Source of the DNA: Halapricum salinum
Lineage (GTDB): Archaea; Halobacteriota; Halobacteria; Halobacteriales; Haloarculaceae
Reading direction: 5' to 3'
NCBI RefSeq assembly: GCF_004799665.1
Contig: NZ_CP031310.1
Coordinates: 860,887-924,886 of the forward strand
Length of the DNA: 64,000 nucleotides
Each line of letters begins with the position of its first letter. Position 1 is the stretch's first letter. The translations under genes were made by a program, and so were the position numbers. Under the pieces are notes generated by a model. It saw only the letters and a list, made by a program, of their open reading frames with translations, was not told where the DNA came from and did no database searches. Positions 1-64,000 of the stretch are shown piece after piece.

Positions 1-1
1 G

Positions 2-1087
2 AGATTACAGGCACGTGTTTACGAAGACATCCGTGAGGGGACTGAGCTCGCGAGTCAACATGCAATTCTCGCGATTCACCAAGCCGCCGAGGCACTCCGC
101 GGTGTCCATCAGTTGCGAGCGCACGGTCGCTCACCCTCGAAGCCGAAATTCACCAGCCCGACTGTAACCTACGATTCGCGTACGATGACGGTCGACAGAG
201 ACGACGAATCGGTGTCGTTGACTACCACAGATCGTCGAATCCAGTGTCGCCTCGTCTTGCCCACAGATGACGACGGATATCAACAGCAGTATCTCTACAG
301 CGACGAGTGGGAACTAACAGAATCAACACTGACCGCGCGTGACGGCGACTACTTTCTTCATCTGGGTTTTCGAACGGAGGCTACCGACGATACCACCGAG
401 TGCGGAACGGTACTCGGGGTCGATCTCGGTATCGAAAACCTCGCCGTGACCTCAACGGCACAGTTCGTATCCGGTCGAGAACTGACACATGAACATCGAG
501 AGTTCGAGAAAGTGAGTGGTGGACTCCAACAGACTGGAACACAGTCTGCCCACCGTACGTACGTCAAACGCGGAAGCGCCCAAGCGCGATTCAACAGGGA
601 CTATCTCCATCGTGTCTCGAACAAGATTGTGCACGAGGCAGTCGAATACGGGTGTACACACATCGCGTTCGAAGATCTGAGATACATCCGTGAAGGCATG
701 CCCGGGAGACGAAAGTTCCATCAATGGGCGCACCGACAACTGGTCCGATGCGTCGAGTACAAGGCTAGAGCGGAGGCTATAGAAGTGGTCTTCGTCGAGC
801 CAGCGAACACCTCACGACGATGCAGCGAGTGCGGATATACAAGCTCTGCGAATAGAATTGAGCGTGATCTCTTCGAATGCCAAGATTGCGGGAGCGAAGC
901 CAATGCCGATTACAATGCGGCGAAAAACGTCGGCTTACGATACGTCCGTTCCGGGCAACAGACTTCGGGACGGACGGGCGACAGTCGACTCGCCCTGAAG
1001 TCGGGGACTGTGCATCCTGATTCGGGATTCGTCCAATACGGATCACAGGACACCGACAAGTCTACACCGTCGGAAGCGACATCGTGA
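2..1087 (+). CDS. tnpB: TnpB, RNA-guided endonuclease of an IS200/IS605 (IS1341-type) element, 5' end outside the window
   Basis: The frame is open from base 2, so the N-terminus lies upstream of the window; about 361 residues are visible and full TnpB proteins have about 400-430. The RuvC-like catalytic residues are all present: Asp in GVDLGIENL (near base 422), Glu in IAFEDL (near 672) and Asp in NADYNAAKN (near 905). A four-cysteine zinc finger (CSEC...CQDC) lies between the last two, as is usual in TnpB. No TnpA transposase is visible, but it could lie upstream. In this family the guide RNA (omega/reRNA) comes from the 3' end of tnpB and the adjoining right end, here about 950-1200. The nuclease core looks intact. 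Confidence 0.93.
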   Translation, partial: RLQARVYEDIREGTELASQHAILAIHQAAEALRGVHQLRAHGRSPSKPKFTSPTVTYDSRTMTVDRDDESVSLTTTDRRIQCRLVLPTDDDGYQQQYLYSDEWELTESTLTARDGDYFLHLGFRTEATDDTTECGTVLGVDLGIENLAVTSTAQFVSGRELTHEHREFEKVSGGLQQTGTQSAHRTYVKRGSAQARFNRDYLHRVSNKIVHEAVEYGCTHIAFEDLRYIREGMPGRRKFHQWAHRQLVRCVEYKARAEAIEVVFVEPANTSRRCSECGYTSSANRIERDLFECQDCGSEANADYNAAKNVGLRYVRSGQQTSGRTGDSRLALKSGTVHPDSGFVQYGSQDTDKSTPSEATS

Positions 1088-1206
1088 GCGAGTAGGTGTC
1101 GACAGTCGATATCTCCGTCAGGACGTCTTTACAGACGACGGCCCCCGCACAGTGGTAACTGTACGAGCACGAAAGCACCATCCGGCTGGACCACCAACAC
1201 CGGCGT

Positions 1207-1818
1207 ATGGACGCCCATCTCCGGGCCGGGATCGCGATCTACAACACCGGGCACTATCACGCCGCCCACGACGCCTGGGAGGCCCACTGGCTGGACATGC
1301 CTCCAGGCGACGACCGGGACTTGCTTCAGGGGCTGATCCAGTTCACCGCCGCCGTCCATCACACGACGACCGACAACTGTGATGGCGCGCGTGGCCTCGC
1401 CGGGAGCGCCCAGACCTATCTCGACGGCCTCGGGGGCGTCTACCAGCAGGTCGCGCTCGATCCGATTCTGCGGTATCTCGCGGCCCTGGAACGCGATCCC
1501 GAACGCGTCGGCGCAACTCCACCACCCCCGATCGAGTATGACGAGCGCGCGATCGATCTGGAGTCACTCGACCTTCCTGCGACTGGCGTGGCGGCGACAA
1601 TTCTGGCCGAGGAGTTGGGGTACGACGAGGCGACGATCGAGCAGGCAGTCGCGTACGCTCGTGCGGACGTGGCTGCTGGGGAGGCGACGAGTCCGTTCGT
1701 GACACTGGTGTTCGACTTCGTTCGTGACGACGAACACCGGGCAATCGTCGCTCAGCGACTGACCGAACACGTCAGGCGGCGACAGCACCGAGAATCAGAC
1801 GTCGAGAATCTGTTTTGA
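1207..1818 (+). CDS. DUF309 domain protein
   Basis: The protein has 203 residues. The N-terminal 70 residues carry the DUF309 signature: a helix with YHAAHDAWEAHW, then a conserved Arg/Asp (DDRDL) and LLQGLIQFTAAVHH. The all-alpha domain is widespread in Bacteria and haloarchaea and has no established biochemical role. The C-terminal half is a family-specific helical extension ending in a basic stretch (RRRQH). The ATG start fits because the DUF309 motif begins within about 10 residues of it. The gene stands alone between the TnpB gene and the convergent redoxin gene. Confidence 0.85.
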   Translation: MDAHLRAGIAIYNTGHYHAAHDAWEAHWLDMPPGDDRDLLQGLIQFTAAVHHTTTDNCDGARGLAGSAQTYLDGLGGVYQQVALDPILRYLAALERDPERVGATPPPPIEYDERAIDLESLDLPATGVAATILAEELGYDEATIEQAVAYARADVAAGEATSPFVTLVFDFVRDDEHRAIVAQRLTEHVRRRQHRESDVENLF

Positions 1819-1851
1819 TCGGGTGTGCGCGGGTCGCACCACGGATCGGGA

Positions 1852-2394
1852 TCAGACGGCCGGCGCGGGTTTTTTATTTGGGCTTTCCAGGCGCGTCTCC
1901 CTGGCGATTTCGAGCATCTCCTCGACCGAGGGGCAGTCCTGGCGGGTCGCGCCGCTGTAGATCTGCCCCACGGTGGGTTCGTCACCGTAGGTCTCGACGA
2001 CGACGAGTGCCGGGGTCTGCGGGACCCACTCCTGAACGTCACCGAACGCCTCGAAACGATCGGGTGCGTCGTCGCCGGCGTCCGCGTCGGCCGGTGGATC
2101 CGCGAGCAGGGCGAACGGCGTCTCGTAGCGACGGCCCCACACCGACGCTCGATCGACCGTGTCCGGCAGGACTGCCACGACTGGCACGTGCTCGGACTCG
2201 AACTGGTCGATCCGCTCACCGAGGCGTCGAACCTTCCGCCGCGACAGCGGGCAGTAGTGATTGCGCAAGAGGAGCACGAGCGCGATTCCACTCCCGCTCT
2301 GTAGGTCGGCCGCCGTGTAGCGGTCCGACCCGTCCCCCACGTTCGGTAAGGTAAACTCTAAGGCCTGTCCAACTCCGTGGTGCGATTCGTACAT
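1852..2394 (-). CDS. Redoxin-like (AhpC/TSA-type) thioredoxin-fold protein
   Basis: This 180-residue protein has a peroxiredoxin-like fold: N-terminal LPNVGDG, a beta strand IALVLLLRNHYC, then PLSRRKVRRL and a long helix. The active-site Cys sits in NHYCPLSRRK, where related AhpC/TSA-like proteins often have CPxC. The second Cys is Ser here, so any thiol chemistry would be 1-Cys or use a resolving Cys elsewhere (Cys near residue 158, in RQDCPSVEE). I chose the ATG at 2394, preceded by a G-rich Shine-Dalgarno-like GGGGGTG. A GTG six bases upstream is also possible. A TATA-like box lies at 2426-2438. The substrate is not known. Confidence 0.75.
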   Translation of the reverse strand: MYESHHGVGQALEFTLPNVGDGSDRYTAADLQSGSGIALVLLLRNHYCPLSRRKVRRLGERIDQFESEHVPVVAVLPDTVDRASVWGRRYETPFALLADPPADADAGDDAPDRFEAFGDVQEWVPQTPALVVVETYGDEPTVGQIYSGATRQDCPSVEEMLEIARETRLESPNKKPAPAV

Positions 2395-2425
2395 CTGCAC
2401 ACCCCCACGTGGGGCATGTCAGACC

Positions 2426-2438
2426 GAGTATATAGGTA
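2426..2438 (-). promoter_or_regulatory. Box A (TATA) of the redoxin gene
   Basis: CTATATACTC on the minus strand lies about 35 bases upstream of the chosen start, leaving room for a short leader with a G-rich ribosome binding site. Confidence 0.5.
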
Positions 2439-2460
2439 TTTCGGCTGTCAGACGAGGAGT

Positions 2461-2515
2461 GTGTCGACCGGCAGTACAGCCGGGCGAATAGTTGTGTCGA
2501 CCGGCAGTACAGCCG
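2461..2515. repeat. Two perfect 22-base direct repeats, 33-base period
   Basis: The 22-base unit beginning GTGTCGACCGG and ending TACAGCCG occurs at 2461-2482 and 2494-2515. The reverse complement of its last seven bases (CGGCTGT) occurs just upstream near 2442. The repeats lie between the 3' end of hef and the redoxin promoter. No protein or known site explains them. Confidence 0.8.
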
Positions 2516-2531
2516 AGCAAGTCGCGAACCA

Positions 2532-5042
2532 CTACGGGTCGTACGCGCTCGCGACGACCTCGCGGATCCGCTCGGCCGTCACTTCGCCGACGCCGTCGGT
2601 CGCCTGCAGTTCGTCTTCTTCTGCCGTCAGGACGGTCTCGACGCTACCGAAGTGTTCCAGCAGCGACTGCGCAGTCACGGGGCCGACGTCGGCGATCGAG
2701 GCGACGACGTACTCCTGCTGTTCGGCCAGTGTCTTGGCTGCTTTCTCGCCGTGGGCACTCACGGTTCGGTCGGCCTCCTCCTGTTCGCGCGTCGCCAGCA
2801 CGTCGAGCATCTCGGTCGTGTCGGCCTCGTCGTCGGTCCGGACGACGCTGGCGCCGAAGTCCACCGCCAGCGAGGCCAGCGCCCCCCGGATCGCGTTGGG
2901 GTGGACGTTACGCTCGCCGTACAGTCCCGTGCCCTCGATGATCACGACCGGTCGGTCGTAGTAGCGGGCGTCGTCTTTGATCTGCTCGAACAGAGAGCGG
3001 TCACCGCCGGTGAGCGTATCCAGAAAGTCGCTGACAGTCTTGCGCTCGACGACCACGCGATCGGAGACGACGTAGTCGCCCACCTCCAGCGTCTCCAGGC
3101 GCGTCTCGATTCCGTCGCGCTTGGAGAGATCCCTGGCGATGGTCGAGTCTAACTCGCGCTGGTCGATCACGATCTCGACAGTATCGTCGTCGGTCCCGGC
3201 CGTGGCGACCGTGTCTTCGGGCTCGGGGTCGTCGGCGTCAGCGTCGGCGTCGTCGGGTTCGTCACCGGCGAACGCATCGAGACCGGTCTGGCCCTCGCCC
3301 TCGTCTGTGGTGTCGCGTTCGGGCGTGGCCGCGCCCCCGTCGGATTCGGCGGCCGTCAAGGCGGACGCTCCGCTGGTTCCGCTCTCGGTCGCCTGATGCG
3401 TTTCGCTCGCGGTGTCACCGCTCGCGGCTTCGGCGGACTCCCCACGGTCGTCCGCCCCCGTCTGGAACTCCTCGACGCTGGCCTGGGAGAGCTCGGCCTC
3501 GATCTCGCCTTTCATCGATTTGAGCGCCTTCAGTTCCTTGTACATCCGTTTCTCGTCCTGGCGAGCCTTCCAGAAGTACGCCTCGTCACGGGTGTCTTCG
3601 GCGATCAGGACGACGACTTTCCCCTCGGTCTGGCGACCGGTCCGGCCCTTGCGCTGGATGGATCGGATCGCCGTCGGAACGGGTTCGTAAAAGAGCACGA
3701 GATCAACCTCGGGGACGTCCAGCCCTTCCTCGGCGACGGAAGTCGAGACCAGCACCTCGAACTCGCCCGCCCGGAAGCGGTCGAGGGTCTCCTGCTGCTC
3801 TTTTTGGGTCATCCCGTCGCTGCCGTCGGTGTCGCTCTGGCCGACAAACTTCTCGGCATCGAAGTGATCGTTCAGGAAATCGGTGAGGGTCTCGGCCGTG
3901 TCGCGGGACTCGGTGAAGACGATGACGCGGTCGCCGTCCTCGATGCCCAGGGTCTCGGCCAGGAGCATCCGCGTGCGGCGGAACTTCGGGTGAAGGTCGT
4001 CGAAGTTCTCGGCCTTGCGCATCGCTTCGCGGACTTTGGGCTCGCTCACGAGGCGCTGGCTGGCCTTCGACGAACCCGAGGCCCGGGCGGCGTTGCGCTG
4101 GCGCTCGAAATAGCGACGGAGGGACTCGACGCTCTGTGTCTCGGCGTAGGTGACCGCCGTCCGGAGTTTCCGTACTTCCGCCAGCAGGCTCATCCCCTGG
4201 TAGCCCTCGCTCTGGTCGTTGTTCATCAGCTCCCGGAGCTTGCCCTGGATCTCGTGGATCTCCCGCTCGGACATGTCCGGCTGGGTCTTGTTCGTCACCC
4301 CGAGCTGCTTGAGCTGGGAGAGTCGATCCTGGATCACTTCGTGGAGGGCGTCGCGAATCTCGATGACCGTCTCGGGTAACTCGACGCGCTTCCAGTCCAC
4401 GTCCGTACGATGGGTGTACTCGGCGACGTCGGCGTCCTCGTCGGTCATCACCGCCACTTCCCGGAGGCCGAGGTTCTCACAGACTTCGAGGATCGACTCC
4501 TCGTCGTCGCCGGGGGAAGCGCTCATGCCCGTGGCGAGGGGGTTCTCGGCCTGTTCGTGGTAGCGCTCGGCGATGTAGGTGTAGGCGTAATCCCCTGTGG
4601 CGCGGTGGCACTCGTCGAAGGTGACGTGCGTCACGTCGGCCATCGAGATCCGACTCCCCACGAGGTCGTTCTCGACGACCTGTGGCGTCGCGATCACGAT
4701 CTTCGCGGACTCGAACAGCTCGGCGCGGTCGTCCGGCCGAACCTCGCCCGTGAAGACGACGATCTCGTCGTCGGGGATCGTCAGGGCCTCCCGATAGAAG
4801 TCGGCGTGCTGGGAGACGAGGGGTTTGGTCGGCGCGAGCAGGAGTGCCGTGCCGCCCACCTCGTGGAGTCGGTGGGCCGTGACGAGCAGCGAGACGGTGG
4901 TCTTGCCCAGGCCCGTGGGCAGGCAGACGAGGGTGTGGTTGCCCAGCGCCGTCTCGGCGAGTTCGAGTTGGTACTGTCGCTGCTGGAGGACGCCGGATTC
5001 GAGGAGCGGGCGATCGATCGTCGCACCATCGGATGCCGCCAT
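2532..5042 (-). CDS. hef: Hef, archaeal XPF/FANCM-family helicase-nuclease
   Basis: Hef acts on stalled replication forks and branched DNA. The 836-residue protein has the full layout. The N-terminal SF2 helicase has Walker A PTGLGKTT (about 42-49), the DECH box (about 143-146) and the C-terminal helicase motif RKGRTGR (about 460). A long acidic, low-complexity linker covers about 530-620. The XPF/ERCC4 nuclease follows, with GDYVVSDRVVVERKTVSD (about 657-675) holding the GDxnERKx3D active site. A tandem helix-hairpin-helix domain takes up the last 60 residues (VGPVTAQSLL, TDGVGEVTAER). All catalytic residues are present. A weak box A (TTAA near 5070) lies about 28 bases upstream of the ATG, fitting a leaderless mRNA. 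Confidence 0.96.
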   Translation of the reverse strand: MAASDGATIDRPLLESGVLQQRQYQLELAETALGNHTLVCLPTGLGKTTVSLLVTAHRLHEVGGTALLLAPTKPLVSQHADFYREALTIPDDEIVVFTGEVRPDDRAELFESAKIVIATPQVVENDLVGSRISMADVTHVTFDECHRATGDYAYTYIAERYHEQAENPLATGMSASPGDDEESILEVCENLGLREVAVMTDEDADVAEYTHRTDVDWKRVELPETVIEIRDALHEVIQDRLSQLKQLGVTNKTQPDMSEREIHEIQGKLRELMNNDQSEGYQGMSLLAEVRKLRTAVTYAETQSVESLRRYFERQRNAARASGSSKASQRLVSEPKVREAMRKAENFDDLHPKFRRTRMLLAETLGIEDGDRVIVFTESRDTAETLTDFLNDHFDAEKFVGQSDTDGSDGMTQKEQQETLDRFRAGEFEVLVSTSVAEEGLDVPEVDLVLFYEPVPTAIRSIQRKGRTGRQTEGKVVVLIAEDTRDEAYFWKARQDEKRMYKELKALKSMKGEIEAELSQASVEEFQTGADDRGESAEAASGDTASETHQATESGTSGASALTAAESDGGAATPERDTTDEGEGQTGLDAFAGDEPDDADADADDPEPEDTVATAGTDDDTVEIVIDQRELDSTIARDLSKRDGIETRLETLEVGDYVVSDRVVVERKTVSDFLDTLTGGDRSLFEQIKDDARYYDRPVVIIEGTGLYGERNVHPNAIRGALASLAVDFGASVVRTDDEADTTEMLDVLATREQEEADRTVSAHGEKAAKTLAEQQEYVVASIADVGPVTAQSLLEHFGSVETVLTAEEDELQATDGVGEVTAERIREVVASAYDP

Positions 5043-5150
5043 TCATCTCCCGGTTCGACTGCGACGAGGTTAAGGGTTCCTTGACCGCGGTGAAAGTGAT
5101 TTGGACCTCGTGATTGGTTTCGATACTGTGGCTCGACCGCTGGAAACGGC

Positions 5151-5290
5151 ACCAAGCACGGAAAGCCCTCCACTCGCTGGCTAGGAATCGTTGCCTGCAC
5201 CGCAAACAACAAGCACGGAAATCCCTCCACTCGCTGACTAGGAGACGGTGATAGTGACGCCACCAAGCAGGGAAAGCCCTCGCCTCGCTC
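5151..5290. repeat. Three imperfect direct repeats (about 30 bases, 54-57-base spacing)
   Basis: The unit AAGCACGGAAAGCCCTCCAC, followed by TCGCTGGCTAGGA, starts near 5154, is repeated with few changes near 5211, and a more diverged copy (AAGCAGGGAAAGCCCTCGCC) starts near 5265. The last copy merges into the left end of the inverted-repeat element described at 5272-5861. The copies are too few and too variable for a CRISPR array, and no cas gene is present. Confidence 0.7.
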
Positions 5291-5861
5291 GGGGCTCCGG
5301 GACTCGCTGCGCTCCTCGCATCCGCTGCGGTGCTTACTTCGTCCGGGAACCGCCGAGCGAGTCTCGCCCTTTCAATCCTCCAGGCACCGCACTGCGGCCG
5401 CAGGCCTGCCCTTCCCCGGGTCGCTCGATAAAACTCGCTCCCGGCCACCGCGGGGCGGTCAGGAAGCGTGTCGCGCGGCGGACGCCGCGCGACCGGGGAG
5501 GTGCGGGAGACGTGACCGAAGGAAACGTCTCCGAATGAACGAGCGGGGAGAGACGGCCCGCGAGTGTGGGGTCACAACAATGTGGTTGCGGTGCTGTCCT
5601 GGCGTCCTCGTGAGCAGGGCGGGACCTTCGGTCCCGCTGGCAGCCGGCGCAGAGCGCCGGCGACGAAGCGAACGAGGGCTCGGAAGACGAGCGGAGCGAG
5701 TCTTCCGGCGGACTGAAAGGGCGAAGCACGCTCGCGACGAAAGCGAGACGTGACCGAAGGGAACGTCTCGATAACGCGAACGGGGAGCGAAGCGACCCGT
5801 GGAGGGAGTGAAACGACCGAGGATATGCCGCGTAGCGACCGCGACCGTGGTGAGGGCTTTC
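5272..5861. other. Large non-coding inverted-repeat element with many hairpins
   Basis: No credible gene lies between hef and the thermosome gene. The stretch is bounded by inverted repeats: GAAAGCCCTCGCC at 5272-5284 and its near-complement at 5849-5861. A second nested pair is GCCCTTTCAATCC at 5366-5378 against GGACTGAAAGGGC at 5710-5722. Inside are strong hairpins: an 11-bp stem at about 5468-5491, a stem with a C(TTCG)G loop at about 5619-5637, CCGGCGC/GCGCCGG at about 5644-5660, GGAAGAC/GTCTTCC at about 5681-5705, and two copies of an AGACGT/ACGTCT hairpin at about 5505-5532 and 5743-5770. The GGACTGAAAGGG motif also frames the element at 58765-59309. It could be a structured RNA or a family of dispersed non-coding elements. 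Confidence 0.7.
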
Positions 5862-5952
5862 GAGACGTTGTGAGTCTCTGCTGTGTAATCGACTGCAGGT
5901 AGCTAAGCCAGTCGAGAAAGTCAGTAGCGACTACCGAACAGCGTCACACACG

Positions 5953-6040
5953 AAAAAAGACAGGTCGGGTTAACTCGACGAGATGACGTCGTCGGACGGC
6001 AAGCCGCCCGACGTGCAATCAGCTCTTACGAAGAGCTGAT
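5953..6040 (-). terminator. Hairpins and U-tract at the 3' end of the thermosome gene
   Basis: Read on the minus strand, a perfect 10-bp hairpin (6018-6040, ATCAGCTCTT/AAGAGCTGAT) contains the thermosome stop codon. A second stem (5991-6012, GTCGG/CCGAC and CGGC/GCCG with one mismatch) follows, and a run of six U residues (5953-5958) lies downstream. The U-run is the element known to matter for archaeal termination; the hairpins may protect the 3' end. Confidence 0.6.
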
Positions 6041-7603
6041 AACGTCGTCGATACGGACGATCATCGTCGCGGCCTCGGTCGCGCTGTCGACGGCCTCGCG
6101 CTTGACAGCGGCGGGGTCGAGGACGCCGTATTCGAGGGGGTCGGCGACGACGCCGGTCTGGCCCTCGGAGATGAGGCCGGCGAGGTTGCCGCCCTCGTGT
6201 TCGGCACGCAGATCGACCAGCGCGTCGATTGGGTCCATGCCCGTGTTCTCCGCGAGCGTGCGCGGAAGGACGTCGACGGCGTCGGCGAAGGCGTCGACGG
6301 CAAGCTGCTTGCGACCCTCGATCGACGCCGACTGTTCGCGAACGTACGCGGAGATGGCGATCTCGGTCGCGCCCGCGCCGGGGACGACGCCGCCCTTGTC
6401 CAGGGCAGCGGTCACGACGTCCAGCGCGTCCTTCAGGGCGCGCTCGACCTCGTCGACGACGTGCTCGGTCGAGCCGCGAGCGAAGACCGTGACGGTCTCG
6501 GCTTCCGACCCTTCGACGAACGCGAGTTCCTCGTCGCCGTACTTCTCGACGTGGACGCTCGCACTCCCGAGATCGTCCGAATCGAGGTCGTTGACGCCGC
6601 TGACGCGGCTCGCGCCGGAGGCGGAGATCACGGCAGAGAGATCGTCGTCGGAGACATCCTCGAACGCGAGGATACCCGCCTTCGCGAGGTGGGCGACGAC
6701 GCGGTCGTCGATGTCGTCGCTCGTGAAGACGATCTCGACGCCCAGCTCGGAGAGCGCTTCGGCGTAGCCCGCCAGTTCCTCTTCTTCGGCGTCGAGCGCG
6801 GCGTTGAGCTGGTCGACGTTGGTGACGTTGTACTCGGCGTCGATGCTGCTCTCGCGAAGCTCGATCGCGCCGTCGATCGCGGCCACGGCACCGTCGTCGA
6901 CCGAACGCGGCATGTTCTCGTGGGCCGGCTCCTCGTCGACGATGACGCCCTCGACAAGTTCGGTCGCCGAAGAGGACGCACCGATCTGGGTCTGCAGTGC
7001 GATGGCGTCGCGATCGACGCCGTCGTCACTCTCGACCTGCCGGACGGCCTCGACGACCGCCTGGGCCAGCACGTCACCGGCGATGTCGCCGGTCCCCTTG
7101 CCGGTCATGCTGGTCTTGGCCACCTTGAGCAGCTGCTCGTCGTCCAGCTCGTCGGCCAGCACCTCGTTCTCGATGGCCTCCTGGGCGAGCTGGGCCGCCT
7201 CGTGGTAGCCCTCGACGATCGTCGTCGGGTGAACGTCGTCGTCCAGCAGATCCTCGGCCTGGGCCAGCAGCTGGCCCGCAAGCACGGACGCGGTGGTCGT
7301 CCCGTCGCCGACGTCCTCCTCCTGAGTCTCGGCGACCTCGACGATCATCTGGGCCGCGGGGTGCTCGATATCCATCTCCTGGAGGATTGTCGCCCCGTCG
7401 TTGGTGATGACGACGTCACCGTCGTCCGAGACGAGCATCTTGTCCATCCCGCGCGGGCCCAGTGTGGTCCGTACGGACTCGCTGACGGCCTTTCCGGCCG
7501 AGATGTTCGAACTCTGTGCGTCCTTGCCTTTCGTCCGATCGGCGTCTTCGTTGAGAATGAAAAGGGGCTGTCCGCCCATGCGTCGCTGGCCACTCTGAGA
7601 CAT
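6026..7603 (-). CDS. ths: Thermosome subunit (archaeal group II chaperonin)
   Basis: This 525-residue ATP-driven protein-folding chaperonin subunit assembles into double-ring complexes in the cytoplasm. Visible motifs are the N-terminal nucleotide-binding [25 protein letters not shown], the ATPase loop [12 protein letters not shown] and the C-terminal [11 protein letters not shown]. The frame is open further upstream, but the true start is the ATG at 7603 ([13 protein letters not shown], typical of haloarchaeal thermosomes). It follows a Shine-Dalgarno-like GGTGAGGATC and a strong box A at 7639-7650. It is divergent from the amidohydrolase gene. The tail is acidic and ends ISSS, without the Gly-Met-rich tail seen in some paralogues. 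Confidence 0.97.
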
Positions 7604-7638
7604 ATTTGTGATCCTCACCTGAATCATCGTTAGCGGTT

Positions 7639-7650
7639 CTATATAAAAGT
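7639..7650 (-). promoter_or_regulatory. Strong box A of the thermosome gene
   Basis: The minus strand reads ACTTTTATATAG, close to the archaeal consensus, and lies about 40 bases upstream of the ATG. This predicts a leader of roughly 10-15 bases that includes the GGTGAGG ribosome binding site. A strong promoter fits an abundant chaperonin. Confidence 0.8.
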
Positions 7651-7705
7651 ACTGGATCCATGGCAGCCGGGCCGCCGGACAGAGTGGGCACAAACGCGCC
7701 CAACG

Positions 7706-7713
7706 CTTTATTA
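7706..7713 (+). promoter_or_regulatory. Box A of the amidohydrolase gene
   Basis: CTTTATTA lies 28-30 bases upstream of the ATG at 7739, which fits a leaderless transcript. Confidence 0.55.
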
Positions 7714-7738
7714 CGGTTTGCCGCACATACCAGCGTGA

Positions 7739-8557
7739 ATGCTCGAACTGGAGCACGGGTTCCGGGTCGTCGACGTCAACGCACGCCTCGAACCCGACGC
7801 CGACCGCCGGCCACGAGAGGGGACCGGCGATCCCGAGCGCCTCGAACGGGAGATGCACCAGGCCGGAATCGTCCGCTCGGTCGTCTACCCGCCCGGACGG
7901 GAGGAGAACTATCTCAAGGCCAACAACGCCGTCGCCCGGATGAGCGTCGGCCGGCCGCTCGTCCCGCTAGCCCGGATTACCGGCGCGCTCGATCCCGGCC
8001 AGGGCGCTGGCGCGAAGGTGAAAAACCTCGCTGCCTCCCGGAGCGAGCACCACACCTCGCCCGAGGACGTCGAGCAGTACGCCTACGACGACCGCTTCGA
8101 GGGGTTCGTCCTCCATCCCACACACGACGGCCTCCCGGACGACGAGGTCCTGTCGGCGCTGGCCGACGTCGAGCTACCCGTGCTCGTCCACGCCGGCCGC
8201 CAGTTTCCACCGGCCGCGCTCGCACGAACCATCCTCCCCTACGGGATCCAGACGATCCTGGCGAGTTTCGGTGGCTACCCGCTCCAGCAGGACCTCATGA
8301 CCGCCGCAATCGACCTCCTGGAGGAGTTCGACACCTGCTATCTCGACACCAGTTACGTTCGGTTTCGCGAGCCACTGGAACGCGCACTCATGGAACACCC
8401 CGATCGAATTCTCTTCGGGAGCGGCGCGCCGAGCGCCCACCCTAACGTCGCGATCATGGAGATCCTGACGCTCGACGTGCCCGAAGACGCCATGCGAAAA
8501 GTGTTCTCGAACAACGCCGCCCGTGTGCTCGAGGAACTCGCACCGCGGTCGTTCTAG
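7739..8557 (+). CDS. Amidohydrolase-like TIM-barrel protein with missing metal ligands
   Basis: The 272-residue protein resembles the amidohydrolase-2 / metal-dependent hydrolase family: beta1 VVDVNARL, VHAGRQFP (about residue 150), LDTSYVRF, and C-terminal RILFGSGAPSAHPN followed by the closing helix FSNNAARVLEELA. Typical members have DxHxH on strand 1 and GSD near the C-terminus. Here these are DVNAR and GSG, so several metal ligands are absent. Either the enzyme works with a reduced metal site or the fold has been re-used. The start is set by the box A at 7706-7713. It is divergent from the thermosome gene. Confidence 0.75.
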   Translation: MLELEHGFRVVDVNARLEPDADRRPREGTGDPERLEREMHQAGIVRSVVYPPGREENYLKANNAVARMSVGRPLVPLARITGALDPGQGAGAKVKNLAASRSEHHTSPEDVEQYAYDDRFEGFVLHPTHDGLPDDEVLSALADVELPVLVHAGRQFPPAALARTILPYGIQTILASFGGYPLQQDLMTAAIDLLEEFDTCYLDTSYVRFREPLERALMEHPDRILFGSGAPSAHPNVAIMEILTLDVPEDAMRKVFSNNAARVLEELAPRSF

Positions 8558-8586
8558 AAATAAACGCCCGTGGTCGGTCTAACCGA

Positions 8587-9510
8587 TCACGGCGTGGACT
8601 GACCGGCGTCACGCCAGTCGTAGACGGTGATCGCGCGGTCGGTCCGTTCGGCCGCACCGTTGGGATTGCGTGCTACGCTCCGGTCACTCGTCCGGGCTTT
8701 CACTCCGTCTTTGAGACCGACTGCCGTCCCGCTGACGACACTGCGGCCGGTCCCGAACCACTCGGAGGGGTCGGTGTTACGCCGGAGAACGTCGCCAAGC
8801 GCACTCACGGCGTCGCTGGCGGCGTGTGCGGCCAGCCGCCCGACGACAGTCGGTCGAACGCCGTAGTTTTTGCTCAGGCGATAGGCCAGCGAGCGATACT
8901 TCCAGCCCCAGTCGCGCTCGGGTTCGCCGCCGTCGGAGCCGTAGGCCTGTTCGACGGCCATCTCGCCGTCCCAGGCGACGGTGTAGTCACCGCTGGCGAC
9001 ACGGTGGGCCAGGTCACGAGCGCTCCCGATATCGAGGTACTCGTCGAAGCCATCGAAGGCGTCCAGAACGGCCCGTCGAAAGGCGACGTTGCCGCTGTTG
9101 AAGAAGGTCACGTCGCGGCCGGCGATCGTCCGGGACTCGACGGTGTCGGTCGTCGCGCCGGCCCGCAGCGATCGGCGCGTCGGCCCCGTGACGACGTCGG
9201 CCTCGGCCAGTCGTTCCCTAACGGCGTCCTCCCAGCCGTCTCTGACAGCCAGTCCGTGATCGAGAAGCGCAACCGCGTCGCCGCTGGCCCGCTCGATCCC
9301 GGCGTTGCGGGCGACCGAGACCGTCCGATCGGCGATCTCGACGAGGACATCGACGTCGTCACGATCGCGCACCATCCCGGTCGTCCCGTCGGCAGAGGGA
9401 CCGTTGACCACGACGACCTCTGCCTCGGGAGCCGCCCGCGACAACGAGTCGAGTGTCCGGGCGAGTTGGTCCCGGCCGTTGAGCGTCGGGACGACGACCG
9501 AGAGATCCAT
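8587..9510 (-). CDS. Family 2 glycosyltransferase
   Basis: The 307-residue protein opens with the GT-A fold signature MDLSVVVPTLNGRDQLARTL and has VSVARNAGIERASGDAVALLDHG, where many GT2 enzymes carry the DxD metal/sugar-nucleotide motif; here it reads LLDHG. Later come NSGNVAFRRAVLDAFDGFDE (acceptor region) and a basic, helix-rich C-terminus without clear membrane spans. Acceptor and donor sugars cannot be read from sequence. It probably acts at the inner face of the membrane in glycan or glycoprotein synthesis. A TTTTTAG box A lies about 27 bases upstream of the ATG near 9535. No other glycan genes are nearby. Confidence 0.82.
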   Translation of the reverse strand: MDLSVVVPTLNGRDQLARTLDSLSRAAPEAEVVVVNGPSADGTTGMVRDRDDVDVLVEIADRTVSVARNAGIERASGDAVALLDHGLAVRDGWEDAVRERLAEADVVTGPTRRSLRAGATTDTVESRTIAGRDVTFFNSGNVAFRRAVLDAFDGFDEYLDIGSARDLAHRVASGDYTVAWDGEMAVEQAYGSDGGEPERDWGWKYRSLAYRLSKNYGVRPTVVGRLAAHAASDAVSALGDVLRRNTDPSEWFGTGRSVVSGTAVGLKDGVKARTSDRSVARNPNGAAERTDRAITVYDWRDAGQSTP

Positions 9511-9605
9511 ACCTACCCGTAACCCTCCCGACCACTAAAAAGATCGCGAAACGGCGGTTTCTCGAAAAATCGTCCACGTAGCGGGTTCGAACGCCAGGTT
9601 TTGGC

Positions 9606-11177
9606 CTATCTCTCGGTCTCCGCGCCGGGGGCGTTGCGCTTGACGCTCTCGATGGCGTCGTGTGCCTTGTTTCGCTCAGTGTAGCCCTCGCCGCTGTCGG
9701 CGATCACGTTGCCGTTGCGGTGGCGCAGCCGCCAGCGCCACTCCTCGGACTGGTCCTCGTACACCTCGAACGCCGCGAGGCCGACGTCGAGCGCGTCCGC
9801 GTCGGGCGCGAGTCGTTTGATGCGCTCGACCGCTTCTTCGGCGCTGGACTTGGAACTGTAGCCCTCACCGCTGGTGGCGACGATCTCGTTGTTGGCCGCT
9901 TTTAGCCGCCAGCGGTGGTCACCACGGTTGTCCTCGTAGACCTCGAAATCGGCGTCGGCGACGTCTTCGCGGATCGAGTCGACCGAACGTTTGGCGTCCC
10001 GGCGTCGGGTGTACCCCTCGCTGGCCGCCGCGAGGATGTTGCCGTTTTTGTGGACGAACCGCCAGCGCCACTCGCCGGCGCTGTCGCGGTAGATCTCGAA
10101 CGACGCCGGGTCGAACCGCAGGTAACTCGCCGGGCCGGCGTTGTTTTTGACACTCTCGATCCCCTGAGTGGTCTTCTGCTTGCTCGAATAGCCCTCGCCG
10201 CTGTCGGCGATGATGTTCCCGTTGTCGTGGACGAGCCGCCAGCGGTGTTTGCCCCCGTCGTCCTCGTAGACCTCGAAGGCGGCCTTGCTCTCGTCAGCCA
10301 CGTCGGGGATGATCGGCGTCTCCTCCAGTGCCTCTTCGACTTCCTCGTCAGGCTCGGGGACGATCTCCAGAAGCGTCGCACCGAGGGCGTTGCGCCGGAC
10401 GCTGGCCATCCCCTTCTTGGCGTTGTGCTTGCGGGTGTAGCCCTCGCCGCTGTCGGCGATCACGTTGCCGTTGCGGTGGCGCAGCCGCCAGCGCCACTGC
10501 CCGCCGCGGTCCTCGTACAGTTCGAACTGCGCCTGGCTCGTGTGTAGCGAATCGTTCAACGCCTGGAGTTCGTCGACTTCCGTCTGGAGTGCCGACTGGG
10601 CGGCCTCGCCCGCAGCGCTCTCCTCACGCTCCTCTTCGAGTTCACGCGTTGCCGCGTCTAGTTCGCGCTGTGTCTCTTCGAGTTCGTCTTCGAGGGCCGC
10701 GGTACGGCCCTCGCTGGCCGTCAACGCTTCCTTGGTCGCGCCACCGACGAGCGAACCGGCGACACCACCGAGCAGGATGATCGCCAGCCCGGCAGCGTAC
10801 AGGAAGATCACTGGCTGATTACCGGTCAGCGTCGACCACTCCGCAGGGAAGACGAACGTGAACCAGATCACCGCAGCGAAACAGATCGCCTCGCCCAGAT
10901 AGGCCGCGTAGTTGGCCCACGCTTTCAGCGGGAGTCGGATGATCGGTCCCGCCACGAGCATCGCCAGCCCAACTGCCATGAAGATGATACTGCCCTCTCG
11001 AAGCGTGAACTCGTCGGCTCCAAAAGCCGACTCACTCGGCAGAAAGAGGATCACCCCGATCGCGCCGAACAGCAATCCGAGCAGGAACACCCAGTACCCC
11101 CGTACCTCGTCGTCCGTGTCTGGCTGGCCGATCCGACTCTCGTAGAACCCGTACAGTGGACCCTGATCTGTCGCCAT
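9606..11177 (-). CDS. Membrane protein with coiled coil and five UPF0339 (DUF1508) repeats
   Basis: The 523-residue protein starts with four hydrophobic segments (about residues 25-180), followed by a charged coiled coil (about 200-255, LEDELEETQRELDAA). Then come five copies of the DUF1508/UPF0339 unit, each about 45 residues with consensus FEVYED..G.WRWRL.H.NGN and ADSGEGY. Single or double copies form small soluble beta-rich proteins in haloarchaea and Bacteria; five copies on a membrane anchor are unusual. Repeats 1 and 5 are the most alike and repeats 3 and 4 the most diverged. The ATG at 11177 is chosen because a box A lies about 30 bases upstream. Function is unknown; the coiled coil and repeats suggest a cytoplasmic binding platform. 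Confidence 0.85.
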   Translation of the reverse strand: MATDQGPLYGFYESRIGQPDTDDEVRGYWVFLLGLLFGAIGVILFLPSESAFGADEFTLREGSIIFMAVGLAMLVAGPIIRLPLKAWANYAAYLGEAICFAAVIWFTFVFPAEWSTLTGNQPVIFLYAAGLAIILLGGVAGSLVGGATKEALTASEGRTAALEDELEETQRELDAATRELEEEREESAAGEAAQSALQTEVDELQALNDSLHTSQAQFELYEDRGGQWRWRLRHRNGNVIADSGEGYTRKHNAKKGMASVRRNALGATLLEIVPEPDEEVEEALEETPIIPDVADESKAAFEVYEDDGGKHRWRLVHDNGNIIADSGEGYSSKQKTTQGIESVKNNAGPASYLRFDPASFEIYRDSAGEWRWRFVHKNGNILAAASEGYTRRRDAKRSVDSIREDVADADFEVYEDNRGDHRWRLKAANNEIVATSGEGYSSKSSAEEAVERIKRLAPDADALDVGLAAFEVYEDQSEEWRWRLRHRNGNVIADSGEGYTERNKAHDAIESVKRNAPGAETER

Positions 11178-11201
11178 ATCAATAAGTAGATTCTCATTCA
11201 G

Positions 11202-11212
11202 AAGTAATAAAA
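11202..11212 (-). promoter_or_regulatory. Box A upstream of the DUF1508-repeat gene
   Basis: The minus strand reads TTTTATTACTT about 28-33 bases upstream of the ATG at 11177. It supports that start over an upstream in-frame one. Confidence 0.55.
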
Positions 11213-11338
11213 TGAGGTGTCGATTCGGCGAGAGAACCGATGAAGACATCAGACCTGTGTATGCACAGCGTTTTCGACAGTTCGTATAGGAATTATCGAC
11301 TGCTGTCACGACAATCATTCGAGTAGTGTCCACTACCG

Positions 11339-12670
11339 TCAGTCCTGGCTGGCAGGTTCACCGCCGGCCGGCTCGCCACCAGTGGCAGAGCCCGACTCCG
11401 CTCGATACCAGTCGAACCCCTGGCTAGTCATCGCTTCGGCGTCGACGTCCTCCTTGTAGAGGGCAAAGGCGTCGCCGTCTCGTGTGTAGATGACCGGTGC
11501 GATCGCACCCTGCTTGAGCGTATACCCCAGCGGGAGTGTGTACCCGACATCGTTCGGTTCGAGCGAGAACGACGGCGGGATGTCGAACGTACAGCGCTCT
11601 CCGACGCCGATCGTGACCTCGACGCCGAGCCGATAGCGGTCGTACTCCGTATCCCGGATCTTGGCTCTCGCCAGCGAGATGGGGTCGTCGCCGTCATTGC
11701 GAATGGTGAGTTCGCGCGCGTCGCTCCCCTCGCGGTCAGAGACGGTGACTACGACCAGATCGCTCCGTTCGAGCGTCGTTCGTTTCTTTTCGAGGTGGCC
11801 GAAGACTGCGAGCGCGACCACCGGCCACAGGACGAGCGCGACCGCAGCGGCATAGGCCAGATCGATCCCCCACTGCCAGCAGCCGACACCAACCGCCAGC
11901 GCGACGACGAATCCAACCACGACGGCGACGGTGCGCGATTCGAGGCGTTCAAGCTGGGCGTAGCCGCTCTTGATCAACACCGTCGCGACGAACGGGTCGG
12001 AATCCTCGCGCTGCTTGCGGAAGGTCCGGACCAGCGCGAGCGCGAGGATTGGCCAGCTCGCCAGGAACGCGACCGTGGCGTAGTAGTCGGGAACGGCCGC
12101 GTAGTAGGTGTCGTAGGCGACGACGCCCCCGGCAGTCAGTCCCGCGAGAGCCCCGCCGACGACCAGCGCCTGGACCCACTCGCTCTCGGCCTCGTGGCGG
12201 ACGTACCGTAACGTCAGAAACGCCACGAACGGGAACGAGAGCAGGAATATCGTCACCGGATACGCCAGCGACAGCGGCTCCCAGAGGATCTCGGTCACGA
12301 GCACGCTCTCGGTCGCCAACGAGGCCGCGAAGAACGCGACCACGACCATCCGTGCCCAGATCGGCAGCGAGAGCCACTTCGCGGTCGCCTCCTCGCCGTG
12401 TTTCTGCGAGAGGACGTAGAGCCCGCCCGCGAGCAACACCGTCGCGAACACTCCCCCGAAGAGCAAGACCGTCGGACCGACAGTCCCGACTAACGGAACC
12501 GTCACCGACGGCACGTACCCGTCTGCATCCACGAGCACCAACGCGAACGCCAGCACGCCCGCGACGAACGCCGCCGCGAACAGTATCCGCAGATACTTCG
12601 AGAGTGTGAACAGGACCTTCGTTTTGACTTTGTTCTTGAACATCCCTTTCACGGTCTTCTCACCCCACAC
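11339..12670 (-). CDS. Multi-spanning membrane protein of unknown function
   Basis: The predicted product has 443 residues from a GTG at 12670; an ATG nine codons later (12643, MFKNKVKTKVLF) is an equally good start. About eight hydrophobic segments fill residues 28-300. A soluble C-terminal domain of about 140 residues follows; it is beta-rich (VVVTVSDREGSDARELTIRN) and may be Ig- or CARDB-like. The tail is acidic and low-complexity (GGEPAGGEPASQD). I recognise no family. It lies 161 bases downstream of the DUF1508-repeat gene's start, in the same orientation, but that gene has its own promoter. A possible box A is TTTAAA near 12765. Confidence 0.7.
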   Translation of the reverse strand: MWGEKTVKGMFKNKVKTKVLFTLSKYLRILFAAAFVAGVLAFALVLVDADGYVPSVTVPLVGTVGPTVLLFGGVFATVLLAGGLYVLSQKHGEEATAKWLSLPIWARMVVVAFFAASLATESVLVTEILWEPLSLAYPVTIFLLSFPFVAFLTLRYVRHEAESEWVQALVVGGALAGLTAGGVVAYDTYYAAVPDYYATVAFLASWPILALALVRTFRKQREDSDPFVATVLIKSGYAQLERLESRTVAVVVGFVVALAVGVGCWQWGIDLAYAAAVALVLWPVVALAVFGHLEKKRTTLERSDLVVVTVSDREGSDARELTIRNDGDDPISLARAKIRDTEYDRYRLGVEVTIGVGERCTFDIPPSFSLEPNDVGYTLPLGYTLKQGAIAPVIYTRDGDAFALYKEDVDAEAMTSQGFDWYRAESGSATGGEPAGGEPASQD

Positions 12671-12934
12671 CTGCGGACGGACGACTGGCTACTGCCAGCC
12701 GTACGACTCGACCCCCTGCTAGAGGGCCCAACCCCACGAACCATGATTTTCACCTCGAAACCGACCTTTAAATTCCTATCGGTAGTGTATACTATTTAAG
12801 ATGGATGGGAGTTCGTTCGACCCGTTCGCTGTGAGAAATGCTGTGGGATTAAGAGGGGTGATCGTCTTGTGGACGAACATGGGGTGGCATCGACAGCAGT
12901 CGATCGAACAGCACACACAGCGAGGGGGTGGGCC

Positions 12935-13555
12935 GTGGCTGGCTACGGCATCATCGCGGACGTGAGCGAGGCGCTCGTGGGCCTGCTCAGCGATCGAATT
13001 CGTGAGCGCGAGGACGTCGGCACCGTCGACCCGGACTCCGTCGCGCTGATTTCCCCGGACGAAGTCGGCGAGGAGAGCGACGTCCGACTGGGAATATACC
13101 TCTACAACGTCACCGAGAACCCGACGATGAAAAACGCCGATCGGACGCGAGCCGAAGGGACGAACTATCGTGATCCGCCGCTGGCGATCGATCTGCAGTA
13201 TCTGGTGACCGCGTATCCCGGAAGCGAAGACAGCGAGGACAGTGTTCGCAGCGCGACCCAGCACCGACTGCTCGGGCTGGCCATGCAGGTCTTTCACGAC
13301 AACGCTCGCATCGACGCCGCGGATCTGCCCGGCGAAATTGGGGAGGACGCTCTCCCACAGATCGCCGTCGAGTCCGAGCCGATCGACGTCCTCACCGGTC
13401 TCTGGTCGAGTTTCGACGGGGCGTCGTTCGCCCCATCCGTGACCTACCACGTCGGTCCGGTGTTCATCGACTCGAACCGCGAGGAGTCGATCCCGGACGT
13501 CCACGAGCGCGAGACCAGAACGAACCCCAAGCCCGATCCGCGCCGCGACCGCTAG
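12935..13555 (+). CDS. DUF4255 (Pvc16-like) protein, orphan contractile-injection-system component
   Basis: The 206-residue protein matches DUF4255: DVSEALVGLLSDRI at the N-terminus, DVRLGIYLYNVTENPTMKN, PPLAIDLQYLVTAYP, HRLLGLAMQVFHDN, and PSVTYHVGPVFIDS near the end. In Photorhabdus virulence cassettes and related contractile injection systems, Pvc16 homologues bind the tube/sheath terminus. No sheath, tube, baseplate or AAA+ gene of such a system is in this window. I chose the GTG at 12935 because homologues begin close to (I)xDVSxxL and a G-rich Shine-Dalgarno (GAGGGGGTG) precedes it; a GTG at 12869 is also in frame. The stop codon overlaps that of the convergent NYN gene in the palindrome CTAG. 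Confidence 0.82.
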   Translation: MAGYGIIADVSEALVGLLSDRIREREDVGTVDPDSVALISPDEVGEESDVRLGIYLYNVTENPTMKNADRTRAEGTNYRDPPLAIDLQYLVTAYPGSEDSEDSVRSATQHRLLGLAMQVFHDNARIDAADLPGEIGEDALPQIAVESEPIDVLTGLWSSFDGASFAPSVTYHVGPVFIDSNREESIPDVHERETRTNPKPDPRRDR

Positions 13556-14013
13556 TCTTCGTCCAGCGTGACGGCCTCGGTTGCGGCCTTCCGGAGCGCG
13601 TCAGAGCGACCGTAGGAGCCGGGCGCGATCGCCACCGTCCGCAGGCCTTCTCTGCCGGCGATTTCGAGGACGGGCTTGAAGTCCGTGTCCCGCGAAGCGA
13701 TCGCGAGGACGTCCGCCCGGTCGGTCGTCGCGATCGCGGTCGCGTCGACAGCCAGCTTCACGTCGACGTCGCCGCTGGTCGTGACGACCTCGTAGCCGTG
13801 TGCCTCCCCGGCCTGGATCAGTCCGGGCGTCGCGTGCTCGTCGAGATACAGTCGCGTCACGACCAGCCGGCCGTACTCGGTCGCGGTTGCCCGTACGTCG
13901 TCCAGATCGACGTCGAACTCCTCGCGGAGGACGTTCGGCCCGTCGACGAACAGCGCCACGCGGGGCTCGCCTCTCGCGGCACCGAACAGTCGGCCGAGCG
14001 GGTTCATATCCAC
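13552..14013 (-). CDS. NYN-domain (LabA/PIN-like) putative ribonuclease
   Basis: The 153-residue protein has the PIN-like NYN fold. Acidic residues that would hold the metal are in ALFVDGPN (about residue 24), SGDVDVKLAVDA (about 82-91) and ASRDTDFKPVL (about 106-111), where the SxDxDF motif is characteristic. NYN proteins are predicted RNases acting in RNA processing or decay. The first Met at 14013 and another at 14007 are both possible. It converges on the DUF4255 gene with a stop overlap and is divergent from the HNH gene. Confidence 0.85.
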   Translation of the reverse strand: MDMNPLGRLFGAARGEPRVALFVDGPNVLREEFDVDLDDVRATATEYGRLVVTRLYLDEHATPGLIQAGEAHGYEVVTTSGDVDVKLAVDATAIATTDRADVLAIASRDTDFKPVLEIAGREGLRTVAIAPGSYGRSDALRKAATEAVTLDED

Positions 14014-14035
14014 TCATCTCGCTTCGCGGATATGG

Positions 14036-14767
14036 ATGTTGCGAGATTCGAATGGCATTTATCGCAGTGGCATAAAATATAGAATTAAGAGCATATTGAC
14101 GTACAGTGACCCGGACTGGCTACGAGAACAGTATTGGGAGAAGAGACTTACACAGAAAGAGATCGCGGAGAAGTGCGACGTTTCGGTTCGGACGATTCGA
14201 CGCCATATGAAGCGGCATGGAATCGAGCGTCGTGATCTGGAGGGGGAAGATCACCCACTACACGGCACGAACCGATCGCCAGAGGTCACATCGAAGATCT
14301 CCGACTCGCTCGAAGGACGGACGTTCTCCGCCGAAGCGTGCGAGCGGATGTCCGAATCACACGTGGGAAACCCGATCCCAGAAGCGGTCCGGCAGAAGAT
14401 TTCGGAGTCGCTGACCGGGATCGAGCGATCGGAACAGACGCGTCAGCGAATGAGTGAGTCGACAGCGGGTGCGTCGAATCCGAACTGGAAAGGCGGATAT
14501 AGTCGCCGATACGGCCCGGGATGGGCGACAGCGAGAACTCGGGTCCAGAACCGAGACGAGGTCTGCCAGCAGTGTGGTCACGATGGACGCGACCGTCGAC
14601 TGGAAGTTCATCACATCATCCCCGTTCGTGTCTTCCGTGACGATCCCGAGCGGGACTTGCAAGACGCCCACGATCTCGATAATCTCGTGTTACTCTGTCG
14701 TCGCTGTCACGGGAAGGTCGAGCACGGTGCTATCGAGGCTTCCTTCGCTGAGTCTGAAACCAGATAG
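14036..14767 (+). CDS. HNH endonuclease with HTH and NUMOD3 repeats, homing-endonuclease-like
   Basis: The product has 243 residues. An N-terminal HTH (about 20-60) reads LTQKEIAEKCDVSVRTIRRH. Residues 80-150 hold NUMOD3-like DNA-binding repeats (KISDSLEGRTFS, RMSESHVGNP, KISESLTGIERS), typical of homing endonucleases. The C-terminal HNH domain has CQQCG, LEVHHIIPV and LDNLVLLCRRCH, so the His and zinc ligands are intact. The first 60 bases are AT-rich, unlike the neighbours. The start is uncertain: ATG at 14036 or TTG at 14096, right before YSDPDWLREQY. It lies just upstream of tRNA-Glu, a usual integration site, so horizontal arrival is likely. No intron or intein is recognisable nearby. 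Confidence 0.85.
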   Translation: MLRDSNGIYRSGIKYRIKSILTYSDPDWLREQYWEKRLTQKEIAEKCDVSVRTIRRHMKRHGIERRDLEGEDHPLHGTNRSPEVTSKISDSLEGRTFSAEACERMSESHVGNPIPEAVRQKISESLTGIERSEQTRQRMSESTAGASNPNWKGGYSRRYGPGWATARTRVQNRDEVCQQCGHDGRDRRLEVHHIIPVRVFRDDPERDLQDAHDLDNLVLLCRRCHGKVEHGAIEASFAESETR

Positions 14768-14778
14768 TGTCGCACCCT

Positions 14779-14811
14779 ATCACACCACTCGCCGACTCCG
14801 ATTGGTGTGAT
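14779..14811. other. 9-bp perfect inverted repeat at the tRNA-Glu promoter
   Basis: ATCACACCA (14779-14787) and TGGTGTGAT (14803-14811) are perfect complements separated by 15 bases. The right half abuts the box A of the tRNA gene. It could be a 3'-end hairpin of the HNH gene or an operator for the tRNA promoter. Confidence 0.6.
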
Positions 14812-14818
14812 TTATAAG
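14811..14818 (+). promoter_or_regulatory. Box A of tRNA-Glu
   Basis: TTTATAAG ends 36 bases before the mature tRNA 5' end, which predicts a leader of about 10-15 bases. Confidence 0.7.
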
Positions 14819-14853
14819 CCCGCAACCCATCGTCCCGATTGCCGGACGCGGAC

Positions 14854-14928
14854 GCTCGGTTAGTGTAGTCCGGCCAATCATACGGGCCTTTCGAGCCTGT
14901 GACCGGGGTTCAAATCCCCGACCGAGCA
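14854..14928 (+). tRNA. tRNA-Glu (anticodon TTC)
   Basis: The 75-base sequence folds as a cloverleaf. The acceptor stem is GCTCGGT/ACCGAGC, the anticodon stem CGGGC/GCCTG, and the seven-base loop CTTTCGA carries the TTC anticodon. The T-arm is CCGGG/CCCCG-type around GTTCAAATC, and the discriminator is A. CCA is not encoded. The 3' end serves as a likely integrase target, because partial copies follow downstream. Confidence 0.95.
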
Positions 14929-14956
14929 TTCTGCGAGGAACAACGTGACGAGCAGA

Positions 14957-14980
14957 AGCGCAGGGAGCGGGATTTGAACC
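14957..14980 (-). repeat. tRNA T-arm/acceptor-like fragment, antisense
   Basis: On the minus strand the sequence GGTTCAAATCCCGCTCCCTG, followed by CGCT, resembles the 3' end of a tRNA (T-loop GGTTCAAATC and an acceptor strand). No matching 5' half is present. It is probably a relic of an integration event at a tRNA gene. Confidence 0.55.
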
Positions 14981-15027
14981 ACGCGAGTCGCAGCGCCCGA
15001 ACAGCGTGAGGGCGACCGTCTCGGCGT

Positions 15028-15053
15028 GTTCAAATCCCTGACCGAGTACATTC
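15028..15053 (+). repeat. Partial copy of the tRNA-Glu 3' end (att-like site)
   Basis: GTTCAAATCCCTGACCGAG followed by TACATTC repeats the tRNA-Glu 3' end (14908-14931, GTTCAAATCCCCGACCGAG followed by CATTC) with one substitution and a two-base insertion. Duplicated tRNA 3' ends are the usual footprint of integrase-mediated insertion. Only about 96 bases separate the two, so the element itself appears to be gone. The rest of 14929-15242 holds no gene. Confidence 0.7.
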
Positions 15054-15242
15054 CTTCCGAAAACGTCGACGTTCGCAGTCCCACTATCCGAGACTCTCTC
15101 TGGCGTCGTCGATGGCGTCGATCTCCTCGCAGGTTCCCAGGCCTGCTCCGCGAGTTCAGAGACGAGGATGGTCGCTCTGCATTCCCATGTATTGAGAAAG
15201 ATAATGGTGTATTATCTTCGATATAGCCGTATCGTAAAAGGC

Positions 15243-15995
15243 ATGATAGATCTAGAGAACGAAGTCGCGATCGTGACGGGCGCTGGACACGGGATCGGGG
15301 AAGCAGTCGCGAAACTACTGGCCGAAAACGGGGCCAAAGTAGCAGTGACAGACGTGGTCGACGGGCGCGAAGCAGTCGCCGAGAGCATCGAGTCCGCCGG
15401 TGGGAGTGCGATCGCGCGGGAGATGGACGTGACCGATCCCGAACAGGTCGAGGCAGTTGTCGACGAAGTCGTCGAGGAGTGGGGGGCAGTCGACATTCTG
15501 GTCAACAACGCTGGGGTATTCCCCGCTCAGGAACTCGATGAGATGACTCGGGAAGACTGGGACCGTGTCATCGACGTCAACCTCAACGGGGTGTTCAACT
15601 GTACCGAGGCGGTGTTACCTGTAATGCAGGAACAGGAATACGGCCGCATCGTCAACATCTCGTCGGCTTCTGGCGGACACATCGGCTGGGCGGGGACACT
15701 GGCTCACTACGCGGCAAGTAAGGGCGGCGTCGTCGGTTTCACCCGCAGCGCGGCGATCGCGCTCGGGCCGGACGGGATCACGATGAACGCAGTTATCCCG
15801 GGCATGATCGATACGGGAGCCGCCCAGGAGGTCTCCTCCGAGGAGGAGATCGAAGCAGCAGTCGGCATGACTCCGGTCGGTCGTCAGGGGACGCCGCGTG
15901 AGCTGGCCGGAGCAGTCGCGTACCTCAGCTCCGATCTGGCGGCGTTCGTCACCGGCACGACACTGGTCGTCGACGGCGGATACACGCTCGTTTGA
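15243..15995 (+). CDS. Short-chain dehydrogenase/reductase (FabG-like)
   Basis: The 250-residue classical SDR has the NAD(P)-binding TGAGHGIG near residue 13, NNAG at about 90, the catalytic Ser in NISSASG, Tyr/Lys in HYAASK, and the C-terminal VTGTTLVVDGGYTLV. It resembles 3-oxoacyl reductases, but the substrate cannot be assigned. Asp in the beta2 loop (VAVTDVVDG) suggests NAD(H) rather than NADP(H). The start is the ATG at 15243; an AT-rich box (GTATTATC, about 15206-15213) lies some 30 bases upstream. Confidence 0.9.
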   Translation: MIDLENEVAIVTGAGHGIGEAVAKLLAENGAKVAVTDVVDGREAVAESIESAGGSAIAREMDVTDPEQVEAVVDEVVEEWGAVDILVNNAGVFPAQELDEMTREDWDRVIDVNLNGVFNCTEAVLPVMQEQEYGRIVNISSASGGHIGWAGTLAHYAASKGGVVGFTRSAAIALGPDGITMNAVIPGMIDTGAAQEVSSEEEIEAAVGMTPVGRQGTPRELAGAVAYLSSDLAAFVTGTTLVVDGGYTLV

Positions 15996-16062
15996 ACGGG
16001 TTTCGGGCCACGCCGAAGGCGATCCACCCGGAATACCGTCCTCGATGGCGGTGCTCTCCCAC

Positions 16063-16106
16063 CTTTTTCTCGTTGGGTGGCCTGCGGCCACCACGCCTCG
16101 AAAAAG
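16063..16106. terminator. Bidirectional terminator between the SDR gene and sufS
   Basis: CTTTTT (16063-16068) and CGAAAAAG (16099-16106) flank a perfect 7-bp hairpin GGTGGCC-TGC-GGCCACC (16076-16092). U-tracts therefore follow the hairpin on both strands, as suits the convergent SDR and sufS genes. Confidence 0.65.
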
Positions 16107-16150
16107 CTGGATCAAAAAGCCGGTCTCTCACGACGCTCGAGACCGGAGAA

Positions 16151-16169
16151 ACGCGGCCTCTGGCCGCGT
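16151..16169 (-). terminator. Hairpins directly after sufS
   Basis: ACGCGGCC-TCT-GGCCGCGT is a perfect 8-bp stem ending three bases after the sufS stop. A second stem, CCGGTCTC/GAGACCGG, covers 16120-16146, and an oligo-A run near 16113-16118 gives U residues on the minus strand. Confidence 0.5.
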
Positions 16170-16172
16170 ATA

Positions 16173-17417
16173 CTACCCGAAGATCTGACGCGCGTCGTCG
16201 ATCGCGTCGATCAGGACGTCGATCTCCTCACGCGTGTTGTAGATGTAGAACGACGCTCGCGCGGTCGCAGCCACGCCGAGTTTGTCGTGCAGCGGCTGGG
16301 TACAGTGGTCGCCGGCCCGGATGGCCACGGCGTAGTCGTTGATGATCGACGAGAGGTCGTGTGCGTGAACGGAATCGATGTTGAACGAGACGAGGCCGCC
16401 GCGTTTCTCGCCGACGGGCGGGCCGAAGGTCTCGACGTCGTCGAACTCCGCGAAGCGTTCGAGGGCGTACTGGGCCAGCTCGTTCTCGTGGCGGGCGATC
16501 GACTCCATCCCGATGTCGTCCAGATAGTCACAGGCCTCCGCCAGCCCGATCCCCTGGGCGATGTTGGGAGTCCCGGCTTCGAACTTCCACGGCAACTCGT
16601 TCCAGCGTGACTCCTCGAAGGTGACCTTCTCGATCATGTCCCCGCCGTAGAGGAACGGCTCCATCTCTTCGAGCAGGTGCCGTTTTCCGTAGAGGACACC
16701 GCTGCCGGTGGGGCCACACATCTTGTGGCCCGAAAAGGCCAGAAAGTCCGCGTCGATGGCCTGGACATCGACCGGCCGGGTCGGGACCGACTGGGCGCCG
16801 TCGACGAAGATGTAGGCGTCGTGGTCGTGCGCGATGTCGGCGAGCTCGGAGACGGGGTTGATGGTTCCGAGGGTGTTCGAGACGTGGACGGCACTGACCA
16901 TCTGGGTATCGTCGGTGATCAGCTCGCGGGCGTGATCCATGTCGAGCCGGCCCTCGTCGTCGATTCGGATGTACTTGTCCTCCGCGCCGGTCCGCTCGCA
17001 GATCTGCTGCCACGTCACCAGGGAGGCGTGATGTTCCATCTCCGTGAGGACGACTTCGTCGCCAGGGCCGAGTTCGCGCAGCCCCCAGGCGTAGGCGACG
17101 AGGTTCTCGCTTTCGGTCGTGTTCTTGGTGAAGACGATCTCCTCGCGGCCCTCGGCGCCGATGAAGTCGGCGACGGTGTCGTGGGCCTCCTCGTAGGCGA
17201 TCGAAGCTTCCTGGCTGAGGTGGTGCAGCCCGCGGTGGACGTTTGCGTTGTAGGTGCGGTAGTACTCGGAGATGGCGTCGATGACCTGGTCGGGCTTCTG
17301 AGAGGTGGCTCCGTTGTCGAGATAGACCAGCGGCGTGCCATCGAACTCGCGATCGAGGATGGGGAAGTCCTCGCGGATCCGCTCGACGTCGAGGTGGTCG
17401 GATTCACTGACGGTCAT
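16173..17417 (-). CDS. sufS: SufS-type cysteine desulfurase
   Basis: This PLP enzyme takes sulfur from cysteine for Fe-S cluster assembly. At 414 residues it has the normal group II length. The PLP lysine is in FSGHKMCGP (about 235), the aspartate/histidine pocket in FVDGAQSVPT (about 212), TEMEHHASLVTW holds the stacking His, and the catalytic Cys is in RAGDHCTQPLH (about 372). The usual haloarchaeal partners SufBCD are not nearby. The 2Fe-2S subunit of the Mo hydroxylase to the right would need such clusters, but the link is only by proximity. Confidence 0.95.
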   Translation of the reverse strand: MTVSESDHLDVERIREDFPILDREFDGTPLVYLDNGATSQKPDQVIDAISEYYRTYNANVHRGLHHLSQEASIAYEEAHDTVADFIGAEGREEIVFTKNTTESENLVAYAWGLRELGPGDEVVLTEMEHHASLVTWQQICERTGAEDKYIRIDDEGRLDMDHARELITDDTQMVSAVHVSNTLGTINPVSELADIAHDHDAYIFVDGAQSVPTRPVDVQAIDADFLAFSGHKMCGPTGSGVLYGKRHLLEEMEPFLYGGDMIEKVTFEESRWNELPWKFEAGTPNIAQGIGLAEACDYLDDIGMESIARHENELAQYALERFAEFDDVETFGPPVGEKRGGLVSFNIDSVHAHDLSSIINDYAVAIRAGDHCTQPLHDKLGVAATARASFYIYNTREEIDVLIDAIDDARQIFG

Positions 17418-17504
17418 TACGTACGTATCGGGCCCCCAGCCTGGTGATTCCTTCGGTTTGCCTAAAATAGTGCGACGGGAACGAACCGGAACGCACCCAG
17501 CAGG

Positions 17505-18107
17505 TCAGACGATAGTGATCTCGTCGACGATCCGCTCGGACCCTTCGACGCCGTCGCCCTCGACGACGATCTCGTAGGTATACGTTCCAGGGGAGACGTC
17601 TTCGTCCGTCGAGAGCTTCCCGCCCCACTCTTCGGGGCGGAACTCCTCGTGAGGACCCGACCAGTCGAGTTCGATCGGATCGAAATCGGCACTGGGGAAC
17701 TCGACAGTGACCGATTCGAGCGACTCCGCGCCGAGGTGCTGGCCCGTTTCGCCATCGAAGACGTCGACGTTCATCGCGATATCCATACCGGCTGCGAACC
17801 GGCGGATACTCGCACAGCCGCCCCCGTTGCCGCCGCCCGGCGCCGTCGTGGTCGGAGCGTCGGTAACGGTCGTGTTTCCGGACGGCGTTCCCCCGTTTCC
17901 GTTCCCGTTTCCGTTCCCGTTCCCGTTCCCGTTTCCACCGTCGTCGTCGGGCCCCGGATCGGTGATGTAGTTACACCCTGCGAGGCCGACAGTTGCCCAC
18001 GTCGCCGCACCTGAAGCGACGACTCGTCGCCGCGTAAGGTGCGCTCCTGTCTCCTCATCAGCGCCACCGTTCCGATTCGCGTCCGTTCCTTCCTCGTCGT
18101 GGCTCAT
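17505..18107 (-). CDS. Tat lipoprotein with one beta-sandwich-like repeat
   Basis: The ATG at 18107 gives 200 residues with a twin-arginine lipoprotein signal: RRRVVASGAATWATVGLAGC (about 30-49). A (GN)n-rich linker follows (about 58-85). The C-terminal domain (about 100-200) resembles the repeats of the neighbouring divergent lipoprotein: a Cys near its start, an amphipathic MDIAMNVDVFDGETGQ strand, SVTVEFP, and PGTYTYEIVVEG. It is likely anchored outside the cell membrane. A TTAAG box A about 30 bases upstream (18133-18140) fits a leaderless mRNA. Function is unknown. Confidence 0.85.
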   Translation of the reverse strand: MSHDEEGTDANRNGGADEETGAHLTRRRVVASGAATWATVGLAGCNYITDPGPDDDGGNGNGNGNGNGNGNGGTPSGNTTVTDAPTTTAPGGGNGGGCASIRRFAAGMDIAMNVDVFDGETGQHLGAESLESVTVEFPSADFDPIELDWSGPHEEFRPEEWGGKLSTDEDVSPGTYTYEIVVEGDGVEGSERIVDEITIV

Positions 18108-18208
18108 TGTACTCGGCACTATCAGTGCAACCCACTTAAGAACCGCTGCCGTTCCGAGTTTGTGGGATTGCTCAGCTAGCAACTGACCGGAATTCCGATT
18201 ATCCAAAC

Positions 18209-18347
18209 CTAAACAGCTAAACGTTCACTCTAAGCCATATATTTTGCCAGTGTTAGGCTTTATAGACTCTAAAACGTCATAGATAGGCCATTCCCATCCG
18301 GCAAAAACACCGAAAGGGGTTAATATGTTGCCCCCAAACGTGTTTAG
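18209..18347. promoter_or_regulatory. Divergent promoter region with repeated GTTTAG half-sites
   Basis: The AT-rich intergenic region between the two lipoprotein genes carries CTAAAC (GTTTAG on the other strand) at 18209-18214 and 18217-18222, and CGTGTTTAG at 18339-18347, seven bases before the ATG. The same 9-mer forms the left half of an inverted repeat upstream of the ABC binding protein (21787-21795). A box A for the rightward gene is GTTAATATG (about 18319-18327). Confidence 0.45.
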
Positions 18348-18353
18348 TACAAG

Positions 18354-19430
18354 ATGACGCCTAGCACTGGACCGGAGACAGACGACGCGACAGACAGTTC
18401 AGACTCCAAGCAGTTGACGACGCGACGGAAACTGATGGCGACGGGTGCAGCGACCTGGGCGACGGTCGGCCTCGCAGGGTGCACCGGTAACGACGGCGGT
18501 AACGGCAACGGAAACGGAGACACGACGGAGCCGTCCGGCAACGGAAACGGCAACGGCGACACCACGACGGAACCGACACCCACGCCGACCCCGTCCCCAC
18601 AGCCGGAGAACTACATCGTCTCGACGAACACCTACTGGAACGGTCACCCCGCACCCGAAGGGACCGGCGGCTACGTCGGGACGTGTTCGCCCGAACGACA
18701 GTTCCGCCGAGATATGGACGTGACGTTCGTCATCGGCGTCTGGGATCCCGACACCGGGGATCCAGTCACCGACGACGTCGTCGACTCGGCGACGGTCTCG
18801 TTCCCTGACCGACCGTTCGACGACGTCGAACTGGAGTTCGTCCCCGCCGAGGAAGAGGGCGACAAGCCCCAGTGGAACGGCACCTTCGACATCCCGGACG
18901 ACGCCGAGAGCGGCTCGGTCGCCTACGAGCTTCAGGTCTCGGACGGCGACGCCAACTTCTACGAAGTCGGAATCGCATCGGCAGGGTTCACGATCATCGA
19001 TCCCGAGCCGACCGGAGCGACGAACTACGTCGTCACGACCGAGACCTTCTGGAACGGCCATCCCGCGCCGGACGGAACCAACGGCTTCGTCGGTGCGTGT
19101 TCGCCCGAACGGCAGTTCCGCGCCAGCGACATGGATGTGACGTTCGTGATCGGGCTCTACAACGGGTCGTCCGGAGAGTTCGTGGGTGCGAGTGCCGTCG
19201 ACTCCGTGATGGTCACCTTCCCAGACTCCGACCAGTTCGACGCCGTGGAACTCAGCTATCAGGAACCTGCCGAGAACACCGAAGAGCAGTGGAACGGCAC
19301 GCTGGCGCTGACCGAGATGGACTCCGTCCCCCCGGGCACGTATACCTACGAAGTCGACGTCCAGGGTGCAGACGGCAACGTCACCGACCTCGGTGTCGCG
19401 TCGGATAGCTTCACCGTCATCGAAGAGTAG
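18354..19430 (+). CDS. Tat lipoprotein with two about 130-residue repeats
   Basis: The 358-residue protein has a Tat signal with lipobox (RRKLMATGAATWATVGLAGC, about residues 24-43) and a Gly-Asn/Thr-Pro linker (about 45-80). Two tandem domains follow, starting near 84 and 222. Each opens with N-Y-(I/V)-V-(S/T)-T, contains WNGHPAP, a CSPERQFR motif with one Cys, MDVTFVIG, and a closing TYE/YELQV-type strand. The divergent lipoprotein at 17505 has one diverged copy, so this is a local paralogous family. It sits next to the CoxG, flavin reductase and ABC importer genes, and a surface role in substrate capture is possible but unproven. Confidence 0.85.
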   Translation: MTPSTGPETDDATDSSDSKQLTTRRKLMATGAATWATVGLAGCTGNDGGNGNGNGDTTEPSGNGNGNGDTTTEPTPTPTPSPQPENYIVSTNTYWNGHPAPEGTGGYVGTCSPERQFRRDMDVTFVIGVWDPDTGDPVTDDVVDSATVSFPDRPFDDVELEFVPAEEEGDKPQWNGTFDIPDDAESGSVAYELQVSDGDANFYEVGIASAGFTIIDPEPTGATNYVVTTETFWNGHPAPDGTNGFVGACSPERQFRASDMDVTFVIGLYNGSSGEFVGASAVDSVMVTFPDSDQFDAVELSYQEPAENTEEQWNGTLALTEMDSVPPGTYTYEVDVQGADGNVTDLGVASDSFTVIEE

Positions 19431-19517
19431 CCCGGTTGGGCCAGTTCTCAGTTTCTCGCATTCGCCGAAGGATAGTAACCCCCTCCCGTTGTACACGCAG
19501 CATAGAGCCATCTACGT

Positions 19518-20048
19518 ATGAGCCAAGACAATGAGCAATCTCCCGAGGAAGAGCCGGTCGATGAGGGCAGCAAGCGTCTGGAGTTCGCCGACGCGGTCGA
19601 ACTCGCGACGACTAAGGAACACCTCTGGTCGCTCATCTCCGATCCGGAGACGCTGACCGAGTGCGTCCCGGGCGCGGAGTCGATCGAGCGCGTCTCCGAA
19701 CGGAAGTACGAGCTCGATATCACTCGCGGCGTGGCCTCGATGTCGCTGTCGCTGACCGGCGAGGCGGAGTTCGTGGAGATGAACCCGCCGGACTACATCG
19801 TCACGACCGGGTACGCGTTCGGTTCCAAGACTGGCAGCGAGTTCGACATCCTCGCGGCCATGGAGATGGAGGAACTCGACGCCGAGACTGTCGAACTGAC
19901 CTACCGGGCGGAAGTCGAGTACAGCGGCGGCGTCGCGACGATTCCCAAACGCGTCATCAAGCCGATCGTCAAACGCGATGTCGACACCTACTTCGACAAT
20001 GTCCGGACGCTCGTCGAGAGCGAGACGTCACAGTCCCCGGAAGCGTAA
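19518..20048 (+). CDS. CoxG-like SRPBCC protein
   Basis: The 176-residue SRPBCC-fold protein of the CO dehydrogenase subunit G family has the typical opening (VELATTKEHLWSLISDPETL, VPGAESIERVSERKYE) and a C-terminal KPIVKRDVDTYFDNVRTLVE that CoxG proteins share. CoxG helps membrane recruitment or maturation of CO dehydrogenase in Bacteria, and relatives accompany other Mo hydroxylases. A second CoxG copy is at 29290 in the Mo-hydroxylase operon. The N-terminal 25 residues are acidic and probably disordered. Confidence 0.85.
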   Translation: MSQDNEQSPEEEPVDEGSKRLEFADAVELATTKEHLWSLISDPETLTECVPGAESIERVSERKYELDITRGVASMSLSLTGEAEFVEMNPPDYIVTTGYAFGSKTGSEFDILAAMEMEELDAETVELTYRAEVEYSGGVATIPKRVIKPIVKRDVDTYFDNVRTLVESETSQSPEA

Positions 20049-20079
20049 CCCTTAGTTCGATCCGACAAAATCCACTCCT

Positions 20080-20739
20080 ATGACAGCCACTGATCCGACC
20101 GACCACTTCGACGAAATCTCCCAGTTCGACTCGAAATCGCTGTTCAAACCCAAGGTCGTCTCGCTCGTCGTGACCAACAGCCCGGAGACTGGCCCGAACG
20201 TGATGACAGCCTCCTGGTGGATGCTGGCGGGGTACGACCCGCTTCGCTACCAGCTTGCGGTCAGTCACAAGACCCACACCTACGATATCATCGAACGTAA
20301 TCCCGAGTTCGTCCTGGCCGCGCCTTCGACGGACATGATCGACGCGCTGACGCTCTGTGGGCAGGTCAGCGGTCGCGACCTCGACAAGATCGACCACCTC
20401 GGACTGGAGACGATTCCCGGACAGGATGTGGACGTCCCGCTCCTGGCCGACGCCGTCGGCAACATCGAGTGTTCGGTGATGGAGTCGTTCGAGTTCGAGA
20501 ACTGCACCTACTACTTCGGGAACGTCGAGAACGCCTACGTGACAAAAGACGGGCTGGACGGGCGCATGCTCTCGCTGGACGATGCGGACGTGCTGGCGTA
20601 CATGGGCAGCGACTGGGGCGAAGACGACACCGACACGAAGTACCGGTACTACGCCGACCTCGGTCCCGAGAACCTCGAACGGTATCCCGGCGACGAGGTC
20701 ATCGAGTCGCTGCCGGACGACGTAGCCGAGGATCTCTGA
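20080..20739 (+). CDS. Flavin reductase-like (split-barrel FMN) protein
   Basis: The 219-residue protein has the flavin reductase-like split barrel: VSLVVTNSPETGPNVMTASWWMLAGYDP (FMN-binding region, about 25-52), VSHKTHTYDIIERNPEFVLAAP, the LCGQVSGRDLDKIDH motif, and IECSVMESFEFENCTYYFGNV. Members reduce flavin with NAD(P)H, act as partners of flavin-dependent monooxygenases, or bind FMN as oxidoreductases. A TTAG box about 27 bases upstream points to a leaderless mRNA separate from coxG. Its TGA abuts the TCA (stop complement) of the convergent ABC ATPase gene. Confidence 0.85.
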   Translation: MTATDPTDHFDEISQFDSKSLFKPKVVSLVVTNSPETGPNVMTASWWMLAGYDPLRYQLAVSHKTHTYDIIERNPEFVLAAPSTDMIDALTLCGQVSGRDLDKIDHLGLETIPGQDVDVPLLADAVGNIECSVMESFEFENCTYYFGNVENAYVTKDGLDGRMLSLDDADVLAYMGSDWGEDDTDTKYRYYADLGPENLERYPGDEVIESLPDDVAEDL

Positions 20740-21528
20740 TCAGATCTCTTCGAGTCCCAGGTCAGATCTGAGGCGCGCTTTGATCTCTTGGAACCGGTCG
20801 CTGCTCTCGACGTCGAGCCGACGGTTCCACCGCGGCCGCTCGAAGTCGACGTCGATCCGGTCGATGATCGTCGCCGGCTTCTCCGAGAGGACCAGGATCG
20901 TGTCGGCCATGTAGATCGCCTCGTCGATGTCGTGGGTGACGAACACGACCGTCTTCCGGTCGTCGTGCCACAGTTTGAGCAGTTCCGTCTGGAGGCGGTC
21001 TTTCGTCTGGGCGTCCAGCGAGCCGAACGGTTCGTCCATCAGCAGGATGTCAGGGTCGACCGCCAGCGCTCGAGCCAGTCCGACCCGCTGTTGCATTCCT
21101 CCGGAGAGTTCCTTGGGGTAACAGTCCCCGAACCCCTCCAGCCCGACTCGGTCGAGCCACTCTCGGGCGATCTCGTCTCGTTTTCCTTTCTCGACGTCAC
21201 CCTGCACCTTCAGCCCCGTGGATACGTTCTCCAGGACGGACTTCCAGGGTAACAACACGAAGTCCTGGAACACCATCGAAACGTCGGGGTGGGGACGCGA
21301 TCCGTCGCCGGAGACGCCGGTGCCGTCGAGTTCGATCGTCCCTGCCGTCTGGTCGACGGTCCTCGCGATGGTCTTCAGCAGGGTCGTCTTTCCGCACCCG
21401 GACGGTCCCAGAACGACGACGAACTCCCCAGGATCGACGTCGAAACTCACGTTCTCGAAGACGACGAGCTCGTCTGCCCCCGACTCGAACGTTTTGGAGA
21501 GCCCGTCGACCCTGATCGACTTGCTCAT
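20740..21528 (-). CDS. ABC importer ATPase, NitT/TauT (SsuB/TauB) type
   Basis: The 262-residue ATPase has Walker A GPSGCGKTT, Q-loop VFQDFVLLPW, signature LSGGMQQR, Walker B ILLMDEPFGSLD and switch FVTHDIDEAIYMAD. The LPW after the Q-loop and DEAIYMAD are characteristic of nitrate/sulfonate/taurine-type importers. The box A TTTAAG near 21556-21561 supports the ATG at 21528. The matching lipoprotein and permease genes are divergent (21898 and 23060), so the transporter is split over two transcripts. Confidence 0.93.
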   Translation of the reverse strand: MSKSIRVDGLSKTFESGADELVVFENVSFDVDPGEFVVVLGPSGCGKTTLLKTIARTVDQTAGTIELDGTGVSGDGSRPHPDVSMVFQDFVLLPWKSVLENVSTGLKVQGDVEKGKRDEIAREWLDRVGLEGFGDCYPKELSGGMQQRVGLARALAVDPDILLMDEPFGSLDAQTKDRLQTELLKLWHDDRKTVVFVTHDIDEAIYMADTILVLSEKPATIIDRIDVDFERPRWNRRLDVESSDRFQEIKARLRSDLGLEEI

Positions 21529-21897
21529 GGTAGTGACCAGCCCCTCGAACACTTAAACGGATTGGGGACACTGCGGTGACCTCCGCTGCTGTCGGACATC
21601 GCACTGTTGCGTAGACCTATCCCCCGTGATCTCGATCGGTACGCGCGCGGCCTCCACGGGAAAGACCGCAGTGCTGTCTGGTGAATTGGGACGATCTCGG
21701 CGTGGCTGTGTGCTATTGCAGGAATGTAATATATAAAAGTTTCTTTTTAGGAGATTAATGTCCTCGACCACAATTCTGCTAAATGGCGTGTTTAGTCTTG
21801 TTAAGCGGTAAACACGGCAATTAGTCTATTGAGTCTCCCTTCCCAAATGACCGGAAACGGCACCCATTATAAGTTGCTCCCCGATAAATTTCGGTCC
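21529..21897. promoter_or_regulatory. Divergent regulatory region with an 8-bp inverted repeat
   Basis: No gene is visible in these 369 bases. CGTGTTTA (21787-21794) and TAAACACG (21809-21816) are perfect complements 14 bases apart, about 50-80 bases upstream of the box A of the binding-protein gene. This is a plausible position for an activator site. The stretch 21725-21830 is AT-rich compared with its surroundings. Confidence 0.55.
21866..21873 (+). promoter_or_regulatory. Box A of the ABC binding-protein gene
   Basis: ATTATAAG lies 25-32 bases before the GTG at 21898. That spacing fits a leaderless transcript starting there and argues against the upstream in-frame ATG at 21847, which lies before the box. 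Confidence 0.6.
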
Positions 21898-23052
21898 GTG
21901 ACCCGAAACGAATACGCCAGTTCTGGAGCGGGACGGGCTAGAAGCGGCACTGAACACCGGTCGGCAACGACATCCCGGCGAGGGTTTCTCGTCGGCGCTG
22001 GCGCGACGACGCTCGCGACGCTCGCTGGTTGTATCGGAAATATCGGTGGCGACGACGGCTCGACGCAGCAAGTGACGTACCGTCACCGGTACAAGCGAAC
22101 CGGGATCGGGACCGGCCTCAACGACGCCGGTGTCGAACTCGGCACGTGGGAAGAAGAAGGACTCGACGTGTCCTTCGAGACGTCCTCGGGGTCGAAGGCG
22201 GCAGCCCAGTCGGTCGCCAGTGGCAACGACATGTTCGGCAACGCCGGTATCAGCACCGTGCTCGGTCTCAACCAGGAAGGTGCCGACCTGGTCGTCATCG
22301 GGCAGCTTCTCGACCCGATGGGCGGTGTCGTGACGACGGGCGAGCAGGGGATTACGACGTGGTCGGATCTCGAAGGGAAGACCGTCGGGAAATACCCCTA
22401 TGGATCGACTGGTCCCGAGGCGAAAGCGGCGATGCAGAAAGAGGGCGTCGACGTCTCGGCGATCACCTTCCAGAACGTCCAGCCAGGTAACGGCGAGCAG
22501 CTTCTATTCAATGGAAACATCGATGCGATGATCAAGTTCGTCCCATTGAGCAAGGCGCGGCTGCTCGACGAGGGATACTCTCCGAACGTTCTGATCACGT
22601 CACACGTTCTCGATCACCTCGGCATCTCACTGTACACGCGTCGGGAGGTCGTCGAGGAACAACCCGAAACCGTCGACAGCTTCGTTCGCGGGTGGCTGAA
22701 AGCCTACCAGATCTTCGCCAACCAGATCGACGAGGTCTTCGAAATCTACACGCCACTCGCCGTGGAAGGGTTCGACGAGGAGATTCAACGCGAAGCGCTC
22801 CCGGAGTATTACGCGGCACAGGTGCCCGACCCGTCGATCGGTACCGAATACGGGAAAGGCTGGACCGACTCCGAAAAGTTGGACCGGACGATCGAGACCT
22901 TCAGCGACGCCGGACTGATCGACGGTGGCGTCGACGCCGAAGCGATGTACACCAACGAGTTTATCGACGACAACCGGGAGCTGGCCGTCGAGACGGCAAC
23001 GGAGATTTACGACCGTCTAGAGGACTTCGAAATCGGGCCAAACTACATCTAA
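21898..23052 (+). CDS. ABC importer substrate-binding lipoprotein (NMT1/TauA/SsuA type)
   Basis: From the GTG at 21898 the protein has 384 residues. A Tat lipoprotein signal is clear: TSRRGFLVGAGATTLATLAGC. The mature part is a two-lobed binding protein of the NitT/TauT class: VELGTWEEEGLDVSFETSSGSK, GNDMFGNAGISTVL, TTWSDLEGKTVGKYPYGSTG, and the hinge MIKFVPLSKARLLDEGY. An ATG at 21847 would add 17 residues. The ligand is unknown; family members bind taurine, sulfonates, nitrate, pyrimidines or aromatic acids. The permease follows after seven bases. Confidence 0.9.
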   Translation: MTRNEYASSGAGRARSGTEHRSATTSRRGFLVGAGATTLATLAGCIGNIGGDDGSTQQVTYRHRYKRTGIGTGLNDAGVELGTWEEEGLDVSFETSSGSKAAAQSVASGNDMFGNAGISTVLGLNQEGADLVVIGQLLDPMGGVVTTGEQGITTWSDLEGKTVGKYPYGSTGPEAKAAMQKEGVDVSAITFQNVQPGNGEQLLFNGNIDAMIKFVPLSKARLLDEGYSPNVLITSHVLDHLGISLYTRREVVEEQPETVDSFVRGWLKAYQIFANQIDEVFEIYTPLAVEGFDEEIQREALPEYYAAQVPDPSIGTEYGKGWTDSEKLDRTIETFSDAGLIDGGVDAEAMYTNEFIDDNRELAVETATEIYDRLEDFEIGPNYI

Positions 23053-23059
23053 CTCCAGT

Positions 23060-23833
23060 ATGCGCCGGCCGACTGTCCCCCGATGGCGGCAGTTGTTCTC
23101 CCGGAAGATCCAGCTCCCGGCAGCCGTACTGGTCGTCGTGGTGAGCGCCTGGGAGTACGGTGTGCCGGAGATGGGGATCCAACCGTTTATCCTCCCGACC
23201 CCGTCGGCGATCATCGTCGCGTTCGTCGAAAACCACGAGACGATCCTCGCGGAGTTGCAGGTCACGCTCCGGGTGTTCGCCATCGCGTTCGGGCTGACGC
23301 TCGTTACGGGATATCTGATGGCGCTCCTGATGTTCGAGTGGAAGGTCCTGGAAGCCACGTTCTTCCCGTACATCATCGTGATCCGGTCGATCCCGATCGT
23401 GACGCTGCTGCCGATCTTCATCACCTGGTTCGGGTTCGGCGGCCAGACCGTGATCGTCGTCAGCTACCTCATCAGTTTCTTCCCGATGGTCGTCAACACG
23501 CTGTCTGGCTTTCAAGAGACCGATGGGCAACTCGTGGAGATGCTGGAGAGTTTCTCGGCCAGCCGCTGGGAGGTCTACAGAGACGTCTACTTTTACTCGT
23601 CGTTGCCGACCGTCTTTGCGGGGATCAAGATCAGCGTTATCCTCGCGTTTACCGGTACGATCGTCGGCGAACTCGTCCTTGCTAACCAGGGGATCGGCGC
23701 GCTCATCATCGAGTACAACAGTACCTTCGCCACCCCCGAGATGTTCGCGGCGGTGTTCACGGTCTCGCTCTCCTCGCTGTGCTGTTTCGGCGCCGTGGTC
23801 GGCCTCGAACGGCTGTTCGTCGACTGGACCTGA
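23060..23833 (+). CDS. ABC importer permease, NitT/TauT type
   Basis: The 257-residue membrane protein has about six spans and the conserved cytoplasmic loop for the ATPase (FSASRWEVYRDVYFYSSLPTVFAG, the EAA-like motif near residue 175). PFILPTPSAI and FGLTLVTGYLMAL are typical of the SsuC/TauC family. It lies seven bases after the binding-protein gene, so both are probably co-transcribed. The ATPase partner is at 20740. Only one permease gene is present, so the pore would be a homodimer. Confidence 0.92.
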   Translation: MRRPTVPRWRQLFSRKIQLPAAVLVVVVSAWEYGVPEMGIQPFILPTPSAIIVAFVENHETILAELQVTLRVFAIAFGLTLVTGYLMALLMFEWKVLEATFFPYIIVIRSIPIVTLLPIFITWFGFGGQTVIVVSYLISFFPMVVNTLSGFQETDGQLVEMLESFSASRWEVYRDVYFYSSLPTVFAGIKISVILAFTGTIVGELVLANQGIGALIIEYNSTFATPEMFAAVFTVSLSSLCCFGAVVGLERLFVDWT

Positions 23834-23901
23834 CGTTCGCTCCGGCGGCTGGACGGTGGCGCTCGACTCGTCGCTGCTGCACCGGGTTCTGCCGCGTCGT
23901 C

Positions 23902-24543
23902 TCACCGGCTGAGGAACGCCTGCAAGATCCGCTGTTCCTCCTCGTCGGTTATCTCCTCGGCCGCCATACAGACGTGAACGACCTTGCGGACGAGTTCGGG
24001 GTCGTCGAACGGTGACGCGCTGGAATCGTCTCCTGATTCGAGCCGTGATTCCAGTCGCTCGACACGATCACGGAGGTCCTGAACGGTCTTCTGCAGGTCC
24101 TCTGAAGTGTCGGTGTAGTGGGTCGCTCGCTCGCCGCCGGGGATGGTATCGAGATCGAGTACCGCTTTGACGAACCGGCGGCGGTCATCCCACTCGAATC
24201 CCGGGAGGCTGTTGACCCGGTTGCTTACCGTCGCGGCCGTCACGTCCAAAAAGCTCGCGATGTCCCGTTGGGTCGCGTCAGGATGGGCGGCGATCGCCTG
24301 GAGCGTCCTGATCTGCCTGTCCGAGATGTCCGCTTGATCCGGGTAGTCCGTTTCGGGACTGGACGGATCGGGTCTCTCGTGCTCTTCGGAGCCGCCGCCG
24401 TCGAGCACTTGCTCGACGTGCTCGGTCGAGGCGTCGGGAATCCTCTCGGCCAGTTCCGCGGACGAGGCGTCCGGATCCGCCGCTGCCTCTTCGAGAATTC
24501 GCTTGCGGTCGATCCGTGACGCGTCGTTGTCCCCGGAACTCAT
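23902..24543 (-). CDS. Winged-helix transcription regulator
   Basis: The 213-residue protein has an HTH at about 80-115: LQAIAAHPDATQRDIASFLDVTAATVSNRVN, followed by a wing. The N-terminal part (ADPDASSAELAERIPDAS) looks like a second helical DNA-binding unit. A coiled coil (LQKTVQDLRDRVERLESRLE) near 150-175 and a C-terminal helical domain follow. The layout recalls Lrp/MarR-like haloarchaeal regulators. It lies between the importer and the Mo-hydroxylase operon and is the best local candidate for their control. A TTTTTAA box A lies about 30 bases upstream of the ATG. Confidence 0.78.
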   Translation of the reverse strand: MSSGDNDASRIDRKRILEEAAADPDASSAELAERIPDASTEHVEQVLDGGGSEEHERPDPSSPETDYPDQADISDRQIRTLQAIAAHPDATQRDIASFLDVTAATVSNRVNSLPGFEWDDRRRFVKAVLDLDTIPGGERATHYTDTSEDLQKTVQDLRDRVERLESRLESGDDSSASPFDDPELVRKVVHVCMAAEEITDEEEQRILQAFLSR

Positions 24544-24593
24544 TACGTCTCGGGTATTGTCCGCTACGTGTTAAAAAGCTTCAGCTTGGACGC

Positions 24594-25589
24594 CTAGAGG
24601 TCCAGCGTCGTCTCGAAGAACAGTTCCTCGACGTCGTATTCCCGATCGATCAGTCCCTGGTCCCTCGCGTAGCCGACGAACGTCCGTAGCTCTTTCCGAG
24701 TCTTCGGTCGGAGGCCGTACGCCCAGGCGTCCTCGCCGAGGATCTCGTGCTGTTCCTTGTAGTGGAGGTGGTTCCAGGTCAACGAGGTGTGACTGCTGGG
24801 GCTGACGTTTCGCTGGATGCACCTCTCGAGGGCCTCGGCGAAGGCGTCGTAGACGCTGACGGCGACCCACGGATCGTCCTCGAGGATTTCGTCCCGGATG
24901 GCGACGGTGTGCATCGGCGGGTGCAGCCCCGTCTTCTCGAAGAAGGCAATCTCCTCGGCCTGCGGGTCTTCGAACATGAACTCTGCGTCGTCGTTGCGAC
25001 AGACAGCCCTGAACAGCGACCCCGAGGGATCCATCGCCGCGTCCAACTCGCCCGAGAACAGCATATCCTGCATATCTCGGGGTTCGTAGATGGCGTCGCC
25101 GCCCTGCTTGCCGGGCACGCGCTGGATGTCGAACTTTTCGGGCAGGTCGACGGGGACGTCGTCTTCCCGACGGCGGAACCACTGCACTTCGGTGAGATCC
25201 AGATCGTAGTGTTCCTGGGCGATCCCGCGGACCCAGACGTCGGCGGTCGTCTGCCAGGACTGGGTTCCCACCTGTTTGCCTTCGAGGTCTTTTGGCTCCT
25301 CGATGCCGGCGTCGGCGTTCTTGTAGAAGAAGGCCAGCCGGAACTTCCGGTTAGGGAATACCGGGATCGCCGTGTAGGGGAACTCCTCGCCCTCGGCCAT
25401 CGAGGAGACGTACGAGGCGATACACACTTCGCAGATATCGAACTCGCCATGCCGAAAGAACCGACGGTGTCGCTTGGGTGGGTACTCGCTGATCGGCGTC
25501 AGATCGATCCCCTCGGGTTCGACCTCGCCGGTCAAAAGCGGCTGTACCGTGTCCATGTCGCCGACGCTCAGCGAGAGGTCCAGGGCCAT
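24594..25589 (-). CDS. Binding-protein-like / 4,5-dihydroxyphthalate decarboxylase-like protein without signal peptide
   Basis: The 331-residue protein starts directly with the fold (LDLSLSVGDMDTVQPLLTGEV) and resembles the family annotated as 4,5-dihydroxyphthalate decarboxylase or ABC binding-protein-like: GEFDICEVCIASYVSSMAEG, AIPVFPNRKFR, DLEGKQVGTQSWQTTADVWVRG, and LFSGELDAAMDPSG. It has no signal peptide, so it should be cytoplasmic, which favours an enzyme or ligand-sensing role over transport. It lies 55 bases downstream of the 2Fe-2S subunit gene in the same direction. An AT-rich box (GATAATATGG, about 25606-25616) may give it a promoter of its own. Confidence 0.8.
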   Translation of the reverse strand: MALDLSLSVGDMDTVQPLLTGEVEPEGIDLTPISEYPPKRHRRFFRHGEFDICEVCIASYVSSMAEGEEFPYTAIPVFPNRKFRLAFFYKNADAGIEEPKDLEGKQVGTQSWQTTADVWVRGIAQEHYDLDLTEVQWFRRREDDVPVDLPEKFDIQRVPGKQGGDAIYEPRDMQDMLFSGELDAAMDPSGSLFRAVCRNDDAEFMFEDPQAEEIAFFEKTGLHPPMHTVAIRDEILEDDPWVAVSVYDAFAEALERCIQRNVSPSSHTSLTWNHLHYKEQHEILGEDAWAYGLRPKTRKELRTFVGYARDQGLIDREYDVEELFFETTLDL

Positions 25590-25644
25590 ACAGACACGCG
25601 GGCCAGCACCATATTATCTGTTGTGGGTCTTCCTACTGCGTGAC

Positions 25645-26106
25645 TCAGTCGCGGTCCTCGGCGACCGACTCGATCGCGTCGAGGATCGTCTCGTAGCCGG
25701 TACACCGACAGGCGTTGCCGGCGACCGCCGACCGGATCGCCTCGCGGTCGGCGTCGGGATCGTCTTCGAGATACGCCAGCGCCGTCAGCACGAAGCCGGG
25801 TGTGCAGTAGCCACACTGCAGCGCGAACGCCTCGTCGAAGGCCGCCTGAACCGACTCACCGAGCGACCCCTCCTCGATCCCCTCGACGGTCGTAATCGTC
25901 GCGCCGTCGGCCTTCCCTGCGGGGACGAGACAGGACTTGACGGCCTCGCCGTCGAGCAGCACCGTACAGACGCCACAGCGGCCGCTGTCACACCCGGACT
26001 TGACGCACGTCTTCTCGCAGGGGCCCCGAAGTACGTCCCGAAGCGGGGCGTCCGGGGCCATCTCGACCGTCCGCTGCTCGCCGTCGAGTTCGAACTGGAT
26101 GTTCAT
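25645..26106 (-). CDS. Molybdenum hydroxylase 2Fe-2S subunit (CoxS/XdhC-type small subunit)
   Basis: At 153 residues this is the normal length for the small subunit of xanthine dehydrogenase/CO dehydrogenase-type enzymes. The N-terminal plant-type cluster ligands are CVKSGCDSGRCGVC with a later SCLVP Cys. The C-terminal cluster ligands are CGYCTPGF and CRCTGY. It passes electrons from the Mo centre to FAD. Its ATG overlaps the FAD-subunit stop by four bases (ATGA), so translation is probably coupled. Confidence 0.95.
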   Translation of the reverse strand: MNIQFELDGEQRTVEMAPDAPLRDVLRGPCEKTCVKSGCDSGRCGVCTVLLDGEAVKSCLVPAGKADGATITTVEGIEEGSLGESVQAAFDEAFALQCGYCTPGFVLTALAYLEDDPDADREAIRSAVAGNACRCTGYETILDAIESVAEDRD

Positions 26107-26960
26107 CGCTCACCTCCTGTCCGTTCGAGGGCCGTCCCGATCGCCCGCTCGACCAGTGCCGGTGCCAGCGACCGCTTGTACGCGGCCGAACCCGAGAGGT
26201 CGTCGAGCGGATCGATGTCCTCGACGACCGCCTCGCTGGCTGCCTCGATCGCGTCTTCGGACACCGGCTGGCCCACCAGCGCGTCCTCGACGGCCGGCGA
26301 GCGAACGGCCGTGTCGGCGACTGCGGTCAGGCCAACGCGGACGTCCTCGAAGCGACCCGCTTCGGTCGTGACTGCGGCCGCGACGCCGACGGTCGCCCAG
26401 CCGTCCTCGACCCGAGAGTGTTTCTCGTAGGCCGTGCCCATCCGGGGATCGACGTCGAAGCGGACTCTCTCGATCAGTTCGTCGGGGTCGCGGTCGGTCC
26501 GCATGTGGCCCACGAGGTACTGCTCGATCGGGACCGTTCGCGTCCCTTCGGTGCTCCCGAGTTCGACCGCGGCGTCGAGACAGCACAGCGTCGGCAGCAG
26601 ATCGAAGGCCGGATCGGCGTGCCCGAGAGCGCCGCCGACAGTCCCCATGGTCCGGACCTGGCGGTCGCCGACCACCGTCGAAGCCTCTCCCAGCATCGCG
26701 AGTTGTCCACCCAGATCGTGCTCGGACAACTCGCGATACGTGGTCGTCGCGCCGATCGTCGCCGTCCCGTCGGCCACGTCGATCCCCGAGAGAGCCGACA
26801 CCCCGCTGACGTCGACCAGCGCGTCGGCATCGACGAATCCCTGTCGGACCAGCAGCATCAGAGTCTGGCCACCCGCGACGACTTTGACGAACTCCTCGGT
26901 AGCGAGGTGCTGGCGAGCGCCTTCGACTGTCTTCGGTGTGTAGTAGACCGTCTCGCTCAT
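26103..26960 (-). CDS. Molybdenum hydroxylase FAD subunit (CoxM type)
   Basis: The 285-residue FAD-binding medium subunit has the first FAD motif VVAGGQTLMLLVRQG (about 28-42) and the second TVGGALGHADPAFDLLPTL (about 106-124), where the family usually has GGNLAHADPxSD. The C-terminal CO dehydrogenase flavoprotein domain follows (VGVAAAVTTEAGRFEDVRVGLTAVAD). It overlaps both neighbours by four bases. It forms the middle of the electron chain Mo - 2x 2Fe-2S - FAD. Confidence 0.95.
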   Translation of the reverse strand: MSETVYYTPKTVEGARQHLATEEFVKVVAGGQTLMLLVRQGFVDADALVDVSGVSALSGIDVADGTATIGATTTYRELSEHDLGGQLAMLGEASTVVGDRQVRTMGTVGGALGHADPAFDLLPTLCCLDAAVELGSTEGTRTVPIEQYLVGHMRTDRDPDELIERVRFDVDPRMGTAYEKHSRVEDGWATVGVAAAVTTEAGRFEDVRVGLTAVADTAVRSPAVEDALVGQPVSEDAIEAASEAVVEDIDPLDDLSGSAAYKRSLAPALVERAIGTALERTGGER

Positions 26961-29293
26961 TCCTCAGCCTCCCGGAGTCCGAAGAAGACGTCTTCGTCGC
27001 GGACGGGCGCAGTCGTGAACCGAGTGCCGACGGCGTCCCGGATCGCGTTGGTGATCGCCGGCGCGACCGGCGTGATCGCGGGCGTCCCGACTCCTTTCGC
27101 GCCGTAGGGACCGGACTCCTCGTTGGATTCGATTATCTCGACGACAAGGTCGTCCGGCAGTTCGTGTGGCGAACTCACGGGGTAGTCCGCGAGGTTGGGG
27201 TTCTCCGGGATCCCGCGGTCGAGTTCTAGCTCGGCAAGGGTGGCGAACTCGACGCCGTGCTGGACCGCGCCGTGGAGCTGTCCTTCGACCATCGCGGGGT
27301 TGATCGCGTAGCCGACGTCCTGGGCAGCCACGTACGTCCGCAGATCCACGCCACCAGTCTCGGGATCGACGGCGACACTCGCGAAGTGGACTCCGTAGGA
27401 GGGCGGGGCGTAGTTGGTCTCGGCACGAGCAGTCGCCGAGACCGGTTCGGTGAGCACCGTCGAGAGGTCGGCGGTGTCTCCGTCTCCGTGGAGTTGCCCG
27501 CCCTCGATCGAGATTCGGTCGACCGGGACTGCGAATCGATCGCTCGCCCGCTGGCGGATAGCGTCGGTCAACTCCTCGGCGGCCTCGGCGACCGCGCGGC
27601 CGATGAGATACGTCGACCGATTGGCGACCGAGCCGTACTTGTCCTCGATGTCGTCGTCGTGGGTCTTGGATCGGACGGTGATCCGGTCGATCGAGAGACC
27701 GGTCTCCTCGGCGACGATCTGGGTGAGCGCGGTCTCGCTCCCCTGTCCCAAATCGATCGCGCCGACGATTGCAGTCACCGTCCCGTCGGGGTTCGCGACG
27801 AGTTCCGTCTCCGTGTAGTCGGTGTTGTGCTCCGAGGCGGGTGTCGACACTTGCGTGCCGGCGGCCATCCCCCACCCGTGGAGGTGACCGTCCTCGTCCG
27901 CGTCGCGGCGCCGTTCGAAGGACGCCTTCCCGCGGTCGAGACACTCGCGGAGTCCGCAACTCGTGATCGGCTGTCCGGAGTAGGGTCGTTCGTCTCCCGT
28001 CTCGACCCAGTTTCGTTCCCGGACTGCGATCGGGTCGAGCCCGGCCTGTCGGGCCAGTTCGTCGACGTGTGACTCCAGCGCCCACGTGATCTGGGTCACG
28101 CCGATCCCGCGGTACTCTCCCGAGGGCGTGTTGTTGGTGAACACGGAGACGCCCTCGAAGCGGTAGTTCTCCAGTCGGTAGAGGTCCAGGGGTCTGTGTC
28201 GGCAGCTATTCAGGACGATGTGGCCGACCGAGTTGGGGTATGCGCCGGTGTCGGTGACGACGTCCACGTCCAGTGCGGTCAGCCGCCCGCCGTCAGTGAT
28301 CCCCGCACGGAGCGTGAGTGTCGTCGGGTGACGCGAGTCCCCCGCCGTGAACTCCGCCTCGCGGTCGAAGGCGAGCCTGACCGGCCGGTCGGTCTCGCGG
28401 GCGAGCGTCGCGGCGACGGGTTCGAGCGTCAGCGTCTCCAGGGAGTGCCCGCCGAAACTCGACCCGGCGGCCGGCGGCGTCAGGATCGTGACCTCGAAGC
28501 GGTCGTCGAACAGCGCTTCGAGGACGTGTTCGGTGTGGGTCCGGTTGCCGATCGTCTCGACCAGTTCGAGCCGGTCGCCGTCCCATTCGGCGAGACAGCA
28601 GTGTCGGTCGAGGTTGCAGTGGTTCACCCGCGGCGTCCGATAGGTCTCCTCGAGGATGTGATCGGCGGCCGCGAAGCCGGCCTCGAGGTCGCCGACCGAC
28701 AGCTGGTGGTAGTCGTCGACGTTCTGCTCGTAGTCTGGGTTCTCGACGTTCCTGGGGTGGCGAACCGGCTGGCCGTAGTCGGGGACGCCGTCGGGTGTCC
28801 GGGATTCCTCGTGAAGCACGGGCGCCCCGTCGCGGACGCTCTCGGCGGGATCGTGGACCGACTCCAGCGGCTCCAGTTCGTACTCGATCGCGTCCAGGGC
28901 GGCCCGGACGCCAGCGCGCGACTCGGCCGCCACGGCTGCGATGGCGTCGCCGTAGTGGCGGACCCGGTCGTCGAACCCGCCCAGAAAGTCCGTTCTCGTG
29001 ACAACGCAGGCGACGCCGTCGATCGACTCGGCCGCGTCTGTCCGAACGCTCGCGATCTCGGCGTGCGGCTGCTGCGAGCGGAGGACGCCAGCGTGGAGCA
29101 TCTCGGGCCGTTCGAGATCCGTCGGGAACTGGGCCCGCCCGGTCAGTTTCTCCCAGCTGTCCCGCCGGCGGGTGTCCCGGCCGACGGCTCGGCGGGGCTC
29201 GCGGTCGGCGCCCCCTCGGGCAGACGCTCGCCCGCGCGCTCCGTCGGGAGACCGCTGCTCGTTTGCTCGGGGGGGTGACTCCTGCTCGCTCAT
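26957..29293 (-). CDS. Molybdenum hydroxylase catalytic subunit (xanthine/aldehyde dehydrogenase family) with an atypical active site
   Basis: The 778-residue Mo-molybdopterin subunit has a small a/b-hammerhead domain (about 45-150) and the two Mo-binding domains. Recognisable motifs are GSSFGGHSLE (canonical GGGFGGK), GEYRGIGVTQ (canonical AYRGxG), DLGQGSETALTQIVAEETG and AKGVGTPAITPVAPAITNAIRDAVG in two parts near the C-terminus. In characterised relatives the last motif reads GVGE, with the Glu acting as base; here it is Thr. The CO dehydrogenase form I loop (AYxCSFR) is absent, so CO is not the expected substrate. The first 25 residues are charged and lack a signal peptide. The substrate is unknown. 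Confidence 0.92.
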   Translation of the reverse strand: MSEQESPPRANEQRSPDGARGRASARGGADREPRRAVGRDTRRRDSWEKLTGRAQFPTDLERPEMLHAGVLRSQQPHAEIASVRTDAAESIDGVACVVTRTDFLGGFDDRVRHYGDAIAAVAAESRAGVRAALDAIEYELEPLESVHDPAESVRDGAPVLHEESRTPDGVPDYGQPVRHPRNVENPDYEQNVDDYHQLSVGDLEAGFAAADHILEETYRTPRVNHCNLDRHCCLAEWDGDRLELVETIGNRTHTEHVLEALFDDRFEVTILTPPAAGSSFGGHSLETLTLEPVAATLARETDRPVRLAFDREAEFTAGDSRHPTTLTLRAGITDGGRLTALDVDVVTDTGAYPNSVGHIVLNSCRHRPLDLYRLENYRFEGVSVFTNNTPSGEYRGIGVTQITWALESHVDELARQAGLDPIAVRERNWVETGDERPYSGQPITSCGLRECLDRGKASFERRRDADEDGHLHGWGMAAGTQVSTPASEHNTDYTETELVANPDGTVTAIVGAIDLGQGSETALTQIVAEETGLSIDRITVRSKTHDDDIEDKYGSVANRSTYLIGRAVAEAAEELTDAIRQRASDRFAVPVDRISIEGGQLHGDGDTADLSTVLTEPVSATARAETNYAPPSYGVHFASVAVDPETGGVDLRTYVAAQDVGYAINPAMVEGQLHGAVQHGVEFATLAELELDRGIPENPNLADYPVSSPHELPDDLVVEIIESNEESGPYGAKGVGTPAITPVAPAITNAIRDAVGTRFTTAPVRDEDVFFGLREAEE

Positions 29294-29739
29294 CCCTCCT
29301 CACCGGCGTATTCCGCCAGGTTGTCGAAGTACGTCTCGACGTTGGCGTTGATCTGTCGACGGAGGAGCCGCGAGCCGAGCGTCGCCAGTTTGCCAGCGAA
29401 CCGAATGTCGACGTGGTAGTCCATCCGCGTCTGGTCGCCCTCCTCGGCCAGGGTCACCTCGACGTCAGCGTCCATCCTGGCGTTCGTCCGTGAGTCGGTC
29501 CCGACCGCCGAAAAGGTCAGGCGCTCGGGCCGCTCCAGGGTCTCGATCCTCACGTCGCCTTCCATCGTGACGGTGATCCCGGCGACCGACTGGTGGATCA
29601 CGCCCTCGTAGTGACGCTCGGAGACGCGTTCGATCTCCGTTGCGCCCATGACACAGGCCGTCAGCGCTTCGGGGTCGGTGACCGGCTCCCAGACGGCCTC
29701 CCGTGGTGCGGGGATGGTCGCCGTCCCGTCGTATTCCAT
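29290..29739 (-). CDS. CoxG-like SRPBCC protein, first gene of the Mo-hydroxylase operon
   Basis: The 149-residue CoxG-family protein has TIPAPREAVWEPVTDPEAL, TACVMGATEIERVSERHYE and the C-terminal RRQINANVETYFDNLAEY. It shares the ERVSE.(K/H)YE signature with the copy at 19518, so the two are paralogues. It overlaps the Mo-subunit gene by four bases. A role in membrane attachment or cofactor delivery to the hydroxylase is inferred from CoxG of carboxydotrophs. The operon promoter lies about 27 bases upstream. Confidence 0.9.
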   Translation of the reverse strand: MEYDGTATIPAPREAVWEPVTDPEALTACVMGATEIERVSERHYEGVIHQSVAGITVTMEGDVRIETLERPERLTFSAVGTDSRTNARMDADVEVTLAEEGDQTRMDYHVDIRFAGKLATLGSRLLRRQINANVETYFDNLAEYAGEEG

Positions 29740-29759
29740 ACTGGTCGGTCGGGCGCGCC

Positions 29760-29771
29760 GATACTAAATCC
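29760..29771 (-). promoter_or_regulatory. Box A of the Mo-hydroxylase operon
   Basis: The minus strand reads GGATTTAGTATC, centred about 27 bases before the ATG at 29739, as expected for a leaderless operon mRNA. Confidence 0.55.
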
Positions 29772-29838
29772 CCTCGCACGATCCCCGTTGCCGGGAGCCG
29801 ACGCAACGCTGAAACGAGTCCGTGGCCAAAGCCGGTGT

Positions 29839-30951
29839 ATGTCCGCGCCGGCCGACCGCTGGCCCGCCGCCGATCCCACGCTCTATCGACGACTCCGCGA
29901 GCAGGACGACCCGGGCGTGCTCGCGACCGTCGTCTCCGTGGAGGGAGCGGCCTACCGCCGACCCGGCGCAAAGATGCTCGTCGATACCGATGGAGACGCC
30001 ATCGGCGCGATCACCGCAGGATGTCTCCGCGATCGGATCGTCGAGGCGGCGCTGGCCGTCCGCGAGACGGCGACACCGCGAGTCGTGGCCTTCGATCTCG
30101 CCGACGACGACACCTGGGACCTCGCGAGCGGCTGTGACGGCCGGATCGAGGTCCTGCTCGAACCGGTCGGCGAGGCCATCCGTGACGCGCTCGGCGCGGT
30201 CGCCGACAGGCGGGCCGTGACGCTGATCACGGCGGTCGAGTCGAGCCATCCCGAGGTCGCTGTCGGCGACCGCGCGGTCGTCGATGCCGGGGTGAACAGC
30301 CACGACGAACGGGGCCGGACGCTGCCAGCTGACGTCAGTGAGGCCCCGCAGGTACAGTCCGTCGAGACGACGGCGATGCGAACGGTCGAGACGGCCGACG
30401 GCGAGGTGACAGTGCTGGTCGACCCGATCGAGCCACCCCCCCGGTTGCTGCTGTTCGGGAGCCGGCCCGACCTCCGCCCCGTCGCCTGGCTCGGCCGGGC
30501 GGTCGGCTTCGACGTCGTCGTAGCCTCGCCGCGGGGCGGGGCGGCGACCGACGAGACCGCCCCTGCGGCTCACGAGGTGCTCGCGAGCCATCCGACGGAC
30601 CTACCTGCGCACACCGACCGGTGGACCTATCCCGTCGTGCTCTCTCACAACGCGATCGACGATCAGATCGCCGTCGAAGCGCTGTTGACCGACTCGCCGG
30701 TCCCGTACGTCGGGCTGCTCGGCTCGCGGGACCGGTCGCGCCGGCTGCTCGAAGCGATCGAAGACGACGGCGTCGAACTCACCGACGACCAACTGGATCG
30801 GCTCTCGACGCCGGTCGGGCTCGATCTCGGGGGCGACGGGCCGACGGCGGTCGCGCTCAGCGTGGTCGGCGAGGTCCACGCGGTCCACCACGGGGCTCCG
30901 GGTGGTCGACTGCGCGACCAGTCTGGGCCGATCCACGACCGACCACAGTGA
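29839..30951 (+). CDS. xdhC: XdhC/CoxI-family Mo-cofactor maturation protein
   Basis: The 370-residue protein has an N-terminal XdhC/CoxI domain (VLATVVSVEGAAYRRPGAKMLV, about 26-47; AITAGCLRDRIVEAAL, with the conserved Cys near 62; ASGCDGRIEVLLEP) and a C-terminal Rossmann domain (about 205-350; LLLFGSRPDLRPVAWLGRAVGFDVVV, YVGLLGSRDRSRRLL). XdhC binds the Mo cofactor and helps its sulfuration and insertion into xanthine dehydrogenase-type enzymes. It is divergent from the hydroxylase operon and convergent with the MocA-like gene. I chose the ATG at 29839, which matches the domain start. Confidence 0.9.
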   Translation: MSAPADRWPAADPTLYRRLREQDDPGVLATVVSVEGAAYRRPGAKMLVDTDGDAIGAITAGCLRDRIVEAALAVRETATPRVVAFDLADDDTWDLASGCDGRIEVLLEPVGEAIRDALGAVADRRAVTLITAVESSHPEVAVGDRAVVDAGVNSHDERGRTLPADVSEAPQVQSVETTAMRTVETADGEVTVLVDPIEPPPRLLLFGSRPDLRPVAWLGRAVGFDVVVASPRGGAATDETAPAAHEVLASHPTDLPAHTDRWTYPVVLSHNAIDDQIAVEALLTDSPVPYVGLLGSRDRSRRLLEAIEDDGVELTDDQLDRLSTPVGLDLGGDGPTAVALSVVGEVHAVHHGAPGGRLRDQSGPIHDRPQ

Positions 30952-30961
30952 CCGACCGGCC

Positions 30962-31591
30962 CTACCGATCCGCGGGCCGGTCGACGTCCTGGAGTACGCC
31001 CGGATCTCCCGTCTCGACCAGCGCAGCGTCGGGGGCCGACAGGAGGATCTCCCGGCCGCCCCGGTCGCCGTCCAGTTCTGCCAGCGCGTCGAAGTGCTGT
31101 TCGTCGAAGACGACGGGATTACCGCGCTCCCCGTCACAGGCGGCCGCCAGCGCGCTCCCGGCTCCCGCCCGGTAGGCCTCGAGCAGGCCGGCGATCGAGT
31201 CGGGCGAGACGTGTGGCATGTCGCCGAGCGCGATCAGGACGGCATCCGCACCCCGTTCGCGGGCGGCCGCGACGCCCGTCGCGACCGAGGCTCCCTGTCC
31301 CTGGCGGTAGCGGCCGTTCTCGACGACCGAGACGGGGAGAGATGAGAGGTCGTTCCGAACCCGGTCGGCGTCGTGGCCGAGGACGACCGTCACCCCGTCG
31401 AGCGGGCTGGCACAGAGCGCGCGAACGGCGTGTCGGACGATCGACTCGCCGTCCAGCGACGCCAGCAGTTTGTTCCGGTCACCGTAACGCTCGCTGGTCC
31501 CGGCGGCGAGGACGACCCCGTGGACGGACGCGTCAGCCGTGGGCCGGTCGTCCCCGAAGTCTTCGGGGCGGAGTACCGGTAGTGATGCCAT
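30962..31591 (-). CDS. MocA-like nucleotidyltransferase (Mo-cofactor cytidylyltransferase)
   Basis: The 209-residue protein has the NTP-transferase signature VVLAAGTSERYGDRNKLL (about 26-43) and the metal-binding ALGDMP (about 120). Together with XdhC and a three-subunit hydroxylase this points to MocA, which makes molybdopterin cytosine dinucleotide, rather than MobA, which makes the guanine form. The sequence alone does not prove CTP specificity. It starts just beyond the MocA core with a 22-residue extension. The gene converges on xdhC with a 10-base gap. Confidence 0.85.
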   Translation of the reverse strand: MASLPVLRPEDFGDDRPTADASVHGVVLAAGTSERYGDRNKLLASLDGESIVRHAVRALCASPLDGVTVVLGHDADRVRNDLSSLPVSVVENGRYRQGQGASVATGVAAARERGADAVLIALGDMPHVSPDSIAGLLEAYRAGAGSALAAACDGERGNPVVFDEQHFDALAELDGDRGGREILLSAPDAALVETGDPGVLQDVDRPADR

Positions 31592-31647
31592 GCTATCGCC
31601 CGTTCGGACCGCGTGAAAATCAGTGTTGCCGCGACGGTCTCGGGTCG

Positions 31648-33093
31648 CTACTCCTCGGTCACTTCGAAGACGAAGTGGCTGGCCGGCAGCGGCCGGACGG
31701 GATGATTGTCCAGATACGAGAGGTGCGGGAAGATCTCGAAGTTCGGCTCGTCCTCCTGCATCTCGTAGATCGTCGGGTAGATGTCGATGAAGTGGTAGCC
31801 GGGTTCGCCGGCGGCCGGGATGTCCATCTTGATGACGCCACCTTTGTCGTCGCCGCTGGTCCCGCAGGCATAGCCCAGCGGCTTGTTGTCGTAGACGAGG
31901 AACGGGCCGTTCTCGTACATCGTCCAGCCGACACCGGACAACTCGATCTCGATCGTCGTTCCGACCGGCCCTTCCCTGGGTGTGAACTTCTCGATGCGGG
32001 GCTGGACGACGAAGCCAGTCACGGCGATCTCCCGGCCGTCTACTTCGGCCGTGATCGGGCGCGTCGCTCCTTCCTCCGGCGGGATCTCGATCTCGACCTG
32101 GAAGCGACCGTCGGCGTCGGTCTGGACGGTGGGGAGGACATCCCGATGTTGCTCGGGCGTGATCGGGATCCCCTTCACGCGGTGGCCTTCGTGGCGATAC
32201 CAGATCAGGTCGACTTCTTTGTTCGGCGGGAAGTCTTCACCGGTGATGAACGCCTGCGTCCCGGCCTGACCGGAGGTTGGCGTGATCTCCAGGGTCGCGT
32301 CGCTCTGGGCGTCGAGGTCGGGGTAGTGGAGTTCGATCGGGTTCTCCTCGAACTGCTCGTCCATCCAGGCACCGCCCAGTTCCTGCTCGGGTTCAGTCAC
32401 CTCGACGGTCCACCGAGAGGGGCGGTCCCCACACACTTTCCCGTAGGGCGACTGGGTGTTGTTCTGGAGGTAGGGGATGCCGCGGTAGTTGCGCCAGACC
32501 TCGATCACGTGCTTGCCGGGCGGGCCGACCGCCCGGATCTCGGCAGTCGCTGTCCCGCGGTTCATCACGCCGGTCATGAACCCGAAGGTAGAGTTGTCCC
32601 AGGAGACCTGGTAGTTGTTGGTGACGACGTTCGGGCCGAGGCCGTAGCCCTTGAACGTGAACGTCCCGCCGAGCGGGGCCGACTCCGTTTCCAGTTCGAA
32701 CCAGGGATTGATCTCCAACTCGGCCTTGTCGATCGTCTCGCCGTCGTGCTGGATCTCGATCTTGTGCGCGCCGCCGTAGTCCTCGGGGATGGTCCACTCC
32801 TGGTCGAAACGTCCGTCCGCGTCGCTCGTGACGGTCATGAGGTGGTCGGTCCGGGGCCGATACTGCGGGCCGACGATCTCGTTGGCCTTGAGCACGCCCC
32901 AGTCACCCTCCGTGGAGTGCCAGAGCACCTCGAAGGCCTCTTCGGCCGGGAAGTTTCGTCCTTTGAGCGTGATCGTGTCGCCGACGTACCCTTCCTGATC
33001 GCTCAGTACCAGCGTTCCGGAGGTACCGCTACCAGTTCGGTGCTTCTCGAGCGTTTCCTCTAACTCCGAGGATAGTGAGGGGTCTTCGTCCAT
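31648..33093 (-). CDS. Three-domain Ig/IPT-like protein without signal peptide
   Basis: The 481-residue protein consists of three beta-sandwich units that start near residues 27, 265 and 365. Each has the IPT/TIG-like G-x-x-G-(T/D) loop pattern: DQEGYVGDTITLKGRNFPA, PTSGQAGTQAFITGEDFPP, PREGPVGTTIEIELSGVGW. A region around 130-250 is less regular (APLGGTFTFKGYGLGPN). No Sec or Tat signal, lipobox or membrane span is visible, so it would be cytoplasmic unless exported by an unusual route. The box A at 33118-33128 fixes the ATG at 33093. I know no function for the family. Confidence 0.75.
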   Translation of the reverse strand: MDEDPSLSSELEETLEKHRTGSGTSGTLVLSDQEGYVGDTITLKGRNFPAEEAFEVLWHSTEGDWGVLKANEIVGPQYRPRTDHLMTVTSDADGRFDQEWTIPEDYGGAHKIEIQHDGETIDKAELEINPWFELETESAPLGGTFTFKGYGLGPNVVTNNYQVSWDNSTFGFMTGVMNRGTATAEIRAVGPPGKHVIEVWRNYRGIPYLQNNTQSPYGKVCGDRPSRWTVEVTEPEQELGGAWMDEQFEENPIELHYPDLDAQSDATLEITPTSGQAGTQAFITGEDFPPNKEVDLIWYRHEGHRVKGIPITPEQHRDVLPTVQTDADGRFQVEIEIPPEEGATRPITAEVDGREIAVTGFVVQPRIEKFTPREGPVGTTIEIELSGVGWTMYENGPFLVYDNKPLGYACGTSGDDKGGVIKMDIPAAGEPGYHFIDIYPTIYEMQEDEPNFEIFPHLSYLDNHPVRPLPASHFVFEVTEE

Positions 33094-33117
33094 GAAATCG
33101 GGTTACAGGCGTACGCA

Positions 33118-33128
33118 GATATACTTAC
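33118..33128 (-). promoter_or_regulatory. Box A of the Ig-like protein gene
   Basis: The minus strand reads TAAGTATATCT, about 28 bases upstream of the ATG. The region 33130-33321 further upstream holds only a CGGGGTC/GACCCCG inverted repeat (about 33255-33283) and no gene. Confidence 0.6.
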
Positions 33129-33321
33129 TGTCGGCTATCTATCTCTGGGAATCTACGACTGATACTGGTGGCTGTAACATCTCGAACTGACTCACCACCA
33201 CGGCGTTCGAACACGGTCACGAACGTACAACCACCACTATGCGGATACAGAGATCGGGGTCTAGATCCCCCGTTGGGACCCCGACAGATCGGAAGCCACT
33301 CGGACGGTGAAGCCGCCAGCG

Positions 33322-33867
33322 TCAGCCCAACAACAACCTGAGTTGCGGATACTTTTCGACGATTTCCAACTCTTCGAGATACGCGTCAAGTCCGAGGATA
33401 CGTCCGGCCCCGAACGCGCCGACCGCGAACAGCAGCAGGACGTACACGAGGTGGAAGTCGATGACGAACGCGTCCGTGAGCGGGAACGACGCGAGCCAGT
33501 AGAAGGTCATCATGAGCGCGCCACCGAATGCACCCAATCGGACGAATATCCCGAGGAGGAGCGCGATCCCGACCAGCGTCAATCCGACCTGGTTCAGCGG
33601 CGTCAGCAGCCAGTACCAGTCGTTGGCCATGATGCTCCAGACGTCGTAGCCGAGGAAGTCTCGGAGGGGGTTCTCCGGACTGATCGCGTAGTTCAGGTAG
33701 CCTCTGACGCTCCACTCGGGATCGATGACTTTCGACAGTCCGGCGTAGAGGAACACCCAGCCCATGATCAGCCGGAGGCTGAGCAGCGAGTAACCGATCC
33801 ACCTCTCGGAGTATGCGAATTCGACGCCACGGCCGAAGATCTCTGATTCGAGTTTTCTGGAACTCAT
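33322..33867 (-). CDS. DoxX family membrane protein
   Basis: From the ATG at 33867 the product has 181 residues and four hydrophobic spans. LLSLRLIMGWVFLYAGLSKV is the DoxX/DoxD signature, and the spans VGLTLVGIALLLGIFVRLGA and VYVLLLFAVGAFGAGRILGL follow. DoxD-type proteins form part of thiosulfate:quinone oxidoreductase in Acidianus, while most DoxX proteins are uncharacterised. No DoxA-like partner is visible nearby. The start is supported by a TATA box at 33884-33894. Confidence 0.85.
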   Translation of the reverse strand: MSSRKLESEIFGRGVEFAYSERWIGYSLLSLRLIMGWVFLYAGLSKVIDPEWSVRGYLNYAISPENPLRDFLGYDVWSIMANDWYWLLTPLNQVGLTLVGIALLLGIFVRLGAFGGALMMTFYWLASFPLTDAFVIDFHLVYVLLLFAVGAFGAGRILGLDAYLEELEIVEKYPQLRLLLG

Positions 33868-33883
33868 GTCTGCGCTCTCACAG

Positions 33884-33894
33884 CCACATATATA
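33884..33894 (-). promoter_or_regulatory. Box A of the DoxX gene
   Basis: The minus strand reads GTATATATGTG, centred about 22-25 bases upstream of the ATG at 33867. Confidence 0.6.
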
Positions 33895-34006
33895 CTGGCG
33901 GTTTCCATAAACCCCTGACCTGTTCCCAGGGTTCGGGAAGGGTGTGACGATCATTTCGCCCGGTCGACCCACAACCGGTTTGTATCGGCCCGACCGACCA
34001 CCCGAT

Positions 34007-34552
34007 ATGTCCGACGACCTCGCGTGGGACCTGCTCGACAGCCAGACGGCCTACACCTGCCCCGGCTTCGACATCATCAACGAGACAGTCCAGTTGCCGG
34101 ACGGTACCGAGACGGATTTCGACTACCTCACCGAGAGCGAGAGCGTCGTCATCCTCCCGTTCACCACGGATGGCGAGGTGGTCGTCATCGAGGAGTGGCG
34201 CGAACCGGTCAAGCGGGTCAATTTCGGCCTTCCAGCGGGCGGGCTCGAAAGCGAGGACGGCGACACCGCTGCCGCCGTCGAGCGTGAATTGATCGAGGAG
34301 ACCGGCTACGAAGCGGGCGCTATCGAGCATCTCACGACCGTCGAACCGGCCAACGGCTTGAGCGATATGGTCTTTCACTACTTCGTCGCCGAGGACTGCA
34401 CGGCGACAGCGGAGCAGAATCTCGACCACAACGAGTCGATCGGCGTGACGACCGCCGACTTCGAGGACCTCGTGGCCGCGATCCGGGAGGACGACCTCAG
34501 GGACGGGCGGAGTGCCCTGGCGATTCTGTACTACCACGCCTTCGAGCGATAA
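34007..34552 (+). CDS. NUDIX hydrolase (ADP-ribose pyrophosphatase-like)
   Basis: The 181-residue protein has a Nudix box: PAGGLESEDGD followed by RELIEETGYE, with one residue more than usual between the Gly and the REL segment. VVVIEEWREPVKR upstream of the box and the long N-terminal strand region resemble ADP-ribose pyrophosphatases. It would hydrolyse a nucleoside diphosphate linked to another moiety, using Mg2+ held by the EE pair. The ATG at 34007 is selected because the conserved N-terminal strand begins soon after it. It is divergent from DoxX. Confidence 0.88.
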   Translation: MSDDLAWDLLDSQTAYTCPGFDIINETVQLPDGTETDFDYLTESESVVILPFTTDGEVVVIEEWREPVKRVNFGLPAGGLESEDGDTAAAVERELIEETGYEAGAIEHLTTVEPANGLSDMVFHYFVAEDCTATAEQNLDHNESIGVTTADFEDLVAAIREDDLRDGRSALAILYYHAFER

Positions 34553-34574
34553 GACCCAATCAACTCGCCGACTC

Positions 34575-35435
34575 TCACCGAACGTCGGCGCTGGACGCGC
34601 GATTGATCATGGAGACGGCAATACCGCCCAGCAGGAGGGCAAGCGCGACCAGCACGCCGATCGAGGGGACGAGCGTGTTCCAGATTCCACCGAAGGCGGT
34701 AATATCCCAGACCTCCATGACGTCGGCGTCGAGCATGATCGCCCGGGCGGCGTCGACACCGTAGGTGATCGGGTTGAACTTCGCGACCGTCTGAATCCAG
34801 CCCGGCAGCGTCGAGATGGGGAGGAAGGCACTGGAGACGAACAAGAGCGGGAACTGCAGGAGGTTCGCGCCGATGATCGTCGACTCCTGGTCTTTCGTCA
34901 GCAGTGCGAGCGTGTTCGAGAAGGCGACGAACCACAGCGAGAAGAGGATGCCCACGAGCATGATCCCGACGACACCGACGATCCCGGTGGCGATCTCCGC
35001 ACCGAGCAGCACGCCCAGTCCGAGGATGATCGCGATCTGGAGGACGATCCGGACCATCTCGGCTGCAGTCTTGCCGACGAAGACGGCAGCGCGATTCATC
35101 GGACTCACCAGCACCTTCTCGAACATCCCGCTCTCGATGTCGTTGACCAGCCCGATCCCGGAGGTCGCGCCCGTCGCCAGCGACACCTGAATGACGATCG
35201 CCGGCAGGAGATAGGTCTCGTAGTTGGGGATCCCCGGCGGTAGCGACTGGCCGGCGACGTTGCCGAACACCTGCGTGAACAGGACGAGGAAGATCACCGG
35301 CTGGACGAGCGACCCCACGAGGACGAAGCGGTTGCGCACGGCCTTGATGTTCCAGCGGACGAAGTTCACCCAGACGTCCCCGAAGAAGGTGTTTCCTCCC
35401 GACCGGGCGCTCTGCTCGGCCGTGTCGGTGCTCAC
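34575..35435 (-). CDS. ABC-2 type exporter permease (DrrB-like)
   Basis: The 286-residue protein has about six spans, an N-terminal cytoplasmic segment (FVRWNIKAVRNRFVL) and the ABC-2 signature in FEKVLVSPMNRAAVFVGKTAAEM and FVSSAFLPISTLPGWIQTVAKFNPITY. Such permeases pair with a DrrA-type ATPase to export drugs, lipids or polysaccharides. It overlaps the ATPase gene by four bases, so the two are translated together. The cargo is unknown. Confidence 0.9.
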   Translation of the reverse strand: MSTDTAEQSARSGGNTFFGDVWVNFVRWNIKAVRNRFVLVGSLVQPVIFLVLFTQVFGNVAGQSLPPGIPNYETYLLPAIVIQVSLATGATSGIGLVNDIESGMFEKVLVSPMNRAAVFVGKTAAEMVRIVLQIAIILGLGVLLGAEIATGIVGVVGIMLVGILFSLWFVAFSNTLALLTKDQESTIIGANLLQFPLLFVSSAFLPISTLPGWIQTVAKFNPITYGVDAARAIMLDADVMEVWDITAFGGIWNTLVPSIGVLVALALLLGGIAVSMINRASSADVR

Positions 35436-36451
35436 TGTGACTCACCTCCGTCTGCCGCGGGCGGGCTGGCTGGCTCGGGTTCGGCCACCTCGTCGTCGAG
35501 ATGCTCGCCGGTGATAGCCAGGAAGACGTCGTCCAGCGTCGGCGCACGGACGTCGAAGCCCGTCACCGTCAGCCCCTCGTCGCGCAGGGCCACCAGCAGG
35601 TCGGTCCCGTGCTGGCGTGCGGTCGGGGTCGTCACCGAGATCCCGTCGTCGGTCTCCTCGACGCTCGGCGTTCCGGGAAAGATCCCGGCGCTCTGGGCGA
35701 CGGTCACGGCACGCTGGCGTGCTTCCGGACCATCTTCGAGCCGAACGTTCAAGATTTCGCCGCCGACCTCCTGTTTGAGATCGGCGGGCGAGCCCTCCGC
35801 GACGATCTCGCCGTCGAGGATGACCCCCAGCCGCTCGCACAGCTGGTCGGCCTCTTCGAGGTACTGCGTGGTGAGAAAGATCGTCGTCCCGCGGTCGTTG
35901 ATTCGTCGGAAATAGTCCCACAACCGGTTTCGGGCTTTGGGGTCGAGGCCGGTCGTCGGCTCGTCCAGGAAGACGAGTGGTGGTCGATGGACCAGCGCCG
36001 TCGCGGCGTCCAGGCGCTTTTTCATCCCGCCGGAGAACTCCTTGGCTTCCTTGGTCGCGACGTCTGCCAGATCGACCAGCTCCAGCAGTTCCTCGATCCG
36101 CTCGGCGCGCTCGCCCTTTCGGACGCCGTAGGATTCACAGGCAAAGCGGAGGTTCTCCCGGGCCGTGAGTTCGGGATCGACGCTGGTCTCCTGAGCCATG
36201 TAACCGATCGACTCTCTGACCTTCCGCGGCTGTTCGAGCGCGTCGTAGCCGTTGACTCGAATCCTTCCCGAGGTCGGCTTGAGCAGCGTCGCCAGCGTCT
36301 TGATCGTCGTCGTCTTGCCCGCCCCGTTCGGGCCGAGAAAGCCGAAGAACTCCCCACGCGGCACCGACAGCGAGACGCCGCCCACCGCCTCGGTCCCGTC
36401 GCCGTACACCACCTCCAGGTTCTCGGCCTCGATCGCGAGTGATTCTGACAT
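35432..36451 (-). CDS. ABC exporter ATPase (DrrA-like)
   Basis: The 339-residue ATPase has Walker A GPNGAGKTTTIK, signature FSGGMKKRLD, Walker B LVFLDEPTTGLDPKAR and H-loop LTTQYLEEADQLC. After the nucleotide-binding domain comes the DrrA-type C-terminal domain (about 230-320; VTVAQSAGIFPGTPSV, GFDVRAPTLDDVFLAITG). It is divergent from the NmrA-like reductase gene and shares a promoter region that carries a perfect palindrome. Co-regulation with the reductases and TetR gene is likely. Confidence 0.93.
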   Translation of the reverse strand: MSESLAIEAENLEVVYGDGTEAVGGVSLSVPRGEFFGFLGPNGAGKTTTIKTLATLLKPTSGRIRVNGYDALEQPRKVRESIGYMAQETSVDPELTARENLRFACESYGVRKGERAERIEELLELVDLADVATKEAKEFSGGMKKRLDAATALVHRPPLVFLDEPTTGLDPKARNRLWDYFRRINDRGTTIFLTTQYLEEADQLCERLGVILDGEIVAEGSPADLKQEVGGEILNVRLEDGPEARQRAVTVAQSAGIFPGTPSVEETDDGISVTTPTARQHGTDLLVALRDEGLTVTGFDVRAPTLDDVFLAITGEHLDDEVAEPEPASPPAADGGESQ

Positions 36452-36476
36452 CTGTCTCGGATAACGTGAGCCGCCT

Positions 36477-36484
36477 GCATAAAC
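36477..36484 (-). promoter_or_regulatory. Box A of the DrrAB operon
   Basis: The minus strand reads GTTTATGC about 26-33 bases upstream of the DrrA start. The palindrome at 36492-36507 begins just upstream of it, where a bound regulator would interfere with TFB/TBP. Confidence 0.55.
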
Positions 36485-36491
36485 GCGTTGA

Positions 36492-36507
36492 TTGAATATT
36501 TATTCAA
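36492..36507. promoter_or_regulatory. Palindromic operator candidate, site 1
   Basis: TTGAATATTTATTCAA is an inverted repeat with 7-base arms and a 2-base centre. It lies between the DrrA box A and the NmrA-like gene and overlaps the AT-rich box of the latter. A nearly identical site occurs at 37445-37460, and a TetR regulator gene follows at 37918. Confidence 0.7.
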
Positions 36508-36541
36508 CAGTGTTTTGTCGGTTGCACTCTTCCATTCAGGT

Positions 36542-37444
36542 ATGACCACAACGATACTGGTGACGGGCGCGACGGGGACGGTCGGCTCGCGAGTGCTCGC
36601 TGATCTCGCCGACAGGGACGTCACCGTGCGCGCCGCACTCCGCAATCCCGAACGCGAGCAAGCGGCCCTACCCGAGGGCGTCGAGTGGGTCGAGTTCGAC
36701 TTCGAGCGCCCCGAGACGTGGGGCGCGGCGTTCGAAGGCGTCGACGCACTCTTTCTCATGCGCCCGCCAGCGATCACGCGAGTCAGTGAGGCGATCCTTC
36801 CGGCGATCGACGCGGCCGAGCGAGTCGGGGTCGAGCACGTCGTCGTCCTGTCGGTCCTCGGAGCCGAGAAGAATCCCATTCTCCCGCACCGCAAGATCGA
36901 GAAGCACGTCCTCGACACCGGCCTCGACTGGACGTTCCTCAGGCCCTCCTTCTTCATGCAGAACCTCGTCCAGACCCACCACGAGGAGATCCGCGACGGA
37001 GAGATCGTCGTGCCCGCCGGGAGCGGCGAGACGAGTTTCGTCGACGCCGCCGACATCGCCGCGGTCGCCGCCACAGCCCTGGCCGAACCCGGCCACGAGG
37101 GCCAGGCCTACGATATCACCGGCCCCGAAGCACTGACCTACCACGAGGTCGCCCGAATCCTCTCCGAGGTGCTCGATCGCGAGATATCCTACGACGAGCC
37201 CTCGCTGATCGAGTTCGTCCGCCACTCTCGACGCCAGGGTCGGGACTGGCCGTTCGTGCTCGTGATGGCCGGGATCTACACGACCGCCCGAGTCGGCCTC
37301 GCCGGCCGGGTCACCGACGATGTCGAGCGCCTGCTCGGACGCCCACCCAGGTCGTTCCGCGAGTGGGCCGAGGAAAACACGGAGGCCTTCGAATCCGGCG
37401 AGAGGAACTCCGAAGCGGCCAATCCCACCGACAACGATATGTGA
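36542..37444 (+). CDS. NmrA-like NAD(P)H-binding reductase
   Basis: The 300-residue atypical SDR has the Rossmann motif VTGATGTVGSRVLADL at the N-terminus, SVLGAEKNPILPHRKIEKHV (substrate/cofactor loop) and WTFLRPSFFMQNLVQTHH. These features fit the NmrA/azoreductase-like group (quinone, azo-dye or unknown ketone reductases). There is no YxxxK catalytic pair, as usual for NmrA. The C-terminus is acidic. The palindrome in its promoter suggests repression by the nearby TetR protein. The next reductase fragment follows after 20 bases. Confidence 0.88.
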   Translation: MTTTILVTGATGTVGSRVLADLADRDVTVRAALRNPEREQAALPEGVEWVEFDFERPETWGAAFEGVDALFLMRPPAITRVSEAILPAIDAAERVGVEHVVVLSVLGAEKNPILPHRKIEKHVLDTGLDWTFLRPSFFMQNLVQTHHEEIRDGEIVVPAGSGETSFVDAADIAAVAATALAEPGHEGQAYDITGPEALTYHEVARILSEVLDREISYDEPSLIEFVRHSRRQGRDWPFVLVMAGIYTTARVGLAGRVTDDVERLLGRPPRSFREWAEENTEAFESGERNSEAANPTDNDM

Positions 37445-37460
37445 TTAAACATTTATTCAA
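37445..37460. promoter_or_regulatory. Palindromic operator candidate, site 2
   Basis: TTAAACATTTATTCAA matches site 1 at 14 of 16 positions and has the same right half. It starts one base after the stop of the first reductase gene and ends four bases before the next ATG. Confidence 0.6.
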
Positions 37461-37464
37461 TAGT

Positions 37465-37860
37465 ATGAATCTCACAGTGTTCGGTGCGAGCGGTCGGACG
37501 GGCGTGCCGCTGGTCGAGCAGGTCCTGGCAGCGGGCCACACGGTCACGGCGTTCGTCAGGGCGCAGTCGAAACTCCCAGTCGAGCACGAGAATCTGACGG
37601 TGGTCGAGGGCGACGTCTACACCGGGGAGGGCGTCCGCGAGGCGGTCGCGGGGGCCGACGCCGTCCTGAGCGTTCTCGGGCAGACCGACAGCGGGCCGGA
37701 CGACCTGCTGACGGTCGCTGGCGAGCACGTCATGGACGCGATGGAAGCCGCGGGCGTCGAGCGCTACGTCACGCTGGTCGGGGCGGGCATCCGGATGGAA
37801 GGCGAGTCCCGATCGCTGTTCGGCACGGTGATTGGGACGATGCTGAAGATGACCTACTGA
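37465..37860 (+). CDS. NAD(P)-binding reductase, C-terminally truncated
   Basis: The 131-residue product begins as a normal atypical SDR (MNLTVFGASGRTGVPLVEQV, GADAVLSVLGQTDSGPDDLL, VERYVTLVGAGIR) but stops at LFGTVIGTMLKMTY. Relatives I know continue for about 75-85 more residues, including the WTIVRP-type substrate region. I see no continuation in the other frames before the TetR gene, so the 3' part seems to be deleted rather than frameshifted. The Rossmann half alone is unlikely to be a normal enzyme. It starts right behind operator candidate 2. Confidence 0.7.
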   Translation: MNLTVFGASGRTGVPLVEQVLAAGHTVTAFVRAQSKLPVEHENLTVVEGDVYTGEGVREAVAGADAVLSVLGQTDSGPDDLLTVAGEHVMDAMEAAGVERYVTLVGAGIRMEGESRSLFGTVIGTMLKMTY

Positions 37861-37917
37861 CCCACCGAGAAGACCCACAATGACAGCCTTAACACGACTC
37901 ACCGAGAACGACTGACC

Positions 37918-38523
37918 ATGCCGGCCGGAAACCCCTTTCCCGAGGAGCCGTCGGACACCCAGACGGCGATCATGAAAGCCACCTTCGACGCACTCGTCGC
38001 GTACGGGTACGCCGGGCTGACGATCGACCGGATCGGCGAGTTCTTCCCCAAGAGCAAGTCACTGCTGTATCACCACTACGAGGGCAAGGACGATCTCCTG
38101 CTGGACTTTCTCGAACGCCTCATCGAGAGTCGGGAAGCGGAGTTCAGCCCTCGCGAAGACGTCGACGCCCGGACGCGACTGGAGCGGCTGCTCGAGGGGA
38201 TCGCCGCCTCCGAGATGAGCGACGCGGACCGCGGGTTCTCGCGGGCGCTGGTCGAACTCCGGGCCCAGGCGGCCCACGACGAGGACTACCGCGAACACTT
38301 CACGCGGAGCGATCAGTTCTTCCGCGAGTGGATCGCCGACATCGTCCGGGACGGGATCGAGGACGGCGTCTTCCGTGAGGTCGACCCCGAGCAGGTGGCA
38401 GCGACGATCCACGTGCTCGCGGGCGGGATCCTGACCGAGCGCGTCACCAGCGACGACCCGCAGGTCGAGGCTGTCCGCGCGGAACTGGACGCCTACGTCC
38501 AGGCGCGGTTGCTGGCGGAGTGA
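37918..38523 (+). CDS. TetR/AcrR family regulator
   Basis: The 201-residue protein has an N-terminal HTH (YAGLTIDRIGEFFPKSKSLL followed by YHHYEGKDDLLLDFL, about 25-60) and an all-helical ligand-binding domain. It follows two reductases and a DrrAB exporter, a classic arrangement for a repressor of a detoxification/efflux regulon. The palindromes at 36492 and 37445 are the obvious binding-site candidates. No such palindrome lies directly before this gene, so it may be co-transcribed with the reductases. Confidence 0.9.
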   Translation: MPAGNPFPEEPSDTQTAIMKATFDALVAYGYAGLTIDRIGEFFPKSKSLLYHHYEGKDDLLLDFLERLIESREAEFSPREDVDARTRLERLLEGIAASEMSDADRGFSRALVELRAQAAHDEDYREHFTRSDQFFREWIADIVRDGIEDGVFREVDPEQVAATIHVLAGGILTERVTSDDPQVEAVRAELDAYVQARLLAE

Positions 38524-38566
38524 TCCGACGTGGGAAACTAAGTGTCGATCGAACGACGGTCCCAGT

Positions 38567-39421
38567 ATGACCGACGATCCGCCGTCCGTCCCGGTTCTCG
38601 ACGCGGGAGGGGCGACGATCCCGAAACTCGGACTCGGGACGTGGCAGAACACGGGCGAGCAGTGCGCCGAGACCGTCGAGAAAGCCCTCGAACTCGGCTA
38701 TCGCCACGTCGACACGGCCCAGGCTTACGACAACGAGCGGCAGGTCGGGGCGGGGCTCGCCGCGGCCGACGTCGACCGCGAGGACGTCTTTCTGACGACG
38801 AAGGTGTGGCGGTCGAACCTCCGGGACGCGGACGTCCGCGAGTCGGTCCGGGAGAGTCTCGACACCCTCGGCACTGACTACGTCGACCTGCTGTTGATCC
38901 ACTGGCCTCATCCCCGGGTGCCGGTCGAAGAGACCCTCAAGGCCATGGCAGACCTGCAGGGCGACGGGCTGGTCTCCCATCTCGGTGTCTCCAACTTCAC
39001 GACCGCGCAGCTCCGGGAGGCCAGAGCAGTCGTCGACAGTCCGATCGTGACGAACCAGGTGCTGTACAACGCGGTCAAGGATCAGTCGAAGCTCCTGTCG
39101 TACTGCAGAGAACACGACGTCGCGCTCTCGGCGTACAGTCCGCTGGCGCACGGCGACCTCATACGGGACGAGATGCTCGCTTCGATCGGCGAGGCCTACG
39201 ACAAGAGTGCGCCACAGGTCGCGCTCCGATGGCTCGTCCAGCAAGACGGGGTCGTAGCGATCCCGAAAGCGACGAGTCGTGAACACATCGCGTCGAACCT
39301 CGCCGTCTTCGACTTCGAGTTGACCGACGAAGAGATGCGACGAATCCGGGACCGAACGCCGGGACTGGGGCGGCGGTTGCGGAACCGACTGCCGTCGGTG
39401 ATGCGGCGGCTGCCACTCTAG
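38567..39421 (+). CDS. Aldo/keto reductase
   Basis: This 284-residue TIM-barrel, NADPH-dependent oxidoreductase has a complete catalytic tetrad: Asp and Tyr in HVDTAQAYDNE, Lys in LTTKVW, His in LLIHWPHP. The C-terminal cofactor segment is VAIPKATSREHIASNL. It resembles 2,5-diketo-gluconate reductase-type AKRs and acts on small carbonyl compounds; the substrate is not determinable. It lies 43 bases after the TetR gene in the same direction and may belong to the same regulon. Confidence 0.92.
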   Translation: MTDDPPSVPVLDAGGATIPKLGLGTWQNTGEQCAETVEKALELGYRHVDTAQAYDNERQVGAGLAAADVDREDVFLTTKVWRSNLRDADVRESVRESLDTLGTDYVDLLLIHWPHPRVPVEETLKAMADLQGDGLVSHLGVSNFTTAQLREARAVVDSPIVTNQVLYNAVKDQSKLLSYCREHDVALSAYSPLAHGDLIRDEMLASIGEAYDKSAPQVALRWLVQQDGVVAIPKATSREHIASNLAVFDFELTDEEMRRIRDRTPGLGRRLRNRLPSVMRRLPL

Positions 39422-39505
39422 ATCGTGGTGATACTGGAGTCGGAGATGGCCGCCACCAATTCCGGCGGCGGTAGCTCTTTAGTCGCCGCCGCCCCACACG
39501 CGGGC

Positions 39506-40681
39506 ATGGACCCGGATCTCTCGCAACTCGACGAGCGACTCGCCGACCACGACGTCGACGGCTATCTGATCGACGCCGCCTCCGAGGACGCCGACCAGTA
39601 CTATCTCTCGGGGTTCGACGCGCCCGACCCCTTCCTGACGCTGTACGACGGCTCGGTCCGGCTGCTGTTCACCCGCAGTCTGGAGTTCGGCCGCGCGAAG
39701 CGTGAGAGCCACGCCAAGACCGTCGAACGACTCACCGACTACGGCTACGACGACCTGCTCGACAGCTACGACCCGGCCGAGGCGGTCGTCCGCGGTCGCG
39801 CCGCCTTCCTGGACGCCTACGACGTCGAGAGCGTGGCTGCCCCACCCCGGTTTCCCCTCCAGACCGCCGACGGTCTCCGCGAACAGGGTGTCGACGTGGT
39901 GGTCGACGATAGCGAGACTGTCACGGAGATCCGCGCGAGCAAGACTGACGAAGAGATCGAACACGTCCGGGCGGCCCAGGAGGCCAACGAAGCCGCGATG
40001 CAGGCTGCCGAGGACCTGCTCCGGCGGGCGGACGCCGACGGTGACCGCCTCGTCGTCGACGGCGAGGTCCTGACCAGCGAGTGGGTCAAAGAGACCATCG
40101 AGGTCACGTTGCTGCGCCACGGCTGTGCGCTCGACGAGACGATCGTCGCCTGCGGAGCCGACGCCGCCGATCCCCACGACCGCGGGAGCGGCCCCCTCGA
40201 GCCCGACGAGCCGATCATCGTCGACATCTTCCCGCGGGACAAGGCCACGAAGTACCACGCCGACATGACCCGTACCTTCTGCGCGGGCGAGCCCGACCCC
40301 GAAGTTCGGGAGTGGTACGACCTGACCGAACGCGCCTACCGCGCAGCGCTGGACGCCGTCGAGCCGGGGGCCACAGGCAAGGACGTCCACGACGCAGCGT
40401 GTGACGTCTACGAGGACGCCGGCCTCCCGACCCTGCGCAACGATCCCAGTACCGAGACGGGATTCATCCACTCGACCGGCCACGGCGTCGGGCTGGACGT
40501 CCACGAACTGCCTCGGATCGCGCCCGACGGCGGCGAACTGGAACCGGGTCACGTCATCACGATCGAACCCGGCCTCTACGACCCTGACGTGGGCGGTGTC
40601 CGCATCGAAGACCTCGTCGTCGTCACCGAGGACGGCCACGAGAACCTCACCGACTACCCCGTCTCGCTCGTCGTCGAATAG
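39506..40681 (+). CDS. pepQ: M24 family Xaa-Pro aminopeptidase
   Basis: The ATG at 39506 gives 391 residues, the usual length. An N-terminal creatinase-like domain (about 1-135) precedes the pita-bread catalytic domain. The metal ligands are visible: Asp in IIVDIFPRD and HADMTRTF, His in STGHGVGLDVHE, Glu in ITIEPGLY and VRIEDLVVV. It cleaves peptides with proline in the second position in the cytoplasm. A CTCTTTAG box (about 39474-39481) lies 25-32 bases before this ATG and supports it over an upstream in-frame ATG. Confidence 0.92.
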   Translation: MDPDLSQLDERLADHDVDGYLIDAASEDADQYYLSGFDAPDPFLTLYDGSVRLLFTRSLEFGRAKRESHAKTVERLTDYGYDDLLDSYDPAEAVVRGRAAFLDAYDVESVAAPPRFPLQTADGLREQGVDVVVDDSETVTEIRASKTDEEIEHVRAAQEANEAAMQAAEDLLRRADADGDRLVVDGEVLTSEWVKETIEVTLLRHGCALDETIVACGADAADPHDRGSGPLEPDEPIIVDIFPRDKATKYHADMTRTFCAGEPDPEVREWYDLTERAYRAALDAVEPGATGKDVHDAACDVYEDAGLPTLRNDPSTETGFIHSTGHGVGLDVHELPRIAPDGGELEPGHVITIEPGLYDPDVGGVRIEDLVVVTEDGHENLTDYPVSLVVE

Positions 40682-41049
40682 TGTGAGTCTCGGGCGTGTG
40701 CCACCCACCACGAACATCAGGAACAACCATTACATTTATTGTCTGGGGGGTTATCTGGGGTAGATACGATGCAGCCACTCCTCGTACGTGGTGCACGCTC
40801 CTTCTGAACGGCTAGCATCGTCGCCGAACCGATTGCGTTCCACCACGTCCCAATGAGTACGAATCCGACAATGACCCAGTATCGCGCCGAAACCACACCC
40901 GCGGACCCGACGCCCGAACCGGAGCCCCCGATGCGACGGAGTCCGGTCTCGCGGACGGCCCCGCGGACGTTCGAACCCACGAACACGGGCACGCTCCCGC
41001 CGATGTTCGAGACGGAGGCCGAGCAGCAGGATCGGTAAGTGACTCCTGC
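40682..41049. other. Intergenic region with one promoter-like box
   Basis: These 368 bases hold no recognised gene. CATTTATTGTC (about 40732-40742) is a reasonable rightward box A, and about 30 bases later an ATG at 40769 opens a 12-codon frame ending TGA. A 61-codon frame at 40853 is listed separately with low confidence. No strong hairpin is visible. Confidence 0.45.
40853..41038 (+). CDS. Possible small Pro/Thr/Glu-rich protein
   Basis: The frame encodes 61 residues, starts MSTNPTMTQYRAET and contains PADPTPEPEPP. It has no family signature, no membrane span and no ribosome binding site. The composition resembles disordered haloarchaeal tails, but high-GC haloarchaeal DNA often gives such frames by chance. 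Confidence 0.25.
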   Translation: MSTNPTMTQYRAETTPADPTPEPEPPMRRSPVSRTAPRTFEPTNTGTLPPMFETEAEQQDR

Positions 41050-41490
41050 CTAGCTGTTACTCGACACGAAGCCACGACTGGCCAGCGACTCACCAGCCCA
41101 CTCGCCGACGAGCGCGAGCAGTGCTCCGACGATTCCGAACAGTGCGACAGACATGACTATCACGACGCCGGTCAGCACGGCGGGCACGGCCCAGTGCTCA
41201 GCGGCCGTCCAGAATTCCGGGTACGCTTCGTACAGCCCCGCGATGATTGGGCCGAGCGATCCCACGAAACCAGCTCGGCGACCGGCGAGGGCGACGGTCG
41301 CCGCCCGGTCGCTGTAGGCGTACCCGACCAACAGACAGCCCACGAGAAACGGGATACCAGTGATCTCGGCAGTCGTACTCGATACCGGCCCGACCGAGAA
41401 GAAGACGGTCAGCGGGACTGTCACGAGACCGACGACTGTCGCCACCCGGAGTCGATCGTCCGTGAGCCACTCCCGGATCGATGGCCACAT
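41050..41490 (-). CDS. Small haloarchaeal membrane protein (DUF5518-like)
   Basis: The 146-residue protein has four predicted spans: ATVVGLVTVPLTVFFSVG, ITGIPFLVGCLLVGYAY, GFVGSLGPIIAGLYEA and VPAVLTGVVIVMSVALFGIV, plus a Gly/Ala-rich end. It resembles the small DUF5518-type membrane proteins common in haloarchaea; the assignment is tentative. A box A (GTTTTAATACTC on the minus strand, about 41512-41524) lies 28 bases upstream and supports the start. Function unknown. Confidence 0.7.
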   Translation of the reverse strand: MWPSIREWLTDDRLRVATVVGLVTVPLTVFFSVGPVSSTTAEITGIPFLVGCLLVGYAYSDRAATVALAGRRAGFVGSLGPIIAGLYEAYPEFWTAAEHWAVPAVLTGVVIVMSVALFGIVGALLALVGEWAGESLASRGFVSSNS

Positions 41491-41591
41491 CCTATTTTGT
41501 GATCTCCATATCGAGTATTAAAACATGTGATTCGCTCAGTCTCGTAGTTCGTGACACAACGCCTATCCCGTCCGCGGGCCTGCTGTCGGGT

Positions 41592-41801
41592 ATGACCGAC
41601 TACACCACCGTTTCCATCCCGAAAGACCTGGCCGACCGCGTCGAAGAGACCATCGAGGGCACGAGCTTTTCGAGTACGAGCGACCTCGTTCGATTCCTGC
41701 TGCGGAGCATCGTCGTCCAGCACCAGCGCGAGGGCGAACTCACCGAAGCGCAGTTCGCCGAGATCACCGAGCAACTGCAGGACCTGGGATACCTGGAGTA
41801 G
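41592..41801 (+). CDS. Ribbon-helix-helix (CopG/ParD-like) DNA-binding protein
   Basis: The 69-residue protein has the beta strand TTVSIPKDLADRVEETI and a helix-turn-helix with SSTSDLVRFLLRSIV, the classic RHH layout. RHH proteins bind DNA as dimers, as antitoxins or small regulators. No toxin gene follows; the next gene is convergent. The ATG at 41592 is chosen because the strand begins within five residues. Confidence 0.82.
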   Translation: MTDYTTVSIPKDLADRVEETIEGTSFSSTSDLVRFLLRSIVVQHQREGELTEAQFAEITEQLQDLGYLE

Positions 41802-41814
41802 TCAGTCTGAACCC

Positions 41815-42231
41815 TCAAAGCAGTTCTTCCGGTGGTTCGATGTCCAGCACTTCGAGCGTCAGCCGTCTCCCGCTGCGGTCGAACGCCGCCAGCGACTCGC
41901 GATCCCACGGCGGGATCGCGACGAACACGACCGCGTGGAGGTCGTCGGTCTTCGACACGTCGAGGTTGCCGTTCGGGTGGGAGACGAACCGGCCCTTGGT
42001 CTGGCCAGCGGGCGTCCCGAGATCCATCCCGAAGACGGCGTTGACCGACCCGCCCGCCTCGGGCACGTAGAAGTGGGTGAACACGGGCGTCTTTTCTGGG
42101 AGGTCGGTGACGTCGAGTTCACCGGCGGGCGTAACCGCGAGCGAGACCGTCACCGACTGTGGCTCGCGCTCGCGGGCATGGTCGAGGAGGTACTCGACCA
42201 GTCCTGCCGTGGCGTAGCACTGCTTGGTCAT
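41815..42231 (-). CDS. Conserved haloarchaeal protein of unknown function
   Basis: The 138-residue protein is probably alpha/beta: YATAGLVEYLLDHAREREPQ, VTVSLAVTPAGEL, FTHFYVPEAGGSVNAVFGMD, LTLEVLDIEPPEELL. I recognise no family with a known role. Its ATG overlaps the stop of the upstream MBL-like gene by four bases, so the two are co-translated. No signal or membrane span is present. Confidence 0.75.
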   Translation of the reverse strand: MTKQCYATAGLVEYLLDHAREREPQSVTVSLAVTPAGELDVTDLPEKTPVFTHFYVPEAGGSVNAVFGMDLGTPAGQTKGRFVSHPNGNLDVSKTDDLHAVVFVAIPPWDRESLAAFDRSGRRLTLEVLDIEPPEELL

Positions 42232-42908
42232 CCGAACAGCATCGACCGGACCGTCTTAGCGTAGAGTCGCGGCGTCCGCCGGCGCGCCCCCGAGAACGCG
42301 GTCCGGATGGCTTCGCCTGCGTCCTCGTGGATCCCCGCACCGTGCCCCACGAGCACTCGCTCGGGGTCGAACCGTCGGAGCCGTTTCGGCGGTTTCAGCC
42401 GCAGGGCCGGGTGGACGCCGATCCGCTCCTCGCCGACCAGAAAGTACTCCGCGGTGCCGAGGGCCTCGGGGACCAGAAGCGTGTCGTCGTGCTCGCCGTA
42501 CATGATCGCCTCCTTCCAGAACGCGTTGTCGATCAGCTCGTGGACACCGAAGCCCGACTCGCCGAGATCGGTGTAGACCCGCTCGACCGGGGCGTCCAGT
42601 TCCTGGGCGACCGCGTCCATGAAGTCGGGGACGTACACCGAGACGTCGTGTCGGGTCGCGATCGCGGCCGCGTCGCGCTTGTGCCTGTCGAGCAGGACGA
42701 CAACCCCTGCGACCTCGCCGTACTCGGCGAGCAGTTCGTCCAGCCCCGCGGCATCGACGGGATCGACGACCCAGACGCCGCCGTTCTCGCCGACGACGGC
42801 GTGGCTCGCCCGCTGCATGTCCTCGTCGGGATAGGCGATCCAGCCCACTCCGCCATCGTAGCGGTCGATCTCCCGCAAAGACGCCTCGCCCGACCCTTTC
42901 ATTGGCAT
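42228..42908 (-). CDS. Metallo-beta-lactamase-fold-like protein with a degenerate metal site
   Basis: The ATG at 42908 gives 226 residues. GGVWVVDPVDAAGLDELL is followed by VVVLLDRHKRDAAAIA, which sits where metallo-beta-lactamase proteins have TxHxHxDH. Only one His of that motif remains, so a normal two-zinc site is unlikely. Later VLVGHGAGIHEDAGEAI resembles the GHG(T/P) end of the fold. The box A GTTTAAAC (42931-42940) lies about 27 bases upstream and rules out a longer in-frame start at 43001. It is co-transcribed with the next gene. Confidence 0.72.
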   Translation of the reverse strand: MPMKGSGEASLREIDRYDGGVGWIAYPDEDMQRASHAVVGENGGVWVVDPVDAAGLDELLAEYGEVAGVVVLLDRHKRDAAAIATRHDVSVYVPDFMDAVAQELDAPVERVYTDLGESGFGVHELIDNAFWKEAIMYGEHDDTLLVPEALGTAEYFLVGEERIGVHPALRLKPPKRLRRFDPERVLVGHGAGIHEDAGEAIRTAFSGARRRTPRLYAKTVRSMLFG

Positions 42909-42930
42909 ACCTCGATCAAGGGCCGCGAGT

Positions 42931-42940
42931 GGTTTAAACG
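42931..42940 (-). promoter_or_regulatory. Box A of the MBL-like gene
   Basis: CGTTTAAACC on the minus strand, about 23-32 bases upstream of the ATG at 42908. Confidence 0.6.
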
Positions 42941-42993
42941 CCCGGACGTCGCGACCGATTAAATAAAGGATATGCCCAGAGTATGGCTCGAAT

Positions 42994-43173
42994 ATGCCCA
43001 AGATAAGCGTCGAAGTCCCACAGGAGTTGCTGGACGACCTCGACAGTCACGTCGGCGAAGAGGGGAAGTTCGTCAACCGCAGCGAGGCCATCCGCGCCTC
43101 CATCCGGAAGACGCTGGACGCGCTCGACGAAATCGACGCCCGCCACGACAGACTCGACGATGAGTACGAGTAA
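42994..43173 (+). CDS. Ribbon-helix-helix protein upstream of the QPT transporter
   Basis: The 59-residue protein MPKISVEVPQELLDDLDSHV... continues with GKFVNRSEAIRASIRKTLDA, a clear RHH DNA-binding fold, and ends with an acidic, Asp-rich tail. It overlaps the transporter gene by 14 bases, so they are one transcript. It may control the transporter, but the operator is not identifiable. The ATG is chosen because the beta strand starts at residue 3. Confidence 0.85.
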   Translation: MPKISVEVPQELLDDLDSHVGEEGKFVNRSEAIRASIRKTLDALDEIDARHDRLDDEYE

Positions 43174-43867
43174 CCACCGCCTGGCCGTCGGACAGGTCGC
43201 GCTGCTTTCGCTGTTCGTGACGGCGCTGGTGACCGCACAGGTGACCGCCTCGAAGGTCCTGGCGTTCGACCTGCCGCTGTCGGTTCCGATCGCCGGCGAG
43301 ACGCTGTTCCTGCCGGGCGCGGCGCTGGCGTACGCGCTGACGTTCTTCGCGTCGGACTGTTACGCCGAACTGTACGGCCGCCGCGCCGCCCAGGTCATGG
43401 TCAACGTCGCCTTCGTGATGAACTTCGTCCTGCTTGCGCTGGTCTGGAGTACGATCTACGCGCCGATCGCGCCACCGTTCGTCACCGAGGTCGGCCAGGC
43501 TGAATTCACGAACGTGCTGGGCGCGTCGACCGGCATCGTCGTCGGCAGTCTCGCCGCCTATCTCGTCAGCCAGAACTGGGACGTGATCGTCTTCCACTGG
43601 ATCCGCGACGCGACCGACGGCGAGTACCTCTGGCTGCGCAACATCGGCTCGACCGCCACGAGCCAACTGCTGGACACGGTGATCTTCATCACCGTCGGGT
43701 TCGTCGCCTTTCAGGGAGCATCGCTCGATACCGCGCTCCAGTTGATCGTCGGCCAGTACCTCCTCAAACTGCTGATCGCGCTCGTGGACACGCCGTTCGT
43801 CTATCTCGTCGTCGGGTTGGTCCGCTCGCACGAACGTGACGGACAGACGCTGTCGTTTGGCGGCTGA
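43160..43867 (+). CDS. Queuosine/archaeosine-precursor transporter (VUT/YhhQ family)
   Basis: This 235-residue membrane protein with about six spans belongs to the VUT-1/YhhQ family: ALVTAQVTASKVLAF, LPGAALAYALTFFASDCYAELYG in two parts, NIGSTATSQLLDTVIFITVG, and QYLLKLLIALVDTPFVY. Bacterial YhhQ imports 7-deazapurine precursors (preQ0, preQ1) for tRNA queuosine. In Archaea the product would feed archaeosine in tRNA. The start overlaps the RHH gene. No tgt or queC gene lies nearby. Confidence 0.92.
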   Translation: MSTSNHRLAVGQVALLSLFVTALVTAQVTASKVLAFDLPLSVPIAGETLFLPGAALAYALTFFASDCYAELYGRRAAQVMVNVAFVMNFVLLALVWSTIYAPIAPPFVTEVGQAEFTNVLGASTGIVVGSLAAYLVSQNWDVIVFHWIRDATDGEYLWLRNIGSTATSQLLDTVIFITVGFVAFQGASLDTALQLIVGQYLLKLLIALVDTPFVYLVVGLVRSHERDGQTLSFGG

Positions 43868-43949
43868 GGGCTCTGCTCTGTGCTCCAGAATCGTTCATCC
43901 GTTCGTCTGAGCCTCTTTCCCCGAGAAAACGTGCGGTAGTCGTCCTGCT

Positions 43950-43988
43950 CTACGCCTCTGCCTCAGCCACCGGCACGACCGCAATCTC
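43950..43988 (-). pseudogene. Relic of a second ileS 3' end
   Basis: On the minus strand, 12 codons plus stop read EIAVVPVAEAEA*, exactly the C-terminus of the intact ileS at 44186-44221. At the DNA level five bases differ (two Val codons, one Pro, one Glu, and TAG instead of TAA) and all are synonymous. The fragment lies 197 bases beyond the real ileS end, across a hairpin-rich spacer. It is most simply a leftover of another ileS allele after recombination. Confidence 0.75.
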
Positions 43989-43992
43989 GCGA

Positions 43993-44125
43993 CCACTTTT
44001 TACTGCGTCGGATTCGCTCACCACGTTCGCGCACCGCACCTTGCAAAAACGTGGGGAAAAACACCTCGACCTCACTGCCTCACGGCTCCGCCGTTCGGCC
44101 ATCCCGAGGCCGCTGACGCGGCCTC
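43993..44125. other. Hairpin-rich spacer between the two ileS tails
   Basis: CCACTTTTT (43993-44001) and AAAAACGTGG (44045-44054) form an inverted repeat with T- and A-runs, a possible bidirectional terminator for the convergent transporter and ileS genes. A perfect 8-bp hairpin GAGGCCGC-TGAC-GCGGCCTC lies at 44106-44125. The rest of 43868-44185 has no gene. Confidence 0.55.
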
Positions 44126-44185
44126 GCACCGCTCGGTCGAGCGAAACGGCGCTCGCTCCAGTCGCGCCGTATGCTGGTCCTCTAC

Positions 44186-47100
44186 TTACGCCTCTGCTTC
44201 AGCCACTGGAACCACCGCAATCTCCATCTCGATCCCTTCGACCTCCCAGGTCTTGCGGTGGCCATCCGCAACCTCGCCGAGGACGTCCGCACGGACCTCC
44301 TCTTTGACGAGGTCTTCGTGCTGGCTCACGAGGTCGGCAACGCGCTCGTCGCTGACGTCCAGTTCGACGCGGATGCGTGCTTCGAGATCGAGTTCGAGGT
44401 CCTTGCGCATCTCCTGGACGCGCCGGATGACCTCCCGAGCGTAGCCCTCGCTCTCGATATCCTCGGTCAGCGTCGTATCGACGTAGACGACGCCCTCACC
44501 GTCGAGTGCCTGGAACCCGGTTCCGGCGACGCCCTCGGGGAGCTGCCGGACGAACTCGACCATCTCTTCGTCGAGGTCGACGCCCCGTCCGAGTTCCTCG
44601 GCGACGGCGCTTTCCAGCGCCGCGACCGAGGGCTCGGCGATCCGGGCCTCGTTGCAGGCCTGCATGATCTCCTGGGCGTCGCCGCCGAAGGCTGGCCCGA
44701 GCTTGCTCATGTCAGCCTCGGCGCTGTAGGTGAGTTCTCCCCAGTCGGCGTCGGGCCCGACGACCTCGATCTTCCGGGCGTTGAGGCGGTCGGCGATCAG
44801 GTCGGCGCGGAGTTCGATCGTCCCTGGCAGGTCGCCAGTCTCGTCGTTTTCGACGTCGACGACGACGCGCTTGACGGGCCAGCGAAGTTTCCGCTCGGCC
44901 TGCTGGCGGGCGTTCGAGCCGGCCTCCTCGACGGCGCGAACGACCTCGATGTCGTCTTCGAGGCCTGCGTCCTGCCAGTCGGCCTCGCGCTCTGGGAAGT
45001 CACACATGTGGACCGTCGGATGACCTGACTCTCCTGTGAGGTGCTGGTAGATCTGCTCGCTGACGAACGGCGCGTACGGCGCGAGCAGCGCGACGACCTC
45101 TTCGAGCACCTGATACAGGGTCGCGTAGGCGGCCAGCTTGCTCGGACTGTCCTCTTCTTCCCACATGCGCTCCCGTACCTCCTGGATGTAGAACCGGGAG
45201 ACGTCCTCGACCACGAAGTCGAGGAGGGCGTGCAGTCCCTTGTCGTGCTCGAAGTCCTCGAAGGCGTCGTCCATCTCGGCCTTCACGGTCTGCAGGCGCG
45301 ACAGGAGCCACTCGTCGATGAGTTCCAGATCATCATCGACCTCGTCGACTGTGGTCGCCTCGGGATCGAATCCGTCCGCCCGCATATATGGGAGCGGGAA
45401 GCGGAAGACGTTCCAGAGGATGTTGAGTCGACGCTGCATCTCGGCGGTCTCGTCCCAGGAGAAGCGCATGTCCTCGCCCTGCGCGGTGACGGAGAGCAGG
45501 AACAGCCGCATCGGGTCCCGGCCGTGGTTGTCGATGACCTCGTGGGGGTCGACGAGGATGCCCTTGGACTTGGACATCCCGCGGCCGTCGGGCATGTTGG
45601 CGTAGCCGTGCATCAGCACCTGCTCGTAGGGGATCTCACCGACCGACGCGCCACCCATCCCGAGCTGGGACCAGAACCAGCCGCGGGTCTGGTCGTGGGC
45701 CTCGATGATGAGGTCGGCCGGCCACAGCTCCTCGAAGGCCTCGCTCTGCTCGGGATAGTCGAGGGTGCCCCAGGTCGCGACCGACGAGTCGAGCCACACG
45801 TCGAAGACGTCGCCGACGCGGCTGTAGGTGCGGCCGTCCTCGGTGATCGTCAGTTCGTCGACGGTGTCCTTGTGCAGGTCCACCGTATCGGGGTCGATCT
45901 CCTGATCGACGCGCTCTGCCAGTTCCTCGCGGTCGCCGACCACGATCGCGTCGCTCATCTCCCCAGACCAATCTTCAGGAGTCCAGATGGGGATCGGGAT
46001 CCCCCAGTAGCGCTGCCGGGAGACGTTCCAGTCGGGAGCCTCCTCGACGAAGTCTCTGAACCGGTTGTCCCGGGCCCACTCCGGATGCCACTCCGAATCC
46101 TCGATCAGATCGAGCAGTTCGTCCTTGATGTCGGTGATCGTGATGAACCACTGGTCGGTGACGATCCGGACGATGTCCGTATCGCAGCGCCAGCACTGCC
46201 CCTCGCGGACGGTGTGACCCGACTCGCTCGACAGGAGGTGCCCATTTGAATCGAGGTCGGCGATGATCTCCTCGTTGGCGTCCCGAACGAACGTACCGGC
46301 GTACTTGCCCGCCGATTTCTCGTAGGTGCCGTTCGGCCCCACGGGACAGAAGATCTCCAGGCCGAGTTCCTGGCCGCGCTCGAAGTCCTCCTCACCGTGG
46401 CCGGGCGCGGAGTGGACCAGCCCTGTGCGGTCGGCTTCGACGTACTCTGCAGTGTAGACCTGGCCCGAGCCCTCGCCCTGGGCGTGGTCGGGCACTTCCT
46501 CGGCCAGCGGATGGTCGTACTCCCAGCCGACGAGGTCCTCTCCCGAGAGCTCTTCGACGACCTCGTAGTCCTCGTAGTGACCGTGCTTGAGGACCTCCTC
46601 GACGACGGCCTCGGCGACGTAGAGGCGTTCGGTCTCTCCATCCCTGGTAGCATCCACACCGACGTACCCCAGATCGCCGTCGACGGCGACGAAGGTGTTC
46701 GCGACGATTGTCCACGGGGTCGTGGTCCAGATGACGAGGTTCCCCTCTCGATCGCTCAGGGGGAATTTGACGTAGATCGAGGGCTTGCCGACGTCGTGGT
46801 ACTCGACCTCGTTGTTGGCGATGGCGGTCTCACACCGGGGACACTGATTGATCGAGCGTTTGCCCTGCTCGACCAGGCCGCGCTCGTGGGCGTTCTGGAA
46901 GCCCCACCAGGCGGCCTCCATGTACTCGGGGTTCACCGTTTTGTAGGGATCGTCCCAGTCCATCCAGACGCCGAAGTCCTGAAAGTCGCTCTGTAGACCT
47001 TCGAGTTGTTCCTCGGCGTAGGCCTTGCACTCGTCGATGAAGTTCTGCTCGCCGAACTCCTCGATGTCTTTCTTGTTCTGGAAGTCCAGGCGTTCCTCGA

Positions 47101-47392
47101 CGCGCGTCTCGATCGGCAGGCCGTGCATGTCGTAGCCGGGCCGATCAGTCACGTCGTAGCCCTGCATGCGGAGATAGCGAATGTAGATGTCCTTCAGCGT
47201 CTTGTTCCAGGTCGTCCCCATGTGGGCGGCCCCGGAAGTGTAGGGCGGCCCGTCGACGAAGAAGAAGTCCTCGCCGTCGGCGCGGTGCTCCACGGTCTTC
47301 TCGTAGGCGTCGACCTCGTCCCAGTACTCGAAGACCCGCTCCTCGACGGCTTCGGGGTCGTACTGGTCGTCGACGTCGGCGAATCGCTCCAT
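44186..47392 (-). CDS. ileS: Isoleucyl-tRNA synthetase
   Basis: From the ATG at 47392 the protein has 1068 residues, normal for archaeal/eukaryotic-type IleRS. Class I motifs are present: HMGT (HIGH-like, about 57) in GAAHMGTTWNKTLKDIY, and GMSKSKG (KMSKS, about 640). The editing (CP1) domain has TTTPWTIVANT and HSAPGHGEEDF. Zinc-ligand pairs CPRCE and CWRCD are visible. A box A (CTTTAATC, 47414-47422) lies 26 bases before this ATG, which favours it over an in-frame ATG four codons upstream. The 3' end has a diverged duplicate at 43950. Confidence 0.97.
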   Translation of the reverse strand: MERFADVDDQYDPEAVEERVFEYWDEVDAYEKTVEHRADGEDFFFVDGPPYTSGAAHMGTTWNKTLKDIYIRYLRMQGYDVTDRPGYDMHGLPIETRVEERLDFQNKKDIEEFGEQNFIDECKAYAEEQLEGLQSDFQDFGVWMDWDDPYKTVNPEYMEAAWWGFQNAHERGLVEQGKRSINQCPRCETAIANNEVEYHDVGKPSIYVKFPLSDREGNLVIWTTTPWTIVANTFVAVDGDLGYVGVDATRDGETERLYVAEAVVEEVLKHGHYEDYEVVEELSGEDLVGWEYDHPLAEEVPDHAQGEGSGQVYTAEYVEADRTGLVHSAPGHGEEDFERGQELGLEIFCPVGPNGTYEKSAGKYAGTFVRDANEEIIADLDSNGHLLSSESGHTVREGQCWRCDTDIVRIVTDQWFITITDIKDELLDLIEDSEWHPEWARDNRFRDFVEEAPDWNVSRQRYWGIPIPIWTPEDWSGEMSDAIVVGDREELAERVDQEIDPDTVDLHKDTVDELTITEDGRTYSRVGDVFDVWLDSSVATWGTLDYPEQSEAFEELWPADLIIEAHDQTRGWFWSQLGMGGASVGEIPYEQVLMHGYANMPDGRGMSKSKGILVDPHEVIDNHGRDPMRLFLLSVTAQGEDMRFSWDETAEMQRRLNILWNVFRFPLPYMRADGFDPEATTVDEVDDDLELIDEWLLSRLQTVKAEMDDAFEDFEHDKGLHALLDFVVEDVSRFYIQEVRERMWEEEDSPSKLAAYATLYQVLEEVVALLAPYAPFVSEQIYQHLTGESGHPTVHMCDFPEREADWQDAGLEDDIEVVRAVEEAGSNARQQAERKLRWPVKRVVVDVENDETGDLPGTIELRADLIADRLNARKIEVVGPDADWGELTYSAEADMSKLGPAFGGDAQEIMQACNEARIAEPSVAALESAVAEELGRGVDLDEEMVEFVRQLPEGVAGTGFQALDGEGVVYVDTTLTEDIESEGYAREVIRRVQEMRKDLELDLEARIRVELDVSDERVADLVSQHEDLVKEEVRADVLGEVADGHRKTWEVEGIEMEIAVVPVAEAEA

Positions 47393-47447
47393 ACCAGAAT
47401 CCATCCGCGCCGGGATTAAAGGACAATCGGTTGTGTGCCACTCGTTG

Positions 47448-48797
47448 CTAGGGAGACTCGATCCCAGTCACGTCGAAGCGAGCGCCGCCCGCGTCGCTGG
47501 CCGAGACGTCGAGCACCCAGCCCTGTTCGTCGGCGATCTGCTGGGCGATATAGAGACCGAAGCCGCTCTCGCTGTCGACCGTGGTCGTGGCCGGTTCCAG
47601 CGCCCGCTCGGGCGGGTCGAACGCGATCCCGGGGCCGTCATCGGCGATGTAGAATCCCGACTCGGTCCCGCCGACTTCGACAGTGACCGCTGGCCCGCTG
47701 TGGACGATCGCGTTGTCGATCAGGAGCTCGACCAGCAGCTGCGTAGCGTCGCGATCGGCCACCAGCCGGCGGTCGTCGGCCAGCGCCAGCGCCGACTCGG
47801 GCGTCGAAAACGCCTCCCAGACGTCCCGGACGAGCGCCGAGAGCCACAGCGTCGTCGACTCGCGCTCGCGTTGGTTGAACGTCGCCAGCGAGACGATCTT
47901 GTCGACGATCGCCGCCACGCGCTCGATCGAGGCTCCGGTGTCGTCGACGGCGGCCCCCTCGCACTCGATCTGAGAGAGGTGGCCGGTCGCGACCTGCAAC
48001 TCGTTGCGGAGTTCGTGGGCCGTCATCAACGCCACTTTCCGCAGCCGCCTGTTCTGTCTGCGGAGGGCCTCTTTCTGCTCGCGAAGTTCGCCCATGTCCT
48101 GGGTGATCCCGACGAGTCCGACGATCTCGCCCGAACCGTCGCGCCACGGGACTTTCGAGGTCCGAAGGAAGCTATCGGTCGAGTCGGCGTACTCGTCGAT
48201 GTCGAGCACCGACTCCCCCGCCCCGATCACGCGCCAGTCGTCGGCATAGTTGGCCTCGTCGTACATCTCGTCGCCCGAGAGCGTCTCCATATCGGTCAGT
48301 CCGAGCAACGCCGAAGGGGCGATTAGCTCGTCACTGGTGATGAGGTGGCGCGCGTCGGCGTCCTTGGCGTAGAGATGGGCCGGAAAGCCCTCGAACATCG
48401 CCGCGAGCAGCGTCTCTCGACGGGTCGGTTGGCGTGCAGACGGGGGCCGATCGCCGTCGAGCACGTCCGCGACGGTCTCGACGACGGTCGCGTCGGTGAG
48501 TGTCGCAGCGTCGACCGCCACGGTGTCGACCTCGGGAAGGTCGGTCCCGAACACGACCGTCGGAAGTTCGGGATACAGCCCGTCGACGGCGTAGACGACG
48601 TTCGAAACGTCGGTGGCCGTGCTATCCGCGGGAACGACCAGACAATCGACTGCCGACCGGCACAGGCGGACCATCACGTCGTCGAGATCGACCGACTCGG
48701 CAGTCACGTCGCCGACTGACTCCTGCAGCCCCGAGGCGAACGCCTCGACCGATTGGCCCGCGCCGTCGACGACGAAGACCTGGCGACCGTCAGTCAT
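47448..48797 (-). CDS. PAS-domain sensor histidine kinase
   Basis: The 449-residue protein has an N-terminal receiver-like domain (about 5-115; VFVVDGAGQSVEAFASGL, DCLVVPADS) that lacks a standard phospho-acceptor loop, then a PAS domain (about 130-255; GFPAHLYAKDADARHLITSD). The dimerisation helix has the H-box TAHELRNELQVATGHL. The ATPase domain has the N-box LLIDNAIVHS, DDGPGIAF and GFGLYIAQQIAD. There are no membrane spans, so it is a cytoplasmic sensor. No response regulator gene is adjacent, as is usual in haloarchaea. A box A at 48820-48828 supports the ATG at 48797. Confidence 0.92.
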   Translation of the reverse strand: MTDGRQVFVVDGAGQSVEAFASGLQESVGDVTAESVDLDDVMVRLCRSAVDCLVVPADSTATDVSNVVYAVDGLYPELPTVVFGTDLPEVDTVAVDAATLTDATVVETVADVLDGDRPPSARQPTRRETLLAAMFEGFPAHLYAKDADARHLITSDELIAPSALLGLTDMETLSGDEMYDEANYADDWRVIGAGESVLDIDEYADSTDSFLRTSKVPWRDGSGEIVGLVGITQDMGELREQKEALRRQNRRLRKVALMTAHELRNELQVATGHLSQIECEGAAVDDTGASIERVAAIVDKIVSLATFNQRERESTTLWLSALVRDVWEAFSTPESALALADDRRLVADRDATQLLVELLIDNAIVHSGPAVTVEVGGTESGFYIADDGPGIAFDPPERALEPATTTVDSESGFGLYIAQQIADEQGWVLDVSASDAGGARFDVTGIESP

Positions 48798-48819
48798 CAA
48801 TCCACGTAGGAGAGCCAGC

Positions 48820-48828
48820 CATATAATT
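48820..48828 (-). promoter_or_regulatory. Box A of the histidine kinase gene
   Basis: The minus strand reads AATTATATG, about 23-31 bases upstream of the ATG at 48797. It overlaps the 3' flank of the GH31 gene. Confidence 0.6.
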
Positions 48829-48844
48829 CTCGGAGTCGAATCCG

Positions 48845-51535
48845 TCAGCGGACATCGCCCTCGTAGCGGTCTGCGACGCCCTCGCCGTCGAACGTGACGC
48901 TTCCGGCGTCGGCGTACTCGACGGTGAGCGTCCAATCTTCGCCGGCGAGGTCGTCGAGTTCGACGATCTCCAGCCCGGGCAGCGGGCCGCGCTCGGTCTC
49001 GCCCTCGACGGCCAGCGGGACGCCACCGCGCTCGAACGTCGACAGGCGGTAGGTAACGTCCGTCCGGCCGTCGTCGTTCCACAGCAGGAGACGCTCGCCG
49101 TCTGCGTTGTCGAGGTGGGCGACACCGACGTCACAGAGCGTCTCGACGATCGCACGGAGCTGCTCGCCGGTCGCCACCTCCGCGAAGTTATCGAGCCACG
49201 TCAGATCGGACCGCCTGCCGTCGAGAAACGCGGTCGCGTACTCCTCGATCCGTTGTTTCGAGCGGGCCGGCAGTTCGAGGTGGCGCAAGATCGCCTTCGT
49301 TCGGGCCAGTCGCCCGCTTCCGGGCGCTCGGAGGGTCGGCGCGTCGGTCGTGAGCGTCACTGTCACCGACTCGTCGCTGGAGTGGTCGTCGATCCGCACG
49401 ATCTGGGTGCTGGTCTCGGCGTCGTACTCGATCGTTTCCTCACCGCCCCGCACCGCGACGTCGACGTGCTCGCGCAGGCCACGGAAACACAGTTCGAGGT
49501 CGCGGGTGTCCGGCACGTGTTCGAGCGCGCCCGTCGCGGCCTCGACGGTGAACTCCAGCCGACCCGATTCGTAGCTCTGACGGAGCGTCGTCGTGGCGTA
49601 CTCGCCGTCGAGGTACGCCTGGCTCGTCCCGTCGTCCTCGTACAACTCGAAGGTGTTGTCCGCGCCGGGGAACGCGAGCACGCGAAGCGTCTCCGGATTG
49701 TCGACGTCGCCGAATCCGGGGTCGCCGTCTTGTGGAACGATCGCCCCCGCTTTCGCGAACACGGGCGTATCCGAGAGGTCGCCGTAGCAGGCCTCCAGAC
49801 CGCCGTCGTAGCGGTCGCCGGACTCGAAGTCGTACCACTCCCCCTCGGGCAGCCAGACGGTCTGCCTGGCGAGATTGGTGTCGTCCGCGCGTTCGGAGAC
49901 GTAGGGTGCGGCGAGCAGCTCGCTGCCGAAGTAGTACTGCTGGGGGACGTGGTAGGCCAGTTCGGTGTCGGGATGGGGGTAGTACATCGGCCGCACGAGC
50001 GGGACACCCTCGTCGTGGTTGTGCCAGGCCATCGTGTAGAGGTATGGCACCAGTTCGTGCCGGCGGCGCATGGCGTCGCCCAGTGCCTCCCGAACAGTTG
50101 GCTCGAACGTCCACGGCCGCTTGTCGATGTAGTCGATGTTGCCCGTGTGGAAGCGATTGATCGGGCTGAAGGTGCCGAACTGTGCCCAGCGGGCGTACAG
50201 TTCACCGAAGCCGGTCGGCGTGCCGGTGCCGCCGAAGTGCCCGCCGATGTCGTGGCTCCACCAGCCGAAGTCGACGTTGCTGCCCGTCGACGTCAGGTAG
50301 GGCTGGAAGGCCAGCGAATCCCAGGAGATGTAGGCGTCCCCGGAGAAACCGACGGGATAGCGATGACCGCCGAGGCCGCCCCATCGCGAGAGGATAAACG
50401 GCCGGCGGCCGTCCCGCGTGCGGTCGAGTGCGTGGAGGTGGTTGAGCGCCCACAGCGGGTCCAGTCCCTCCATCTCTGGTGATTCCTCCCACTGCTGCCA
50501 GTCGATCCACCAGAAGTCGACGCCGTCCTCGTCCTCCAGTGGATCGATCACGTGCTCGAAATACCCACGAAGGAACGTATCGTCGCTGGCGTCGAAGGGG
50601 ATCGGCGTCTCACTGGCAGGGTCGATCCCCATGTGCTCGGCCAGCGCGTCGTAGCAGTCCTCGTGAGGGTAGACGCCCTCTGCGGGGTGGAGATTGAGCG
50701 TGGTCTTCAGGCCCGACTCGTGGAGCCAATCGACGAACCCCTCGGGGTCGGGAAAGAGGTCGCGATTCCACGACCACCCGGTCCAGCCGCCGTGGAATGC
50801 GTTGTCGACGACGTGCCAGTCCATGTCGATGACACAGACCGACAGCGGGAGGTCCTCCTCACGGAAGCGCTCCATCAGTTCCTGCAGTTCGTCGGCGCTG
50901 TAGTCCTCGTAGCGACTCCACCAGTTGCCCAGTGCCCACCTGGGAACCATCGGCACGTCGCCGGCGACGGCGGTGAAGTCGTTGAGGCAGTCGAGGTAGT
51001 CGTGTCCGTAGCCGAAGAGATAGAGGTCCTCGTACTTTCGGGGGGCGTCACGAGGTGTGACCCAGCCGTCGTCCTCGAACACGAGGCTCTCGGAGTCGTC
51101 GACGACAGTCCAGCCATCGCCGCCCAGCAGCCCGGGTTCGAGGTCGGTAGAGCCCTCGACGCGGTCGAGGGTTCGGACTGTCCCGCCCATGTTGCCGTCG
51201 TCGGCGTCGCCGTAGTGCCAGACCGTCCCCAGTTCGCGGACGTGCGCCGACAACGTCTCGGCGCTGAACGGCTCGCCGCGCTCGTACTGGAGTCTGAGCG
51301 CGTCGGTTTCGATCGCGATCCGCTGGTCAGTCTCCTCGACCGTGAAATCGGGCACGGGCTGGTCGCGATACCAGAACACCTGGCTCGGGCGGTCCTCGAA
51401 CTCGCCGTCAGGATCGTACTCCGCACGGACGAGTCGTGGGGTGAGGACGGTGAACCGATAAGTGTCGCCGCGGACGACCGCCGCCTCGTCGGCCACGGAA
51501 TCGAAATCCGGCACGTGGTACGCCGCGAGGGTCAT
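48845..51535 (-). CDS. GH31 family alpha-glucosidase-like hydrolase, copy 1
   Basis: The ATG at 51535 gives 896 residues. An N-terminal beta domain (YRFTVLTPRLVRAEYDPDGE) precedes the barrel. The barrel has CVIDMDWHVVD, the nucleophile region DFWWIDWQQWEES with the family Asp, HALDRTRDGRRPFILSRW, GFSGDAYISWDSL with the acid/base Asp, and FGWWSHDIGGHFGG. C-terminal beta domains follow (VWLPEGEWYDFESGDRYDGG). No signal peptide is visible, so it works in the cytoplasm on imported or internal alpha-glucosides; exact specificity is unknown. It is a close paralogue of the next gene. A box A at 51558-51567 fixes the start. Confidence 0.93.
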   Translation of the reverse strand: MTLAAYHVPDFDSVADEAAVVRGDTYRFTVLTPRLVRAEYDPDGEFEDRPSQVFWYRDQPVPDFTVEETDQRIAIETDALRLQYERGEPFSAETLSAHVRELGTVWHYGDADDGNMGGTVRTLDRVEGSTDLEPGLLGGDGWTVVDDSESLVFEDDGWVTPRDAPRKYEDLYLFGYGHDYLDCLNDFTAVAGDVPMVPRWALGNWWSRYEDYSADELQELMERFREEDLPLSVCVIDMDWHVVDNAFHGGWTGWSWNRDLFPDPEGFVDWLHESGLKTTLNLHPAEGVYPHEDCYDALAEHMGIDPASETPIPFDASDDTFLRGYFEHVIDPLEDEDGVDFWWIDWQQWEESPEMEGLDPLWALNHLHALDRTRDGRRPFILSRWGGLGGHRYPVGFSGDAYISWDSLAFQPYLTSTGSNVDFGWWSHDIGGHFGGTGTPTGFGELYARWAQFGTFSPINRFHTGNIDYIDKRPWTFEPTVREALGDAMRRRHELVPYLYTMAWHNHDEGVPLVRPMYYPHPDTELAYHVPQQYYFGSELLAAPYVSERADDTNLARQTVWLPEGEWYDFESGDRYDGGLEACYGDLSDTPVFAKAGAIVPQDGDPGFGDVDNPETLRVLAFPGADNTFELYEDDGTSQAYLDGEYATTTLRQSYESGRLEFTVEAATGALEHVPDTRDLELCFRGLREHVDVAVRGGEETIEYDAETSTQIVRIDDHSSDESVTVTLTTDAPTLRAPGSGRLARTKAILRHLELPARSKQRIEEYATAFLDGRRSDLTWLDNFAEVATGEQLRAIVETLCDVGVAHLDNADGERLLLWNDDGRTDVTYRLSTFERGGVPLAVEGETERGPLPGLEIVELDDLAGEDWTLTVEYADAGSVTFDGEGVADRYEGDVR

Positions 51536-51557
51536 TACACTGGCGTCCACGGCGCTC

Positions 51558-51567
51558 GGTTATAAGC
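51558..51567 (-). promoter_or_regulatory. Box A of GH31 copy 1
   Basis: GCTTATAACC on the minus strand lies about 23-32 bases before the ATG at 51535. Each GH31 copy therefore has its own promoter. Confidence 0.6.
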
Positions 51568-51591
51568 GCGGCGTCACGCGACCACCGATTG

Positions 51592-54264
51592 TCACTCCTG
51601 GGTCGGGTCGTGACCCTCGCCCGCCTCCGAAATCGTGACGAGGTCGTCGTAGTTGAGCGTCAACTCCCAGTCGAAGGTCTCGAACTCGGCGAGATCGATC
51701 AGCTCGTAGGAGGGGGCCGTGCCACGGCGGGACTCGCCCTCGCGATCGATCGGCACGCCCCACTGATCGTAGGCGGCGAACTGGTAGGTGACGTCGGTCC
51801 GGCGGTCCTCGTTCCAGAGGACGAGCCGTTCGGTGTCGGCGTGGTCGATCCGCTCGACGCCGACGTCGACGAGCGTCTCGACGATCGCCCGAAGTTGCGG
51901 GTGGCTGAGCGCAGCCGCGAAGTTTCCGAGCCAGTCCAGATCGGCCCGCTCGCCCCGGCAGAACTGTTCGGCGTGAGTCGAAAGCGGCGGTTTCGCGCCG
52001 GCCGGCATCTCGAAGTGCCACAGCAGGTCCTCGAGCTGTCGCCGCCGCCAGTCCGTCTCAGCAGCGAGGGGCCCGTCCCCGTCGAGGTAGATCGTCACCT
52101 GCTCGCCCGGGTCGACGTCTTCGACGGCGACAGTCAGGGTCCGGGTCACCGGATCGTACGACTCGGCGTGACTGGCCGCACCGTCGACGGTCACCTCGAC
52201 GGCGTCGTCGACCCCGCGGACGCAGAGTTCGTAGGACCGGCCGTCGGGAACGTGTTCGGTCGCTCCCCGGACCGGCCCGATCTCGAAGGCCAGCCAGTCG
52301 TCTTCCCAGTGGCTGGAGAGTTCGGTGATCGCGTACTCGTCGTCCTGATAGTCCTGAGTCGTCCCGTCGTCCTCGTACAACTCGAAGGTGTTGTCCGCGC
52401 CGGGGAACGTGAGAATCCGGAGGGTCTCGGGGGTGTCGACGTCACCGAATCCGGGCTCGCCGTCCAGCGGAACGATCGCCCCGGCTTTCGCGTAGACCGG
52501 GACGTCTTCGAGGTCGCCGTAGCGGGTGTGGAAGCCGCCAGTGTAGCGGTCGCCGGACTCGAAGTCGTACCACTCCCCCTCGGGCAGCCAGACGGGTCGT
52601 CGTGAGAGGTTCGTGTCGTCGCCCCGCTCGCGGTCGTGGGGTGTGACCAGCAGTTCGCTCCCGAAGTAGTACTCGTTGGGGCGGTTGTACGCGGCGTCCT
52701 GTTCGGGATGGTGGTAGTACAGCGGCTGGATCAGCGGCTCGGCCCGGTCGTGGTTGCGCCAGGCCATGGTGTAGAGGTACGGCACGAGTTCGTGCCGCCT
52801 GACGAGCGCGTCTTCGAGGGCGTCGGCGACGTCGCCGCCGAACGTCCAGGGCCGCTTGTCCACGTAGGGCATCTTCGAGGTGTGGATCCGGTTGATCGGA
52901 CTGAACGCACCGAACTGCGTCCAGCGGGCGTACAGCTCCCCGAAGGAGTCCGGATCGCCGGTCCCGCCGAAGTGCCCGCCGATGTCGTGGCTCCACCAGC
53001 CGAACTGGACGTTCGACGCAGCGCTCGTCAGATAGGGCTGGAAGGCCAGCGAGTCCCAGGTGATGACCGTATCGCCGGAGAACCCGATCTGATAGCGGTG
53101 ATTCCCGACGTCGGCCCACCGCGAGAGGATGAACGGGCGGCGACCGTCCCGCGTGCGGTCGAGTGCGTGGAGGTGGTTGAGCGCCCACAGCGGATCGAGC
53201 CCCTCCATCTCCGGCGATTCGCGCCACTGCTGCCAGTCGATCCACCAGAAGTCGATCCCCTCCTCGTCTTCCATCGGATCGATCACGTGATCGAAATACC
53301 CACGAAGGAACTCGATGTCGCTGGCGTCAAATTCGACTGGCTTCCCGGTGTTCGGGTCGATTCCCATATGCTCGGCCATCGCCCGGTACTGGCTCTCGTG
53401 GGAGTGGACGCCCTCCGCGGGGTGGAGGTTGAGCGTGGTCTGCAGGCCCGACTCGTGGAGCCAGTCGACGAAGCCCTCGGGGTCGGGAAAGAGGTCGCGG
53501 TTCCAGGTCCAGCCCGTCCAGCCGTCGTGATTCGGGTTGTCGACGACGTGCCAGTCCATGTCGATGACACAGACCGAGAGGGGCAGCTCGCGGTCGCGAA
53601 AGCCCGTCATCACGTCGCGGAGTTCGTCCTGGGTGTAGTGCCAGTAGCGACTCCACCAGTTGCCCAGCGCCCATCGGGGGATCATCGGAACGTCGCCCGC
53701 GATGTCGGTGTAGGCCCGGAGCGCGCCCAGGTAGTCGTGGCCGAACCCGAAGAAGTACAGATCCTCGTACTCGTCGGCCGCGTCCCGCGGGGTGACCCAG
53801 CCGTCGTCGAATACGAGGCTGTCGGAGTCGTCCAGCACGGTCCAGCCGTCGCGAGCGAGCAGGCCGTTCTGGAGGTCCGTCTTGCCGTCGACGCCGTCCA
53901 GCGTCCGGGTCGTACCGCCGAGGTTGTCTTCCTCGTCGCCGTAGTGGTAGGTCTCTTCGAATCCAGTGAGGGTGATCGACAGCGAGTCCGAGTTGAATCG
54001 CTCACCGACGTCGTAACGCAAGCGGAGGTGGTCGGTGTGGATTTCGAGGCGGCCGTCGACGCGCGTGACCTCGAAGTCGGGCACGGGCTGGTCGCGATAC
54101 CAGACGGTCTGTGTCGGTCGGTCCTCGAATTCGCCGTCGGGGTCGTATTCGAGTCGCAGCAGCCGGGGCGTCAGGACGGTAAATCGGCAGTGATCGGTCG
54201 TCACGGTCGCCTCGTCGGCGGCGACCGGGTCGAACTCGGGCACGTGGTAGTCTGCGAGTCCCAT
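51592..54264 (-). CDS. GH31 family alpha-glucosidase-like hydrolase, copy 2
   Basis: The 890-residue tandem paralogue of the preceding GH31 gene has the same domain order. DFWWIDWQQWRES, GFSGDTVITWDSL, FGWWSHDIGGHFGG and VWLPEGEWYDFESGDRYTGG match copy 1 almost residue for residue, while the C-terminal 250 residues are more diverged. The catalytic Asp residues are present and there is no signal peptide. The 57-base gap from copy 1 holds that gene's promoter. Its own box A (GCTTAAGCC, about 54289-54297) lies over the last codons of the SDR gene. The frame is open further upstream, but the homology starts at this ATG. Confidence 0.93.
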   Translation of the reverse strand: MGLADYHVPEFDPVAADEATVTTDHCRFTVLTPRLLRLEYDPDGEFEDRPTQTVWYRDQPVPDFEVTRVDGRLEIHTDHLRLRYDVGERFNSDSLSITLTGFEETYHYGDEEDNLGGTTRTLDGVDGKTDLQNGLLARDGWTVLDDSDSLVFDDGWVTPRDAADEYEDLYFFGFGHDYLGALRAYTDIAGDVPMIPRWALGNWWSRYWHYTQDELRDVMTGFRDRELPLSVCVIDMDWHVVDNPNHDGWTGWTWNRDLFPDPEGFVDWLHESGLQTTLNLHPAEGVHSHESQYRAMAEHMGIDPNTGKPVEFDASDIEFLRGYFDHVIDPMEDEEGIDFWWIDWQQWRESPEMEGLDPLWALNHLHALDRTRDGRRPFILSRWADVGNHRYQIGFSGDTVITWDSLAFQPYLTSAASNVQFGWWSHDIGGHFGGTGDPDSFGELYARWTQFGAFSPINRIHTSKMPYVDKRPWTFGGDVADALEDALVRRHELVPYLYTMAWRNHDRAEPLIQPLYYHHPEQDAAYNRPNEYYFGSELLVTPHDRERGDDTNLSRRPVWLPEGEWYDFESGDRYTGGFHTRYGDLEDVPVYAKAGAIVPLDGEPGFGDVDTPETLRILTFPGADNTFELYEDDGTTQDYQDDEYAITELSSHWEDDWLAFEIGPVRGATEHVPDGRSYELCVRGVDDAVEVTVDGAASHAESYDPVTRTLTVAVEDVDPGEQVTIYLDGDGPLAAETDWRRRQLEDLLWHFEMPAGAKPPLSTHAEQFCRGERADLDWLGNFAAALSHPQLRAIVETLVDVGVERIDHADTERLVLWNEDRRTDVTYQFAAYDQWGVPIDREGESRRGTAPSYELIDLAEFETFDWELTLNYDDLVTISEAGEGHDPTQE

Positions 54265-54290
54265 TGGCCCCGGATTTGCGGGCGGACGGC

Positions 54291-55241
54291 TTAAGCCTGG
54301 GTGGCGGCTGCCAGCGACTCGAAGGTGACGCCAGTCAGTCCCTCCGAGACATCCCAGAGGCGTCGCGCGACCTCCTGATCGTACGATCGATCGCTGGAAC
54401 GCTGGGGTTCGGGCGCGCCGCGCATGTTCATGAAGCCGCCGGGACCGACGTAGCTCCCGCCGTCGACGCCGTCGGCGACGGCCGCGTACACCATCGGGAG
54501 CGCGCCGTTTTCGGCCGACTGTGCGAGGACAGCGTTGGCGACTTTCATCGCGTACAGCCGCAGGGTCGATCCCGACTCCTCTGGACCGCGGCGCTGAAGA
54601 TTGGTGTCGGCGTACCCTGGATGACAGGCGACGCTGAGTACGTCTGCGCTGGCGGCGTCGAGCCGCCGCTGCAGTTCGTAGGCGAAGAGGACGTTCGCGA
54701 GTTTGCTCTGGCCGTAGGCGTCCCACTTGGCGTAGGACTGTTCGCCCTGCAGATCCGAGAAGTCGATCTCGCCGCGCTCGTGCATGCCACTCGATTGAGT
54801 GACGATCCGAGCCTGCCCGTCGCTGGCTCGCAGGAGATCGAGTAGCTGGCCAGTCAACGCGAAGTGGCCCAGATGATTGACGCCGAACTGCATCTCGAAG
54901 CCGTCGGCGGTCTCCCGGCGCGGGATCGCCATCACGCCCGCGTTGTTACAGAGGACGTCCACCGCGTCGACATCCTCGTGGAGACGCTCGGCGAACGCCC
55001 GGATCGAGTCGAGATCCGCGAGATCACACTTGCGGACGTGCAGGTCGGCGTCGGGCAGTTCTTCGAGGATTTCCTCTTTGGCGTCGTTGCCGCGGTCGGT
55101 ACTCCGGCAGGCCATCACGACGGTCGCGCCACGACCGGCGAACATGCGCGTCGCCTCGTATCCCAGCCCGCTGTTCGCGCCGGTGACGACGACGGTCTGG
55201 TCGTCGAGCGCAGAGACGTCCGAGAGAGTCCAGTTGCTCAT
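54291..55241 (-). CDS. Short-chain dehydrogenase (retinol dehydrogenase/WWOX-like)
   Basis: The 316-residue SDR has VVVTGANSGLGYEATRMFAG (about 17-36), VLCNNAGVM, a catalytic Ser in VTQSSGMH, Tyr/Lys in YGQSKLANVLFAYEL, and VACHPGYADTNLQ. This pattern matches the retinol dehydrogenase/protochlorophyllide reductase-like group, active on unidentified substrates in Archaea. CRST after strand 2 (Arg) favours NADP(H). Its 3' end overlaps the promoter of GH31 copy 2. The frame lies 26 bases from the GH31 start, so some read-through is possible. Confidence 0.9.
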   Translation of the reverse strand: MSNWTLSDVSALDDQTVVVTGANSGLGYEATRMFAGRGATVVMACRSTDRGNDAKEEILEELPDADLHVRKCDLADLDSIRAFAERLHEDVDAVDVLCNNAGVMAIPRRETADGFEMQFGVNHLGHFALTGQLLDLLRASDGQARIVTQSSGMHERGEIDFSDLQGEQSYAKWDAYGQSKLANVLFAYELQRRLDAASADVLSVACHPGYADTNLQRRGPEESGSTLRLYAMKVANAVLAQSAENGALPMVYAAVADGVDGGSYVGPGGFMNMRGAPEPQRSSDRSYDQEVARRLWDVSEGLTGVTFESLAAATQA

Positions 55242-55327
55242 ACCGGACCGATGAACTCTGCGGATAGAAGGCTATCGCCTAGCCAGTTTGGAAGGACACA
55301 ACCGTCCACAGGACCTAGTCAGGCGCG

Positions 55328-55594
55328 ATGTCCGACCCAGTCCCGATCACGATCTACCGCCGCCATCCCTGCGAACTGTGCGAAGACGCCCTGGAGACGA
55401 TCGAGTCCGTCGCCGAGGCGGCCGACGTCGAGGTCGCGATCGAGCAGATCGACGTCGACAGCGAGTCCGACCTCCGGGAGCGCTACGGCGAGACGGTGCC
55501 GGTCGTGTACGTCGACGGCACCAAGCAGTTCGAACTGTTCGTCGACGAGCAGGTGCTTCTGGGAGCGCTTCAGGACGCGAGAAAGTCGGCGTGA
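55328..55594 (+). CDS. Glutaredoxin-like thioredoxin-fold protein (DUF836 type)
   Basis: The 88-residue protein has IYRRHPCELCEDALETIE with a CxxC motif (CELC), the cis-Pro in ETVPVVYVDGT, and a C-terminal helix. This is the short thioredoxin fold of the DUF836/glutaredoxin-like group. It probably carries out thiol-disulfide exchange in the cytoplasm. The ATG lies eight residues before the first strand. It converges on the archaemetzincin gene. Confidence 0.88.
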   Translation: MSDPVPITIYRRHPCELCEDALETIESVAEAADVEVAIEQIDVDSESDLRERYGETVPVVYVDGTKQFELFVDEQVLLGALQDARKSA

Positions 55595-55609
55595 GACGAA
55601 CGACCGAAC

Positions 55610-56131
55610 TCAGAGGACCTGGCGCTGACAGGTGCCACAGAGGTTCTGCTCTTTGACGTCGACTTCGCGGACGGTGGGCGAGAAGTTCATCACGCAGCGT
55701 TTGTTGTCACAGTGTTCGAGCCCGAGGGTGTGGCCGATCTCGTGGACGACCTCCTTGCGGACGCGCTCGGCGAAGACCTCGCTCGAAGAGCGATTCGAGA
55801 GGCCGCCATCCGAAGAGGTCTGGAGGCGAAAGGTCGAGATGACGGAGCCGTTGCCGTCGAGGTAGGCGAGACCGAAGACGTAGTTGCGCCGGCGGTAGTA
55901 CAGATCCTTGGGAGTGATGGCGATGTTTTTCTTTCCAGATCCGACGCGGCTGGCCAGTTCGATGAACTCCTCGGCACGGTACTGGTCCCGGTTGGAATCG
56001 TACGCGCCGGTCGGGATGGGCTGTGCGTCGTGGACCGTGACGTCACAGTTGTAGACCGTCCGGAGGCCGGTCGAAGCCTCGCGCTTGACGACCGCGGGGA
56101 CGTCACCGACCGGCACGATGTCGACGTGCAT
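55610..56131 (-). CDS. amzA: Archaemetzincin (M54 zinc peptidase)
   Basis: The 173-residue protein has the family's zinc site: HEIGHTLGLEHCDNKRCVMN, i.e. HExxHxxGxxHC plus a second Cys, and later CGTC, the second zinc site with four cysteines. The Met-turn is CVMN. Archaemetzincins are small metzincins widespread in Archaea with poorly known substrates. From the ATG at 56131 the N-terminus (MHVDIVPVGDVPAVV) matches the family. A box A (56156-56164) about 25-33 bases upstream supports it over a longer in-frame start. Confidence 0.95.
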   Translation of the reverse strand: MHVDIVPVGDVPAVVKREASTGLRTVYNCDVTVHDAQPIPTGAYDSNRDQYRAEEFIELASRVGSGKKNIAITPKDLYYRRRNYVFGLAYLDGNGSVISTFRLQTSSDGGLSNRSSSEVFAERVRKEVVHEIGHTLGLEHCDNKRCVMNFSPTVREVDVKEQNLCGTCQRQVL

Positions 56132-56155
56132 GCACTCCTGTATGAGAGACACCGA

Positions 56156-56164
56156 AATAAAAAT
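56156..56164 (-). promoter_or_regulatory. Box A of amzA
   Basis: The minus strand reads ATTTTTATT, centred about 29 bases before the ATG at 56131. Confidence 0.6.
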
Positions 56165-56248
56165 CCCGGCACTGGTCGGGCGCGGTGTCAGACCGCCGCT
56201 GGGGCCGAGGCCGGAACCGCCTTCAAGGAGGCACCCGAGTGAGCAGAT

Positions 56249-57115
56249 ATGGACGCCGACACAGTCGTCCTCGACATCGACGGGGTGCTCGTGGACGTGG
56301 CGGGATCGTACCGCCGGGCCATCGTCGAGAGCGTCGAGCGGGTCTACGGCGAGACGATCGCCCAACCCGCAATCCAGCAGTTCAAAGACGCCGGCGGGTT
56401 CAACAACGACTGGGAACTGACCGACGCCGTCGCGCTGTACGTGCTCGCGGGCCGTGAGGGGTTCCCGCTGAGCATCGAGACCTTCACCGATCGGATCGCC
56501 GAATCCGGTGGCGGCCTCGGCGCGGCCCGCTCGGTCGTCGACGACGAACTCGATCCGGCCGAGCGCGAGCGCGTCCTTGACGCCTGGGACCGCGAGCGCC
56601 TGCGCGACGTCTTCCAGCAACTCTACCTCGGAAGCGAACTCTACCGCGAAATCGAAGGCGGCTCACCCGAACTCCAGACGGAGGGCTACATCCACGACGA
56701 ACCCGTGCTGCTCGACCCCGAGGTTCGGGACGAACTCCTGGAGCGATTCGACGTGGGCGTGCTGACTGGCCGACCCGCCGCCGAGGCCGACATCGCCCTC
56801 GACCGCGTGGGCCTCGATATTTCGGACGAGCACCGCTTCACGATGGACGACTGGGAGGCCGGCAAGCCCGACCCGGACGCACTGGTGACGCTGGCCGAGC
56901 GCTTCGACAGCGGATCGATCGTCTTCGTCGGCGACACCCTCGACGACGTTCGGACCGCGACCAACGCCGCCGAGGCCGACGCGAGCCGAACCTACCACGG
57001 CGTCGGCGTACTGACCGGCGGGCTGACGGGAAAGGAGGGTCGACGGAAGTACGAGCGAGAGGGCGCGAGTGCCGTGCTCGACTCCGTGAACGACCTGCCC
57101 GACCTCCTGGAATAG
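56249..57115 (+). CDS. HAD superfamily phosphatase (TIGR01548-like)
   Basis: The 288-residue protein has HAD motif [17 protein letters not shown] (nucleophile Asp 9, acid Asp 11), motif [10 protein letters not shown], motif III Lys in WEAGKPDP, and motif [11 protein letters not shown]. The helical cap is large (about 20-165). This group has been noted next to histidine-biosynthesis genes in some genomes, but no his gene is here, so the substrate is open. Its TAG is followed directly by the ATG of the next gene. Confidence 0.88.
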
Positions 57116-57529
57116 ATGGCCCGCGACCGGATCGGGGTGGCCACGTGGGCGCTGGGGCTCGGGATGACGACCGGGCTGGTCGTCAGTGCAGTCACGCGAC
57201 CACCGGCGGCGCTCTCGACGATCCAGTTTACCCTCCTGCTCGCGCTCGCGAGCGGACTCGTTCTCGCGGGCCTGCTGTGGACTCGCTGGGAGCAGTGGCT
57301 CGTCTTCGGCGGCTGGCTCGGGATCGCCGTCTACTTCTCGACGCTGTTCGTCGGGAGCGTCGTCCTCGGCGGGGTTCCCGGGCTCGCAGTCGCCGACGGA
57401 CCGGCCCGGACTGTCGTCCAGTTGCTCGGGAGTACGGTCGCGTTCGCCATCACCGTCTGGGTGTGTTTCTACGGCGGCGCGCAGGTGATTCTCGACCGGG
57501 TGGCGTCGCGTCTCGACCTCGACATCTGA
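57116..57529 (+). CDS. Small membrane protein of unknown function
   Basis: The 137-residue protein has four predicted spans (GVATWALGLGMTTGLVVSAV, FTLLLALASGLVLAGLLW, WLVFGGWLGIAVYFSTLFVG, TVAFAITVWVCFYGGAQVIL). The start codon directly follows the stop of the HAD gene (TAGATG), so it is translationally coupled to it. I recognise no family with a known function. The short C-terminus is acidic. Confidence 0.78.
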   Translation: MARDRIGVATWALGLGMTTGLVVSAVTRPPAALSTIQFTLLLALASGLVLAGLLWTRWEQWLVFGGWLGIAVYFSTLFVGSVVLGGVPGLAVADGPARTVVQLLGSTVAFAITVWVCFYGGAQVILDRVASRLDLDI

Positions 57530-57575
57530 TATCCGGTAGCGCTACGCTTATTCGCCTCTCGCCGAACAGTCGCGT

Positions 57576-58244
57576 ATGGAGATCGCAATACTCGGCGGTA
57601 CTGGAGACATCGGCCAGGGACTGGCGCTGCGGTGGGGCTACGACACCGACCACGACCTCGTGATCGGCTCGCGCGAGCAGACCAAAGCCCGAACCAAAGC
57701 CGAGGAATACGAGACGGAACTGGACAGCCGCAGCCGCGAGGTGTCGATCGGCGCGGCCGAGAACTCCGAGGCTGCCGCCGGAGCCGACGTCGTCGTCGCG
57801 GCCGTCCCGGCCTACCACCTCGCGGATACGATCGAATCCGTCGCCGACGCCCTGGATGATGAATCGATCCTCGTCACTCCAGCCGTCGGGATGAAACGCG
57901 ACGAGGCCGGCTTTCACTACAACCGCCCCGGGGCCGGCAGCGTGACTGCGCTAGCCGCCGAGGCCGCGCCCGAGGAGGTTCCGGTAGTCGGCGCGTTCCA
58001 CAACCTCCCCGCGGATCGGCTGGCCAACCTCGACGCCGACCTCGGGATCGATACGTTGCTGGTCGGCGAGGACGCCGATGCCAGGGACATCGTCGCGGAT
58101 CTCGCCGCCGGGATCGAGGGACTGCGCCCACTGGACGCGGGTGGACTCGCCAACGCTGCCGAGATCGAAGGGCTGACCCCCCTGCTCATCAACGTCGCTC
58201 AACATAACGACGGCCTGCACGACCTCGGCGTTCGGTTCGACTGA
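57576..58244 (+). CDS. npdG: F420H2:NADP oxidoreductase (NpdG/Fno)
   Basis: The 222-residue protein has the NADP-binding motif IAILGGTGDIGQGLALRW (about 3-20) and VIGSREQTKARTKAEEY, which binds the 2'-phosphate. Further motifs are VVVAAVPAYHLADTIE, TPAVGMKRDEAGFHYNRPGA and VVGAFHNLPADRLA, all typical of Fno. It moves hydride between coenzyme F420 and NADP. The gene has its own start 46 bases after the membrane-protein gene. Haloarchaea make F420, so the activity is expected. Confidence 0.92.
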   Translation: MEIAILGGTGDIGQGLALRWGYDTDHDLVIGSREQTKARTKAEEYETELDSRSREVSIGAAENSEAAAGADVVVAAVPAYHLADTIESVADALDDESILVTPAVGMKRDEAGFHYNRPGAGSVTALAAEAAPEEVPVVGAFHNLPADRLANLDADLGIDTLLVGEDADARDIVADLAAGIEGLRPLDAGGLANAAEIEGLTPLLINVAQHNDGLHDLGVRFD

Positions 58245-58313
58245 TCGCCGCCGGGCAGTCGGTTCGAGTGGCGAAGGTTGAAACTTATTAACTCGGCCCC
58301 TCTCTATTAGTAC

Positions 58314-58733
58314 ATGACTGTCGCGAGCGTCTCGATGCCAGAAGAGTTGTTGAATCGAATCGACGAGTTCGCAGAGGAGCACGGCTATACCGGGCGGAGT
58401 GAGGTCTTGCGGGAAGCCGCGCGGAACCTGATGGGCGAGTTCGAGGACAAGCAACTGGAGGACCGGGAGCTGCTGGGCGTAGTGACCGTCCTGTTCGACT
58501 ACGAGACGACCAACGCCGAGCAGCGCATGATGCAGCTGCGCCACGAGTACGACGCGCTGGTCTCCTCGAACTTCCACAGCCACGTCGGCGACCACCAGTG
58601 TATGGAGCTGTTCATCCTGGAGGGGCAACTCGAAGACATCTCGACGTTCGTCGGGAAGATCCGGGCCACTCAGGGGACGACGACCGTCGATTATTCGGTC
58701 ACGCCGATGGATGCGACTGGTCCCCTGGCCTAG
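58314..58733 (+). CDS. nikR: NikR nickel-responsive regulator
   Basis: The 139-residue protein has an N-terminal RHH DNA-binding domain ([20 protein letters not shown]) and a C-terminal ACT-like domain with the full nickel site: His in MQLRHEYD, His-x-His in [10 protein letters not shown], and Cys in QCMELFIL, matching H76, H87, H89 and C95 of E. coli NikR. It should repress nickel uptake when Ni is plentiful. No nickel transporter, urease or hydrogenase gene is in the window, so its targets lie elsewhere. A box A (CTTATTA, about 58281-58287) is 27-33 bases upstream. Confidence 0.93.
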
Positions 58734-58764
58734 GAATTGTTTTCGCTGCTGGCGATAGTTCGAG

Positions 58765-59309
58765 TATGGCGTGCGCTGGCGAGTGTGCCGAACGGAGTGA
58801 GGCCACGAGTCAGGAGCGAGACCGACGGTCTCGCTGGCCCTGCGGGCGACCCGTGAGTCGCCCGCAGAACAGCGTCGCGCGAGGGACGAATGAGTGACCA
58901 CCGGGAACGAATGAGTCGGTTGGGGAGGGTGTGGCTGCGGTGGGTGGGACTGAAAGGGGCCGTACTCTCGGCGACGTCCGAAAATCGCGTACGCGATTTT
59001 CGGTTGACAACGGAGTGAGGAGCGCAGCGAGCCCCCCGAGTCGAGAGTACGGGGGCTTTCTGGACCTGCGGAACTGCAGAGTAGACTCAGAAAGCCCCGA
59101 CAGGGTCGGAGGCTGCGGCTCGCTGTGCTCCTCGGCCTTCGGCCTGCGGTGCTTGCGTCGCCTCGCTCTCCGACCCTGTCGCCCCTTTCAGTCCCACCCA
59201 CCGCACAGCGCCCACGCCACGCCCTCCCCAGCCGACTCACTCGCCTGCGGCTCGTTCGTCCCTCGCACGCTGCTGGCTCAGCAGAGACGCTTCGCCAGCG
59301 CGCGCCACA
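58765..59309. other. 545-base non-coding element that folds as a four-way junction
   Basis: There is no credible gene between nikR and trx. The outer arms are complementary: a perfect 25-bp pair (58936-58960 with 59181-59205, containing GGGACTGAAAGGGGC), continuing outward with gaps to TATGGCGTGCGCTGGCG at 58765-58781 against 59293-59309 (15 of 17 matching). Inside are three closed stems: A, CCGTACTCTCG (58960-58970)/59042-59052, enclosing a perfect 26-base palindrome at 58978-59003; B, GGGGCTTTCTG (59052-59062)/59088-59098; C, a perfect 13-bp stem CGACAGGGTCGGA (59098-59110)/59169-59181, with a GGCC-TTC-GGCC tip. Adjacent stems share their junction base, leaving none unpaired. It shares the GGACTGAAAGGG motif with 5272-5861. 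Confidence 0.8.
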
Positions 59310-59370
59310 TTCCGTCCAGCACCAACGACTAGCCGACTATCGTCAACGAGTCGAAAAGCGACAGAAATGC

Positions 59371-59637
59371 CTAGGCGCCGGCTTTCTGGAGGGCGGATTC
59401 GATGTCCTCGGCCTGGGTAACGCCGATGAAGCGCTCGACGATGCCGTCGTCGTTCTCGATGACGAGCGTGGGCAGCGAGCGGACCTGATATTCGTTGGCG
59501 ACATCCTGTTCGGCGTCGACGTCGATCTTCTCGAACTCGACGTCGGGATACTCCGCTTCGAGGTCTTCGAGGATCGGATCCTGGGTCTTACAGGGGCCAC
59601 ACCAGTCTGCATAGAAGTCCTTGAGCGTGACAGTCAT
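59371..59637 (-). CDS. trx: Thioredoxin
   Basis: The 88-residue short thioredoxin has the active site FYADWCGPCKTQDP, EFEKIDVDAEQDVANEY, and the cis-Pro segment VRSLPTLVIEND. It reduces protein disulfides in the cytoplasm. The true start is the ATG at 59637 (MTVTLKDFYADWCG); the frame is open upstream, but a TTATC box A at 59667-59675 lies about 30-38 bases before this start. The 3' end borders the structured element. Confidence 0.93.
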   Translation of the reverse strand: MTVTLKDFYADWCGPCKTQDPILEDLEAEYPDVEFEKIDVDAEQDVANEYQVRSLPTLVIENDDGIVERFIGVTQAEDIESALQKAGA

Positions 59638-59666
59638 GCGTCCGTCGATAGTAGCCGAGCGGTTCT

Positions 59667-59675
59667 GATAAGGGT
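59667..59675 (-). promoter_or_regulatory. Box A of the thioredoxin gene
   Basis: CCCTTATCA on the minus strand, about 30-38 bases upstream of the ATG at 59637. Confidence 0.5.
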
Positions 59676-59779
59676 TTTCACTACGTGCGTCCGGGCGGCC
59701 AGACCACCGATCGCAGATCCAGACACGGCACCGATCCTGGGTCGAAACACTTAGGCCCCAGAACGCCCGAGAAGGGAGT

Positions 59780-59935
59780 ATGAGCTCAAGCGACGGCGGC
59801 GGACTGATGTCCAGTGCCGGCCTCGTCCGGTACTTCGACGCCGAGGACCGCAACGCGATCCGAATCGACCCCAAGACGGTGGTCGCCTTCGGCGCGATGA
59901 GCGGCATCCTCATCCTCATGCTGAACGCCCTGTGA
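59780..59935 (+). CDS. secG: Protein translocase Sec61-beta subunit
   Basis: The short 51-residue product is clearly recognisable: [20 protein letters not shown], then [20 protein letters not shown], and a single C-terminal membrane span ([11 protein letters not shown]). Archaeal Sec61-beta is the small third subunit of the SecYE translocon and sits with its N-terminus in the cytoplasm. The CTTAGG box 24-32 bases upstream fits a leaderless mRNA. The MITE-like element begins at its last base. Confidence 0.95.
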
Positions 59936-60016
59936 TAGTGATTACTGTAGGTCTGTTCCAAATCGACAGCCCGGGGTCGGGCGGTCGGAGTGGTAAATCG
60001 CTACAGTAATCACTAT
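59935..60016. mobile_element. 82-base MITE-like element with 16-bp perfect terminal inverted repeats
   Basis: ATAGTGATTACTGTAG (59935-59950) and its exact complement CTACAGTAATCACTAT (60001-60016) bound a 50-base interior without coding capacity. Counting the repeats from GTGATTAC inwards, both ends are flanked by TA, as expected for TA-targeting (IS630/mariner-like) elements. It sits right behind the secG stop and may also act as its 3' hairpin. No transposase is encoded. Confidence 0.65.
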
Positions 60017-60084
60017 AAATCGCCCCGACCCACTGGAGCCCGGACCGCGATATTTTCAACGACGGGCCGCCAACCCGCGGCCAC

Positions 60085-60459
60085 ATGCACTTCGACCAGC
60101 GCACCCAGCAAGCGCTCCGCGAGGCCGGCCTCGAAACCACCGAAATCGAGGCTATCTCCGAGTCTGTCGTCGCGGCCACGCGCGACGCCGCCGACGCACT
60201 CGAAGCCTTCTTCGATGGACGAGAGACCGTCTACTCCGATATGGACATGGCCCACAGCGCCGGTGACACCGTCGAGCACACGATCGAGTACTGCGATCTG
60301 TTCACCCACGCCGCCGACATCCGGGGCTACCTTCGCTTCGACACCTGGGGTGTGCCCGTCGAGGGCGGGCGCGTCCTCGACGACGATTTGATCGAACTCA
60401 GCCTCGGGCCGACCGTCAACGAACGCGTCCGATTCGCACCCGATCCCGGGGAGCTATGA
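60085..60459 (+). CDS. Conserved haloarchaeal protein upstream of FAU-1
   Basis: The 124-residue acidic protein is helical at first (DQRTQQALREAGLETTEIEAISESVV) and then alpha/beta (TVYSDMDMAHSAGDTVEHTIEY, GYLRFDTWGVPVEGGRV). I recognise no functional family. Its stop overlaps the FAU-1 start by four bases (ATGA), so both are translated from one mRNA and may act in the same RNA-related process. Confidence 0.78.
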   Translation: MHFDQRTQQALREAGLETTEIEAISESVVAATRDAADALEAFFDGRETVYSDMDMAHSAGDTVEHTIEYCDLFTHAADIRGYLRFDTWGVPVEGGRVLDDDLIELSLGPTVNERVRFAPDPGEL

Positions 60460-61865
60460 CCGACGCCAGCGAGTCGAGCGACGACCCCACCGGCGTCAAG
60501 ATCCGCGGGATCTACACGACCGCGCTGACCCACCTGCTCGCCGAGCGCGACGGCGTCGAGGTCGTCCAGCCCTCCCCGGTCATCGCGGATCGATTCGGTC
60601 GGGACCTCCCGCTCGAACCCGCCGAGGCGACCGTCTGGACGACCGACGACCGGCAGGGCGTCGGGGTCGTCGGCCCCGCCGCGACAGCGATCCGTGAGGT
60701 CCTCGCGAGCGTCGGCCGCGACACCCTCACCTGGGAAGATTCCGCCCCACAGGGTGCGGTCGTCGACGGGACCGTCACCGAGACGAAAGGCAGCGGCGCG
60801 ATCGTCGATCTCGGTGATCGGTCGGGCTTTCTCCCGTTCTCCAATAGCGACGACCACGTCGAGACCGGCGACGACCTGCGCGTGCAGGTGGCCGAGCCAC
60901 GCGCGCCCTGGGATAACGGGCGCCCCGTCCTCGACACCGCGCTCGATGTCGAGCGCCCCCTGGTCACGCTCGTCCGCGACGGCGCGAGTCGAGCGAGCGG
61001 CCAGCCCGAACTCGCCGAACTGCTCCCGACCGACCCGCCCGAGGGCTGGCGCGCTCGCTGGGGCCGTGCCGCCGACGACGCCGGGCTCGACGCGCTCGGG
61101 GACGCCCTCGACGCGGCAGTCGAACGGGCAAACTCACTCGACGCCGCACTCGACGCCGCAGGCGACATCGCAGAGCCTCCCCGCACCGTCTTCGAGGGTC
61201 AGCCCACCGTCTGGGCGTGGTTCGGCCGGGAGTCCCGGTTCGCACTCGACGAGCAACGCCGCGAGGTGACGACGACCATGGCCGGCCACCACCGGATCAA
61301 GGCCGGCGACGAGCGCGCCAGCGCCGCCGTCGACTTCGTCGAGGCCGTCTGTGACGGTGACGGCGCGTTCCCCTTCGAAGCAGTCACGCGCCAGTTCGGG
61401 CCTACCGAGGGCGAGACGATCGCGATCGACCACGGCAAGCCCGCAGGCCACTGCATCCGCCTGGGGCGCGGTGAGATCACCGACTACGACTCGGACGGGA
61501 CGGTCAGGGTCGAACGAGAGATGAGCCCCGGCGGGACCTACGACGGCCTCGGGATCGATCGCCAGGCCGGCGACGTCGCGATCACGAAACTCACCGAGGG
61601 TAAGTGGTGGTATCCGACGATCTATCGCGGGAGCGACGGCGAAAAGCGGGGGACGTACGTCAACGTCTGCACGCCGGTCGAGATCTTCCCCGACAGTGTG
61701 CGCTACGTCGACCTGCACGTCGACGTCGTCAAACACGCCGACGGCACAGTAGAGCGCGTCGACGACGACGAACTCGACGCCGCCGTCGAGGCCGGCCACG
61801 TCCCAGAAGCCCTGGCGGAGAAGGCGCGCGCGGTCGCCAGCGCCGTCGAGAACGCCCTGTCGTGA
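60456..61865 (+). CDS. fau-1: FAU-1, AU-rich RNA-binding protein/ribonuclease
   Basis: The 469-residue protein has an N-terminal RNase E/G-like region (VKIRGIYTTALTHLLAERDG), with an S1-like domain about 100-155 (PQGAVVDGTVTETKGSGAIVDLG, SGFLPF). The C-terminal DUF402 domain (about 290-460) has TIAIDHGKPAGHCIRLGRGEI, GTYVNVCTPVEIFPDSVRYVDLHVD in two parts. The founding member, from Pyrococcus furiosus, binds AU-rich RNA and has been linked to rRNA processing. It is coupled to the small upstream gene by a 4-base overlap and converges on the LVIVD gene. Confidence 0.93.
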   Translation: MTDASESSDDPTGVKIRGIYTTALTHLLAERDGVEVVQPSPVIADRFGRDLPLEPAEATVWTTDDRQGVGVVGPAATAIREVLASVGRDTLTWEDSAPQGAVVDGTVTETKGSGAIVDLGDRSGFLPFSNSDDHVETGDDLRVQVAEPRAPWDNGRPVLDTALDVERPLVTLVRDGASRASGQPELAELLPTDPPEGWRARWGRAADDAGLDALGDALDAAVERANSLDAALDAAGDIAEPPRTVFEGQPTVWAWFGRESRFALDEQRREVTTTMAGHHRIKAGDERASAAVDFVEAVCDGDGAFPFEAVTRQFGPTEGETIAIDHGKPAGHCIRLGRGEITDYDSDGTVRVEREMSPGGTYDGLGIDRQAGDVAITKLTEGKWWYPTIYRGSDGEKRGTYVNVCTPVEIFPDSVRYVDLHVDVVKHADGTVERVDDDELDAAVEAGHVPEALAEKARAVASAVENALS

Positions 61866-61869
61866 CGCG

Positions 61870-63384
61870 CTACTGATCTCCTTCGCGTCGCTGTCGCAGT
61901 GCGTACCAACCGCCCGCTGCCAGCCCCGTCAGTGCCGAGAGCGTCCCGAATCCGGGACCCGAACCCGAGCCGGACTCGGAGGGCGTGGAGTCGTCGGTGG
62001 TCGGCGCAGCGTCGGATCCGTCGCCGGGCGATGTCTTGCGGTCGGCCGGCTCGGTGGTCTGGGAGGGGTCGTCGGCCGGCGTTTCCGTATCGGGCGTCGG
62101 CGACTCGGGCGTCGGCGTCGACGTGCGCGGTCGTGTGGCGACCGTTTCGGTCTCTGCGGTCGGAATCGGGAACGTGAACAGCCCGGCCGTCGTGTCCGCA
62201 TTTCGACTACTGATCGAAGAGGCGATCACGCAGTCGTCGGTCGCCATCGCGGTGAAAAAGGAGACGCGATCGCGGTCTTCCCAAAAGACCATCTCCGCCG
62301 GTGTCTCGGAATCGGAGACGTCGTGGACCGAGACGCCACCGCGGTACCACGAGGCGTAGAGCCGGTCGTTCCGGAAGTCGAAGTTGTGCGCGGTCGTCCA
62401 GACCCCGGCAGTCGTCGGCTCGGGCGTCCGCGGAGGCTCGATCGCCGCCAACTGCTGGGGGTCGGTCGGCGTCGAGATGTCGTAGAGTTCGATCCCGCCC
62501 GGGCCGCCGACGTACTGGTCGTCGGGGTCGTAATCCCAGGCTTCCGAGCCGACCGCCAGCAGATCGGCGGACTCGTCGACGCTGACGTAGTGGTCGTTAC
62601 CTGGGAGTTCGGTGTACTCGGAACCTGGATCGCTGATCGACGCCAGTTCCCCGTGCGATCGCCCCCGGACTTGCGAGACGGCCGACATCGCGGACGGATC
62701 GCTGACGTCGACGATCCAGGTGCCGGCGTCCCAGTGGGCGATGTACGCACGCCCCTCCTGAACGTAGACGTCGTGGATGACCCAGAGATACCCCTCGACG
62801 TCGGACCAGGCGTCGTCGTAGTCGAGCAAGGACCACCGCCCCACCTCCTGTGGATCGTCGTCACTGCAGTCGACGGCGACGAGTTCGTTCTCGACGAAAT
62901 CGTTGCCGGTGAGATAGGCCACGCCGTCGTCGAAGGCCATGTTGTGAATCGGAAAGTCGGTCTCGTAGAAGGCCACCTGCTCGGGACTGGCGGGATCGGC
63001 GACGTCGTAGAGCAGAACGCCCGTCAGCTCCGGGCCGCCGTTCGCTGGCCCGGCGACGGCCAGTCGATCGCCGTCGATTTTGACGTCGTAGATTCCCTGG
63101 AGCGGCCCGTTCTCGCGATCGGCGAGCAATCCGCGCGGGTTCGCGAGCACCGTCGGATCGGCCGGATCGGTGATATCGACGGTCGCGAAGCCGTCGAGCG
63201 TGGCCACGTAGGCCGTCTCGCCGTCAGGTCCGGCGACGGCGTCGTGGGTCCCGTCGATCTCGATCGAGCCGAGTGGTTCGAACGTCTCGACCTGTGCGGC
63301 TGTGTCGGTACTCCCATACCCCCCACCCACCAGCGGTGACGCGAGGAGGGCGCCGGTCGTCGCGAGGTACGTTCGGCGTCGCAT
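61870..63384 (-). CDS. Secreted LVIVD beta-propeller protein with PGF-CTERM anchor
   Basis: The ATG at 63384 gives 504 residues. The N-terminus RRRTYLATTGALLASPLVGG looks like a Tat signal. Residues 40-420 hold LVIVD-type blades (ATVDITDPADPTVLA, GVLLYDVADPASPEQV, GTWIVDVSDPSAMS, GGIELYDISTPTDPQQ, GGVSVHDVSDSETPAE), forming a propeller. A Thr/Pro-rich stalk (about 425-475) precedes GPGFGTLSALTGLAAGGWYA and the basic RQRR, the PGF-CTERM signal cut and lipid-linked by archaeosortase A. It should end up on the cell surface. The binding partner is unknown. The gene converges on fau-1. Confidence 0.9.
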   Translation of the reverse strand: MRRRTYLATTGALLASPLVGGGYGSTDTAAQVETFEPLGSIEIDGTHDAVAGPDGETAYVATLDGFATVDITDPADPTVLANPRGLLADRENGPLQGIYDVKIDGDRLAVAGPANGGPELTGVLLYDVADPASPEQVAFYETDFPIHNMAFDDGVAYLTGNDFVENELVAVDCSDDDPQEVGRWSLLDYDDAWSDVEGYLWVIHDVYVQEGRAYIAHWDAGTWIVDVSDPSAMSAVSQVRGRSHGELASISDPGSEYTELPGNDHYVSVDESADLLAVGSEAWDYDPDDQYVGGPGGIELYDISTPTDPQQLAAIEPPRTPEPTTAGVWTTAHNFDFRNDRLYASWYRGGVSVHDVSDSETPAEMVFWEDRDRVSFFTAMATDDCVIASSISSRNADTTAGLFTFPIPTAETETVATRPRTSTPTPESPTPDTETPADDPSQTTEPADRKTSPGDGSDAAPTTDDSTPSESGSGSGPGFGTLSALTGLAAGGWYALRQRREGDQ

Positions 63385-63454
63385 ACCCACAGATAGGCCA
63401 GCACACACTTCAGCGTGACTCTGCGAAACGACGAGAAAGGACGTCCAGCCTGAC

Positions 63455-64000
63455 TCAGAAGTTGACGCTGAACCCGCCGTCGCGGCCGCCGCCGTCGTTG
63501 CCACCGGGGAGGTTGGGCACGAGCCACGAAAGGAACGCGTCGGGGCTGCGCGTCTGTAGCCACACCTTCCCCGGCCCCGTAAACTCACAGACCAGCCCCT
63601 CGCCGCTGAACAGCGTCGACTTCAGCCCGCCGACCTTCTTGACGTTGAACTCTGTCGTCCCCTCGAAGGCGACGATGTGGCCCGTGTCGACGACGTAGGA
63701 CTCGCCGGCGTCGAGTTCTTTTTCCTGAATCGCGCCGTAACTGGAGAGGAACGTCGATCCCGTCCCTGTGAGTTCGAGCAGGAACAGCCCCTCGCCGCCG
63801 AAGAAGGTCTTGCCGCCCCCGAACTTCGTGTCGATCTCGACGTTGGGCTCGGCCGCGACGAACGATCCGGACTGGACGTAGATCGTGTTCTGGTTCAGGC
63901 CGTACTGGATCACGTCACCCGGCAGCGGCGGCGCGAGCGTGACGTGGCCCGGCCGGTTCGCCGTGAACGTGTTCATGAAGAAGGACTCGCCGCCGAATGC
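63455..64000 (-). CDS. AIM24/TIGR00266-family protein, 5' end outside the window
   Basis: The frame is open to the last base (AFGGESFFMNTFTANRPGHVT in two parts at the edge), so the start lies beyond the window; about 181 residues are visible. Motifs of the AIM24 beta-barrel family are clear: GGESFFMNTFTA, ALPG-like PPLPGDVIQYGL, FFGGEGLFLLELTGTGSTFL, and LFSGEGLVCEFTGPGKVWLQT. The fold is a trimer-forming beta barrel. Its role in Archaea is unknown, while yeast AIM24 acts in mitochondrial membrane organisation. The Gly-rich C-terminus (GGNDGGGRDGG) is usual. Confidence 0.92.
   Translation of the reverse strand, partial: AFGGESFFMNTFTANRPGHVTLAPPLPGDVIQYGLNQNTIYVQSGSFVAAEPNVEIDTKFGGGKTFFGGEGLFLLELTGTGSTFLSSYGAIQEKELDAGESYVVDTGHIVAFEGTTEFNVKKVGGLKSTLFSGEGLVCEFTGPGKVWLQTRSPDAFLSWLVPNLPGGNDGGGRDGGFSVNF

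What the first reader, a model, noticed from the sequence alone, without database searches (positions are those of the whole stretch)
58765..59309. Non-coding element that forms a four-way junction with no unpaired junction base
A perfect 25-bp outer stem (58936-58960/59181-59205) encloses three stems, A (58960-59052), B (59052-59098) and C (59098-59181), and each stem starts on the base where the previous one ends. The four junction bases (C, G, C, G) can each pair with either neighbour, as in a branch-migrating junction. Chance cannot readily explain 25-, 13-, 11- and 11-bp stems plus a 26-base palindrome arranged end to end. It may be a structured RNA, a cruciform DNA site, or a non-autonomous element.
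Basis: seen in the sequence. Interest (0 to 1): 0.75.

Follow-up and report, generated by a model that had tools for sequence, protein, structure and literature searches.

The report
Haloarchaeal repeat of paired hairpin units
The folded stretch is one copy of a scattered, non-coding DNA repeat found in about half of the salt-loving archaea sampled; its striking four-armed shape arises because two copies of a hairpin-bearing unit sit head to head, while the part that evolution actually keeps folded is the hairpin inside each unit, on one DNA strand only.

Summary
A perfect 25-bp stem, three abutting stems and a 26-base palindrome lie at 58767-59307, and the fold is far beyond shuffles (z -11/-12). 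It is one of roughly 16 diverged copies in this 3.45-Mb haloarchaeal chromosome. Each copy is a mosaic of a ~270-nt unit: end module, then M1 (GGGTGGGACTGAAAGGGGC), a hairpin S1, then M2 (GGGGCTTTC). The window copy is two units head to head. M1 pairs with M1', M2 with M2', and the two S1 hairpins are arms A and C, so a four-way junction without unpaired bases follows automatically. Within a copy the two halves match no better than halves of different copies (p=0.93), so the junction is not what is kept. S1 is kept: 110 distinct S1 stems are 92% Watson-Crick paired (50% when shuffled), with G.T over A.C 45:13 and GNA-loop motifs 67:0 on the unit strand, which points to single-strand folding. 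M1 occurs in 155 of 293 Halobacteriales genomes and almost nowhere else in the phylum. This genome has no Y1/RAYT transposase, so this is not a standard REPIN. Best reading: a dispersed, strand-specific hairpin repeat, probably acting as ssDNA. RNA is not excluded.

The parts
58767..59307 (.). whole element: two units head to head (inward-facing pair)
   Evidence: ends match TGGCGCGCGCTGG / CCAGCGCGCGCCA ends of other copies
58767..58935 (+). end module X of the left unit (TGGCGYGCGCTGGCGA ... GCGAGGGACGAATGAG ... TCGGTTGGGGAGGGTGTGG) with internal small hairpins
   Evidence: conserved in units of several other genera
58942..58960 (+). M1 of the left unit, GGGTGGGACTGAAAGGGGC
58961..59051 (+). 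S1 hairpin of the left unit (arm A); contains the 26-nt palindrome 58978-59003 and a GNA-loop hairpin at 59020
59052..59060 (+). M2 of the left unit, GGGGCTTTC
59052..59098 (.). arm B: M2 of the left unit paired with M2' of the right unit
59090..59098 (-). M2 of the right unit (GAAAGCCCC on + strand)
59099..59180 (-). S1 hairpin of the right unit (arm C)
59181..59199 (-). M1 of the right unit (GCCCCTTTCAGTCCCACCC on + strand)
59200..59307 (-). end module X of the right unit
58790..58800 (+). GARCGNAGYGA motif (GNA-loop mini-hairpin) in module X
59020..59030 (+). GARCGNAGYGA motif (GNA-loop mini-hairpin) in left S1

Best explanation
The element is an inward-facing pair of two units of a dispersed, non-coding, mosaic hairpin repeat family that is restricted, as far as sampled, to Halobacteriales. 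SHOWN: the unit architecture; many diverged copies; strict covariation of the hypervariable S1 hairpin inside each unit on one strand; the four-way junction as a by-product of inverted pairing; presence/absence at syntenic sites; gain or loss of whole hairpin modules. INFERRED: the unit strand folds as single-stranded DNA (during replication, or extruded by negative supercoiling), helped by GNA loops. The fold is what lets the sequence persist and spread as a non-autonomous element, through an enzyme that is not the known Y1/RAYT transposase; hairpins are lost by slippage between the GGGGC repeats at the S1 borders. Any benefit to the host is unproven.
For: Copies: 63 BLAST pieces at about 19 places in G000, ~16 of them clear elements. 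Exact M1 core in 155/293 Halobacteriales genomes, reversed control 0, up to 67 per genome; one lone match in ~280 other genomes of the phylum. S1: 110 distinct stems, 1216/1320 Watson-Crick pairs vs 661 +/- 16 with shuffled partners; all four pair types at most positions; GT+TG 45 vs AC+CA 13, p=3e-5. Loops: GNA triloops 74 on the unit strand vs 9 opposite, only 8 GNRA; GARCGNAGYGA 67 vs 0; 5.2/kb in own elements vs 0.11/kb outside. Unit strand folds better than its complement with RNA and DNA energies (p~1e-9). Arms not co-maintained within a copy (p=0.93). Spread/turnover: G006 copies L210 and L281 are 91% identical over 385 nt at different places and differ by two clean insertions of a ~60-nt double-hairpin module; the L042 copy is absent from the syntenic gap in congener G004; presence, absence and remnants upstream of tsr3. 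GNA loops closed by C:G are unusually stable in DNA (PMC4686876) and were required for hairpin extrusion at phage N4 promoters (PMC4496689).
Against: No transposase or other mover was identified, and no two copies in G000 are near-identical (best ~87%), so no recent movement is seen in this genome. G.U tolerance and better folding of one strand are equally expected of an RNA; strand-biased deamination could also raise G.T over A.C. Units were collected by M1 and kept only if at least 6 of 12 S1 pairs matched, which inflates pairing somewhat. The modest bias for units to point at the next gene (54/83, p=0.008) hints at a role that a purely selfish element does not predict.
Confidence: 0.6

Rival explanations
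1. The unit is a structured RNA, cis-acting or a trans-acting ncRNA; M1/M2 are its conserved core and S1 a variable peripheral helix.
For: Strand-specific covariation with G.U excess; conserved sequence motifs flanking a variable helix; unit strand folds better with RNA energies too; modest co-orientation with the next gene.
Against: No Rfam match. Hairpin loops are GNA triloops rather than GNRA/UUCG tetraloops (74 vs 8 GNRA, 0 TTCG). At the tsr3 sites the unit lies upstream of the TATA-like ACTTTT box near the start codon, so not in that mRNA (read by eye). Outward pairs leave only about 24-34 nt between M1 and M1' and no TATA was seen there in the examples read. Tens of diverged copies per genome are unusual for an ncRNA.
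Confidence: 0.22
2. It is a REPIN/BIME: inverted REP doublets moved by a REP-associated Y1 transposase (RAYT) or another IS200/IS605 TnpA.
For: Inverted doublets, intergenic, dispersed, alternative long-hairpin/clover folds, no target duplication seen; REPINs are inverted doublets of this sort (PMC3116915).
Against: PF01797 has no match in G000 (~16 copies), nor in G122 (65 exact M1), G061, G160 or G077, and several copy-poor genomes carry it. The unit is about ten times longer than a REP and has no GTAG/CGTC tag.
Confidence: 0.08
3. It is a double-stranded cruciform or Holliday-type site whose four-way junction is recognised, for example by Hjc.
For: Perfect junction geometry and long perfect stems.
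Against: Arms of one copy are not co-maintained (p=0.93); many copies lack an arm or are single units; strand asymmetry of pairs and loops.
Confidence: 0.04
4. The perfect stems are a mutational by-product (quasi-palindrome correction by template switching), with no selection on folding.
For: S1 is hypervariable yet nearly perfect; hairpin modules and whole S1 arms are gained and lost cleanly.
Against: Does not readily explain why M1/M2 stay conserved across families, why G.T exceeds A.C, or why GNA loops sit only on the unit strand.
Confidence: 0.06

Closest known systems
REPIN / BIME (REP doublets, bacteria; PMC3116915)
   Same: intergenic, dispersed, inverted doublets with conserved tags flanking palindromes, mosaic arrangements, able to fold as a long hairpin or a clover
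   Different: ~270-nt units instead of ~20-40 nt; hypervariable S1; no Y1/RAYT gene in this genome or in some copy-rich genomes
Haloquadratum PATEs and small mobile repeats, SMRs (PMC3119063)
   Same: haloarchaeal, transposase-free, no target duplication, palindromes; SMRs insert into palindromes of other elements, as the hairpin modules do here
   Different: PATEs lack terminal inverted repeats and derive from IS605 elements; SMRs are 80-110 bp with copies commonly >95% identical; here 541 bp with terminal inverted arms and mostly 70-85% identity. Sequences were not compared directly
Repetitive/double-hairpin elements of mitochondrial genomes (PMC2800124)
   Same: intergenic hairpin-forming repeats with scattered distribution and intra-genomic dispersal
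   Different: unrelated host and sequence; no two-tag unit of this kind known to me
Phage N4 virion RNA polymerase promoter hairpins (PMC4496689)
   Same: small DNA hairpins with a G..A loop closed by C:G that form on one strand under supercoiling
   Different: phage promoters read by a phage polymerase; no such polymerase or promoter function shown here
Integron attC sites (general knowledge)
   Same: conserved ends, hypervariable but paired stem, folded single strand is the active form
   Different: no integrase association was tested and no cassette arrays were seen

Membership tests
REPIN / REP-RAYT | inverted doublet of a repeated palindromic unit | tested here: met
REPIN / REP-RAYT | Y1 (RAYT/TnpA) transposase in the genome | tested here: not met
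   PF01797 absent from G000 and from copy-rich G122, G061, G160, G077
REPIN / REP-RAYT | GTAG or CGTC tag beside the palindrome | tested here: not met
   M1/M2 flank consensus shows no such tag (read by eye)
PATE (Haloquadratum) | no terminal inverted repeats | tested here: not met
   terminal arms 58762-58782/59292-59312 are 86% complementary
PATE (Haloquadratum) | near-terminal palindromes related to IS605-type elements | not tested
   no IS605 end sequences were compared; TnpB-only elements were not searched
SMR (Haloquadratum) | 80-110 bp, copies commonly >95% identical | tested here: not met
   541 bp; copies mostly 66-88% identical over long matches
MITE | terminal repeats matching a known transposon and target-site duplication | tested here: inconclusive
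   terminal inverted arms present; no duplication visible in flanks or at the one syntenic comparison, where the flanks do not align well; no parent transposon sought beyond PF01797
Known structured RNA family | match to an Rfam covariance model | tested here: not met
   no match at E<=1
Integron attC | IntI integrase and attC core sites | not tested
   integrase association not searched
DNA cruciform / junction-resolvase site | four-way junction conserved as a structure | tested here: not met
   halves of one copy no more complementary than halves of different copies; arm-less copies

The most novel reading that the evidence does not exclude
The units are an archaeal class of strand-specific DNA hairpins that extrude under negative supercoiling (GNA loops, as at phage N4 promoters) beside promoters. 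They would be kept and copied because the extruded strand is bound by a dedicated protein that both regulates the neighbouring gene and mobilises the unit.
Probability: 0.1. Interest if true: 0.85.

Novelty: new variant of a known kind. Interest (0 to 1): 0.6.

Why it matters
About half of the sampled Halobacteriales genomes carry this repeat, in up to ~67 exact-core copies, and I found no description of it in the searchable literature. It offers an unusual natural data set: a stem that changes sequence freely while staying paired, on one identifiable strand, between two nearly invariant tags. It also looks like REPINs yet occurs in genomes without the RAYT enzyme, so either another mover exists or such repeats persist without one. 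Haloarchaea include genetically tractable hosts, so DNA versus RNA folding can be tested directly.

Tried and rejected
Rfam search: none. Phage collection: none; viral contigs: none. Pattern scan of genome contigs with the arm-B hairpin: one haloarchaeon (Haloglomus halophilum, L080) among 37 hits, the rest unrelated taxa and taken as chance. The idea of a strict promoter-facing cis element (27/33 in a first, partly f17-heavy sample) weakened to 54/83 in a larger sample and was dropped as the main reading. Empty site for the window copy: in congeners the gene next to nikR differs, so no clean empty site. Empty site for L034: only the right-hand flank aligned. One Pfam call failed on a mis-framed ORF. 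A handle slip sent the first tsr3 search to another genus; it was repeated. Literature searches for the motif letters and for haloarchaeal palindromic repeats found nothing on it. The resemblance of TGGGACTGAAAG in M1 to CRISPR-repeat 3' ends is from memory and was not pursued.

Full report
WHAT IS THERE. The longest perfect inverted repeat is 26 nt against at most 14 in shuffles. The element spans 58767-59307 in a convergent gap between a NikR-like gene and a thioredoxin gene.

COPIES. BLAST of the region against its own genome (G000, 3.45 Mb, one contig) gives 63 pieces at about 19 places, of which about 16 are clear elements. Folding twelve of them shows one layout: ends TGGCGCGCGCTGG / CCAGCGCGCGCCA; GCGAGGGAYGAG; AATCGGYTGGGGAGGGTGTGG; then GGGTGGGACTGAAAGGGGC (M1), a hairpin (S1), GGGGCTTTC (M2), and the mirror image. 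Copies differ in S1 and lose arms: L036 and L039 lack arm A, L042 lacks arm C. In L036 M1 runs straight into M2.

WHY THERE IS A PERFECT FOUR-WAY JUNCTION. The element is two units head to head. M1 pairs with M1' (the 25-bp stem), M2 with M2' (arm B), and the two S1 hairpins are arms A and C. Since S1 abuts M1 and M2 in each unit, no base is left unpaired; and since M1 ends in C and M2 begins with G, the junction bases can also extend S1. Geometry alone produces the oddity. If the junction mattered, left and right halves of one copy should match each other better than halves of different copies. They do not (mean alignment score 52 within, 62 between; permutation p=0.93; nine copies).

WHAT IS CONSERVED. 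Units also occur singly, or as outward-facing pairs with about 39-51 nt between M1 starts. From many genera I collected 110 distinct S1 stems by a search for M1, then the best M2 with at least 6 of 12 S1 pairs. They are 1216/1320 Watson-Crick paired against 661 +/- 16 with partners shuffled. Most positions show all four pairs; position 8 is nearly fixed as T-A. Mispairs are strand-asymmetric: G.T 45, A.C 13 (p=3e-5; shuffled 109 and 86). Perfect hairpins with GNA triloops number 74 on the unit strand and 9 on the other; GNRA tetraloops 8; the motif GARCGNAGYGA 67 and 0. In G000 that motif is 47 times denser inside elements than outside, + in left halves and - in right halves almost throughout. 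The unit strand folds more stably than its complement with RNA and with DNA energies. So one strand, single-stranded, is what folds.

DNA OR RNA. The GNA loop closed by C:G is unusually stable as DNA (PMC4686876), and that sequence was required for hairpin extrusion at phage N4 promoters (PMC4496689). RNA hairpins more typically end in GNRA or UUCG (general knowledge). At tsr3 the unit lies upstream of the promoter-like box. These lean to ssDNA; no transcript data were available, so RNA stays the main rival.

DISTRIBUTION AND DYNAMICS. Exact M1 core is in 155 of 293 Halobacteriales genomes (reversed control: none) and in one of about 280 other genomes of the phylum. It is patchy within genera. 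Partial matches lie on haloarchaeal plasmids, none in phages or viral contigs. In G006 two copies at different places are 91% identical over 385 nt and differ by two clean insertions of a ~60-nt double-hairpin module. The L042 copy is missing from the syntenic convergent gap in congener G004. Upstream of tsr3 in one genus the unit is present, absent, a remnant, or M1 fused to M2 without S1 (L245). GGGGC ends M1 and starts M2, so slippage between these repeats would delete S1; that is inference.

MOVER. The Y1 family PF01797 is absent from G000 and from copy-rich G122, G061, G160 and G077. Membership in REP-RAYT is therefore not met, though the element works like a REPIN in layout (PMC3116915). 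PATEs and SMRs of Haloquadratum (PMC3119063) are the nearest haloarchaeal parallels.

GENE CONTEXT. A first sample suggested that core units point at the next gene (27/33). A larger one gives 54/83 (p=0.008) for single units, and 12 divergent, 11 tandem, 4 convergent for outward pairs. Genes were called by a simple composition rule, so this is a modest, provisional bias.

VERDICT. A real, widespread, apparently undescribed haloarchaeal repeat family; the four-way junction is a by-product. Literature coverage is limited to open papers, so prior description elsewhere cannot be excluded.

Noticed in passing
window 5155-5870: A second member of the family: an outward-facing pair (GAAAGCCCTCGCC..CGCCCTTTCAATCC at 5272-5379 and GGACTGAAAGGGCG..GAGGGCTTTC at ~5711-5861), preceded by two extra tandem copies of the M2-side half (~57-nt period)..
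   Followed up: partly
window 59934-60018: Short inverted repeat TAGTGATTACTGTAG ... CTACAGTAATCACTA flanking about 50 nt right after a small gene; could be a tiny inverted-repeat element. Read by eye.
   Followed up: no
L210 1600-1800 vs L281; also L032, L043: A separate ~60-nt double-hairpin module (TGGTYCGA-hairpin-TCGTCATCMCG-hairpin) inserted inside units in different genera.
   Followed up: partly
L179, L131, L168, L180, L242, L246: Tandem partial copies of S1'-M2 downstream of the unit, period about 45-60 nt; several copies can still pair with the same S1.
   Followed up: no
L033, L036, L040: Inside M1 of some left units a pair of small hairpins is flanked by a direct repeat GGGACTGA, like an 8-bp target duplication.
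   Followed up: no
L133, L131 upstream of M1: Tandem ~27-nt repeats GGTGACRCANNCCACCG upstream of the unit.
   Followed up: no
table: Sharp within-genus contrasts in copy number (for example g35: 0,0,0 vs 31,25,40; g37: 4 vs 67) suitable for finding a co-occurring gene.
   Followed up: partly
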